Shown here in pieces: positions 1-39,675 of a stretch of DNA of 39,675 nucleotides; within the stretch, counting starts at the first letter, position 1; each line of letters starts with the position of its first letter. The stretch is from an uncultured Spirochaetales bacterium (GTDB lineage Bacteria; Spirochaetota; Spirochaetia; Sphaerochaetales; Sphaerochaetaceae). The notes under the pieces are model-generated. The model did no database searches. It was not told where the DNA came from and saw only the letters and a list, made by a program, of their open reading frames with translations. A program made the translations under genes and the position numbers. The stretch spans positions 1-39,675 of the forward strand of contig CALXXN010000016.1 of the NCBI GenBank assembly GCA_944392695.1. The letters run 5' to 3'.

Positions 1-119
1 GGACTGCCTGCGATGCTGATGGCATGCCTCGTGTTCTCCTCGATCCTGTCCTTGTAGTAGATCAGCTGGGGGGATGGTGTCTCGCTTTGAGTATTGAAAG
101 AAAACTTCATAAAACTCAT
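1..119 (-). CDS. Partial D-threonine aldolase / D-serine dehydratase family protein (N-terminus only)
   Basis: The reverse strand opens with an ATG at 119 and stays open to the window edge, giving about 39 residues. They include the stretch PQLIYYKDRIEENTRHAI. This resembles the start of alanine-racemase-fold PLP enzymes of the D-threonine aldolase / D-serine deaminase group, where a TPALLYY-DRIE-NI pattern precedes the first PLP-domain strand. The PLP lysine would lie outside the window, so the reaction cannot be confirmed. A second ATG at 110 is also possible because the ribosome binding site of either start is weak. The gene diverges from the amino-sugar operon, which also carries a D-aminoacylase-like gene, so a role in D-amino acid use is plausible. 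The family call rests on a short fragment. Confidence 0.5.
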   Translation of the reverse strand, partial: MSFMKFSFNTQSETPSPQLIYYKDRIEENTRHAISIAGS

Positions 120-171
120 GTCCTGGATAAAAGTATTGTTCTGGACCTCCTACTGGGTCAAGCCTAAATTG

Positions 172-186
172 TGAAAAAAATTTTCA
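172..186. promoter_or_regulatory. Candidate MurR-type operator palindrome
   Basis: The sequence is a perfect inverted repeat, TGAAAA-AAA-TTTTCA. It sits just upstream of the -35 element of the amino-sugar operon, between the divergent genes. Its 13-base core matches the palindrome at 10387-10399 in front of the RpiR-type regulator at 10 of 13 positions. That is what one expects if the regulator binds both sites. It is A/T-rich, so chance is not excluded. Confidence 0.45.
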
Positions 187-195
187 AAATTCCAC

Positions 196-223
196 TTGCA
201 ATACTGAAATTCTGGTTTATGAT
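196..223 (+). promoter_or_regulatory. Putative sigma70 promoter of the amino-sugar operon
   Basis: TTGCAA at 196-201 and TATGAT at 218-223 are separated by 16 bases. The expected transcription start lies about 10 bases before the AAAGGAG ribosome binding site of the gene at 246. The promoter lies inside the longer reading frame that opens at 171, which argues that 246 is the true start codon. Confidence 0.5.
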
Positions 224-245
224 TACAGGCAAAAGGAGACCTCTG

Positions 246-1532
246 ATGAAGAAGAAAACTATTCTCGTTCTCACTGTCATGATCCTTTCGTCCCTTTTCC
301 TTTTCGCCCAAGGTGGTAGTGAGGAGAGGCTTACTGAGGACGGTAGGCAGATAGTGACTTACTGGTATTATCATAAGGGCAATGAAGCCACCATCCAGGA
401 GAATGCGATTGCTCGTTTCAATGCATCTCAGGATGAGTATTTCGTTGAAGGTTTCAGCGTCCCAGACAAGCAGAAGTACCTTGTCGCCATGGCGAGTGAT
501 GAATCTCCTGATGTCATCGCACTCACCAATGCCGAGGTCATCAGCTATCAGACCAATGGGCTGCTGGAAGACATGAGCACGATGGGCGAGGCAAATGGCT
601 TTGACTTCTCAATCTATGACAAGCCTGCTGTGACTGCGAACAGCGTCGATGGACGCATGTACGCTTACCCGCTGACCAGTGTTGTCATCCAGATGTTCTA
701 TAACAAGGACCTGCTTGCCTCCATTGGCGAGACAGAACCTCCAACGACAATGGAGGAGCTCTTTGAGATGGCAGAGAAGGCGACAACCCTTGATGCTGAC
801 GGTAATATCGATATCCTTGGCTATCCTCTTTTCCCACTTGCCAGTGCACGTCAGGAGCTGATTTATGCATTCGGTGGCCGCTGGGCGGCTGAAGATGGTG
901 TCACCCCGACAGCCAACTGCGAGGGCAATATCAAGAGCCTCGAGATGAACATGGCCTTCCGTGAGAAGTATGGTGTCGAAAAGGTTCAGCGCTTCGTCGC
1001 CACAGGTAACACGAACCGCTACACGCCACAGGACATCTTCTTTGCCGGCAAGCAACTCTTCAGGTTCGATGGCCCCTGGTTCGCGAACAACATCAAGCAG
1101 TACAACCCTGACATCAACTTTGGTGTCGCCATGGTTCCTGGAACTGAGGCGGATCCTGAGCTTCTTGGTGTGAGCCGCTACGAGAACACCTCATTGGCCA
1201 TCCCTGTGGTCGCAAAGGAGAAGGATGGTGCTTATGCCTTCATCTCTTGGTTTGTGACAGAAGGAGCTAAGGACTTCCTGCTCGAGATTGGTTCACTGCC
1301 AGCGAACAACACGCTCTATGATGATCCCGACCTGCTGGCAAGCAATGAGGCATTCCCCTCATTCATGGAGGCCCTCAAGACCGGCAATGGTATCGAGGCA
1401 CCGAGGATGGACTATTCCGCTGAGTACATCTCGATGGTCGATGAATATCTTGATTACATCTACAACGGAACAATGGGCATTGAGGATGCGCTCAATGAGC
1501 TCCAGGCCCAGGCTGAGGCCATGGCCGACTGA
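246..1532 (+). CDS. Sugar ABC transporter, extracellular solute-binding protein
   Basis: This is a family-1 periplasmic binding protein of about 428 residues, the usual length. It opens with a signal peptide of KKK followed by a hydrophobic stretch ending LFLFAQGG. There is no lipobox cysteine, so it is probably released by signal peptidase I or held by other means. The start at 246 follows AAAGGAGACC with good spacing and lies downstream of a promoter, so the longer frame from 171 is rejected. It should bind the sugar and hand it to the two permeases that follow. Genes downstream (MurQ, sugar kinase, NamZ) suggest MurNAc, a MurNAc disaccharide or a muropeptide as ligand. The ligand is inferred from context and cannot be read from the sequence. 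A strong stem-loop follows the stop codon. Confidence 0.9.
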   Translation: MKKKTILVLTVMILSSLFLFAQGGSEERLTEDGRQIVTYWYYHKGNEATIQENAIARFNASQDEYFVEGFSVPDKQKYLVAMASDESPDVIALTNAEVISYQTNGLLEDMSTMGEANGFDFSIYDKPAVTANSVDGRMYAYPLTSVVIQMFYNKDLLASIGETEPPTTMEELFEMAEKATTLDADGNIDILGYPLFPLASARQELIYAFGGRWAAEDGVTPTANCEGNIKSLEMNMAFREKYGVEKVQRFVATGNTNRYTPQDIFFAGKQLFRFDGPWFANNIKQYNPDINFGVAMVPGTEADPELLGVSRYENTSLAIPVVAKEKDGAYAFISWFVTEGAKDFLLEIGSLPANNTLYDDPDLLASNEAFPSFMEALKTGNGIEAPRMDYSAEYISMVDEYLDYIYNGTMGIEDALNELQAQAEAMAD

Positions 1533-1546
1533 GCATCGTTTACACT

Positions 1547-1567
1547 GGGGCGGCGCGATGCCGCCCC
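1547..1567 (+). promoter_or_regulatory. Stem-loop between binding-protein and permease genes
   Basis: GGGGCGGC (1547-1554) pairs perfectly with GCCGCCCC (1560-1567) around a 5-base loop. No T-run follows, so it is more likely an mRNA-stabilising or partially attenuating hairpin than a full terminator. It would favour expression of the binding protein over the permeases. Comparable hairpins follow the other two binding-protein genes in this window. Confidence 0.75.
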
Positions 1568-1587
1568 TCATGAAAACGGATGAATAA

Positions 1588-2505
1588 ATGAAAAAACTGA
1601 GAATCTCGCGTGACGGGCGCAATGGCTTCCTTTTTGCCTTGCCTTGGATAATCGGCTTCCTCTTGCTGAGCCTTTATCCTCTGATCATGTCACTTTACTA
1701 CAGCTTCACTGAGTTCAACTTCATCTCCAACCCGGAGTGGGTGGGGCTGGATAACTACAAAGACCTTTTCGGCGATAGAAGATTCTATAAAAGCCTTTCA
1801 AATACATGTTTCTATGCCTTCGTGGCAACTCCGATCCTGCTTGTGGTGGCGCTGTTGCTGGCTTTGATTGCGAACAAGAAGTTCAAGCTCAAGGGTGTGG
1901 CACGCACTGTCTTCTTCCTCCCATCTGTCATACCGATGGTGGCTGCGACCATGGTCTGGATCTGGATGTTCGACCCGACATATGGTTATATCAACAACTT
2001 CCTGTCGCTCTTCGGAATTGAAGGACCAGCCTGGCTGATCAATCCTAAGACGACGAAGTGGGCCTTGGTGCTCATGGGCTCCTGGTGTACTGGAACGACC
2101 ATGCTGGTCTGTCTTGCGGCTTTGCAGGATGTACCTAACAGCTACTACGAGAGTGCGGACCTTGATGGTGCGAACGCATTTCAGAAGTTCATCCATATCA
2201 CGATTCCCTCTGTCGCCCACGTGCTTGTCTACCAGGCGATACTCAACCTGATCAATGCCTTCCAGTACTTCACCCAGGTCTATGTCATCACGACTGCAAG
2301 TGGAGGTAACACCTCAGGTGCTTCAGGAGGTCCTGAGAACTCCATTCTCATGTACCCCCTCTACCTGTTCCACAATGCCTTTGTCTACCAGAAGATGGGC
2401 AAGGCATCTGCCATGGCATGGATCCTCATGGTCATCGTCGGACTCCTGACCATAGTCATGGTCAAACTGTCCAAGAAAGCCACAAGCAACGCAGGAGGTG
2501 AGTGA
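1588..2505 (+). CDS. Sugar ABC transporter permease (MalF/UgpA family)
   Basis: This is a polytopic inner-membrane protein of 305 residues with about six hydrophobic segments. The first covers roughly residues 13-33. The permease signature (EAA loop) is seen near residues 190-210 as YYESADLDGANAFQKF, followed by ITIPSV, where the ATPase docks. It forms a heterodimeric channel with the next gene. It follows the binding-protein gene by 55 bases containing the hairpin and overlaps the next start codon by one base, so the two permeases are translationally coupled. No ATPase gene is nearby. Confidence 0.92.
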   Translation: MKKLRISRDGRNGFLFALPWIIGFLLLSLYPLIMSLYYSFTEFNFISNPEWVGLDNYKDLFGDRRFYKSLSNTCFYAFVATPILLVVALLLALIANKKFKLKGVARTVFFLPSVIPMVAATMVWIWMFDPTYGYINNFLSLFGIEGPAWLINPKTTKWALVLMGSWCTGTTMLVCLAALQDVPNSYYESADLDGANAFQKFIHITIPSVAHVLVYQAILNLINAFQYFTQVYVITTASGGNTSGASGGPENSILMYPLYLFHNAFVYQKMGKASAMAWILMVIVGLLTIVMVKLSKKATSNAGGE

Positions 2506-3344
2506 TGAATATCTATAAGACGAAGAAAGAGGTCTCGAAGCTGATGTTCTACATCCTCTTCGCCTGCCTTGCCATAGTCTTCCTTTCGCCCTTCATCGTC
2601 ATGTTGACGACCAGTTTCAAGACCTTGGATGATGCCTTCACCGTACCAGTGAAGATCCTGCCAAGGGACTGGATCTTCACCAACTATGGTGATGCTGTCG
2701 AGAGGATCCCATACTGGCGTTACATGGGTAATACCGCCTATATCACGCTCTTCTCCTTGATAGGAGAGCTCATCGTCGTCCCCTTGGTCGCCTATTCGCT
2801 TGCCAAGATCAAGTGGAAGGGAGCGGCCATCATCTCCGGACTTATCATGGCCACGATGATGATCCCATACACAGTTACGATGATCCCGCTCTACAGGACA
2901 TGGCATGCCCTTGGACTGACAGGGTCCTACGTGCCATTGATCGCCCCTCATTTCGCAGGACATGCCTTCTACATAATCATCATGAGGCAGTTCATGAAGG
3001 GCATCCCCAATTCGCTTTTCGAAGCGGCGAAGATTGACGGTGCGAACGAGTTCCAGCGTTTCATGTACCTGGGGATTCCGATGTGCAAGCCCGCGCTCAC
3101 AACCATCGCAATCTATACGTTCAACGCTGCATGGTCGGACTACCTGGCGCCTCTGATCTACATCTCGAACAAGGACAGGATGACACTCTCACTTGGCCTC
3201 CAGCAGTTCCTGAACGAATACACTGTCGACTGGACCCTGCTGATGGCTGCCGCAGTCATCTTCGTCCTGCCAGTCCTCGTCCTTTTCTTCATCTTCCAGC
3301 GCAATTTCGTGGAGGGTGTGGCTACAAGTGGGTTGAAGGCATAG
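2505..3344 (+). CDS. Sugar ABC transporter permease (MalG/UgpE family)
   Basis: This is the second permease, of 279 residues. A first membrane helix lies around residues 14-34 and ends in LSPFIVMLTTSFK, typical of the MalG group. The EAA loop is visible as LFEAAKIDGANEFQRF in the last third. The ATG at 2505 overlaps the preceding stop (TGATG) and has GGAGGTG just upstream, so it is preferred over the GTG at 2502. The protein ends with the family's usual FVEGVATSGLKA tail. It should form the membrane pore with the product of the previous gene for the amino-sugar importer. Confidence 0.92.
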   Translation: MNIYKTKKEVSKLMFYILFACLAIVFLSPFIVMLTTSFKTLDDAFTVPVKILPRDWIFTNYGDAVERIPYWRYMGNTAYITLFSLIGELIVVPLVAYSLAKIKWKGAAIISGLIMATMMIPYTVTMIPLYRTWHALGLTGSYVPLIAPHFAGHAFYIIIMRQFMKGIPNSLFEAAKIDGANEFQRFMYLGIPMCKPALTTIAIYTFNAAWSDYLAPLIYISNKDRMTLSLGLQQFLNEYTVDWTLLMAAAVIFVLPVLVLFFIFQRNFVEGVATSGLKA

Positions 3345-3348
3345 CAGT

Positions 3349-4896
3349 ATGGCGACATTGTTCAAGAATGCCACTGTACTTGATGGTACAGGGACAAGAC
3401 CTGCATTCAAATCCGACATCCTGGTCGATGGAGGCTTGATCAAGGACATCCGTCCTGGTCTGGAAGTTGATGGTGCAACTGTCATTGATGTGGCAGGGCG
3501 CTATATCTGCCCTGCATTCATCGATGCGCACAGGCATCTTGATGCTGAAGTACTGAGGAATCCTTGCTTTGGAACCATTGAGAAGGCCCAGGGGATAGCC
3601 ACTGCCTTCGGTGGCCTGTGTGGCATGTCATTGCCGTATGCGGACAGGGCCTGGGCGGATTACATCTCCCCCTGTCTTGGGCAGATTCCAGATTCCATGC
3701 TTGGCATGGATTTCAGAAGCTTCTACAAGAAGCTTGAATCAAAGGAACTCCCTCTTGACCTCGGTTTTTTCCTTGGAATGGGGTCTGTGACAAGCGCCAT
3801 CCAGGGTATGGCTGGTGTGAGGTGGGATGACCAGGCCTTGGCCAAGGCACAGGCCATGGTGCTGGAAGCCTTGGATGAAGGCGCTTTTGGAATCTCAATG
3901 GGTGTCATGTATGAACCAGAGCGCTTCAACAGCAAGGAGGATTACATACGTATCCTATCTGTCGCCAGACATGGCAGAAGACCCTTGGTCGTCCACCTGA
4001 GGAGCGAGGGGGACGGCTTGGTCGAAGCCATAGAAGAGGCCTGTTCGATTGCAGATGCGCTTTCCCTGCCATTGGTGATCAGCCACTTCAAGGTCTTTGG
4101 ACGTCAGAACTGGAACAGGACCATACATGCTGCGATAGCAAGAGTGGAGCAGTGGAGGTCACGTGGGTTGGATGTCTCCGTCGATTTCTATCCCTACGAT
4201 GCTGGCAGTACGACCATGTTGACCCTGATCCCGCCCTGTGTCCAGAAGGACAGCCTGGAAGCTACGATCAACTACCTTTCTTCTCATGGGGGAAGGATGG
4301 CTTTCAAAGAAGCGATAGTCCGCATGGACCATGGTGCCTGGGATAACATGGTCGCCTCAATAGGCTGGGACCGTGTCATCCTCTCATCTGGGCGTTCAAG
4401 CCTTGCCGCCTCTTATATCGGCATGGATATACAGTCAATCGCAGATAGTGTCGCTGAAGATCCCTGTGACATCTTCATCGACATACTGGAAGCAGAGGAA
4501 GGCCAGGCTGCCGTGATAGTACGCAGCATGGCTGCAGAGGATGTTGATGCTGTCGCGTCACTGGGCTACAGCGCACTCATCTCAGATTCTCTTTATGGGG
4601 GAGGAAGTCATCCTCATCCCAGGCTTTGTGGGACTTTCACCCACTTCCTTTCGGATTTTGTCTTCAAGCGCCACGTGTTGTCGCTGGAGGAGGCGGTCTG
4701 GAAGATGACAGGCCTGGTCTCAAGCCGTTATGGGCTTGGTGACAGGGGTGTGCTGGAAAAAGGGAAGAAGGCTGATCTTGTCATTTTTGACAGGGACAGC
4801 ATTGAAGACAGGACCTCATACGGAGAACCCACAGCGCTTCCCGCAGGGATCAATCTCCTATGTGGGGAAGGAAAACTACTACGACAGGGGAGTTGA
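3349..4896 (+). CDS. D-aminoacylase-like amidohydrolase (N-acyl-D-amino acid deacylase family)
   Basis: This is a metal-dependent amidohydrolase of 515 residues, in the family's usual range of about 480-530. The N-terminal strand region (LFKNATVLDGTG) is followed by the metal-binding HxH in FIDAHRHLD near residue 62. Further family motifs are VVHLRSEGDGLVEAIEEA, ISHFKVFG and VDFYPYDAG. Near the C-terminus are GGGSHPHPR and KADLVIFDRDSIEDR. Known relatives remove acyl groups from N-acyl-D-amino acids in the cytoplasm. Its place between the permeases and MurQ suggests work on the D-amino acid part of imported peptidoglycan fragments, but the substrate is inferred. The stop is one base before the murQ start. 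Dipeptidase or other amidohydrolase activity remains possible. Confidence 0.8.
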   Translation: MATLFKNATVLDGTGTRPAFKSDILVDGGLIKDIRPGLEVDGATVIDVAGRYICPAFIDAHRHLDAEVLRNPCFGTIEKAQGIATAFGGLCGMSLPYADRAWADYISPCLGQIPDSMLGMDFRSFYKKLESKELPLDLGFFLGMGSVTSAIQGMAGVRWDDQALAKAQAMVLEALDEGAFGISMGVMYEPERFNSKEDYIRILSVARHGRRPLVVHLRSEGDGLVEAIEEACSIADALSLPLVISHFKVFGRQNWNRTIHAAIARVEQWRSRGLDVSVDFYPYDAGSTTMLTLIPPCVQKDSLEATINYLSSHGGRMAFKEAIVRMDHGAWDNMVASIGWDRVILSSGRSSLAASYIGMDIQSIADSVAEDPCDIFIDILEAEEGQAAVIVRSMAAEDVDAVASLGYSALISDSLYGGGSHPHPRLCGTFTHFLSDFVFKRHVLSLEEAVWKMTGLVSSRYGLGDRGVLEKGKKADLVIFDRDSIEDRTSYGEPTALPAGINLLCGEGKLLRQGS

Positions 4897-4897
4897 A

Positions 4898-5785
4898 ATG
4901 ACAGGTAAGCAGACGGAGAGCAGGAATCCGCTTTCTGACAGGATAGACACACTTACGACCATGCAGATGCTCAAGGTCATCAATGATGAGGATAAGAAGG
5001 TCGCCTACGCTGTTGAGAAGGAGCTTGGAAACATCAGCCTTGCTGTTGATGGCGTCTACCAGCGTCTGGCTTCCGGCGGAAGGCTCTTCTACATAGGCGC
5101 TGGTACAAGCGGCCGCATAGGCATACTTGATGCCTCTGAATGCACCCCGACTTTCAATACTCCTCCAAGCCTGGTGCAGGGGCTTATCGCAGGTGGACAG
5201 AAGGCTGTCTTCATTGGTGTCGAGGGAGCTGAGGATGACGAGGATGCCTGCCGCAAGGAACTAGAGGAGCGTGGTTTCTCCAAATGTGACGCGATAGTGG
5301 GGATAGCAGCTAGTGGTTCGACTCCTTATGTGCTTGGAGGCTTGTCCTATGCGAGGAAGATAGGGGCTTTCACTGTCTCTCTTTCCTGCAACCCTGGCTC
5401 GGAGATTTCCAAAATCGCAGAGGTCGCGATCTCCCCCGTCGTTGGTGCTGAGATCATCACAGGTTCGACCAGGATGAAGTCAGGTACTGCGGAGAAGATG
5501 GTCTTGAACATGATTTCAACCTGCGTGATGGTGAAACTCGGCAAGGTCTATGGCAACCTCATGGTTGACATGCAGGTCAGCAACAAGAAACTTGCAGGCA
5601 GGGCCTGCAGGATCGTCTCCTATTCGACAGGATGCAGCGAAGACGATGCCAAGGCCATACTCAAGGAGTCTGGTGGCGAGGTCAAGACAGCCATAGTCAT
5701 GATTAAGAAGAATACAAGCAAGGAAGGGGCGAGACAGCTTCTTGCCATGAATGACGGTATAATCGCCAAAGCCCTGGGGGTATAG
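4898..5785 (+). CDS. murQ: N-acetylmuramic acid 6-phosphate etherase
   Basis: MurQ cleaves the lactyl ether of MurNAc-6-phosphate to give GlcNAc-6-phosphate and D-lactate in the cytoplasm. The protein has 295 residues, close to the E. coli enzyme. It carries the family signature YIGAGTSGRIGILDASEC, which holds a catalytic glutamate, near residues 60-78. It also shows the SIS-domain stretch ITGSTRMKSGTAEKMVLN and the ending motif LMVDMQVSNKKL. The open frame extends upstream to 4730, inside the previous gene, but the ATG at 4898 directly after that gene's stop matches the family N-terminus (RNPLSDRIDTL). It fixes the pathway of this operon as MurNAc catabolism. The next gene starts two bases after its stop. 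Confidence 0.96.
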   Translation: MTGKQTESRNPLSDRIDTLTTMQMLKVINDEDKKVAYAVEKELGNISLAVDGVYQRLASGGRLFYIGAGTSGRIGILDASECTPTFNTPPSLVQGLIAGGQKAVFIGVEGAEDDEDACRKELEERGFSKCDAIVGIAASGSTPYVLGGLSYARKIGAFTVSLSCNPGSEISKIAEVAISPVVGAEIITGSTRMKSGTAEKMVLNMISTCVMVKLGKVYGNLMVDMQVSNKKLAGRACRIVSYSTGCSEDDAKAILKESGGEVKTAIVMIKKNTSKEGARQLLAMNDGIIAKALGV

Positions 5786-5787
5786 GA

Positions 5788-6651
5788 ATGGAGTATCTTC
5801 TTGGTGTGGACGCAGGCTCGTCCAAGATCTCCCTTTCCTCCTATGCCCTTGATGGAAGCCTCCTCATGACACGCAAGTGCCAAGGGGCTTCTTTCAGCGC
5901 GGATCCCCAGGCCGCCATCAAGCTTGTCTTGGATGCTGTTGATGATTTCACTGCATCAAGCCAAGGACACTGCCGTTTTGTAGCAGTGGGCTGTTCTGGT
6001 ATCAGGGCAAGCGGCAAGGCGGAAGAGCTCTCAAGGCTTTTGAGCCTGCCAAACAAGGTCGTTGATGATGGGGTTTTCGCCCTTTACTCGGCCTTTGGCC
6101 ATGATGATGGGATACTTCTCATCAGTGGTACAGGAAGTGTCTGCTATGGAAAGAGGGGTGGACGTACACACTCAGTCGGTGGCTGGGGGCATTTGGTCGA
6201 TGACAGGGGCAGCGGGACATGGATCGCACTTGCGGCCATCAAGGCGCTTTTCTCAAGGGCCGACCATGACTTGCCACTGGGCATGCTCGACAAGGACATC
6301 CTTTCTTACTTCCGCTGTGATGTCCTGTCATTGCCTTACAAGATCAACCAGGCATCGAAAAGGGAGCTTGCCGCCCTTGCCCCAGTAGTCGAAGATGCTG
6401 CCAAGGCGGGGGATGGTGGTGCTCTGGCAATACTACAAGACGCAGGACATGAGCTTGCTGGCATGGTGTTGACCATGACAGGTGTGCTTGGAATGGAGGA
6501 AGCCACGCTTTGCCTCAGTGGCAGCATAGTTGAGAAGTGCCAGGCCACAAGGGAAGCCTTGCTTTCCAGCCTGCCTGGTTTTGAAGTCATTGAGGCAGGG
6601 CGGCCGGAAAGGGCCGTGCTGCCTCTCTATGAGGAGTATCTTCATGGTTGA
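5788..6651 (+). CDS. BadF/BadG/NagK-type amino-sugar kinase, likely MurNAc kinase
   Basis: This is an ASKHA-fold kinase of 287 residues. The phosphate-1 loop LLGVDAGSSK is at residues 4-13 and the phosphate-2 motif LLISGTGSVCYG near 110. GGWGHLVDDRGSGTWIA follows near 130, typical of N-acetylglucosamine kinase relatives. MurQ needs MurNAc-6-phosphate. With an ABC importer, which does not phosphorylate, in place of a PTS system, a cytoplasmic kinase is required. This is therefore the probable MurNAc (or MurNAc/GlcNAc) kinase, like MurK of clostridia. Sugar specificity is inferred from context. It starts two bases after murQ, and its end overlaps the start of the next gene by 8 bases. Confidence 0.85.
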   Translation: MEYLLGVDAGSSKISLSSYALDGSLLMTRKCQGASFSADPQAAIKLVLDAVDDFTASSQGHCRFVAVGCSGIRASGKAEELSRLLSLPNKVVDDGVFALYSAFGHDDGILLISGTGSVCYGKRGGRTHSVGGWGHLVDDRGSGTWIALAAIKALFSRADHDLPLGMLDKDILSYFRCDVLSLPYKINQASKRELAALAPVVEDAAKAGDGGALAILQDAGHELAGMVLTMTGVLGMEEATLCLSGSIVEKCQATREALLSSLPGFEVIEAGRPERAVLPLYEEYLHG

Positions 6652-7624
6652 ATACGCTGTACTGGAGGATGCTGACCTGCAGGCCTGCCATGCTGTATGG
6701 CAGGAAAGTCCCCGTACCCCTTATGCTGATTTAGATGCAGGGACCTTCAGGGAGAAGTTCTTCTCAAATGGCTGTCTTGGTTACAAGGCCATGGATGATG
6801 GGCGCCTGGTGGCCTTCATTTCTGGTTTCATCAAGACTGAGTATCTCAGGGGTGAGGATTATGACAACACGCCACTTTACCTGACCATGGTCCTTGTAGA
6901 TCCTGCCTATAGGGCATCTGGTATAGCTTCGATACTTGTCGACATGCTTGTTGACAGGGCCAAGGCAATTGGTAAGAAGTCTGTGATGGCGACTTACCGT
7001 AATTTGAAGATACTTGGCTGGAACATGAGCGATGGACGTGGGGTTTATTATCATAACAATGCGCCTGGTGTTTTGATTGATGGCCCTGCATATCCATTCC
7101 TCTGCCACAAGGGTTTCAAGCAACTTTCTGTCGAATGTGGGCTTTACCTGCCTCTTGCCGACTACAGCATTCCAGACAGGGTCAGGGAACGCGAGGCCAA
7201 GCTCAATGAAGAGGGTGTGGAAATCTGCTTCTATGACAGGAAACAGCATAGTGGTTTTGACGAACTCTTCGATGCGCTGCATGGTGAAGTCTGGCGCAAG
7301 ACGATCAATGACAACAACGCACTTGAATCCCCATTGCCAGTGCTTGTCGCAGTTGACCATGGAACCCGGATCGTAGGCTTCGCCGGTCCAATGGACAGGG
7401 AGCCCAGTGGCCGGGCCTGGTTCAATGGAATCGCAGTGCATCCTGATTTCCAGCGAAGGGGGATAGCGAGGGTGCTGTTCTCCCGCCTTCTTCATGGGTT
7501 CAAAGGCATAGGTTGCGGTTTCAGTACGATTTTCACGGATGAGGGAAACCCCGCTTTGAAACTTTACCATGACATCGGCTTCCATACAGGTGGCCGCTTC
7601 GCAGTGATGGAGAAGGTCTTATGA
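6644..7624 (+). CDS. Two-domain GNAT acetyltransferase
   Basis: This protein of 326 residues appears to hold two GNAT folds. The first shows the acetyl-CoA loop VDPAYRASGIASILVDML around residues 85-102. The second shows NGIAVHPDFQRRGIARVLF around residues 261-279, followed by NPALKLYHDIGF, the classic motif B. The ATG at 6644 overlaps the kinase stop and starts the protein in register with a normal GNAT N-terminus (VEYAVLEDAD). The longer frame from 6530 lies inside the kinase gene and is rejected. The end overlaps the next start by 4 bases (ATGA). The acceptor is unknown. An amino sugar or D-amino acid made by its neighbours is the obvious guess. Confidence 0.85.
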   Translation: MVEYAVLEDADLQACHAVWQESPRTPYADLDAGTFREKFFSNGCLGYKAMDDGRLVAFISGFIKTEYLRGEDYDNTPLYLTMVLVDPAYRASGIASILVDMLVDRAKAIGKKSVMATYRNLKILGWNMSDGRGVYYHNNAPGVLIDGPAYPFLCHKGFKQLSVECGLYLPLADYSIPDRVREREAKLNEEGVEICFYDRKQHSGFDELFDALHGEVWRKTINDNNALESPLPVLVAVDHGTRIVGFAGPMDREPSGRAWFNGIAVHPDFQRRGIARVLFSRLLHGFKGIGCGFSTIFTDEGNPALKLYHDIGFHTGGRFAVMEKVL

Positions 7625-8319
7625 AAACACTGCTTTGCATCGGAGCCCATGTTGGTGACATGGAGCTTACTTGTGGCGGTCTTATCGCCACAGAGGCATT
7701 GAAGGGCAACAGGGCGGTGCTCGTCGCCCTGACAGCTGGAGAGAAGGGCAACCCACCAGGACGGAGCGTGGAGGAGTATCGTGAGCAGAAGGTCGAGGAG
7801 GCAAGGGCCTTTGCTTCTGCTTTTGGCGGAACCTCGATTGTCATGAACAGCGAGGATGGGTGTCTGGAAGAGACTGATGATGTGATTTGGCCACTTGTGG
7901 ATATCATCAGGCGATACAGGCCTGATGTAATCATCACTCATTGGAAAAAAAGCGTCCATAAGGATCATGCGGCTGCCAGCCTGATTGCGGAACATGCCCG
8001 CTATTATGCAGGCAACAGCGGTTTCAAAAGGGATCTTCCCGCACATCCATGTCCGAAGATCTTCTACACTGAGAACCTTGAAGACCTTGAGGACTTCAAG
8101 CCCTATCTCTATCTTGATACGACGAGTGGACATGATGCCTGGCTACGTGAAGTGGCGAAGATGGAGTTTGTCACCAAGAGCACTGACCACAGGTATCTCG
8201 ATTATTACGATGCACTTGCGACCTTGCGTGGTTGTGACAGTGGCTTTGGCAAGGCAGAGGCCTTCATGGTCCGTGACATCTTCAACAACAGGAAGATGGA
8301 CAGCATCTTCTCTTTCTAA
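7621..8319 (+). CDS. PIG-L/LmbE family N-deacetylase
   Basis: This is a zinc-dependent deacetylase of 232 residues. The N-terminal motif is CIGAHVGDMELTCGG, a variant of the usual AHPDDE in which His and the first acidic residues remain. The second zinc ligand region appears as THWKKSVHKDHAAA near residue 105. PIG-L enzymes remove acetyl groups from N-acetylglucosaminyl compounds. In this operon the likely step is deacetylation of GlcNAc or GlcNAc-6-phosphate produced by MurQ. A NagA-like deacetylase gene nearby is destroyed, which makes such a substitution attractive but unproven. The start overlaps the previous stop by 4 bases, so translation is coupled. Confidence 0.88.
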   Translation: MKTLLCIGAHVGDMELTCGGLIATEALKGNRAVLVALTAGEKGNPPGRSVEEYREQKVEEARAFASAFGGTSIVMNSEDGCLEETDDVIWPLVDIIRRYRPDVIITHWKKSVHKDHAAASLIAEHARYYAGNSGFKRDLPAHPCPKIFYTENLEDLEDFKPYLYLDTTSGHDAWLREVAKMEFVTKSTDHRYLDYYDALATLRGCDSGFGKAEAFMVRDIFNNRKMDSIFSF

Positions 8320-8331
8320 CGGGGTGGTTAC

Positions 8332-9477
8332 ATGCTCAGGCTTGGTATTGACAGGGTAGGTGAGTATGCACAGCTCTTCAAAGGCAAACGTGTCGGCTTG
8401 ATCACAAACCCAACAGGACTCTCAAGCAGTAAGGAAGATTCCATCGAAGTGTTGCGTAGGGAGTGTGATCTCACCGCCCTATATGCTGCGGAGCATGGAA
8501 TCAGGGGCGACCGCCAGGATGGCTCCTCAATAGAAGGCTACACCGATCCTGTCAGTGGCCTGCCAGTGTATTCTCTTTATGGGGAGAGGCGGATTCCATC
8601 AGCCGACCAACTCGAGGGCATAGATGTCCTCTGCTACGACATGCAGGATGTGGGGTCACGCTATTACACCTTCATCTACACTTTGGCTAACGCGATGGAG
8701 GCTGCAGGCCGCTATGGCAAGGAAGTCGTGGTTTTCGACCGCCCGGATCCAATAGGTGGACTTGCTGTATCTGGAAGTCCAATGACGCCTTCCTGCCGTT
8801 CCTTCATCGGGCAATATGATATCCCGCAACGCTATGGACTGACGGTAGGAGAGCTTGCCCTCCTATATAAGGACAGGGAAGGGATTGATTGCCGTCTTCA
8901 TGTCGTCCCAATGGAAGGATGGGAACGTGGCATGTTCTACGATGAGACTGGGCTCCTATGGGTCGCACCCTCACCGAACCTGCCAACGCTGGATGCTGCG
9001 GTGCTCTACAATGGCACCTGCCTTTTCGAGGGTACGAACATATCGGAGGGCAGGGGGACGACCCATCCCTTTGAGAACATTGGTGCTCCCTGGATCGATC
9101 CATACAAGTGGAAGAAGGAAATAGGGAGATATGGTTTCGAAGGTGTCTATTTCCGCCCCATGTCATTCATGCCAGTAGCATCGAAATACAAGGGCGAGGT
9201 CTGCAACGGACTATATGTGCACGTACTGGACAGGATGGCCTTCGACCCGCTCAAGCTGGGGCTGGCCATGGTCTTGTCCGCAAAGAAGCTCTTCCCTGGA
9301 GACTTCCGTTTCACCGCACCACGTCATGAGATCGGGGATTTCACAATCGACCTGATGTATGGAAGCCCGCGTGCAAGGGATGACAAGGCCGTCATCAGGG
9401 AGCTCTTTGATGAAATCGATGCCTATAGTGAGGGTTTCAAGAAAACCTCTTGGAAGGACTACCTGCTATACGACTGA
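8332..9477 (+). CDS. namZ: NamZ/YbbC-type exo-beta-N-acetylmuramidase (DUF1343)
   Basis: This protein of 381 residues matches the DUF1343 family over its length. It has GKRVGLITNPTG near residue 20, AAEHGIRGD near 60, and the string YDMQDVGSRYYTFIYTL near 104-120. VAPSPNLPTLDAAVLYNGTC and EGTNISEGRGTTHPFE are near 210-248. The B. subtilis member is an exo-acting muramidase that removes MurNAc from the non-reducing end of peptidoglycan fragments. No signal peptide is visible here, so the enzyme should act in the cytoplasm on imported fragments, unlike the secreted Bacillus enzyme. It is the last gene of the operon, and its stop abuts the stop of the convergent regulator with no spacer. Confidence 0.88.
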   Translation: MLRLGIDRVGEYAQLFKGKRVGLITNPTGLSSSKEDSIEVLRRECDLTALYAAEHGIRGDRQDGSSIEGYTDPVSGLPVYSLYGERRIPSADQLEGIDVLCYDMQDVGSRYYTFIYTLANAMEAAGRYGKEVVVFDRPDPIGGLAVSGSPMTPSCRSFIGQYDIPQRYGLTVGELALLYKDREGIDCRLHVVPMEGWERGMFYDETGLLWVAPSPNLPTLDAAVLYNGTCLFEGTNISEGRGTTHPFENIGAPWIDPYKWKKEIGRYGFEGVYFRPMSFMPVASKYKGEVCNGLYVHVLDRMAFDPLKLGLAMVLSAKKLFPGDFRFTAPRHEIGDFTIDLMYGSPRARDDKAVIRELFDEIDAYSEGFKKTSWKDYLLYD

Positions 9478-10323
9478 TCACTTGAACACATCGTGGCTCT
9501 TGTCGAGATATTCCTTGACCTCATCGTAGCGTGATGAGGCATAGGCGCTGAAGATGATGTCGATGACATTCAGCATGGCGAGTCTCGAACCCATGGCACC
9601 ACTGCGGATTGTCACCTCAGGTGATGAGATGAAGAGGGCCACATCTGTCTTTGAACAGATGTTGGTCCTCGAGTATTTACTGATTGACGCGGTCTTCGCA
9701 CCAGTCTTCATGGCTATGTTCAACGCGGCCACGATTTCTGCTGTCTTGCCAGAGTAGGATATGAAAATCGCCAGGTCATTCTCTGTCAGCAGGGCTGCCG
9801 TCTGCTTCATGGCATGGGAGTCGGTGAGTGCCCAGGCTTTCTTGTTGATCCTCATGAATTTCTGATAAGCATCCATGCAGACAAGTCCTGATGCTCCGAT
9901 ACCGAAGAAGTAAAGCCTGTCAGCTTTGCCAATCATGTCAACCAAGGAGCTAAGTGCATCAAGGTTCAGTACTGCTTTCGTGTCTGTGATTGACTGGATG
10001 TTGTTGAAGCAGACATTGTCGACAATGGTTTCGAGGCTGTCGCCAGGACGTATGTCCGTATACATCATCCCCTGGTCCCCGTTCTTCCTCGAGCCAGACT
10101 CCTTCGAGAGCTGGATCACGAAGTCCCTGTAACCCTTGAATCCAAGGCTTTTGCAGAAGCGGACTATTGTCGCCTCACTGGTGCAAATCCTCTGTGCCAG
10201 CTCCTTCAGTGAGAGACCTGCTATCGAGTACAGCTCCGTCTCCATGTACTCTGCGATGGCCCTCTCCGCCTTCGTCATGGATGGCTTGGCTTCCCTGATG
10301 ATGACTTCGATAGAGTTGCTCAC
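9478..10323 (-). CDS. RpiR-family transcriptional regulator, MurR-like
   Basis: This regulator of 281 residues has an N-terminal HTH of the RpiR type (LKELAQRICTSEATIVRFCKSLGF, about residues 37-60). A C-terminal SIS sugar-phosphate-binding domain follows (LYFFGIGASGLVCMDAYQKF, and FISYSGKTAEIV further on). In the MurR group the SIS domain senses MurNAc-6-phosphate or a related amino-sugar phosphate, which fits the MurQ operon next door. The chosen GTG start at 10323 gives the normal family N-terminus. An ATG at 10359 sits inside the probable -10 element, and the longer frame to 10473 crosses the operators. It probably represses the operon and itself through the palindromes noted at 172 and 10387. 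Confidence 0.87.
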   Translation of the reverse strand: MSNSIEVIIREAKPSMTKAERAIAEYMETELYSIAGLSLKELAQRICTSEATIVRFCKSLGFKGYRDFVIQLSKESGSRKNGDQGMMYTDIRPGDSLETIVDNVCFNNIQSITDTKAVLNLDALSSLVDMIGKADRLYFFGIGASGLVCMDAYQKFMRINKKAWALTDSHAMKQTAALLTENDLAIFISYSGKTAEIVAALNIAMKTGAKTASISKYSRTNICSKTDVALFISSPEVTIRSGAMGSRLAMLNVIDIIFSAYASSRYDEVKEYLDKSHDVFK

Positions 10324-10354
10324 TTGATTCTTACGCCCCTCGTGTTCCTGATAA

Positions 10355-10368
10355 ATCATATGATACCA
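10355..10368 (-). promoter_or_regulatory. Putative extended -10 promoter and overlapping palindrome of the RpiR gene
   Basis: Read on the reverse strand, TGGTATCAT (10368-10360) is an extended -10 element. It would start a transcript near 10353, about 30 bases before the GTG start. It overlaps the perfect 10-base palindrome ATCATATGAT (10355-10364), where bound protein would block transcription. No convincing -35 is visible, as is common with extended -10 promoters. Confidence 0.4.
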
Positions 10369-10386
10369 GAAAAACAGTGGAATCAG

Positions 10387-10399
10387 GAACAAATTGTTC
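10387..10399. promoter_or_regulatory. Candidate MurR-type operator palindrome upstream of the regulator
   Basis: GAACAA-A-TTGTTC is a perfect inverted repeat about 40 bases upstream of the predicted regulator transcript start. It matches the core of the palindrome at 172-186 at 10 of 13 positions. A near copy (11 of 13) lies at 10683-10695, just ahead of the deacetylase remnant. Autoregulation by the RpiR protein is the simplest reading. Confidence 0.45.
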
Positions 10400-10441
10400 A
10401 TGGAGTGGGTATTCTCACGTTTCCGCACCACTTGTATCAAC

Positions 10442-10494
10442 TGAGCACCACACAATATCAACATGAGCACCACACAATATCAACATGAGCACCA
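10442..10494. repeat. 22-base tandem repeat, two copies plus a 9-base partial
   Basis: The unit TGAGCACCACACAATATCAA plus CA occurs perfectly at 10442-10463 and 10464-10485. The first nine bases recur at 10486-10494. It lies in the 400-base degraded stretch between the regulator and the second locus, outside any convincing gene. A short open frame runs from 10495 to 10683 directly after it, but it matches nothing I recognise and has no ribosome binding site. Confidence 0.8.
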
Positions 10495-10706
10495 ATGGAT
10501 CAGGTTGATGCAATCTCAGCACTGGAGATCAACTTCATTTTCGAAATCATCGAGAAACATGCAGAAGTGCCATCAAGCATCTTCTGTTCCCAGTACGCGC
10601 CTCAGACTAGCGCACACTGTGCGAGAGCACCCCGGACAACTTGGACAACCCTTCATAATCTGGTCCGCACTCCGTTCAGGTAACACAAATTGTTCCTCCT
10701 CCCTAG

Positions 10707-10888
10707 GGGCGTTATGCTGATATCTGCATCACCTCCATGCATGAGAGTGTGAGGATAGCATCCTTCGTTCCCGCAACAGCTCTATCAGGGAAGGCAAGGA
10801 TGCCGACCTTGTCATCATGGACAAGGACTTCTCTGTACGTGCTGTGATGGTCAGAGGGGAGCTTGTGGTGGACAAGCTCCCTGTGTGA
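10707..10888 (+). pseudogene. Frameshifted C-terminal remnant of a NagA-like N-acetylglucosamine-6-phosphate deacetylase
   Basis: From 10707 to about 10784 one frame reads GRYADICITSMHES followed by VRIASFVPATAL. This fits the NagA segment where an AVRMAS-NPA-AL pattern precedes the last strands. From about 10778 to the TGA at 10886 a different frame reads SSIREGKDADLVIMDKDFSV, then RAVMVRGELVVDKLP. This matches the NagA C-terminus (GSI-GKDADLVI-D-DF). The two pieces join only through a frameshift, and an in-frame stop lies just upstream. Nothing of the N-terminal 80 percent, including the metal-binding HxH, is found. Isoaspartyl dipeptidase or another amidohydrolase has a similar tail and is an alternative parent. 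The intact gene may exist elsewhere in the genome. Confidence 0.72.
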
Positions 10889-10892
10889 CCCA

Positions 10893-11801
10893 TCACCCCT
10901 TCACACTGCCTATCATGACACCTTTGACGAAGTATTTCTGTACGAAGGGATAGGCGAGCAGGATGGGGCCTGTGACGACAAGAGCCGTCGCCATCTTCAG
11001 CGTCTCACTGGGCAGGGTCTCCGTACCAAGGAAGAGCCCTGCCTCTGCCGCCTGTTTCATATACTCCGCATTTGAAAGCATCCTGTAGAGCATGTACTGA
11101 AGTGGGTAGAGTTCTTCCTTGGTGATGTACAGGCTGGCATGGTACCAGTCGTTCCAGTAGTTCAGGGCAAGGAAGAGCCCGATCGTGGCAAGGCCTGCCT
11201 TGCTCAAGGGCAGGATCACGCGCGTGAAGACCTGCCAATCACCAGCTCCGTCTATCCTTGCGGCCTCGACAAGGCTGGAAGGGATGGACTTCATGAAGTT
11301 GCGCATCAGGAAGATGTTCCAGGGACTCAGGACGCAGGGCAGCACAAGGGCCCAGAGCGAGTTCTTGAGGTCAAGGTACTTCACCATCAGTATATATGAG
11401 GGGATCACGCCACCGCTGAAGAGTGTGGTGAAGTAGATCATGAAGGAGACCTTGTTCCTTGCCTTGAAGTCCTGGCGTGTCAGCACATAGCCTGTCATCG
11501 CAGTCAGCAGGAGTCCAAGCAAGGTGCCAAGTGCGGTGATGAACATCGTGACCGCATAGGCCTTCATCAGCGGACCTGCGTCGCTGAAGATCGACCTGTA
11601 TGCATCAAGTGAGAACACCTGTGGCCATAGCTTGAAGCCTTCGACCAGGATTGTCTTCTCATCCGAGATGCTTGCGACGATGATCAGCCAGAATGGTATG
11701 AAGCAGATCAGCGTCACAAGGCTCATGAAGCTGTAACCAATCAGCTTGAAACTCGCAGTGCCCTTGTCTGGGCGTACTTGACCAATCATTCCTGCTTTCA
11801 T
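10893..11801 (-). CDS. Carbohydrate ABC transporter permease (LplC/YtcP family)
   Basis: This is a polytopic membrane protein of 302 residues with about six hydrophobic segments and the EAA loop LVEAARIDGAGDWQVF. Features of the LplC group are FTTLFSGGVIPSYILMVKYL near residues 125-145, the late insert before the last helix (about residues 240-270), and the tail FVKGVMIGSVKG. AGGAGGTGTGTC directly precedes the ATG. It pairs with the LplB-type permease 11 bases upstream. Its binding protein is probably the LplA-type product encoded divergently at 15317, since no other orphan binding protein is near. Members of this group often import complex or glycan-derived oligosaccharides. Confidence 0.9.
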   Translation of the reverse strand: MKAGMIGQVRPDKGTASFKLIGYSFMSLVTLICFIPFWLIIVASISDEKTILVEGFKLWPQVFSLDAYRSIFSDAGPLMKAYAVTMFITALGTLLGLLLTAMTGYVLTRQDFKARNKVSFMIYFTTLFSGGVIPSYILMVKYLDLKNSLWALVLPCVLSPWNIFLMRNFMKSIPSSLVEAARIDGAGDWQVFTRVILPLSKAGLATIGLFLALNYWNDWYHASLYITKEELYPLQYMLYRMLSNAEYMKQAAEAGLFLGTETLPSETLKMATALVVTGPILLAYPFVQKYFVKGVMIGSVKG

Positions 11802-11812
11802 GACACACCTCC

Positions 11813-12736
11813 TCAGAACAAGGCCAGATCCTTGTCATGGCGTCTGACAAGGGCGTTGACGATGAGCACCAGGGCACAGCCGAAGACTGATTGGAAGACC
11901 CCTGCGGCAGAGCCCATCCCGATATCGAAGTTGACGGTCAGTGAACGGTAGACATAGGTGTCTATGATGTCCGTCGTGTTGAAGAGCAGGCCATTGTTGC
12001 CAACCAGCTGGTAGAAGAGCTGGAACTGCCCCTTGAGTATGCTCCCGAGGTTGAACATGACAAGCAGCATGAAGGTCGGTTTGACCATGGGCAGTGTGAG
12101 CTTGCGCACCTGCTGCCACTTCGTCGCCCCGTCTATCCTGGCCGACTCGTAAATCTCCTGGTCGAACGAGCTCATGACCGACAGGTAGACCACGCTGCCA
12201 TAACCAAGCCCCTTCCAGACCTGCACGGCCACGATGATGAAGGGCCAGGCGTTTGGTTCAAGGTAGAAGTTGTACTCCTCGAGTCCCAGGCTGCGCAGTG
12301 TCGTGTTGATCAAGCCGTTGTCGACGTTGAACAGTGCGTAGGAGAAGAGCCCGACCAGGACGTATGAGATGAAGTAGGGTAGGAAGATCAGCGACTGGCT
12401 GGTCTTCACGAAACGCCTGTTGCCCAGGTCGTTCAGGAAGAGGGCGCAGATGACCTGCATCATGTTGCCACAGAGTATGAAGGCGGCATTGTACAGGACA
12501 GTGTTCCTCAGGAGTCTGAAGAAGATCCCGCTTTCGAAGAGGTAGCGGAAGTTGTCGAAGCCTACGAAGGGGCTCTTGAAGAAACCAAGGCGGAAATCAA
12601 AGCGGGTGAAGGCAAGCCAGATTCCGCACATGGGCAGGTATGAGAATATGATGAAGTAGATGAGCACCGGCAGGAGCATCAACCACAGCACGCTGTGCTT
12701 GCGCACACCTGATAGCAAGCTTGTTCCTTTCCTCAT
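11813..12736 (-). CDS. Carbohydrate ABC transporter permease (LplB/YteP family)
   Basis: This permease of 307 residues begins with a basic N-terminus and a first helix near residues 16-36 (LWLMLLPVLIYFIIF). It continues with the family string YLPMCGIWLAFTRFD. The EAA loop appears as IYESARIDGATKWQQV. The last segment ends with a basic RRHDKDLALF tail typical of the LplB group. An AGGAGG ribosome binding site lies 8 bases before the ATG. It is the first gene of a leftward two-gene unit, divergent from the GH59 gene across 308 bases. No ATPase is encoded alongside. Confidence 0.9.
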   Translation of the reverse strand: MRKGTSLLSGVRKHSVLWLMLLPVLIYFIIFSYLPMCGIWLAFTRFDFRLGFFKSPFVGFDNFRYLFESGIFFRLLRNTVLYNAAFILCGNMMQVICALFLNDLGNRRFVKTSQSLIFLPYFISYVLVGLFSYALFNVDNGLINTTLRSLGLEEYNFYLEPNAWPFIIVAVQVWKGLGYGSVVYLSVMSSFDQEIYESARIDGATKWQQVRKLTLPMVKPTFMLLVMFNLGSILKGQFQLFYQLVGNNGLLFNTTDIIDTYVYRSLTVNFDIGMGSAAGVFQSVFGCALVLIVNALVRRHDKDLALF

Positions 12737-12931
12737 TCGAGAAGCCTCCTATGTCCTGATTCGAGTCTATCTGCTGTATGGATTGGCGCAATTTGAAATG
12801 CGGGACATTGTTCTAAAAGCAAGACATCAATGCCTTGTGGCCGGCTTGTGGAGCCCTGTTCCAAATGTTGCTTGAAAAGACAAGTGCTGACATCTACATG
12901 GAAGCTCAAATCAATATGATGTAAGAATATG

Positions 12932-12937
12932 TATAAT
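12932..12937 (+). promoter_or_regulatory. -10 element (TATAAT) of the GH59 gene
   Basis: A perfect TATAAT lies 3 bases before the first ATG of the long open frame, so that ATG could not be used by a transcript from this promoter. Transcription would begin near 12944 and serve the GTG at 13045, which has a strong ribosome binding site. The -35 region is weak, so an activator such as the nearby AraC-type regulator may be needed. The rest of the 12737-13044 gap shows no gene. Confidence 0.5.
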
Positions 12938-13044
12938 TGATGGCGTCTTTTTCCAATCACAGCTCCCATTTCAAATGGACAGCTCTGGAAAGCCCCTCCC
13001 ATACTGAACCCGTGCCAAGCGTGGCATGGACAGAGGAGGCATTC

Positions 13045-15294
13045 GTGACAAGTGTGATCAAGGTGTCGGCAAACGACAGTGGACGCCGTTTCGATGGTAT
13101 TGGTGCTGTCACCAGCAATGGCATGTCGAAGCTCTTGTATGATTACCCTGAGGCGGTCAGGGAGGAGGTGTTGGACCTCCTCTTCAAGCCTGGCTACGGT
13201 GCGTCCTTCCATGCCCTGAAGGTCGAAATCGGATCTGATGCCAATGGGACTGCGGGGACCGAGCCAAGCCACATGAGGAGTGCCGATGACTTCGACATAA
13301 GGCGGGGTGTCGGGCTTCAGATGGCGCGTGACGCCAGGGACCGTAACAAGGACATCACGCTCGATGCCCTGCGCTGGGGCACTCCTGGCTGGATCCGGGA
13401 CTATGATGACAAGCTCAAGTACTATCTTTCCTTCCTCCAGGGGGCGAAGGAGGCCTATGGCTTGGATTTCGACTACCTGTCACCTGATGAGAACGAGGGG
13501 GAGTTTGATGTACGCTGGGTCGTTGATGTCCTCCGCCCTGCCTTGGACAAGGCTGGCTTTGGTGCTGTACGCCTCACAGGGGCTGACAGCACGGAGGAGT
13601 GGAACATCGCACCCCTTGTCAAGTCTTCTCCTGGCCTCAAGGATGCCATCGCGGTCATCAACCGGCATTACAAGCAGGTCAGCCCGCGTGATGCCAAGGA
13701 CTGTGGCCTGCCGCTTTACAACAGCGAGGACCTGGCACCTTACCGCAACAGGTTCTCCCATGCCCTCGAAGTCGCTGGCAAGATCATACGATCCTATGCG
13801 GATGGCAGGATGACCCAGTACATCATGCATCCTGTGATAGAAGCCATGTATGAGGACCTTCCTTATTCATGCAAGGGCATCCTGGTGGCAGCCGAGCCCT
13901 GGTCAGGACACTACGAGGTCTGCCCTGGCCTCCATGTCGTGGCACATTTCACCCAGGCATCCAAGCCTGGCTGGCGTTATCTGGATGGTGCCTGCCATTG
14001 GTCGAAGTCCCTTTCTTCGTTCGCCCTCGCAGGACCTGGTGGGGAAGTGACAATCATTCTGCTCAATCAAGGAGACGTGGATGAGGAAGTGTCAGTGGAA
14101 GTCGGAGGCTTCAAGCATGAATGTCTCCACGCCTGGCAGAGTGATGAAGCGGAGCAACTCCAGGATCTTGGCCTTCATCCCATCATGAATGGAGTACTAC
14201 GGCTCGTGGTCAAGGCCGCTTCGATAATCACATTGACATCCGCAGGTCCCATCCACAAGGCTCCATCCTGCCAATCCCCCTCATCACCTCTGCCACTTCC
14301 GTACAGGGATTCGTTCGACTATCGTCAAAAAGGAGGGCAGCCACTCTACATGATTGATCAAGGTGGGGCTTTTGAACTCCAAGAGAAAGAGGGCATGCCT
14401 TGCCTGATGCAGGTGCTGGATTCCAGCCAGAAGGTGATCGACTGGGAGCGGCGTCCGACGCCACCTCCATACACTGTGCTTGGACCTACCAGCCTGTGCG
14501 ACTACAGGGCAGGGGTCTCATTCCTCTTGGACAAGGGGCGTTCAAGAGTCCTGTTGGGAGCACGCTGTGCGCTCTCATTGCAGAAGCAGGATCTTCCTGA
14601 GTGTTACTCCATCCAGGTCTGGGATGATGGCAGATGGACCTTGCAACTTGGCTTTGAAGTCCTCTGCTGTGGACGGATTTGTGACTTTGATCCAGCCATC
14701 TGGCATCGGCTTATGATCTGTTGTGAAGCTGACAGCATCAGCGCATATTGCGACAACAGACAGCTATGCAACATCCAGGACGCCTCAATCTCAAGTGGGA
14801 ACATCGTCCTGGGTTCGGATCTCAGCCATGTCTGTTTTCGGGACTTCCTGGTCGAGGGGCTTGGTGAGGGTGCTTATTGTGAGCGCCATGACGCGCTTGA
14901 TCCCAGGATCGTATCCACCCCAGGTTGGAAGAAGGTCGGCGATGATGCCGAGGATTACAACAGGACACTGCTTTGCGCAGCAGGCTCCTGGGAGGTCATG
15001 GCCTTCAGTTTCGAGGGAACAGGCTTTGCCATCACGGGGCACGTCGGAGGTGGGCTGGGGCAGGCGGATGTCTATGTTGATGGACGCTCTGCCGCCTTGA
15101 TCGACGCCTGGTCAGGCTCTCCAAGGAAGAGGCGCTGCCTCTGCTCTGTGCGGGGCCTTCCTGAAGGCCGTCACAGTGTGGAGATCGTGACAAGGGGTGA
15201 ATCGGATCCTGATTCGACAGGCACCGATGTCCAGGTCAACGCAATCGAGTTGATAGGCTCCCTTGTTGAGATGACTAAAGAAGAAAAGCAATAA
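13045..15294 (+). CDS. GH59 galactocerebrosidase-like glycoside hydrolase
   Basis: This protein of about 749 residues resembles animal galactosylceramidase along most of its length. RRFDGIGAV opens the TIM barrel. The string LFKPGYGASFHALKVEIG near residues 46-63 and GTEPSHM near 71-77 follow the animal enzyme closely. The acid/base glutamate is expected at E151 (DENE) and the nucleophile at E228 (NSED). AEPWSGHY and the lectin-like C-terminal domain (YRDSFDY onward) also match. An extra C-terminal module with AVYVDG-like strands extends it. Family members remove terminal beta-galactose. The GTG start at 13045 follows GAGGAGG and gives no signal peptide, so it should be cytoplasmic. The frame is open back to 12937, but that part holds the promoter. 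The natural substrate here is unknown. Confidence 0.85.
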   Translation: MTSVIKVSANDSGRRFDGIGAVTSNGMSKLLYDYPEAVREEVLDLLFKPGYGASFHALKVEIGSDANGTAGTEPSHMRSADDFDIRRGVGLQMARDARDRNKDITLDALRWGTPGWIRDYDDKLKYYLSFLQGAKEAYGLDFDYLSPDENEGEFDVRWVVDVLRPALDKAGFGAVRLTGADSTEEWNIAPLVKSSPGLKDAIAVINRHYKQVSPRDAKDCGLPLYNSEDLAPYRNRFSHALEVAGKIIRSYADGRMTQYIMHPVIEAMYEDLPYSCKGILVAAEPWSGHYEVCPGLHVVAHFTQASKPGWRYLDGACHWSKSLSSFALAGPGGEVTIILLNQGDVDEEVSVEVGGFKHECLHAWQSDEAEQLQDLGLHPIMNGVLRLVVKAASIITLTSAGPIHKAPSCQSPSSPLPLPYRDSFDYRQKGGQPLYMIDQGGAFELQEKEGMPCLMQVLDSSQKVIDWERRPTPPPYTVLGPTSLCDYRAGVSFLLDKGRSRVLLGARCALSLQKQDLPECYSIQVWDDGRWTLQLGFEVLCCGRICDFDPAIWHRLMICCEADSISAYCDNRQLCNIQDASISSGNIVLGSDLSHVCFRDFLVEGLGEGAYCERHDALDPRIVSTPGWKKVGDDAEDYNRTLLCAAGSWEVMAFSFEGTGFAITGHVGGGLGQADVYVDGRSAALIDAWSGSPRKRRCLCSVRGLPEGRHSVEIVTRGESDPDSTGTDVQVNAIELIGSLVEMTKEEKQ

Positions 15295-15316
15295 GATGCA
15301 AAAGGAGGAAGAAGTC

Positions 15317-16858
15317 ATGTACGACAAGAAGATCTCAAGGAGGATCGGACTTGCACTCGCCCTGGTGCTCATCGTGTTGTCACCCCTTGCCGCAATGGGT
15401 GGCGGTGAGGCCACTGCCGCCACGGATGACAGTTTCGACGAATACGTCGAACTTGTCATGTACTCATCTGGCACGTCTGGCAAGGACACCCAGATGGTCA
15501 TGGAGCGTTTCAATGAGCTCTTGAAGGAGAAGTGCAACACGACCATAGATGTCACCTGCCTTGGCTGGGACAACTACAAGAACCAGTACCAGCTGATCCT
15601 GACGACAGGGGAGGAGGCTGACCTGATGTACGTCAATGCCGACCTCTATGGGACTTATGCACCGAACGGTGCCTTCACGGACCTGACGGAACTCTTCCCT
15701 GAGTACATGCCGACGGTCTATTCCTACTTCACGCCAGAGCAGCTGAAGCAGGCCGAGGTCGATGGCAGGATCTATGAAGTCCCAAGCTACGTCTCGAACT
15801 ATGTGCAGAACGGACTCTTCTACCGCAAGGACCTTGCGGACAAGTATGGAACAGGGGAGGTCAAGAGCATAGAGGACTTCGAGCGCTATGCTGACGCCAT
15901 CGCCCAGAATGAGAAGGGGATGAGGGTGATCGATGGCAACCCTGAGCAGTTCCTCTTCCAGCTCTTCATGGCAAACTATGGCTTCGAACCTATCGCAGGA
16001 TCGACGACCTCCGTGATCGTTGTCGAGTCATATGATGACATACACGACATCATCGCCTACCCATTCACGGACGAGTATGTCGAATGGGCTCACAAGATGA
16101 AGGACTGGGCTGGCCGTGGTTATTGGAGCTCCAATGCGCTCTCAAGCACGATGGATCCCTGGTCGAGCATCCAGGTCGGTACCAGCGCGGTGACCCAGGC
16201 GAATGCCGATGGTGCGAAGAACATGATGGGTTACATGGCACAGAAGCTTCCTGAAGCGGAATGCGCCTACTGGAGCTTCGCCGACCTGCTTGGCTACTCC
16301 TATGTCTACCCAGTCACAGGCGATGGCTTTGCCATACCAGCCTCCTCTCCAAATGCGGTCAGGGCGCTGCAGGTCCTTGAGCTGATCAAGACAGACCAGG
16401 AGCTCTTCGACTTGTGGATGTACGGCATAGAGGGGCACCACTACTCATTGACAGAGGAAGGTGACCTGGTGAAGCCCGCTGTTGGCGTCGATCCTTCGAC
16501 TGTGAACAACCACAGCATGAGCGGGGCCCAGTATGCGATGCGCGTCCAGAATCTGATGAGGAACGATGCTGGTGTATGGGAGGGCTATGATGGCTTGATG
16601 GCACACCTTGAAGAACTCGAAGTCCCCAACAAGTTCGGTGCCGTCTCAATCGATTACACCTCCGTCCAGTCTGAGCTTGCGGCAGTCAACCAGGTCGTCC
16701 AGCAGTATGGCCATCCAATCAACATCGGTATCGTCGATGATGTCGATGCCGCGATCGCGGAGTACCGTGAACAGCTCAAGGCGGCTGGAATAGACAGGCT
16801 GCTTGAGGAGGTCGCACGTCAGATGGAGGCCTACTATCAGGAGAATGGGATAGTCTGA
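15317..16858 (+). CDS. LplA-type extracellular solute-binding protein
   Basis: This is a binding protein of about 513 residues, long like other members that work with LplB/LplC permeases. The signal peptide covers about residues 1-27 and ends LSPLAAMGGGEA, again without a lipobox cysteine. AAAGGAGGAAGAAGTC precedes the ATG at 15317, so this start is chosen over one 21 bases upstream. The C-terminal part, with YDGLMAHLEELEVPNKFGAV and the helical end, resembles the extra domain of the LplA group. It should bind a galactose-containing oligosaccharide or glycolipid-derived glycan for the divergent permeases. The ligand is inferred from the neighbouring GH59 gene. A stem-loop follows the stop. 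Confidence 0.9.
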   Translation: MYDKKISRRIGLALALVLIVLSPLAAMGGGEATAATDDSFDEYVELVMYSSGTSGKDTQMVMERFNELLKEKCNTTIDVTCLGWDNYKNQYQLILTTGEEADLMYVNADLYGTYAPNGAFTDLTELFPEYMPTVYSYFTPEQLKQAEVDGRIYEVPSYVSNYVQNGLFYRKDLADKYGTGEVKSIEDFERYADAIAQNEKGMRVIDGNPEQFLFQLFMANYGFEPIAGSTTSVIVVESYDDIHDIIAYPFTDEYVEWAHKMKDWAGRGYWSSNALSSTMDPWSSIQVGTSAVTQANADGAKNMMGYMAQKLPEAECAYWSFADLLGYSYVYPVTGDGFAIPASSPNAVRALQVLELIKTDQELFDLWMYGIEGHHYSLTEEGDLVKPAVGVDPSTVNNHSMSGAQYAMRVQNLMRNDAGVWEGYDGLMAHLEELEVPNKFGAVSIDYTSVQSELAAVNQVVQQYGHPINIGIVDDVDAAIAEYREQLKAAGIDRLLEEVARQMEAYYQENGIV

Positions 16859-16865
16859 CCCAGTC

Positions 16866-16897
16866 AGCAAAGGCGGTCCACACAGGGCCGCCTTGCT
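16866..16897 (+). promoter_or_regulatory. Stem-loop between binding-protein and AraC-type regulator genes
   Basis: AGCAAAGGCGG (16866-16876) pairs with CCGCCTTGCT (16888-16897), with one bulged A. No T-run follows. It probably stabilises the binding-protein message or lowers readthrough into the regulator gene 18 bases further on. Confidence 0.6.
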
Positions 16898-16914
16898 GGT
16901 CTATCATTGACAAG

Positions 16915-18999
16915 ATGCGAAAACGCCGTGCCAATCCATTGATCATGTTCCCTCTGACGCTCGTCCTGGCGATAGCCATGGCGGCGTCATTGTTCCATTA
17001 CCTCTTCTCTGACCTGTCCAGGCGCCAGGCCCTGATGCAGGCCCAGCTGACGCTGGACAGTGATGCCTTCTATGTCGACAGTGTCCATGACGCGGTCAAG
17101 TCGATCTTCGACAGCCTCAGCTTCGACTCGGATGTGTCTGTGCTGACGAACTACGATGAGCCATCCGCCAGCGCCGTGCGCAGGGCGCTCGACCGCCTGG
17201 ACAGCTATGTCGCGACAAGCCACCAGCTTGATTCCATCTACATCTATGACAGGGACTCAGGACTGGTCTACGCATCATCACCAATGAGTCCGGATGCCGT
17301 CTTCCTGGAGGCGGACTTCTTCGACCAGGATGCCCTCGCCCTGATGAAGGACTATTCCAGCTACAAGAACATGGAACCCATCTTCAGGACATTGGTGCGC
17401 AGCGCACCCTATGAGGATGAGACCGGTTATATCAGCTTCATGCGCTACAACACCCTCCTTGATGAAGGAAGTTCTGATGTCATGATGGCGAATGTACGCA
17501 TGGACCTCTTCTCCGAACTCCATGATGATGCCTCCATGGATGACACCAGGGTGCTCCTGCTTGCAAGTGCGGGAGGAAGCTTTGCCTATCCAATCTCAGG
17601 ACGCTGGTGGGCCTATGATGAAGACAGCCTTGCCGCTGCCGCCCTCATGGCGGTGGATGATGAGGATGGACGCCTCGACATCAATGGACGTAAGCTGCTC
17701 GCATGCTCAAAGCCTGTGATGGGGGATTGGCTCGACCTGGTGCTCGTGGCTGACGAGGACTCCCTTGCCGGCCTTGCCGACACGGGAGGTTTCACGCTCT
17801 CACTCTTCGTGCTTCCCTTGCTCTTCATGTTGTGCTGTGCCTGCACAGTATGGACCATACGTTCGATCCTGAGGCAGAAGAAGATCCATGATGAGGAAGT
17901 CAGGCGCCTTGAAGCGGAGAAGGCCAGGCATGAGGAGGAAGATGCGAGGAGGCGCCTTGAAAGCTTCCTGAAAGGTGATGCTCCCTTGGATGGCACAGGT
18001 CTTGCTCTTGATGCTGACGAAGCCCTCACATTGGTACGTGTACAGTACAGCCCTGGAGCAGCAAGACCATGGTTCCATACAGACGCCACACCACTTTTCA
18101 CGATAGATGACAGGTATGATGGCCGCTTCATCTGCTACAGGTCTGCTGAGGGCGGTGGAGTACTGGGAAAACTCGCACAAGAGGCACGACCATTTACAAT
18201 CTTCGTCGATGAATGTGATGCCGCAGGACTTCCCAATGCAGTGCAGAGGCTTTCATCCGCACGTGTCTACCGGCTGCTTTATCCTGCATCTTCGATAATC
18301 AGGATGGAAGATATCGAGGAGCATGAGCTCTTCGAGTGCCCTTATCCTGAGAAGGAGGTCAGGCAGCTCTGCCAGAGCTTGATGAAGCTTGATTCCCCTG
18401 GCGGGGTGGAAGCCCTGGATGTGATACTCAAGACCATCTCTCAAGGCACCTACAGGAGCTTCCTCCTCAACCTGACACAGCTTGTAGTCACACTTGGGCA
18501 GACTCTTTCAACAGTGCTTGTGAACAACGGCCTTGATGCCGAGGTCCCCCAGATAGACGACCTCCTCTGCGATCTGACCCGCATGGATTCCATCGACTCG
18601 ATCCGCAGCATCCTGTCTGATGCGATAGCCCAGGTGGTCGAGTTGGTGAGCTCATCCAAGGATGGTCACCAGGTCAAACTCGTTTCCCAGATCCAGGACC
18701 ATGTGAAAGCATCCTATGCCGATAAGAACTTCAGCATGATTGATGTCGCTGACAAGCTTGGCATGAGCGCATCCTATCTTGGCAAGCTCTTCAAGCGTGT
18801 CAGTGGACAGACCTTCATCGAATACCTGCAATCGGTCAGGATGGAGGAGGCGAGGCGCCTGCTTGCTGACAGCGACCTTGAGATAAGCCAGGTCGTCTCC
18901 GCTGTCGGCTATGGTGATGTCCCATACTTCTACAAGATCTTCAAGAAACTGAATGGCTGCACCCCACTTGCCTACAGGACAAACCACACAGGCCTGTGA
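16915..18999 (+). CDS. Membrane-bound AraC-family sensor-regulator
   Basis: This is a 694-residue one-component regulator. A first membrane helix lies at about residues 9-32 and a second at about 292-315. The 260 residues between them should form an extracytoplasmic sensor domain. A short charged coiled-coil stretch (EEVRRLEAEKARHEEEDARRR) follows the second helix. The C-terminal 100 residues form an AraC HTH domain, seen in SMIDVADKLGMSASYLGKLF, then VSGQTFIEYLQ and VGYGDVPYFYKIFKK. This layout is typical of regulators found beside LplABC transporters. It probably senses the sugar or the loaded binding protein and activates the GH59, binding-protein and permease genes. The ATG at 16915 has only a weak ribosome binding site. 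Confidence 0.88.
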   Translation: MRKRRANPLIMFPLTLVLAIAMAASLFHYLFSDLSRRQALMQAQLTLDSDAFYVDSVHDAVKSIFDSLSFDSDVSVLTNYDEPSASAVRRALDRLDSYVATSHQLDSIYIYDRDSGLVYASSPMSPDAVFLEADFFDQDALALMKDYSSYKNMEPIFRTLVRSAPYEDETGYISFMRYNTLLDEGSSDVMMANVRMDLFSELHDDASMDDTRVLLLASAGGSFAYPISGRWWAYDEDSLAAAALMAVDDEDGRLDINGRKLLACSKPVMGDWLDLVLVADEDSLAGLADTGGFTLSLFVLPLLFMLCCACTVWTIRSILRQKKIHDEEVRRLEAEKARHEEEDARRRLESFLKGDAPLDGTGLALDADEALTLVRVQYSPGAARPWFHTDATPLFTIDDRYDGRFICYRSAEGGGVLGKLAQEARPFTIFVDECDAAGLPNAVQRLSSARVYRLLYPASSIIRMEDIEEHELFECPYPEKEVRQLCQSLMKLDSPGGVEALDVILKTISQGTYRSFLLNLTQLVVTLGQTLSTVLVNNGLDAEVPQIDDLLCDLTRMDSIDSIRSILSDAIAQVVELVSSSKDGHQVKLVSQIQDHVKASYADKNFSMIDVADKLGMSASYLGKLFKRVSGQTFIEYLQSVRMEEARRLLADSDLEISQVVSAVGYGDVPYFYKIFKKLNGCTPLAYRTNHTGL

Positions 19000-19044
19000 A
19001 CCTGTTTCCTGCCATCATGCCTATCGAGGTCGATTACAACCACC

Positions 19045-20067
19045 TCATTTCGTGCTCTGCCTGATGATGAGAGTGGTGTTGACTTCTATCTTGGTTGTGA
19101 AGTAGTTCTTCTCCTCGATCTGGGTTATCAACTGCCTCGCGGCAAGCTTGCCCATGTAATTCTTGGGCACCTGGATTGTCGAGAGCTTTGGTGACATCGA
19201 ATTGCATTGCGGCAGGTCGTCGAAACCTATGATGGATACATCTTCTGGTATCCTGTAGCCGGAGTCCTTGAGTGCGTTGATCGCGCCAATCGCGATATGA
19301 TCGTTATCTGCAAAGTAACACCTTGCCAGTTCTTCTCCCGAATTGATTACCTGCATCATGTCCGCATATGCACCATTCTCAGAAGGTGCAAGCCAGTGCA
19401 CCAGGGACTTCGATGCCGACATCCCGTTAGCCCTTATCGCCTTGTAGAAGCCGTCAGCCCTTTCATCGAAATTCCCTATCTTGTAAGCGCTCCTGAGATA
19501 ACCTGGCTGTGACTTGCACTTTGAGACAAGGTAGTTTGTGGCCATGAACGCACCTTGGATGTTGTTGATCAGGACGCAGTTGCATTTCACGGATTCGAAG
19601 TAGGAGTCGAGGATCAGGATTGGTATTCCGAGATCAAGGAAAGGCTTGAGGTCTGACAATTGCATCTCTGTTGCAAGCAATATGATTCCTGAGTACTTGG
19701 AATAGGCCAGTTCCCTGAGTTGCTGCCTGACATCGGCCTGTTCATAGAAGTATGTTATCGAGCAATTGTAGTTGTGGAACGCACAGCCCTCGCTTATACC
19801 CTCGGAAAGATGGGCGAAGAAGGGCGTGTCAGAGACAACGGCCCCGCTTTTCTTGTAGATCACAAAGCCGATAGTCCCTTCGCGCCTGACGTCGTCGCTG
19901 ACCTCTCTCAGCTCGTTCCTTGGTAATGTGTAGCCATACTTCTTGGCAACTTCCCTGACCCTTTCCCTTGTCAAGTTGCTGACCCCAGGCTTGTTGTTCA
20001 GTGCCATGGAGACTGCGGCAGGGGAAATCCCTACGATCTTTGCTATTTCCTTCGCAGTGATTGCCAT
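19045..20067 (-). CDS. LacI-family transcriptional repressor
   Basis: This regulator of 340 residues has the classic LacI HTH at its start (TAKEIAKIVGISPAAVSMALN, residues 4-24) and the hinge region near residue 55. A periplasmic-binding-like effector domain follows, with GTIGFVIYK near residue 68. ADNDHIAIGAINALKDSGYRIP, then SIIGFDDLPQ, mark the end of that domain. GGGAGGTGCTGAA precedes the ATG. It faces the kinase-isomerase-transketolase operon across 118 bases filled with CTTAAC/GTTAAG half-sites, so it is the likely local repressor. The inducer is probably the pathway sugar or its phosphate. The gap to the convergent AraC-type gene is only 45 bases and shows no clear terminator. Confidence 0.93.
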   Translation of the reverse strand: MAITAKEIAKIVGISPAAVSMALNNKPGVSNLTRERVREVAKKYGYTLPRNELREVSDDVRREGTIGFVIYKKSGAVVSDTPFFAHLSEGISEGCAFHNYNCSITYFYEQADVRQQLRELAYSKYSGIILLATEMQLSDLKPFLDLGIPILILDSYFESVKCNCVLINNIQGAFMATNYLVSKCKSQPGYLRSAYKIGNFDERADGFYKAIRANGMSASKSLVHWLAPSENGAYADMMQVINSGEELARCYFADNDHIAIGAINALKDSGYRIPEDVSIIGFDDLPQCNSMSPKLSTIQVPKNYMGKLAARQLITQIEEKNYFTTKIEVNTTLIIRQSTK

Positions 20068-20100
20068 TTCAGCACCTCCCGATAGTGGAATGATAATTGT

Positions 20101-20174
20101 GTTAAGTGATTTTAGTCAAATTTCAACTTAACGTAAGCTTTTAGTTAAGTAAATACGGGCTTAACATGCTTAAC
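20101..20174. promoter_or_regulatory. Cluster of LacI-type operator half-sites
   Basis: Five copies of the heptamer (A/G)CTTAAC or its complement lie between the divergent genes, at 20101-20107, 20126-20132, 20144-20150, 20159-20165 and 20168-20174. The pair 20126/20144 forms an inverted repeat with centres 18 bases apart. The last two form a direct repeat spaced by 9 bases, running up to the ribosome binding site of the kinase gene. The layout suggests cooperative binding by the LacI-family protein over both promoters. Confidence 0.65.
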
Positions 20175-20185
20175 GGGAGGTAGGA

Positions 20186-21658
20186 ATGGAATACATCGTT
20201 GCCCTAGACCAAAGCACCCAGAGTACAAAAGCCTTGCTGGCTGATTTGTCTGGCCAGGTCATTGGCAAGGCCATGCTACCTCACCGCCAGATAATAGATG
20301 AGCATGGATGGATCAACCATGACCCGGAGGAAATCTACCGCAATACGGTCTGTGTGATAAAGGAAGTGGTCACCCAGAACTCAATAAGCCCGGCTTCCGT
20401 CGTTGGAATCACGGTTTCAAACCAGAGGGAGACCTGTCTTGGTTGGAACCGTGAGGATGGGAAGTCACTTGGATATGCTGTCGTATGGCAATGTCCAAGA
20501 GGCGAGGGCATCTGTTCGGAAATCAAGATGAAGGACAGGATCAAGTATCTTACCGGCCTGCCTCTCAGCCCATATTTCTCCGCAGCCAAGCTTGCATGGA
20601 TCATGGAGAACGACATAAATGCGAGACGGTTTGCATCCCAAGGCCTGCTCTGTCTTGGCACCATCGATTCTTACTTGGTTTTCAAATTGACGGATGGCGA
20701 GGTCTTCCGTTGCGATTATTCGAATGCGGCAAGGACCCAGCTGTTTGACATCCGCAACCATTTCTGGAGTAGTGAGCTTTGCAGTGCTTTCGGCCTCTCT
20801 CCAGCCTGCCTACCTGATGTAGTTGATTCTGATGGGGATTTTGGAACTACGACTTTGGATGGTTTCTTCCCACATGAAGTCCCTGTTTGTGCCGTGCTTG
20901 GTGACTCGAACTCCTCTTTGTATGCACAGCGGTGCTATTCGGAAGGGCAGACAAAGGTGACGTATGGTACGGGCTCATCTGTGATGATGAATACAGGATG
21001 CGGCAAGCCTGTGATGATTGATGGATTGTCCACTTCGATTGCGTGGTCGGTCAGTGGAAAGCTCGATTATGTCATAGAGGGGAATGTCAACTATACAGGG
21101 GCCATCATCACCTGGTTGGAGAAAGACCTGGGTGTGGTTGCTGATGCCAACGACACTTCTGACATGGCGTACTCCGCAAATGAGAATGACCACACATACC
21201 TCGTTCCTGCGTTTTCAGGCCTTGGGGCACCTTACTGGGACGATGATGCACGTGGAATCATCTGTGGCCTTTCCCGTACCAGCGGCAGGAATGAAATAGT
21301 CAAAGCCGCATTGGACTCGATCGCATATCAGGTGAATGACATTGTGAAGTTGATGAAAGAGGGGACAGGTATCAGCGGCATCCAGCTGATGGCGGATGGC
21401 GGTCCGACTGCGAACCGGTACCTGATGCAACGGCAGGCCGATATCTCTGGATGCAGGATATCCATCCCACCCATGAGCGAGATGTCTGCATATGGCTGCC
21501 TGCTGCTCGCCCTGAGGTCGAAGTTCGGACGGGACCCCGTGCAGGCCAAGGGGGAGGTCTATCTCCCCCAAGCGGATCCCTGCAGTGTCAAAGAGGATTA
21601 CGAAGGTTGGCTTGATGCCGTCGGATGTGCGCTTGCGGCAGGAAAAAGGAGGCTTTAG
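20186..21658 (+). CDS. FGGY-family carbohydrate kinase
   Basis: This kinase of 490 residues phosphorylates a sugar or polyol with ATP in the cytoplasm. It has the phosphate-1 loop ALDQSTQSTKALLAD near residue 5 and the phosphate-2 motif VTYGTGSSVMMNTG near 260. The adenosine-binding string GGPTANRYLMQRQADISG is near 410. GWINHDPEEIYRN near residue 41 recalls glycerol kinase. The operon also encodes a sugar isomerase and a transketolase, so a ketose made by the isomerase is a better substrate guess than glycerol. An apulose kinase role fits the apiose idea. It is the first gene of the operon, and its stop directly abuts the next ATG. Confidence 0.9.
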   Translation: MEYIVALDQSTQSTKALLADLSGQVIGKAMLPHRQIIDEHGWINHDPEEIYRNTVCVIKEVVTQNSISPASVVGITVSNQRETCLGWNREDGKSLGYAVVWQCPRGEGICSEIKMKDRIKYLTGLPLSPYFSAAKLAWIMENDINARRFASQGLLCLGTIDSYLVFKLTDGEVFRCDYSNAARTQLFDIRNHFWSSELCSAFGLSPACLPDVVDSDGDFGTTTLDGFFPHEVPVCAVLGDSNSSLYAQRCYSEGQTKVTYGTGSSVMMNTGCGKPVMIDGLSTSIAWSVSGKLDYVIEGNVNYTGAIITWLEKDLGVVADANDTSDMAYSANENDHTYLVPAFSGLGAPYWDDDARGIICGLSRTSGRNEIVKAALDSIAYQVNDIVKLMKEGTGISGIQLMADGGPTANRYLMQRQADISGCRISIPPMSEMSAYGCLLLALRSKFGRDPVQAKGEVYLPQADPCSVKEDYEGWLDAVGCALAAGKRRL

Positions 21659-23053
21659 ATGGATAGGATGGTGATAGGATATGCTCCAACACGGAGAAGC
21701 ATCTTCAGTGCCGAAGATGCTGTGAAATATAGGAATCTTACATCAGATAAGCTCAGGGAGCTCTCAATCGATTTTGTTGATATCACGGATATCAATGACG
21801 AAGGATTGCTGTACTGTGAATCTGACAGGAAGAAGATTGAGGACAAGTTCAGGAAGGCAGGCGTTTCCGGCCTTTTCGTCCCGCATGCGAATTTTGGTTG
21901 TGAGTATGAAGTCGCAAGGCTTGCGAAGAACCTAGGTGTCCCTGTCCTGCTGTGGGGCCCTCGTGATGAAAGACCAGATGAAAATGGTGTGAGGCTACGT
22001 GATAGCCAGTGTGGGCTCTTTGCAACTGGCAAGGTCCTGCGCAGGTTCGAAGTCCCATTCACCTACATGTCGAATTGCAGGTTGGATGATCCTGTGTTCG
22101 AAAGAGGTGTCAAGGATTTTGCCGCAGTCTGCAATGTCGTCAGGACATTCAAGAACATAAGGATTCTCCAAATTGGTCCCAGGCCATTTGATTTCTGGTC
22201 TGTGATGTGTAATGAGGGTGAGCTTCTGGAGAAGTTCAATATCCAGCTCGCACCCATCCCCTTGTCAGAACTAAGGGAGGAGGTCCTGGCCGCAGACAAG
22301 GCCAAGGTGGCCTCTGTGGTCGGTTATTGCAAGGCGAATATGGATATCCGCATCACAGATGAGCAGCTCGGGAAGGTCGCCGCATTGAAAGTGGCCATGA
22401 GGGCGCTTGCGGAGAAATATGCCTGCAATGCGATCGCCATCCAGTGCTGGAACGCGCTTCAAGGTGAAATCGGGATAATGCCTTGTGCGGCCAATTCCTT
22501 GTTGAACGAAGAAGGCCTGCCCGTGGTCTGTGAGACGGACATCCATGGTGCTGTCACAGCCTTGCTGGTCGAGGCCGCATCAAAGGAACATAGGCGTTCA
22601 TTCTTCGCGGACTGGACGGTACGTCATCCTGACAATGAGAATGGGGAGCTCCTGCAACATTGTGGGCCCTGGCCCATTTCCGTCAGCGCTGAGAAGCCAT
22701 CAATCTGCTATCCGCTCGCATTCAATCATCCTGGTGCCGTATCCGCAAGGGCGGAGGGCGGTCTGATCACCTTGGCCAGGTTCGATGGTGACAACGGTGA
22801 GTACTCCCTCCTGCTTGGAAAAGCCAGGGGAATCGATGGCCCGTACACAATGGGGACTTACCTCTGGGTCGAAGTCGAGAACTTGAAGCGGCTGGAGGCG
22901 AAGATAGTTGAAGGTCCGTACATCCATCATTGCGTCGGCATACATGAGGATGTGGTGCCGGTCTTGTACGAATCCTGCAAGTACATGGGCTTGAAGTGCG
23001 ATTTCTATGATCCGATCGAAGAAGAAGTGAAAGCTTATCTGAGAGGGGAGTGA
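21659..23053 (+). CDS. L-fucose/L-arabinose isomerase-like sugar isomerase
   Basis: This protein of 464 residues belongs to the fucose-isomerase-like group (COG2407 type). The N-terminal domain carries GLFVPHANFGCEYEVARLA. The middle has AIAIQCWNALQGEIGIMPC near residue 260, followed by a probable metal-binding segment VCETDIHGAVTALL near 290. The C-terminal domain has GPWPISVSAEKPS and YIHHCVGIHED. Relatives convert aldoses to ketoses using Mn2+. Between a kinase and a split transketolase it should make the ketose for the kinase. Related enzymes also act on sulfoquinovose, so the family alone does not fix the substrate. Confidence 0.82.
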   Translation: MDRMVIGYAPTRRSIFSAEDAVKYRNLTSDKLRELSIDFVDITDINDEGLLYCESDRKKIEDKFRKAGVSGLFVPHANFGCEYEVARLAKNLGVPVLLWGPRDERPDENGVRLRDSQCGLFATGKVLRRFEVPFTYMSNCRLDDPVFERGVKDFAAVCNVVRTFKNIRILQIGPRPFDFWSVMCNEGELLEKFNIQLAPIPLSELREEVLAADKAKVASVVGYCKANMDIRITDEQLGKVAALKVAMRALAEKYACNAIAIQCWNALQGEIGIMPCAANSLLNEEGLPVVCETDIHGAVTALLVEAASKEHRRSFFADWTVRHPDNENGELLQHCGPWPISVSAEKPSICYPLAFNHPGAVSARAEGGLITLARFDGDNGEYSLLLGKARGIDGPYTMGTYLWVEVENLKRLEAKIVEGPYIHHCVGIHEDVVPVLYESCKYMGLKCDFYDPIEEEVKAYLRGE

Positions 23054-23054
23054 T

Positions 23055-23879
23055 ATGGACAGGCTTGACAAGTTGGCATTGGAACTGAGGAAGGATGTGG
23101 CACGTCTCATCCACAAGGCCGGTACGGGCCACATCGGTGGGGATTTCAGTGTCATGGAAATCCTTGTGACATTGTATTTCGAGGTGATGGACATCAACAA
23201 GGATGACTTCCCCAATCCATGCCGGGACAGGTTCGTGTTGAGCAAGGGGCATTGTGTGGAAGCCTTGTATGCGGTGCTGGCCAGGAAGGGCTTCATTGAC
23301 TGGGATGATGTGTTTGACGGCTATGGCGCATTCGGAAGCCGGTTCATAGGCCATCCAAACAACAAGATCCCTGGCATCGAGATGAACACGGGTTCCCTTG
23401 GGCATGGACTTGCGATTGGCGTTGGAATGGCACTTGCCTCGAGGATGGATGATGGCAGGAACCGTGTTTATGTCGTCATGGGGGATGGGGAACTTGATGA
23501 AGGCTCTGTATGGGAGGCGGCGATGGCCGCGGCCAGTTACAGGCTTGGGAACCTGTGTGCTGTGATCGACAGGAACAGGCTCCAGATTTCCGGCAGGACA
23601 GAGGACGTGATGGGGCTTGATCCTCTTGATGAAAAATGGAAGAGCTTTGGATGGAACGTGCTTGCCTGCAATGGAAACAGCTGTGAGGAACTGTCAGCGG
23701 CTTTCCTGCTTGCCTCAAGATGCGGGACCAGGCCATCTGTCATCATCGCCAACACGGTGAAAGGCTATGGCGCAAGCCTGATGGAAGACAAGGCATCCTG
23801 GCACCACAAGGTGCCTGATGAACAGGAACTGTCTTTGATCCTTGACGGACTCGATAGGAGGATGGAAGGACTGTCATGA
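23055..23879 (+). CDS. Transketolase N-terminal subunit
   Basis: This protein of 274 residues covers the thiamine-diphosphate-binding half of transketolase. It has the early string LIHKAGTGHIGGDFSVMEIL near residue 16, GSLGHGLAIGVGMA near 112, and the ThDP/Mg site GDGELDEGSVWEAAMAA ending in IDRNR near residue 175. Split transketolases work as heterotetramers with the C-terminal subunit encoded next, which starts inside this gene's stop codon (4-base overlap). In this operon it should cleave the phosphorylated ketose and pass a two-carbon ketol unit to an aldose phosphate. General pentose-phosphate transketolase work is the alternative. Confidence 0.92.
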   Translation: MDRLDKLALELRKDVARLIHKAGTGHIGGDFSVMEILVTLYFEVMDINKDDFPNPCRDRFVLSKGHCVEALYAVLARKGFIDWDDVFDGYGAFGSRFIGHPNNKIPGIEMNTGSLGHGLAIGVGMALASRMDDGRNRVYVVMGDGELDEGSVWEAAMAAASYRLGNLCAVIDRNRLQISGRTEDVMGLDPLDEKWKSFGWNVLACNGNSCEELSAAFLLASRCGTRPSVIIANTVKGYGASLMEDKASWHHKVPDEQELSLILDGLDRRMEGLS

Positions 23880-24820
23880 GTAAGACCGCATGTAAGAAAA
23901 TCATCTGTGAGGAGCTTTGCGCGAGGGCTGCGCATGACAAAGACATTGTCGTGCTGTGCAGTGACTCAAGAGGCTCCGCGGGGATGTCCGGCTTTTTCGA
24001 AATGTACCCTTCCAGGGCCTTCGAGGTGGGGATCGCTGAACAGGACATAGTCTCAATAGCTGCAGGCATGGCGGCTTCTGGCAAGAAACCTTTCGTGTTC
24101 TCTCCAGCCTCGTTCCTGACATCACGCAGCTATGAGCAGGTCAAGGTCGACTGTGCCTATTCGGATATGAATGTGAAACTCATTGGTGTAAGCGGAGGTG
24201 TCAGTTACGGAGCCCTGGGCTACTCCCATCATGCGACGAATGATATCGCATGCATGTGTGCCTTGCCGAACATGGCTGTCTATATGCCAAGTGATGGACG
24301 GCAGGCAGCATCACTCGTAGGTCATCTCCTATCAGATCCCGGGCCAGCCTATGTGAGGGTGGGGCGGAATCCTGTGGATGACATATATGGAAGTGGGGCT
24401 CAGTTCGCACCAGGCAGGGCCATATCTCCCCTTTCTCCGTGGCCTGATTGCGACGTTGTCATCATATCCTGTGGTGAGATGGTGAAAGCTGCGGTGGATG
24501 CCGCAATGGCTTTGGAAAAAGATGGCGTCAAGGTTTCTGTCATTGACATGTACTGCCTGAAGCCGTTTGACGTGGATGCTGTCATCTCCCATGCCAGGAA
24601 TGCTTCCCTTGTTGTGACAGTGGAGGAACATGTCCCTTCAGGAGGACTGGGGTCGCTGGTCGCACAGGCCATTTCATCCAATTGTCCAAAGCCCGTCCAT
24701 TCACTGTCTCTTCCTGATGGACCGGTTGTTTCCGGGACATCCCAGGAGGTCTTTGCTTTCTACCACCTCGACAGCGAAGGGATCGCAAGAGAGGTGAAAC
24801 GTTTGTTAGGCGTAAATTGA
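23876..24820 (+). CDS. Transketolase C-terminal subunit
   Basis: This protein of 314 residues has the pyrimidine-binding domain (FEVGIAEQDIVSIAAGMAA near residue 50, with the ThDP-activating glutamate in AEQD). The C-terminal transketolase domain follows, with VIDMYCLKPFDVDAV near 225 and VEEHVPSGGLGSLVAQA near 250. It overlaps the N-terminal subunit gene by 4 bases, so the two halves are translated together. The active sites form at the interface between both halves. A 32-base gap leads to the next binding-protein gene. Confidence 0.92.
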   Translation: MSKTACKKIICEELCARAAHDKDIVVLCSDSRGSAGMSGFFEMYPSRAFEVGIAEQDIVSIAAGMAASGKKPFVFSPASFLTSRSYEQVKVDCAYSDMNVKLIGVSGGVSYGALGYSHHATNDIACMCALPNMAVYMPSDGRQAASLVGHLLSDPGPAYVRVGRNPVDDIYGSGAQFAPGRAISPLSPWPDCDVVIISCGEMVKAAVDAAMALEKDGVKVSVIDMYCLKPFDVDAVISHARNASLVVTVEEHVPSGGLGSLVAQAISSNCPKPVHSLSLPDGPVVSGTSQEVFAFYHLDSEGIAREVKRLLGVN

Positions 24821-24852
24821 TTTAGTCTGAATGACATAAATTGGAGGTAAAT

Positions 24853-26154
24853 ATGAAAAAGGTCTTTATCGCATTGCTCATCGCCTTGGCGATGGTGCCT
24901 CTCTTCGCAGGAGGCGAGGCGGAATCTTCAAGTTCTTCGGTTCCAGAACTGCGTTTTGCCTACAACTGGACAGGAACCGCGACGAGCAAGGACATGGAAT
25001 TTGAATCCCGTCTTTTTGAGTACAGGGATGCGCATGCCGATGAGGTGAGCCTGGTCCTTGAGCCTTCTCCCGACATGACGCTGCAGGACAAGATCAAGGT
25101 CGACCTGGCCGCTGACGACCTTCCTGATGTGTTCCTGTACTGGGGTGGCTTGTCGAACATTGGTGACATGGTGGCTTACGGCAAGCTTGTAGATGTCGAT
25201 ACCTATTGTGCGGAAAGCCAGACATTGAGGAAGGAGGACTGGCCTGCGAGCACATTCGGTGATTCCACTGTTGACGGGAAGGCTTACATGTTCCCCATCA
25301 GTACATTCAAGTGGTTCCCCCTGTACAACAAGGCCTTGTTCGACCAGTACGGACTTGAGATCCCCACGACTTATGAGGAGCTCAAGGAGTGTGCCAAGGT
25401 CTTCAGCGAGAATGGCATCGTCACAATAGGCGTAGGTTCTCTTGGTGGAGAGTATGGTCATGTTTATTACAATGAGATCCTCTACCAGCTTGAAGGTGGT
25501 GTTGATGAGACACGGGACCTGAATGTCGATTACCAGTTCGCCAGTGATGCCACACTTCGCGCGGCTGAGTATGTTGCTGAGATGAAGGCCCTTGGCATGT
25601 TCCCCAATGATACGATCGCCCAGGGAGGGTCAAGCCAGGCGACAGCCCTGTACACCCAGTCCAAGTGCGCAATGATCCTCTGCGCTCCATGGCTGATTGA
25701 TACAATCGACCAGGCGGTCCTTGACACCTCTGTCATCGCACCCTTCCCCAAGCTTCCAGATGCCGTGGTGGATCCTGCTACTTTCAACCAGGGCTCAGTC
25801 TCCCAGGGGCTTTGCATCTCCAAGGACGCCTGGGACGACCCAGCTAAGCATGATGAGATCATCAAGTTCGTGGACTACATCCTCTCTGATGAGACTTTCA
25901 ACATCCTTGCTTTGACCAATGACCTGCCTGCCAAGAACATCGAGGTTGACGAGTCACAGCTCAATCCATGGATAGCGAAGTCAATCGAGGCGACGAACGG
26001 ACAGGAGACTTATCAGCCACTGTGGTTCCTTCTTCCTACGACTGAGGCATCAACCGCCTATATCGACAACATCGACATGCTTTTCGCAGGAGCGGTCACT
26101 CCCCAGCAGTTCGTGGACAATGTCCAGGCTGGTTTTGATGAGAACCGTCCATGA
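24853..26154 (+). CDS. Sugar ABC transporter, extracellular solute-binding protein
   Basis: This is a family-1 binding protein of about 433 residues. The signal peptide KKVFIALLIALAMVPLFAGG is followed by a Ser-rich linker (residues about 24-31), with no lipobox cysteine. The ATG at 24853 follows TTGGAGGTAAAT and is chosen over the in-frame TTG at 24841. Being encoded with the kinase, isomerase and transketolase, it should capture the sugar or a glycoside of it in the periplasm. The GH140-like hydrolase further down lacks a signal peptide, so an oligosaccharide or glycoside is the more likely ligand. A long hairpin follows the stop. Confidence 0.9.
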   Translation: MKKVFIALLIALAMVPLFAGGEAESSSSSVPELRFAYNWTGTATSKDMEFESRLFEYRDAHADEVSLVLEPSPDMTLQDKIKVDLAADDLPDVFLYWGGLSNIGDMVAYGKLVDVDTYCAESQTLRKEDWPASTFGDSTVDGKAYMFPISTFKWFPLYNKALFDQYGLEIPTTYEELKECAKVFSENGIVTIGVGSLGGEYGHVYYNEILYQLEGGVDETRDLNVDYQFASDATLRAAEYVAEMKALGMFPNDTIAQGGSSQATALYTQSKCAMILCAPWLIDTIDQAVLDTSVIAPFPKLPDAVVDPATFNQGSVSQGLCISKDAWDDPAKHDEIIKFVDYILSDETFNILALTNDLPAKNIEVDESQLNPWIAKSIEATNGQETYQPLWFLLPTTEASTAYIDNIDMLFAGAVTPQQFVDNVQAGFDENRP

Positions 26155-26170
26155 CGGAATAGTATTGGCT

Positions 26171-26207
26171 GGCTGCTTCCCTTCTGTCCAAGGCAGGAGG
26201 GGCAGCC
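26171..26207 (+). promoter_or_regulatory. Stem-loop between binding-protein and permease genes
   Basis: GGCTGC (26171-26176) pairs with GCAGCC (26202-26207). After a two-base bulge, CCCTTCTG (26179-26186) pairs with CAGGAGGG (26194-26201) around a 7-base loop. There is no terminal T-run. It is the third such hairpin directly after a binding-protein gene in this window and probably sets the ratio of binding protein to permeases. Confidence 0.75.
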
Positions 26208-26244
26208 TGTGTTGATGTTTACTAAAAACATGAGGAGGTCTCAT

Positions 26245-27126
26245 ATGGGTTTGAAGGCGATGGACAGGAAAAGGTATGTCAATGCTGCCTTGTTCACCTT
26301 TCCAGCATTCATCCTCTTCACAGTCCTGGTGATAATCCCTGTGTTCTTTTCAGTGTTCTACAGCCTCACCAGCTGGAAAGGCATAGGGGATCCGGTACTC
26401 GAGGGCTTGGACAACTACATCACACTGTTCAAGTCAGACACGTACTGGCAGATAATGATGAACACGATCAGGATGCTCCTGGCATCGTTCTTCTTCCAAG
26501 TCCCGATGGGAATCGTGCTTGCCTATCTCCTTTACAGGAAGACTCGATGTTACAAGGTGTTCAGGTTCATCTACTTCCTTCCGGTTGTCATCGCACCGAT
26601 TGCAATTGGAATCATCTTCTCAATCCTTTTCAACTCTGACATAGGTCCGATAAACAAGTTGCTTGATGTCATTCACCTTGGTGCCCTGAAGAGGAACTGG
26701 CTCAGTGATGTCAATGTTGTTGTCAACATAGTAGTGTTGCCTCAGGTCTGGCAGTACGTGGGTTATACCCTTGTCATCGTATTCGCTGGCATGCAGGCGA
26801 TTGATGACGAGATTCTTGAAAGCGCCGAAATCGATGGTGCGAATGCGCTGCAGATGTTTTTCAAAATCGTCATCCCAATGAGTTGGGATTCGATTGTTGT
26901 TGCATTCGTCTTGATCATCTCTGGTTCGTTGAAATCTTTCGATTATTCCTGGGCCATGACAAAGGGTGGACCAGGGAACGCATCTGCGATGTTGGCCGTA
27001 TATATGTATAAGACTGCGTTTGTGAACAACAACTTCGGCAGGGGTAGCGCGATTTCCATGACCATCATGTTGTTCTCAGCGCTCTTCACCTATGTGTTCA
27101 AGCGGATCGCCAACAGGAATGACTGA
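26245..27126 (+). CDS. Sugar ABC transporter permease (MalF/UgpA family)
   Basis: This membrane protein of 293 residues has about six helices, the first near residues 13-36 (FTFPAFILFTVLVIIPVFF). The EAA loop is ILESAEIDGANALQMF. GAGGAGG lies 6 bases before the ATG at 26245, so the frame's earlier start at 26209, which would overlap the hairpin, is rejected. It forms the importer pore with the following gene. Its stop overlaps an ATG at 27126. Confidence 0.91.
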   Translation: MGLKAMDRKRYVNAALFTFPAFILFTVLVIIPVFFSVFYSLTSWKGIGDPVLEGLDNYITLFKSDTYWQIMMNTIRMLLASFFFQVPMGIVLAYLLYRKTRCYKVFRFIYFLPVVIAPIAIGIIFSILFNSDIGPINKLLDVIHLGALKRNWLSDVNVVVNIVVLPQVWQYVGYTLVIVFAGMQAIDDEILESAEIDGANALQMFFKIVIPMSWDSIVVAFVLIISGSLKSFDYSWAMTKGGPGNASAMLAVYMYKTAFVNNNFGRGSAISMTIMLFSALFTYVFKRIANRND

Positions 27127-27140
27127 TGAGGAGGGGCAAG

Positions 27141-27965
27141 ATGAAAAGCAAAGTCAAGTTACCTACTGTATTCAAGTACATTGTCCTGTGTTTCTGGGCG
27201 GTGATCGATATCTATCCCTTGTTCTGGGTCCTTATGAGCTCATTCAAGGACAAGATCTCCGTTGTCGCCCGGCCGCTGGCCTTGCCAACAAGCCTGCGTT
27301 TCGAGAGTTATGCCGAGGCGTGGGTTGATGGAAACATCGGCAACAATTTCTTCAACACCATTTTCTATTCTGTTTGTGCTGTGATCCTCATTGCCTTGTT
27401 GAGCGCGATGGCTGCCTACGCCCTCACAAGGATCGTGGACATGAAGCTCGGCATTGGCTATTTCACCCTTGGCATAATGATTCCTGTCCACGGCATCCTG
27501 ATCCCCTGCTTCATAATCATGAAGAGCCTGGGCTTCTACAATACCAGGTTGGGCTTCATCATCCTGATGGTGGCCGCGAACATGTCGTTATCAGTGTTCG
27601 TGCTTTCAAGCTTCATGAAGTCGATACCAAGGGAGATGGATGAGGCCGCCATCATTGATGGCTGCAGTTACCCAAGGATGTTTGGGAATATCATCTTGCC
27701 ACTGGCGAAGCCTGGTGTCGCAACAATCTGCACGCTTGCATTCCTGAATTGCTGGAATGAGTACCTGTACGCATACATAATGCTGCAAAGAGAGGATATA
27801 CGGGTCATCACACAGGGAATATTCGCCCTCCAGGGCCGTTATGCGACCAACTACTCGGCACTCTGTGCCGGCCTGGTCATATCAATCCTTCCGATGATGC
27901 TTTTCTTCATCCTCTTCCAGGAGCAGGTCATAAAGGGAATGGCAGCAGGTGCTGTAAAGGGGTAG
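27141..27965 (+). CDS. Sugar ABC transporter permease (MalG/UgpE family)
   Basis: This second permease has 274 residues. The first helix covers about residues 12-32 and ends in YPLFWVLMSSFKD. The EAA loop is MDEAAIIDGCSYPRMF, and the tail is VIKGMAAGAVKG, typical of the family. Two starts are possible. The ATG at 27126 overlaps the previous stop, but the one at 27141 has GAGGAGGGG with correct spacing and is preferred. No ATPase is encoded in the operon, so it must borrow one. Confidence 0.9.
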   Translation: MKSKVKLPTVFKYIVLCFWAVIDIYPLFWVLMSSFKDKISVVARPLALPTSLRFESYAEAWVDGNIGNNFFNTIFYSVCAVILIALLSAMAAYALTRIVDMKLGIGYFTLGIMIPVHGILIPCFIIMKSLGFYNTRLGFIILMVAANMSLSVFVLSSFMKSIPREMDEAAIIDGCSYPRMFGNIILPLAKPGVATICTLAFLNCWNEYLYAYIMLQREDIRVITQGIFALQGRYATNYSALCAGLVISILPMMLFFILFQEQVIKGMAAGAVKG

Positions 27966-27970
27966 TTGTC

Positions 27971-28714
27971 ATGAGATTGTCAAAAAACGTTTATCTGCTT
28001 TCAGGAGACCTTTATGGCTCCCATCAGAATGTATATGCCATCGACTGTGGCAAGAGTGTCATCGTCATCGACACGGGGAAGGACCGGTATGACTGGGACC
28101 AGATCAACAGGAACCTGCGTTACTGGGATATAGACCACAAGCCCATCGCATTCGTCTTGTTGACACATGCCCACTATGAACATGCTGGCAATGCGGCGCG
28201 CTTTGAGGTCTTCGGATCCTCCATCCTGTGCCATCCATTGTGTGCCGAGGCGGTGGGCACTGGCAATGACAGGACAGCAAGCCATGTCTTCCCCGACCTG
28301 CCGAAGTTCGAGGTCTGCCATAGGGCGAAGGCGGTGGAGGACAGGAAGGAGATCCAATGTGGAGATGTTGTCATCACCCCAATATTCACACCGGGGCATT
28401 CTGATGATTCGGTTTGTTACCTGGTGAGTGCAGGCGGGGTGGATATCCTCTTCACTGGGGATACTGTCCTCAATGGCGATCTCTGCCAGACCAGCAGGCT
28501 GGGTTATACAGGAGGCATCGATTATAGCCAGGAGAAGTATCTGCAGACACTGGAGATGCTATCTGTCTTTGATGTTGACTGGGTGCTGCCAGGGCATGGG
28601 GAGATATGCTTGACAAGAGGGGACCGTGTACTGGTGGGTGCTTGGCAACGGGCCAGGCTCGATCTTGCCACACAGCCTTCGATGTCATTCAGCAGTGATG
28701 ATTTCTTCAGATGA
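27971..28714 (+). CDS. Metallo-beta-lactamase-fold hydrolase, paralogue 1
   Basis: This protein of 247 residues has the MBL fold. The metal motif is H66-A-H68-Y-E70-H71 (THAHYEHAG), where the usual aspartate is replaced by glutamate. Further ligands are expected in FTPGHSDDSV near residue 139, FTGDTVLNGD near 160 and VLPGHGE near 205. Many relatives are lactonases or thiolesterases. A sugar-lactone or ester hydrolase is a fair guess for this operon, but the substrate is not visible. It lies 5 bases after the permease gene and 16 bases before its paralogue. No signal peptide is seen. Confidence 0.83.
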   Translation: MRLSKNVYLLSGDLYGSHQNVYAIDCGKSVIVIDTGKDRYDWDQINRNLRYWDIDHKPIAFVLLTHAHYEHAGNAARFEVFGSSILCHPLCAEAVGTGNDRTASHVFPDLPKFEVCHRAKAVEDRKEIQCGDVVITPIFTPGHSDDSVCYLVSAGGVDILFTGDTVLNGDLCQTSRLGYTGGIDYSQEKYLQTLEMLSVFDVDWVLPGHGEICLTRGDRVLVGAWQRARLDLATQPSMSFSSDDFFR

Positions 28715-28730
28715 GGGGAGGTGGATATCC

Positions 28731-29459
28731 ATGCAGGTAATGAAAAACATATACATGGTCCTTGGAGGTCCATATGCGAATATCGCGAACATATTCGTGA
28801 TAAAAGGAGATGACTCCCTTGTCATCGTCGATACTGCCGAGACAAAGGAAGAGTACGACACGATCAAGGAGAACATGAGGTACTGGGGCCTTGATGAATA
28901 CCCCATCTCCCATGTCCTCATCAGCCACAAGCATAAGAACCATATCGGTAATGCCCATCGCTTCCGCGAGGAAGGGGCGCAGATCGTGGCAGGACGCTAT
29001 GACAGCGATGCTATTGAGAAAGGCATCATCAATGAAATCTGCGATTACGCGAATTTCCCACTGAAAGATGAGTATGTGCCATGCAAGGTCGACATGCGTG
29101 TCAAGGATGGGGATGTGTTCGAAGCCTCTGGCATCACATTCGAGGTCTTTGAGGTCCCTGGCCATACGGATGGATCCGTCTTTTACAAATTCAGCATGGA
29201 AGGGAAGACCATCTGGCTCACAGGTGATGTCCTGAACATAGTCGATGATGGCAAGAGGGCCTATCTTGGATGGGCAGGTGGGATGGATTTCAACAGGTCC
29301 TTGTTCTTCGAATCAATCAAACGCTTCTCAAGATTCGAGGGTGATATCATCTTGCCTGGCCACTACCAGTTGTGCATGCAGGATGCGACCAGGATCTTCA
29401 ATGACTCGTACCGGATCCCGTTCGAGGAATGGCGCAAGCCTGCGGTGCTCATAGAGTAG
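28731..29459 (+). CDS. Metallo-beta-lactamase-fold protein, paralogue 2 with altered metal site
   Basis: This protein of 242 residues aligns with the preceding one from its first residues (NIYMVLGGPYANIANIFVI). Its metal motif is H66-K-H68-K-N70-H71, so the conserved acidic ligand is asparagine. The later ligands FEVPGHTDGSV, LTGDVLN and LPGHYQ remain. It may bind one metal, have a changed reaction, or serve a structural role with paralogue 1. GGGAGGTGG precedes the ATG at 28731. The frame opens earlier at 28626, but that lies within the first paralogue and is rejected. Its stop is 9 bases before the hydrolase gene. Confidence 0.83.
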   Translation: MQVMKNIYMVLGGPYANIANIFVIKGDDSLVIVDTAETKEEYDTIKENMRYWGLDEYPISHVLISHKHKNHIGNAHRFREEGAQIVAGRYDSDAIEKGIINEICDYANFPLKDEYVPCKVDMRVKDGDVFEASGITFEVFEVPGHTDGSVFYKFSMEGKTIWLTGDVLNIVDDGKRAYLGWAGGMDFNRSLFFESIKRFSRFEGDIILPGHYQLCMQDATRIFNDSYRIPFEEWRKPAVLIE

Positions 29460-29468
29460 GAGGGGCTT

Positions 29469-30995
29469 ATGGAATTGATCAGATGTACAGACAGGGTTGA
29501 GCGCTATGGTGTGTTCGAACTTGGTCTTTCACACCATTGCATCGGCAACCCTTTCAAAGATGTTGTTGTCAAATGTGTTTTCAGAGGCAGGCATGAGGAA
29601 ATCGAAGTGACCGGCTTCTACGATGGTGATGATGTCTTCCGTGTGCGCTTCATGCCTCAGTATCTTGGATGTTATGACTACACAGTCACAATCTCAGATG
29701 ACAATGAATCCATACATGGAACTTTCTCTGTGGTTGAACCTTCCGAGGGTAATCATGGTCCTGTGCATGTGAACCATCAATATCACTTCTCTTATGCAGA
29801 CGGCAGGCCATACAGGCCATTTGGCACCACATGCTATGTCTGGGAACTGAAGGAGGAAGCTGTCAGGAAGCAGACGCTCGAGGAGTTGGCAAAAGGCTAC
29901 TTCAACAAGATCCGCTTCTGCATCTTCCCAAAGCACTACATCCATAACTTGAAGGATCCAATCGCCTTCCCCTTTGAAGGGAAGCCGATGGATGCCTCAG
30001 TGCTGACAGTGGACAATTTCAATGAATTCGATGGGCGCAGTGCGGGGAATGACTGGGACTTCTCGCGTTTCAATGTCGCTTATTTCCAACACATAGACGA
30101 ATGCATAGCCACACTTGGAAGGCTTGGCATTGAAGCGGACCTGATCCTCTTCCATCCTTATGACAGGTGGGGCTTCAGCCTGATGAGCCATGAGGAGGAC
30201 ATCTCCTATCTGAAATATGTCATCTCACGGTTCGCCGCTTTCAGAAATGTCTGGTGGTCCCTTGCGAATGAGTATGACCTCATGGAGAAGTCCACCTCGG
30301 ACTGGGAGGATATCGCCCAGACGATTGTCGAGGAAGACCCGTATGGACACCTGAGGTCAATACACAACTGCCATGGTCTGTATGACCACACCAGGCCGTG
30401 GATCACCCATGCCTGCATACAGCGCCAGGACATGTGGAAGACCAGTGAGTATGTGGATTTGTACAGGCAGCAGTTTGGAAAACCTGTAATCATGGATGAG
30501 ATGTGCTATGAGGGCAACATCGAGCATGGCTGGGGAAACATCAGTGGCGAGGAGTTGGTAAGGCGCTTCTGGCAGGCATGCCTCCGTGGAGGCTACGGTG
30601 GTCATGGTGAGACCTATATCGACCCTGATGACATCCTCTGGTGGTCTCATGGAGGGCGGTTGCACGGTAGCGCTCCTGAAAGGATCCGCTTCCTGCGCCA
30701 GATCCTGGAGGAGATTCCAGGAGATGGATTGAAAGCCTATCCTGGCGCATTCGACGATACGATCGCCGTCCCAGAGGAAGATATCCACTTCGGGGAATAC
30801 TACCTCTATTACTATGACAGGTTCAGGACCTGCCAGAGGGAGTTCCATTTCGATGACGAGCATGAGTACAGGGTCGAATTGATCGACACTTGGGAGATGA
30901 CCATCAAGGATCTTGGCCTCTTCAAGGGCAGGTTCAAGATCGACATGCCTTGCAAGGAATACATGGCATTGAGGATCACCAGGAGCAAGTCATAG
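29469..30995 (+). CDS. GH140-like glycoside hydrolase (DUF5060-DUF4038-DUF5605 type), candidate apiosidase
   Basis: This protein of 508 residues starts with a beta-sandwich domain of the DUF5060 type (residues about 1-90, FRVRFMPQYLGCYDYTV). A TIM barrel of the DUF4038 type follows (PYRPFGTTCYVWELKEE near 116), then a small C-terminal beta domain. Likely acid residues are E268 in WSLANEYD and E344 in VIMDEMCYE, both at barrel strand ends as in clan A hydrolases. DUF4038 enzymes include GH140 apiosidases acting on rhamnogalacturonan II. No signal peptide is seen, so it would cleave an imported glycoside. It is the last gene of the operon, with GGAGGGG before the ATG and a strong terminator after it. 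Apiose specificity is an inference. Confidence 0.75.
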   Translation: MELIRCTDRVERYGVFELGLSHHCIGNPFKDVVVKCVFRGRHEEIEVTGFYDGDDVFRVRFMPQYLGCYDYTVTISDDNESIHGTFSVVEPSEGNHGPVHVNHQYHFSYADGRPYRPFGTTCYVWELKEEAVRKQTLEELAKGYFNKIRFCIFPKHYIHNLKDPIAFPFEGKPMDASVLTVDNFNEFDGRSAGNDWDFSRFNVAYFQHIDECIATLGRLGIEADLILFHPYDRWGFSLMSHEEDISYLKYVISRFAAFRNVWWSLANEYDLMEKSTSDWEDIAQTIVEEDPYGHLRSIHNCHGLYDHTRPWITHACIQRQDMWKTSEYVDLYRQQFGKPVIMDEMCYEGNIEHGWGNISGEELVRRFWQACLRGGYGGHGETYIDPDDILWWSHGGRLHGSAPERIRFLRQILEEIPGDGLKAYPGAFDDTIAVPEEDIHFGEYYLYYYDRFRTCQREFHFDDEHEYRVELIDTWEMTIKDLGLFKGRFKIDMPCKEYMALRITRSKS

Positions 30996-31020
30996 CAGAC
31001 TGACGGCATTTGTCATCACC

Positions 31021-31059
31021 GAATCCTCCCGTGCTCTCCTTCGGGAGGATTCCCTTTTT
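31021..31059 (+). terminator. Intrinsic terminator of the kinase-to-hydrolase operon
   Basis: An 11-base perfect stem, GAATCCTCCCG (31021-31031) with CGGGAGGATTC (31042-31052), is closed by a 10-base loop. Two bases (CC) and five T residues (31055-31059) follow. It lies 25 bases after the hydrolase stop and separates this operon from the polysaccharide cluster. Confidence 0.9.
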
Positions 31060-31526
31060 CCTTGTGCCGGCAAGTCACATACAGGTGCCATCTGAATAGT
31101 CCAGACCAATCAGCTTCTTATTTACAACCAGCCCTTTCCTTGCTAGAGTGACAGCGTGTCTGTTAGGACATGAGATGACAACACGGAAAAGGGAGACGCA
31201 TCTAAAGAAGGAAATCCAGATGATTCCAGCTGCCAGATGATTACCACCTGCCAGCTCCCGTTCTCAACCGTTCCCCATGGTCCGCCCAGGGGGCTTCAAC
31301 CATGAAGAGGTCGACATCACAGGGAAGGTGCTGACCACACCCAGGTTGCATGAAGGATGCCTACGGTGCCCGAGGGAAATAAGGCTGCCACCTGTTTGCC
31401 AAGAGGCCATGCAGATAGTCACTCTTAGATCCTTCCTCGGGGTAGGGGTTCCTTTTTATTTTCCGTAAGCCACGAAAATCTCATAATCACAAGGAACGGG
31501 ACAATCAACATCGTCCCTCTAAACAC
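31060..31526. other. Intergenic region upstream of the polysaccharide cluster
   Basis: I find no convincing gene here. A 63-codon frame at 31277-31468 lacks a ribosome binding site and family features. An imperfect tandem repeat of 17-18 bases starting CCAGATGATT lies at 31216-31232 and 31233-31250. A bulged stem of 31360-31375 with 31435-31446 spans a loop of over 50 bases. It is followed by a T-rich run at 31453-31461, so it could act as a leader attenuator for the cluster. The promoter is not clear. Confidence 0.4.
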
Positions 31527-32264
31527 ATGAAGACAGTAAAGATCAGGAAAAGCCCCTACATCACAATCAAGAGGATCCTGGATGTGATCGTCTCTGCGCT
31601 TGCACTTGTAATCCTCTCGCCCGTCTTCCTCATAGTGGCCATCTTGGTCCGCGTGAAGCTTGGAAGCCCCGTCATCTTCACCCAGAAGCGCCCTGGACTC
31701 GGAAATAAAATCGTGGATTACCACAAGTTCCGTTCCATGAGCAATGCAAAGGATGCTGATGGCAACCTGCTTCCAGACTCACAGCGTCTGACCCACTTCG
31801 GGAAGGTCCTCAGGTCCACATCATTGGATGAACTCCCCCAGCTCTGGGACATCTTCATTGGGCGTATGAGCCTGATTGGACCACGCCCTCATCTGGTGCG
31901 CGACATGCTTTTCTATACAGACGAGCAGCTCGAGCGCCAGTCTGTCATGCCCGGCCTGACAGGCTGGGCCCAGGTGAATGGCAGGAACTCCATCACCTGG
32001 GATGAGAAGCTCGCACTCGACTTGTACTATGTCGAACACATCAGCTTCGCATTCGATGTCAAGATCTTCTTCAAGACAATCGCCTATGTATTAAAGAGGG
32101 AAGGTATCAACGAAAGCGAAGCCTCAGACGAGAAGAAAGTCGAAACCCACGAGAACCTCGGTGAGATGCTCCTGCGCACAGGTCGCATCTCCCTGGACTT
32201 CTACAACAGCTGTCTTGCTGAAGAAGCCCTGATAACCAAGAGGGGGGGGGGTAAGCCTAACTGA
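31527..32264 (+). CDS. Initiating phosphoglycosyltransferase (PglC/WcaJ-type sugar transferase), copy 1
   Basis: This monotopic membrane enzyme of 245 residues moves a sugar phosphate from a UDP-sugar to undecaprenyl phosphate, starting the glycan on the inner membrane. A single hydrophobic segment lies at about residues 18-42 (VIVSALALVILSPVFLIVAIL). The core motifs are FTQKRPGLGNK, YHKFRSMS, LRSTSLDELPQLWDI, SLIGPRP, and PGLTGWAQVNGRN. The C-terminal tail of about 45 residues (after KREGIN) exceeds the PglC core and ends in a Gly run encoded by ten G residues. A near relative is encoded at 35501. No clear ribosome binding site precedes the ATG. Confidence 0.92.
   Translation: MKTVKIRKSPYITIKRILDVIVSALALVILSPVFLIVAILVRVKLGSPVIFTQKRPGLGNKIVDYHKFRSMSNAKDADGNLLPDSQRLTHFGKVLRSTSLDELPQLWDIFIGRMSLIGPRPHLVRDMLFYTDEQLERQSVMPGLTGWAQVNGRNSITWDEKLALDLYYVEHISFAFDVKIFFKTIAYVLKREGINESEASDEKKVETHENLGEMLLRTGRISLDFYNSCLAEEALITKRGGGKPN
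32242..32251 (+). repeat. Ten-G homopolymer tract in the phosphoglycosyltransferase gene
   Basis: Ten consecutive G residues encode part of the final residues RGGGKPN. With 9 Gs the frame would continue to a TAA at 32308-32310, inside the next gene. With 11 or 8 it would stop at once after the glycines. Slippage would thus change only the tail and the coupling to the downstream dehydratase gene. Confidence 0.9.
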
Positions 32265-32284
32265 ACATAGGATAGCTCTCAACA

Positions 32285-34141
32285 ATGAAGAGGTGGCTTA
32301 TGCTGCATAAGCCACTTCCTAGGAAGGCAAAAGCCTTCATCCAGCTTGTTGTTGACTTGGTTGTCTTCTGCATCAGCTATTTACTGGCTTTTGTGATTGT
32401 AAGACCTGAAACCTATTGCATGGTTCTTGCAATTGCGTCAGCCACTGTCACTTTGGTTCTGTCCTATGTCTTCCACTATTATGCAGTGAAGATTGAGCTG
32501 GGGTCTGTAGAGCTTGTCGGACACCTCTTGAAGAGTGTTGCGATAACCTATGTCGCTGGTGCAATCATAGCCTTGGTAGTCGGAATGAGGGGTTATGTAC
32601 TCTTCTCATTTGTTTATCTTACTTATTTCTTTGTGCTTTCGCTAGGAACACGCTTTGTCTTCAGGATGGTACAGAGGAGGCACAAGGTTTGTGCGGTTGC
32701 GAAGAAGGGCTATCCGAAGGCAGTGATTTATGGTGCTGGTGACATTGGTACCATGCTTGCCCGTCAGTATTATGATGGAAAGCTCGAGTACGAAATCATC
32801 GGTTATGTCGATGATGATCCAAGTCTAAGGAAAACCGACATCTTCGGTCTTCCTGTGCTTGGCAATGTAGACAGCCTCTCAGCAATAATCCGCGACAATG
32901 AAGTCGCGACATTGATCATTGGTATCACCAACCTGTCAAAGGAAAACCTCTACAAGGCTGTCGATGCCGCCAAGGACAATGGAGCTGATGTCAAGATCAT
33001 TCCAACCCTCTATGAAATCCAGCAGGGTGCCAAGGAACTGGATCTCAGGAATCTTGATTATCCTGATCTGCTTGGTCGTCCTTTGATCAAGATAGACAAG
33101 GCACCTATCGAGGCAATGGTCCGTGACAAGGTCGTCCTTGTCACTGGAGCCTGTGGCTCCATTGGCAGTGAAATCTGCCGCCAGCTTGTTGGTTTTGGCG
33201 TGAAGCGTCTTGTCATGATAGACATAGATGAGTCAGGACTCCATGACCAAGGTCTCCGTCTGACAGGTTACAAGGAAGAAATCAACGACAGGATCATCCC
33301 TGTCCTCTGTGATATCAAGAATGCAAACAAGATCAGGCGTATCTTCGAACAGTACAAACCTGAGATTGTCTATCATGCTGCCGCTTACAAGCACGTCCCA
33401 ATGGGTGAGCGTGAGCCGGATGAAATCATAAAGACAAATGTCATGGGTTCCTACAACGTGCTTTCTGCTGCCAAGGAGAACGCAGTTTCCAAGGTTGTTG
33501 TGATTTCAACCGACAAGGCTGTCAACCCGACCAATGTCATGGGTGCGTCAAAACGCATGGTCGAGCTGGTCGCATCGATGCTCACCTCCAATGATACTGA
33601 AATCGTTGCGGTCCGCTTTGGTAACGTGCTTGGTTCCCGAGGCTCGATGCTCCCGCTCTTCATTGAGCAGATTCATGCAGGTGTGCCAATCACCGTCACC
33701 CATAAGGACATCATCCGGTATTTCATGGCGATTCCAGAAGCCGTGAGCCTTGTCCTCAAGGCTGGTGCCATGGCGAAGGGCGGTGAGGTAATGGTTCTTG
33801 ACATGGGGCAACCTGTCAAAATCTATGACTTCGCAGAACGCCTGATCAAGTACTATTGTGATGGACGTAGCAAGATAGTCGTCACAGGGCTCCGCCCTGG
33901 CGAGAAGCTCTATGAAGAGCTGCTCGCTAAAGAAGACACGACCATCCCAACAGATGACAAACTTGTCTTCAAGGCACGTCTTAACGACCACAAGCTTGAC
34001 CCAGATGAGTTCTCAGCCTTCCTCAAGGCAATCGACTCATACAGTGACCTCGCTCTTGAGGAAGAGCTCAAGCACTTCGTACCTGAGTTCTCATGGCAGC
34101 ACAGTAAGGTGCTGTTGAATGATACTTCAATAACCCAATAA
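32285..34141 (+). CDS. CapD/PglF-type UDP-N-acetylglucosamine 4,6-dehydratase (membrane-anchored)
   Basis: This protein of 618 residues has four N-terminal membrane helices (residues about 15-125). A first Rossmann-like domain follows (VIYGAGDIGTMLARQ near 150). The catalytic SDR domain then begins with VVLVTGACGSIGSEICRQL near residue 282. Typical motifs are YHAAAYKHVPMGE, STDKAVNPTNVMGASKRMVE and FGNVLGSRGSM. Such enzymes make UDP-4-keto-6-deoxy-GlcNAc, the first step to bacillosamine and related diamino sugars. The aminotransferase, acetyltransferases and phosphoglycosyltransferases next to it complete that route. The ATG at 32285 has only a weak ribosome binding site. ATG at 32300 is an alternative. 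Confidence 0.92.
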   Translation: MKRWLMLHKPLPRKAKAFIQLVVDLVVFCISYLLAFVIVRPETYCMVLAIASATVTLVLSYVFHYYAVKIELGSVELVGHLLKSVAITYVAGAIIALVVGMRGYVLFSFVYLTYFFVLSLGTRFVFRMVQRRHKVCAVAKKGYPKAVIYGAGDIGTMLARQYYDGKLEYEIIGYVDDDPSLRKTDIFGLPVLGNVDSLSAIIRDNEVATLIIGITNLSKENLYKAVDAAKDNGADVKIIPTLYEIQQGAKELDLRNLDYPDLLGRPLIKIDKAPIEAMVRDKVVLVTGACGSIGSEICRQLVGFGVKRLVMIDIDESGLHDQGLRLTGYKEEINDRIIPVLCDIKNANKIRRIFEQYKPEIVYHAAAYKHVPMGEREPDEIIKTNVMGSYNVLSAAKENAVSKVVVISTDKAVNPTNVMGASKRMVELVASMLTSNDTEIVAVRFGNVLGSRGSMLPLFIEQIHAGVPITVTHKDIIRYFMAIPEAVSLVLKAGAMAKGGEVMVLDMGQPVKIYDFAERLIKYYCDGRSKIVVTGLRPGEKLYEELLAKEDTTIPTDDKLVFKARLNDHKLDPDEFSAFLKAIDSYSDLALEEELKHFVPEFSWQHSKVLLNDTSITQ

Positions 34142-34229
34142 GACCATTAGCAAGGAGGTCGCCTTGGTAATGGTCTCAGGACTCTGACCAATGCCTCCTC
34201 CAAGCCCGTCAAGGATATGGAGAGACAAG

Positions 34230-35501
34230 ATGGCATTTGTTGATAGGAATGATATAAAGCGGTTTGAACACAAGGTCTGGCTCTCATCCCCTACAATGCA
34301 TGGAGAAGAGCTTGAGTACATCACCCAGGCTTACAAGAGCAACTGGATGAGTACAGTAGGGGAGAATATCAATGAAGTTGAACGTCTCCTCTCTGAGAAG
34401 ATTGGTGTAAAAGGTGCAGTCGCCCTTTCTGCTGGAACTGCGGCACTGCATCTTGCTGTCAAGCTTGCAGGTGTTAAACCAGGCGACAAAGTCTTCTGCT
34501 CAGACATGACATTCAGTGCCACAGTCAATCCAGTGACCTATGAAGGTGGTATTCCAATCTTCATTGACAGCGAGCGTGATACTTGGAACATGGATCCTGT
34601 CGCTCTGGAGAAGGCTTTCGAACTCTATCCAGATGTCAAGCTTGTCGTTGTAGCCCATCTTTATGGAACTCCAGGCAAGATTGATGAAATCCGGGAGATT
34701 TGCAAACAACATGGTGCAATCCTCATTGAGGATGCAGCAGAGTCCCTAGGAGCTACTTACAAAGGTAAGCAGACAGGTTCCTTTGGTGACTACAATGCAA
34801 TCTCATTCAACGGGAACAAAATCATCACAGGGTCCTCTGGAGGTATGTTGCTTAGTGATGACATCACTGCTATCAACCATGCCCGCAAGTGGTCGACCCA
34901 GTCCAGGGAGGATGCTCCTTGGTATCAGCATGAGGAGATTGGCTACAACTACCGCATGAGCAATGTCATTGCCGGTGTTGTGCGTGGTCAGATTCCTCAT
35001 CTTGATGAGCATCTCGAACAGAAGAAAAGAATCTACTTCCGTTACAGGGAAGGCCTGAAAGACCTTCCTGTGACAATGAACCCATACGATGAAGTCAATA
35101 GTTCGCCAAACTTCTGGCTTTCATGTCTTCTGATTGATCTCTCAGCAATGTGCCGCCAGGCACGTAGTGACAACGAAGCTGTATACATCAAGGAGGAGGG
35201 GAAGAGCTGCCCAACAGAAATCCTTGAAACAATTGCCTCGTTCAATGCAGAAGGTCGTCCAATCTGGAAGCCCATGCATATGCAACCAATCTTCAGGATG
35301 AATCCCTTCGTAACACGCGAGGGCAATGGAAGAAGCCGCACCAATGCCTACATCTCTGGAGGCCGGCTTGGTTCTGATGGCCTTCCATTGGATGTCGGTG
35401 CAGATATCTTCCAGCGTGGACTCTGCCTTCCTTCTGACAACAAGATGACAGAAGAAGAACAGGATGTAGTGATTGAAATCATCAGAAGGTGTTTTGAGTG
35501 A
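34230..35501 (+). CDS. DegT/DnrJ/EryC1-family sugar aminotransferase (PglE-like)
   Basis: This PLP-dependent enzyme of 423 residues has the substrate-binding SAGTAALHLAVKLAG near residue 70. EDAAESLGATYKGKQTGSFGDY near residues 170-191 leads to the PLP lysine in SFNGNKIITGSSGG near 196. GYNYRMSNVIAGVVRGQ near 240 is also typical. It should transfer an amino group from glutamate to the 4-keto sugar made by the preceding dehydratase. The ATG at 34230 follows GGAGAG. The longer frame from 34191 has no better signal. It lies 88 bases after the dehydratase gene, and its stop overlaps the next start (TGATG). Confidence 0.92.
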   Translation: MAFVDRNDIKRFEHKVWLSSPTMHGEELEYITQAYKSNWMSTVGENINEVERLLSEKIGVKGAVALSAGTAALHLAVKLAGVKPGDKVFCSDMTFSATVNPVTYEGGIPIFIDSERDTWNMDPVALEKAFELYPDVKLVVVAHLYGTPGKIDEIREICKQHGAILIEDAAESLGATYKGKQTGSFGDYNAISFNGNKIITGSSGGMLLSDDITAINHARKWSTQSREDAPWYQHEEIGYNYRMSNVIAGVVRGQIPHLDEHLEQKKRIYFRYREGLKDLPVTMNPYDEVNSSPNFWLSCLLIDLSAMCRQARSDNEAVYIKEEGKSCPTEILETIASFNAEGRPIWKPMHMQPIFRMNPFVTREGNGRSRTNAYISGGRLGSDGLPLDVGADIFQRGLCLPSDNKMTEEEQDVVIEIIRRCFE

Positions 35502-36130
35502 TGGCACATCATAAAGGCTTTTACGAGCGCTTCATCAAGAGGCCTCAGGACTTCTTGTGTGCTCTCTTGGCACTTATAGTGCTATCACCTATTTTCCTTG
35601 TAGTTGCCATACTTGTGCACAAGAAGCTTGGGTCTCCTGTCATCTTCCGACAGGAGCGACCTGGTCTCAATGGCAAGATATTCACACTCTATAAGTTCCG
35701 ATCTATGTCGGATGCAAGGGATGCGAATGGTGAGTTGCTTCCAGATGAGGTCAGGTTGACACACTTCGGAAAGATGCTCCGTTCAACATCCCTTGACGAG
35801 CTCCCCGAGCTCATCAATATCCTCAAAGGTGACATGGCTGTTGTTGGACCTAGACCTCTCCGTGTTGACTACCTGCCTTTGTATAACAAGACACAGGCAA
35901 GACGACATGAGGTCCGCCCTGGTTTCACAGGATATGCCCAGGTACATGGACGCAACTCCATCACTTGGGAAGATAAGTTTGAAAAGGATGTATACTACGT
36001 TGACAGGGTATCTTTCTTGATGGATTGGAAAATCATCTTCCAGACTGTCAAAGTAGTCTTGAGGCGTGATGGAATTTCCTCTGAGTCTTCTGTGACAATG
36101 GAGCCATTCAAGGGAACTCCTGAGATGTAA
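35501..36130 (+). CDS. Initiating phosphoglycosyltransferase (PglC-type sugar transferase), copy 2
   Basis: This protein of 209 residues has the same motif series as the copy at 31527. These are one membrane segment at about residues 15-40, FRQERPGLNGK, LYKFRSMSDARDANGELLPD, LRSTSLDELPELINIL, VVGPRP, and PGFTGYAQVHGRN. It lacks the long C-terminal tail of copy 1 and is close to the 200-residue PglC core. Two initiating transferases in one locus suggest two lipid-linked sugars, or an exchange of the first sugar. The ATG at 35501 overlaps the aminotransferase stop. The next gene starts 5 bases after this stop. Confidence 0.91.
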   Translation: MAHHKGFYERFIKRPQDFLCALLALIVLSPIFLVVAILVHKKLGSPVIFRQERPGLNGKIFTLYKFRSMSDARDANGELLPDEVRLTHFGKMLRSTSLDELPELINILKGDMAVVGPRPLRVDYLPLYNKTQARRHEVRPGFTGYAQVHGRNSITWEDKFEKDVYYVDRVSFLMDWKIIFQTVKVVLRRDGISSESSVTMEPFKGTPEM

Positions 36131-36134
36131 GTGT

Positions 36135-36779
36135 ATGAAGACAACTCGTTTATGTATCCTCGGCGCAGGAGGGCATGGCAAAGTCATACTAGAGATTGCT
36201 GAGTTATCGGGATGTTATGATGAGATTGTCTTCTTTGATGATGATTCCAGAGTTAGGCACTGCGGGAGTGCTCCTGTTGTAGGTACTAGCGCGGATTTCT
36301 TCAATCTCAGAGAAGATGAATGTGATTTCTTTATAGCCATAGGCAACTGCTCATTGAGGGCTAAGTTGACTAACATGCTTGGCAATGTGCACATGCCTTC
36401 TTTAGTACATCCTGCTGCTGTTGTGTCGAAGACTGCGGAAATCGGTAGAGGTACCGTTGTCATGGCAGGAGCTATAATCAATCCTTCGGCAAGAATTGAT
36501 GATGGCTGTATCATCAATTCAAATGCGGTGGTAGAGCATGACTGTGAGGTAGGCGACTTCTCCCATATATCAGTCTCTGCAAGTCTTGCTGGTTCTGTCC
36601 ATGTTGGAGAAACTTGTTTTGTAGGAGCTGGAGCAACAGTGATAAACAATATCAACATATGTCCAGGATGTACCATTGGTGCAGGTGCCGTGGTTGTGAA
36701 AGACATTGTAGAGAGTGGTGTCTATATTGGAGTTCCTGCAGCACTATTGGAAAAGCCGTTGGGGGGGGGGTATAAATAG
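36135..36779 (+). CDS. PglD/NeuD-type sugar O/N-acyltransferase, copy 1
   Basis: This protein of 214 residues has an N-terminal Rossmann-like domain (LCILGAGGHGKVILEIAELSG) followed by a left-handed beta-helix of hexapeptide repeats from about residue 85. The catalytic histidine is probably in NAVVEHDCEVGDFSHIS. The end motif GVYIGVPAALLEKP is typical of the family. It should acetylate the 4-amino group made by the DegT aminotransferase, as PglD does for UDP-diacetylbacillosamine. The last residues GGGYK are encoded by a ten-G tract. A paralogue follows 42 bases later. Confidence 0.92.
   Translation: MKTTRLCILGAGGHGKVILEIAELSGCYDEIVFFDDDSRVRHCGSAPVVGTSADFFNLREDECDFFIAIGNCSLRAKLTNMLGNVHMPSLVHPAAVVSKTAEIGRGTVVMAGAIINPSARIDDGCIINSNAVVEHDCEVGDFSHISVSASLAGSVHVGETCFVGAGATVINNINICPGCTIGAGAVVVKDIVESGVYIGVPAALLEKPLGGGYK
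36761..36770 (+). repeat. Ten-G homopolymer tract at the end of the PglD-like gene
   Basis: Ten consecutive G residues lie 9 bases before the stop codon. With one G fewer the frame would run on to a TGA overlapping the ATG of the next gene at 36822 (TATGA). That would couple the two acetyltransferase genes translationally. This is the second such tract in the cluster. Confidence 0.9.
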
Positions 36780-36821
36780 TTTTTACATATTGCCAATCCA
36801 ACATTATATGGGGGAGGCAGT

Positions 36822-37469
36822 ATGAAGAATCTTTATATAGTCGGTGCAGGAGGACTTGGTCGTCAAATCGCTTGGATAGTCGAGCGTATCAATGAGAAGG
36901 ACTCTTCTTGGAATCTTGCAGGTTTTATTGATGATGACAATGCCCTTAAAGGTAAGATCATCAATGGTATTCCAGTAGTTGGCGGGATTGATATGCTGGG
37001 CCAGCTCGAAGGACCAATCTGGTTAGTGACTGCCTTTGGCTCAGTCAAGACACGCAAGACTGTTGTTGATAGGATTTGTTCCTTGCGAAGGGATGACATC
37101 CATTTTGCAACATTGATTGATCCAAGTGTGATGATTTCAAAATGGGCTGAAATTGGAGAAGGTTCTGTCATATGTGCGGGTTCCATTGTGACAGTCAACA
37201 TCACTATAGGGAAACATGTTTTGATTAACTGGGATTGTACAGTAGGGCATGACTCTATTATTGATGATTTCTGTACGATTTCACCTAGTGCAAATATCTG
37301 TGGAAATGTACATCTTGGACAATTTGTTGATATTGGAGTTGGTGCACAAGTTATCCAAGGGCGTAGTATTGTCTCAAATTCTACGGTAGGCGCAGGCGCT
37401 GTGGTTGTAAGAAATATTACTGAAAGTGGTGTTTATATTGGGGTACCTGCTAAACAGTTGAAAAGTTAA
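36822..37469 (+). CDS. PglD/NeuD-type sugar acyltransferase, copy 2
   Basis: This protein of 215 residues has the same layout as the preceding one. It starts YIVGAGGLGRQIAWIVERIN, has hexapeptide repeats from about residue 100 with the catalytic segment NWDCTVGHDSIIDDF, and ends ESGVYIGVPAKQL. GGGGGAGG precedes the ATG. The sequence is visibly richer in A/T than the genes before it, a trait shared with the following glycosyltransferase. Two such enzymes could put different acyl groups on one sugar or act on two sugars. Confidence 0.9.
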   Translation: MKNLYIVGAGGLGRQIAWIVERINEKDSSWNLAGFIDDDNALKGKIINGIPVVGGIDMLGQLEGPIWLVTAFGSVKTRKTVVDRICSLRRDDIHFATLIDPSVMISKWAEIGEGSVICAGSIVTVNITIGKHVLINWDCTVGHDSIIDDFCTISPSANICGNVHLGQFVDIGVGAQVIQGRSIVSNSTVGAGAVVVRNITESGVYIGVPAKQLKS

Positions 37470-37527
37470 TGGTGTAAGGCAAAGTATCTCTTACAGAGAT
37501 TAGGATTTTCGAGCTTAAGGTGACAAT

Positions 37528-38787
37528 ATGAATATTTGGATAATTAAAGAAAGTGAGTTTGTGAACTTGCTAACAGGTAAGTCGAGAGCTTCCCGTGCAG
37601 CCATGCTTGCAGATTATTTCATCGAAACAGGTTGTAATGTCATCGCATGGAGTAGCCTGTGGGAACATGGTTCAAAGAAATATATAAATGTAGATAGCTA
37701 TGTCATAAAATTGAAGCCAAGTCTTACATTGAACGTTCTCAATACGCAAAAGACATATAAGAAAAATATATCGCTGCGCAGAATAGTCCAAGGACGGGAA
37801 ATAGGACGCCTTTTCCGTGATGAAGCGAAGAAAATGCCAAAGCCTGACCTGATTTATTCTTGTTGGCCGCTTATTGAGACTTCATATGAAGCTGTGAAAT
37901 ATGGACAGGAGAATGGAATCCCTGTTGTTATTGACATTCGGGATTTGTGGCCTGACATATTCGTCCAGCCATTTCCTAGATTTCTGCAGCCGTTGGCTAG
38001 GTTAGGAATAAACTTCGTTTACAAGAAAAAAGTATGCTATGCATTGAAAAATGCAACAATGGTTACTGGTACAATACCAAAGGCCATGGAGCTTCCTCCC
38101 AAGTATGGAAGGCAAATGAAGGCGCTTGATCATCATGTCTTCCATTGCTATAAGAATCCATCTTTTACAGAGTCTGAGATTTCATTAGCTGTTGCAGAAT
38201 GGGATTCATTGGGTATCGACGATTCTAGCTTCAATATTGTTTTCTTTGGTTCCACGAATAAGCGCATCTGCGAATTGGAAATGATGATGGAGGCTGCAAA
38301 AAAGCTTGAGAACTGCAATGTGAAATTCATTGTTTGTGGTCGTGGCGTAAATTATGATGAATTAGTAGAGAAATCCAAATCATATCCCAATTTCATTATG
38401 GCGGGACTTAAGAACCAGCTTCAGTTGGTCGCTCTCGCATCTATTTCCAAAGTCGGCATCATACCATATCGGAACACCAGTGATTTTACGGATTCGCTCC
38501 CAACTAAGTTTAGTGAGTATCTTGCAAACTCTTTGATTGTCTTCACAAGCCTTCGTGGCCTTTCAAAAACAGTGATTGAAGAAAACCAGTGTGGATTTGC
38601 CTATGAGGAAGGTAGTGTGGATTCATTGGTATCCGCAGCAGAGAGGTATCTTAAAGATGCCTCTCTGGTGGAAAAACAAAAAAATAATGCAAGGCTTCTG
38701 TATGAAAAAGCATTCAATGCTGATGTTGTATACAGGGACTTTGTCTCACAATTGATAAAACTAGCTGATGGGTATAATCATCAGTGA
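37528..38787 (+). CDS. GT4-family glycosyltransferase
   Basis: This protein of 419 residues has a GT-B fold. The C-terminal nucleotide-sugar domain shows NIVFFGSTNKRICELEMM near residue 233 and VKFIVCGRGVNYDELV near 268. GIIPYRNTSDFTDSLPTKFSEYLA near 310 ends in the family's acidic motif region, then CGFAYEEGSVDSLVSA. It should add a sugar to the lipid-linked glycan at the cytoplasmic face. AAGGTGACAAT precedes the ATG. It is markedly A/T-rich compared with the catabolic operons, suggesting recent acquisition. Donor and linkage cannot be told from the sequence. Confidence 0.87.
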   Translation: MNIWIIKESEFVNLLTGKSRASRAAMLADYFIETGCNVIAWSSLWEHGSKKYINVDSYVIKLKPSLTLNVLNTQKTYKKNISLRRIVQGREIGRLFRDEAKKMPKPDLIYSCWPLIETSYEAVKYGQENGIPVVIDIRDLWPDIFVQPFPRFLQPLARLGINFVYKKKVCYALKNATMVTGTIPKAMELPPKYGRQMKALDHHVFHCYKNPSFTESEISLAVAEWDSLGIDDSSFNIVFFGSTNKRICELEMMMEAAKKLENCNVKFIVCGRGVNYDELVEKSKSYPNFIMAGLKNQLQLVALASISKVGIIPYRNTSDFTDSLPTKFSEYLANSLIVFTSLRGLSKTVIEENQCGFAYEEGSVDSLVSAAERYLKDASLVEKQKNNARLLYEKAFNADVVYRDFVSQLIKLADGYNHQ

Positions 38788-38815
38788 CACTTTTTCATAG
38801 TGGAGGGTTTTAGGA

Positions 38816-39675
38816 ATGGATAAGAAAAAGATCCTTGCTGCAATTGAAGCAAGGACAATCCGAGTAGGCGTTGTCGGGCTAGGTTATGTTGGTCTGCCAC
38901 TGGCTGTAGAGAAGGCCAAGGCTGGCTTCAAAACTACAGGCTTCGATGTCCAACAGTCCAAGGTTGACTTAGTAAATGCGGGGCATAACTACATTGGCGA
39001 TGTCGTGCAGGAGGACCTGGAGACGCTTGTCAAAGAGGGGATGCTCAAAGCTACAAGCGACTTCACCTTTGTGAAGGATTGCGACTTCATCGCTATTTGT
39101 GTTCCGACCCCTCTGGACAAGCATCAGCAGCCTGACATCTCATTCGTCAGGGATTCAACAATAGCCATCAGCAAGCACCTGAAGAAGGACACGATGGTCG
39201 TCCTCGAGTCCACAACCTATCCAGGTACGACTGAGGAACTCGTCAAGCCAATCCTGGAGGAAGGTTCCGGACTCAAGTGCGGAGAGGACTTCTATCTTGG
39301 ATTCTCCCCTGAGAGGGTCGATCCAGGTAACCTCATCTATAAGACGAAGAACACTCCAAAAGTTGTAGGTGCCATTGGAGCTGATGCGGCTGAGTGCATT
39401 GGAGCGATGTATAGGGCAGTGCTCTCTTCTGAGGTGACCATTGTCTCATCCCCTGCTGTCGCAGAGATGGAGAAGATTCTTGAGAACACCTACAGGAACA
39501 TCAACATCGGCTTGGTGAACGAGCTTGCAAAGCTCTGCCATGAGATGGGGATCAGCATCTGGGAGGTCATTGATGCTGCGAAGACCAAGCCATATGGTTT
39601 CCAGGCTTTCTACCCCGGTCCTGGTCTTGGCGGTCACTGCATCCCTCTCGATCCCTACTATCTTTCATGGAAGGC
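38816..39675 (+). CDS. UDP-N-acetyl-hexosamine 6-dehydrogenase (WbpA/WecC type), cut by window end
   Basis: An ATG at 38816, after GGAGGGTTTTAGGA, opens a frame that runs off the window, giving about 286 residues. It has the NAD-binding motif VGVVGLGYVGLPLAV near residue 17 and CVPTPLDKHQQPD near 95. ESTTYPGTTEE near 126 and GFSPERVDPGN near 155 follow. The catalytic cysteine is in GPGLGGHCIPLDPYYLSWK at the very end. These enzymes oxidise C6 of UDP-GlcNAc, UDP-ManNAc or UDP-glucose to the uronic acid. The PERVDPG string favours the N-acetyl-hexosamine group. It would supply an acidic sugar for the surface glycan. The C-terminal domain is missing from view. Confidence 0.92.
   Translation, partial: MDKKKILAAIEARTIRVGVVGLGYVGLPLAVEKAKAGFKTTGFDVQQSKVDLVNAGHNYIGDVVQEDLETLVKEGMLKATSDFTFVKDCDFIAICVPTPLDKHQQPDISFVRDSTIAISKHLKKDTMVVLESTTYPGTTEELVKPILEEGSGLKCGEDFYLGFSPERVDPGNLIYKTKNTPKVVGAIGADAAECIGAMYRAVLSSEVTIVSSPAVAEMEKILENTYRNINIGLVNELAKLCHEMGISIWEVIDAAKTKPYGFQAFYPGPGLGGHCIPLDPYYLSWK

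Follow-up and report, generated by a model that had tools for sequence, protein, structure and literature searches.

A ten-G tract that may gate translation of a neighboring acetyltransferase gene in a spirochete glycan cluster

Results

A run of ten Gs close to the 3' end of a PglD-type gene, in a glycan cluster of an uncultured Spirochaetales bacterium, is probably a contingency locus, judging from its sequence context. The reading that we favor, tentatively and at a little under even confidence, is that slippage in this tract would switch translational coupling to the VioB-type acetyltransferase gene downstream. Of the reading frames that the tract can open, only the one entered at 9 or 12 Gs crosses a predicted RNA hairpin over the ribosome binding site of the second gene, and it stops on the start codon of that gene. 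The window that we analyzed is an entire contig (C16; 39,675 nucleotides) of an assembly of 2.31 Mb in 39 contigs.

The glycan cluster

The genes relevant here are the following:

31527..32264, + strand: phosphoglycosyltransferase (Bac_transf), 245 aa, bearing the sister tract; PF02397, E 2e-60
32285..34141, + strand: PglF-type nucleotide-sugar 4,6-dehydratase, start at 32285 or 32300; Polysacc_synt_2, E 2e-107, plus CoA_binding_3
34191..35501, + strand: LegC/PglE-type aminotransferase; DegT_DnrJ_EryC1, E 4e-78; best NCBIfam match TIGR04181, under its cut-off
35498..36130, + strand: PglC-type phosphoglycosyltransferase; PF02397, E 1e-61
36135..36779, + strand: PglD/PglB-type UDP-4-amino-sugar N-acetyltransferase, 214 aa; TIGR03570, 232.7 bits; PglD_N and Hexapep
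36822..37469, + strand: VioB-type sugar acetyltransferase, 215 aa, the proposed target of the switch; TIGR03570, 206.3 bits; VioB 7txp, E 3e-40
37528..38787, + strand: glycosyltransferase of the same cluster; Glycos_transf_1, E 1e-13

Both acetyltransferases exceed the curated cut-off of TIGR03570 (NeuD/PglD sugar acetyltransferases; 160.8 bits). The first-pass annotation had described them as paralogues, but rather than simple paralogues they are members of different subfamilies, one PglD-type and the other VioB-type. Matches of the first protein include Neisseria 4m98 (E 4e-40) and Campylobacter PglD (2vhe/3bss). The two genes come after PglF-, PglE- and PglC-type genes, an order that is retained in distant clusters, and the pair of VioB-type and PglD-type genes was also found in two Eubacterium clusters (L029 and L031). 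No RNA family of Rfam was matched in the cluster. A 15-nt inverted repeat (93%) lies at 34141-34176, right after the pglF stop codon and before the aminotransferase gene, and is possibly an attenuator or a processing site.

Reading frames opened by the tract

36761..36770, + strand: ten-G tract, residues ~209-212 of the PglD-like protein, past its conserved end
36823..36825, + strand: UGA closing the 9-G and 12-G frames, overlapping the AUG at 36822-36824 as ATGA

The PglD-type ORF ends in ...EKPLGGGYK*, with its stop codon at 36777-36779 and the ten Gs within its last codons. We recomputed the frames for other tract lengths. With 7, 10 or 13 Gs the tail reads GG(G)YK and the stop is at 36779, which at 10 Gs leaves 42 nt before the ATG of the next gene at 36822; with 8 or 11 Gs the frame stops at 36775, 46 nt ahead of that gene. 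With 9 or 12 Gs, INSFYILPIQHYMGEAV is appended before the frame stops at the TGA that overlaps the ATG. This bears out what had been claimed of the tract, of the 42-nt distance at 10 Gs and of the overlap at 9 Gs. Depending on tract length, the first enzyme would thus end in GGGYK, in GGV or in a 20-residue extension.

None of these tails should disable the PglD-type enzyme. Its conserved domain match ends at residue ~206, ahead of the tract, and homologous PglDs terminate 3-8 residues past GVPA, which places the tract in an added tail. Because the homologues end before the tract, the enzyme should work at every tract length, in agreement with the earlier proposal that it is not lost when one G is dropped. 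This is the layout described as C-terminal phase variation, in which a CDS that is complete in other respects has a homopolymer of at least 8 close to its 3' end. No orthologous site for the tract was found in the genus, where the relatives have no pglD-vioB junction. A hexapeptide acetyltransferase of another genome of the genus (G012, L112:5116-5589) carries a ten-G tract that truncates its usual VVGG.PAK end, which would be restored at 9 Gs; from its frames, it is a clear candidate for a phase-variable sugar acetyltransferase.

A predicted hairpin over the start of the second gene

36770..36838, + strand: predicted RNA hairpin that fills the gap from tract to gene and masks the Shine-Dalgarno sequence and AUG of the VioB-type gene; minimum free energy -23.0 kcal/mol
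36810..36817, + strand: Shine-Dalgarno sequence GGGGGAGG of the second gene, within the hairpin; mean unpaired probability 0.27

All folds were predicted for the RNA in isolation. A neighboring 120-nt stretch folds with a z score of -3.1, and 1 of 200 shuffles was as stable; over its own extent (36770-36838) the hairpin reaches z -5.7, a value for limits chosen after seeing the sequence. The AUG at 36822 has an unpaired probability of ~0.00; among 336 gene starts, it falls in the 2.4% with the lowest accessibility. The predicted masking is retained if a ribosome is placed at the 8-, 10- or 11-G stop and only the RNA downstream of it is folded, and the hairpin is crossed by ribosomes in the 9/12-G frame alone. 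We also considered that tract length might alter the hairpin itself and rejected this, as the accessibility of the Shine-Dalgarno sequence and AUG is equal for 7-13 Gs.

RNA-unfolding coupling calls for a stop codon overlapping or near the start codon, which is found at 9 and 12 Gs only, and for a ribosome binding site hidden in a structure that ribosomes arriving from the upstream gene would melt, which is what the in silico folds predict. The stop/start arithmetic alone is cheap. When frames are entered 51 nt ahead of each of 336 gene starts, 69 starts (20.5%) have at least one frame whose stop codon overlaps them, so the overlap carries little weight by itself. The first-pass annotation had treated the overlap as a classic coupling arrangement. 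Unless the hairpin is taken into account, coupling is not obvious from it, since the downstream gene has a strong Shine-Dalgarno sequence of its own. The proposal of coupling at 9 Gs is therefore upheld in part: the geometry is right, the predicted hairpin masks the start and the sister tract has the same layout, but the overlap is a common feature.

The sister tract and the pglF start

32242..32251, + strand: sister tract of ten Gs, encoding part of the C-terminal tail of the first phosphoglycosyltransferase (ORF 31527-32264)
32290..32318, + strand: perfect 13-bp hairpin (inverted repeat I6) over the candidate pglF start ATG at 32300, with Shine-Dalgarno sequence AAGAGGTGG; -18.2 kcal/mol

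At 10 Gs the host ORF of the sister tract stops at 32264 and at 8 or 11 Gs at 32254, whereas at 9 or 12 Gs the frame extends to a TAA at 32308-32310, inside the pglF start region. As at the 36761 tract, the hairpin is crossed by the 9/12-G frame only; its region has a z score of -2.8 against shuffles. There are two in-frame candidate starts of pglF, of which 32285 is open and 32300 is masked. Six of the 336 gene starts (1.8%) have both a masked AUG and a frame stopping there, and both tract junctions are among these if pglF starts at 32300, a start that was picked after inspection of the sequence. The predicted masked start with a stopping frame at both junctions is the strongest point in our case, weakened by this free choice of the pglF start.

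G runs across the genome

Maximal G runs in the genome number six of length 7, two of length 8, five of length 9, five of length 10 and one of length 13. Runs of 6-8 are depleted, yet there are 11 runs of at least 9, and runs of 9-10 are as frequent as those of 7. The distribution dips and then rises to a second hump, which sets G runs of at least 9 apart as a length class of their own. It had been argued that chance was unlikely to produce the two tracts of the cluster. In favor of this, as many G8 matches were obtained in 2 of 100 dinucleotide shuffles of the window; against it, a first-order Markov chain predicts ~4 runs of at least 10 genome-wide, and 6 are observed. Because these two figures are so close, we do not argue from an excess over simple composition, but from bimodality and location.

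As for location, a glycan-type cluster on C2 of the same genome (L076:9879-11340, 3220-4455) contains two G9 tracts, one splitting an ORF that 8 Gs would join to 486 aa and the other at the start of an acyltransferase gene (Acyl_transf_3, PF01757). Another tract lies inside a GT4 glycosyltransferase, and several precede genes for predicted lipoproteins or surface proteins. From their positions, this set of tracts at surface and glycan genes looks like a set of contingency loci. Two MutS-type matches are present in the genome, and to that extent we rejected loss of mismatch repair as the origin of the set.

Several further observations concern other tracts. On C4 of the same genome (L078:3984, 5365), adjacent paralogous lipoprotein genes share the same upstream sequence and carry tracts of 10 and 8 Gs, a divergence in length. 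A module of TTGACA, a short gap, nine or ten Gs and TA stands upstream of lipoprotein genes at L181:3530 and 4745, L183:3450, L162 and, in the same genome, L077:4073-4085; it is apparently a widespread phase-variable promoter design in the class. In the relative G001 (L165, L167, L168, L169), contig ends carry an identical sequence of 74-77 bp that is followed, after exactly 4 nt, by a G9 tract in four of the seven cases in which such tracts occur; sites without the interruption exist in G013. By its placement, the 74-77 bp sequence resembles the end of a mobile element whose insertions keep a constant spacing to G tracts.

Discussion

We suggest that the 36761 tract would work as follows. At 8, 10 or 11 Gs, translation of the PglD-type gene would end 42-46 nt short of the next gene and the hairpin would keep the VioB-type enzyme poorly translated. 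At 9 Gs, ribosomes would unfold the hairpin and terminate on the AUG, freeing it or restarting there. More of the second enzyme would then alter the N-acyl pattern of the 4-amino sugar made by the PglF/E/C/D-like cluster, and the sister tract would act likewise on pglF. The assembled state, with 10 Gs at both sites, would be the low-coupling state. RNA-unfolding coupling with an NTGA overlap is an established mechanism (PMC12548453). Since coupling may hold across +25 to +52 nt in some systems (PMC12548453), 10 Gs need not be an off state; moreover, the strong Shine-Dalgarno sequence of the second gene could work unaided, which would count against a coupling switch. The only other tract at a gene's 3' end in the genus (L134, in relative G003) likewise alters how stop and start codons are placed ahead of a MATE-like transporter gene, yet the start of this downstream gene is open, and we rejected it as an extension of the hairpin pattern.

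The main rival concerns transcription, and related genomes give reason to take it seriously; the first-pass annotation left it out, though such genomes use G tracts in this way. It holds that the tract is the spacer between the -35 and -10 boxes of an internal promoter for the second gene, with 9 Gs giving the optimal 17-nt spacer. The element in question is:

36747..36776, + strand: promoter-like element, TTGGAA (36747-36752), 18 nt including the ten Gs, TATAAA (36771-36776); 9 of 12 consensus matches

With a generic score and a single test against random flanks, a match of 9 of 12 has P 0.005, but the element went unlisted in a promoter scan at default settings, the TTGACA hexamer is absent and the fit to the promoter module of the genus has just P 0.04. 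The module itself is well represented: across 16 genomes of the genus, TA directly follows 55 of 98 tracts (background 5%) and a TTGACA-like box lies 6-8 nt upstream of 18 (~2 expected), and a search of 297 genomes of the class found TTGACA-N4-12-G8+-TA in 44, mostly 30-45 nt upstream of a start, with no match in the reversed control. T. pallidum tp0126 likewise has a poly-G of the promoter-spacer kind (PMC7864442). However, of 13 tracts lying inside genes in the genus, 5 have TA after them as well, so that TA alone is weak evidence and a promoter role leaves these tracts unexplained. The sister tract scores 6 of 12 (P 0.38), and a transcript from ~36783 is predicted to still hold the Shine-Dalgarno sequence and AUG in the inner stem. 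We consider the promoter explanation unlikely. Like coupling, it predicts that 9 Gs raise the output of the second enzyme; the two models part at 12 Gs and over the dependence on upstream translation.

Three further explanations were considered. If the tract only altered the tail of the first enzyme, it would match the class described in Helicobacter canadensis and the gonococcus (PMC2823697, PMC5320596), and every tail does follow a complete domain; yet the homologues lack the tail, which leaves an independent role for it unsupported, and the hairpin masking the ribosome binding site is left unexplained. We regard this as improbable. We give no more credence to a neutral or transient run, in which slippage produced ten Gs in a tail free of constraint, with the hairpin and the overlap there by coincidence. 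Such a run would agree with the missing orthologous site, the Markov expectation and the ease of the overlap, but not with the depletion of runs of 6-8 beside 11 runs of at least 9, most of them at surface genes, nor with two tracts of equal length and the same layout in one operon, where the combined features occur at so few gene starts. Finally, heterogeneity could arise in the RNA with the DNA unchanged, through polymerase slippage on the ten Gs or an sRNA binding the G run and setting the output of the second gene. The RepG sRNA, which acts on tlpB at a variable G repeat, is a precedent (PMC8295292), but the tract lies in a coding end rather than in a 5' leader and the cluster has no Rfam family, and we hold this to be very improbable.

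Tract-gated coupling thus remains our preferred reading. A broader claim, possible although we are rather doubtful of it, is that the two gene-end homopolymers of this glycan operon are mutable couplers, in which tract length decides whether the hairpin over the ribosome binding site is unfolded, so that the dose of the neighbor changes reversibly and the host gene stays on. Phase variation is usually catalogued as promoter-spacer or on/off frameshift variation, and 3'-end tracts are set aside or taken as tail variation. If the claim is true, the bacterium could alter the acylation of its surface sugars with synthesis left intact, and many dismissed 3'-end tracts would need to be read again alongside their downstream genes.

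Comparison with known systems

The cluster resembles the PglF/PglE/PglC/PglD pathway of Campylobacter and Neisseria pgl, with VioB added, in gene content, order and enzyme families; it differs in having two acetyltransferases that belong to separate subfamilies. In Treponema pallidum, poly-G promoters (tp0126, tprL; PMC7864442) have tracts of 8-10 Gs whose length sets expression, and related modules were found here at class level, whereas at the 36761 tract the -35 box is weak and the Gs lie within a coding end. With RNA-unfolding coupling as reviewed (PMC12548453), our case shares a hairpin around the downstream ribosome binding site and a stop/start overlap of -4 nt; here a mutable tract would decide whether coupling takes place, and phase variation, frameshift and homopolymer do not appear in the text of that review. 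A mechanism joining phase variation to translational coupling, with a tract gating its neighbor, was not found in the open-access papers that were searched. Both components are known, and what is new here is the predicted hairpin that masks the Shine-Dalgarno sequence and AUG of the second gene and is crossed by the 9-G frame. There is also a likeness to the tracts of H. canadensis and Neisseria gonorrhoeae, where a complete CDS has poly-G close to its 3' end that gives different short tails in three frames and sometimes a fusion to the next gene (C-terminal phase variation; PMC2823697, PMC5320596). In those species the effect considered is the tail or the fusion, whereas here one frame ends on the start of the neighbor within a hairpin predicted to mask its ribosome binding site, and the effect would fall on the neighbor.
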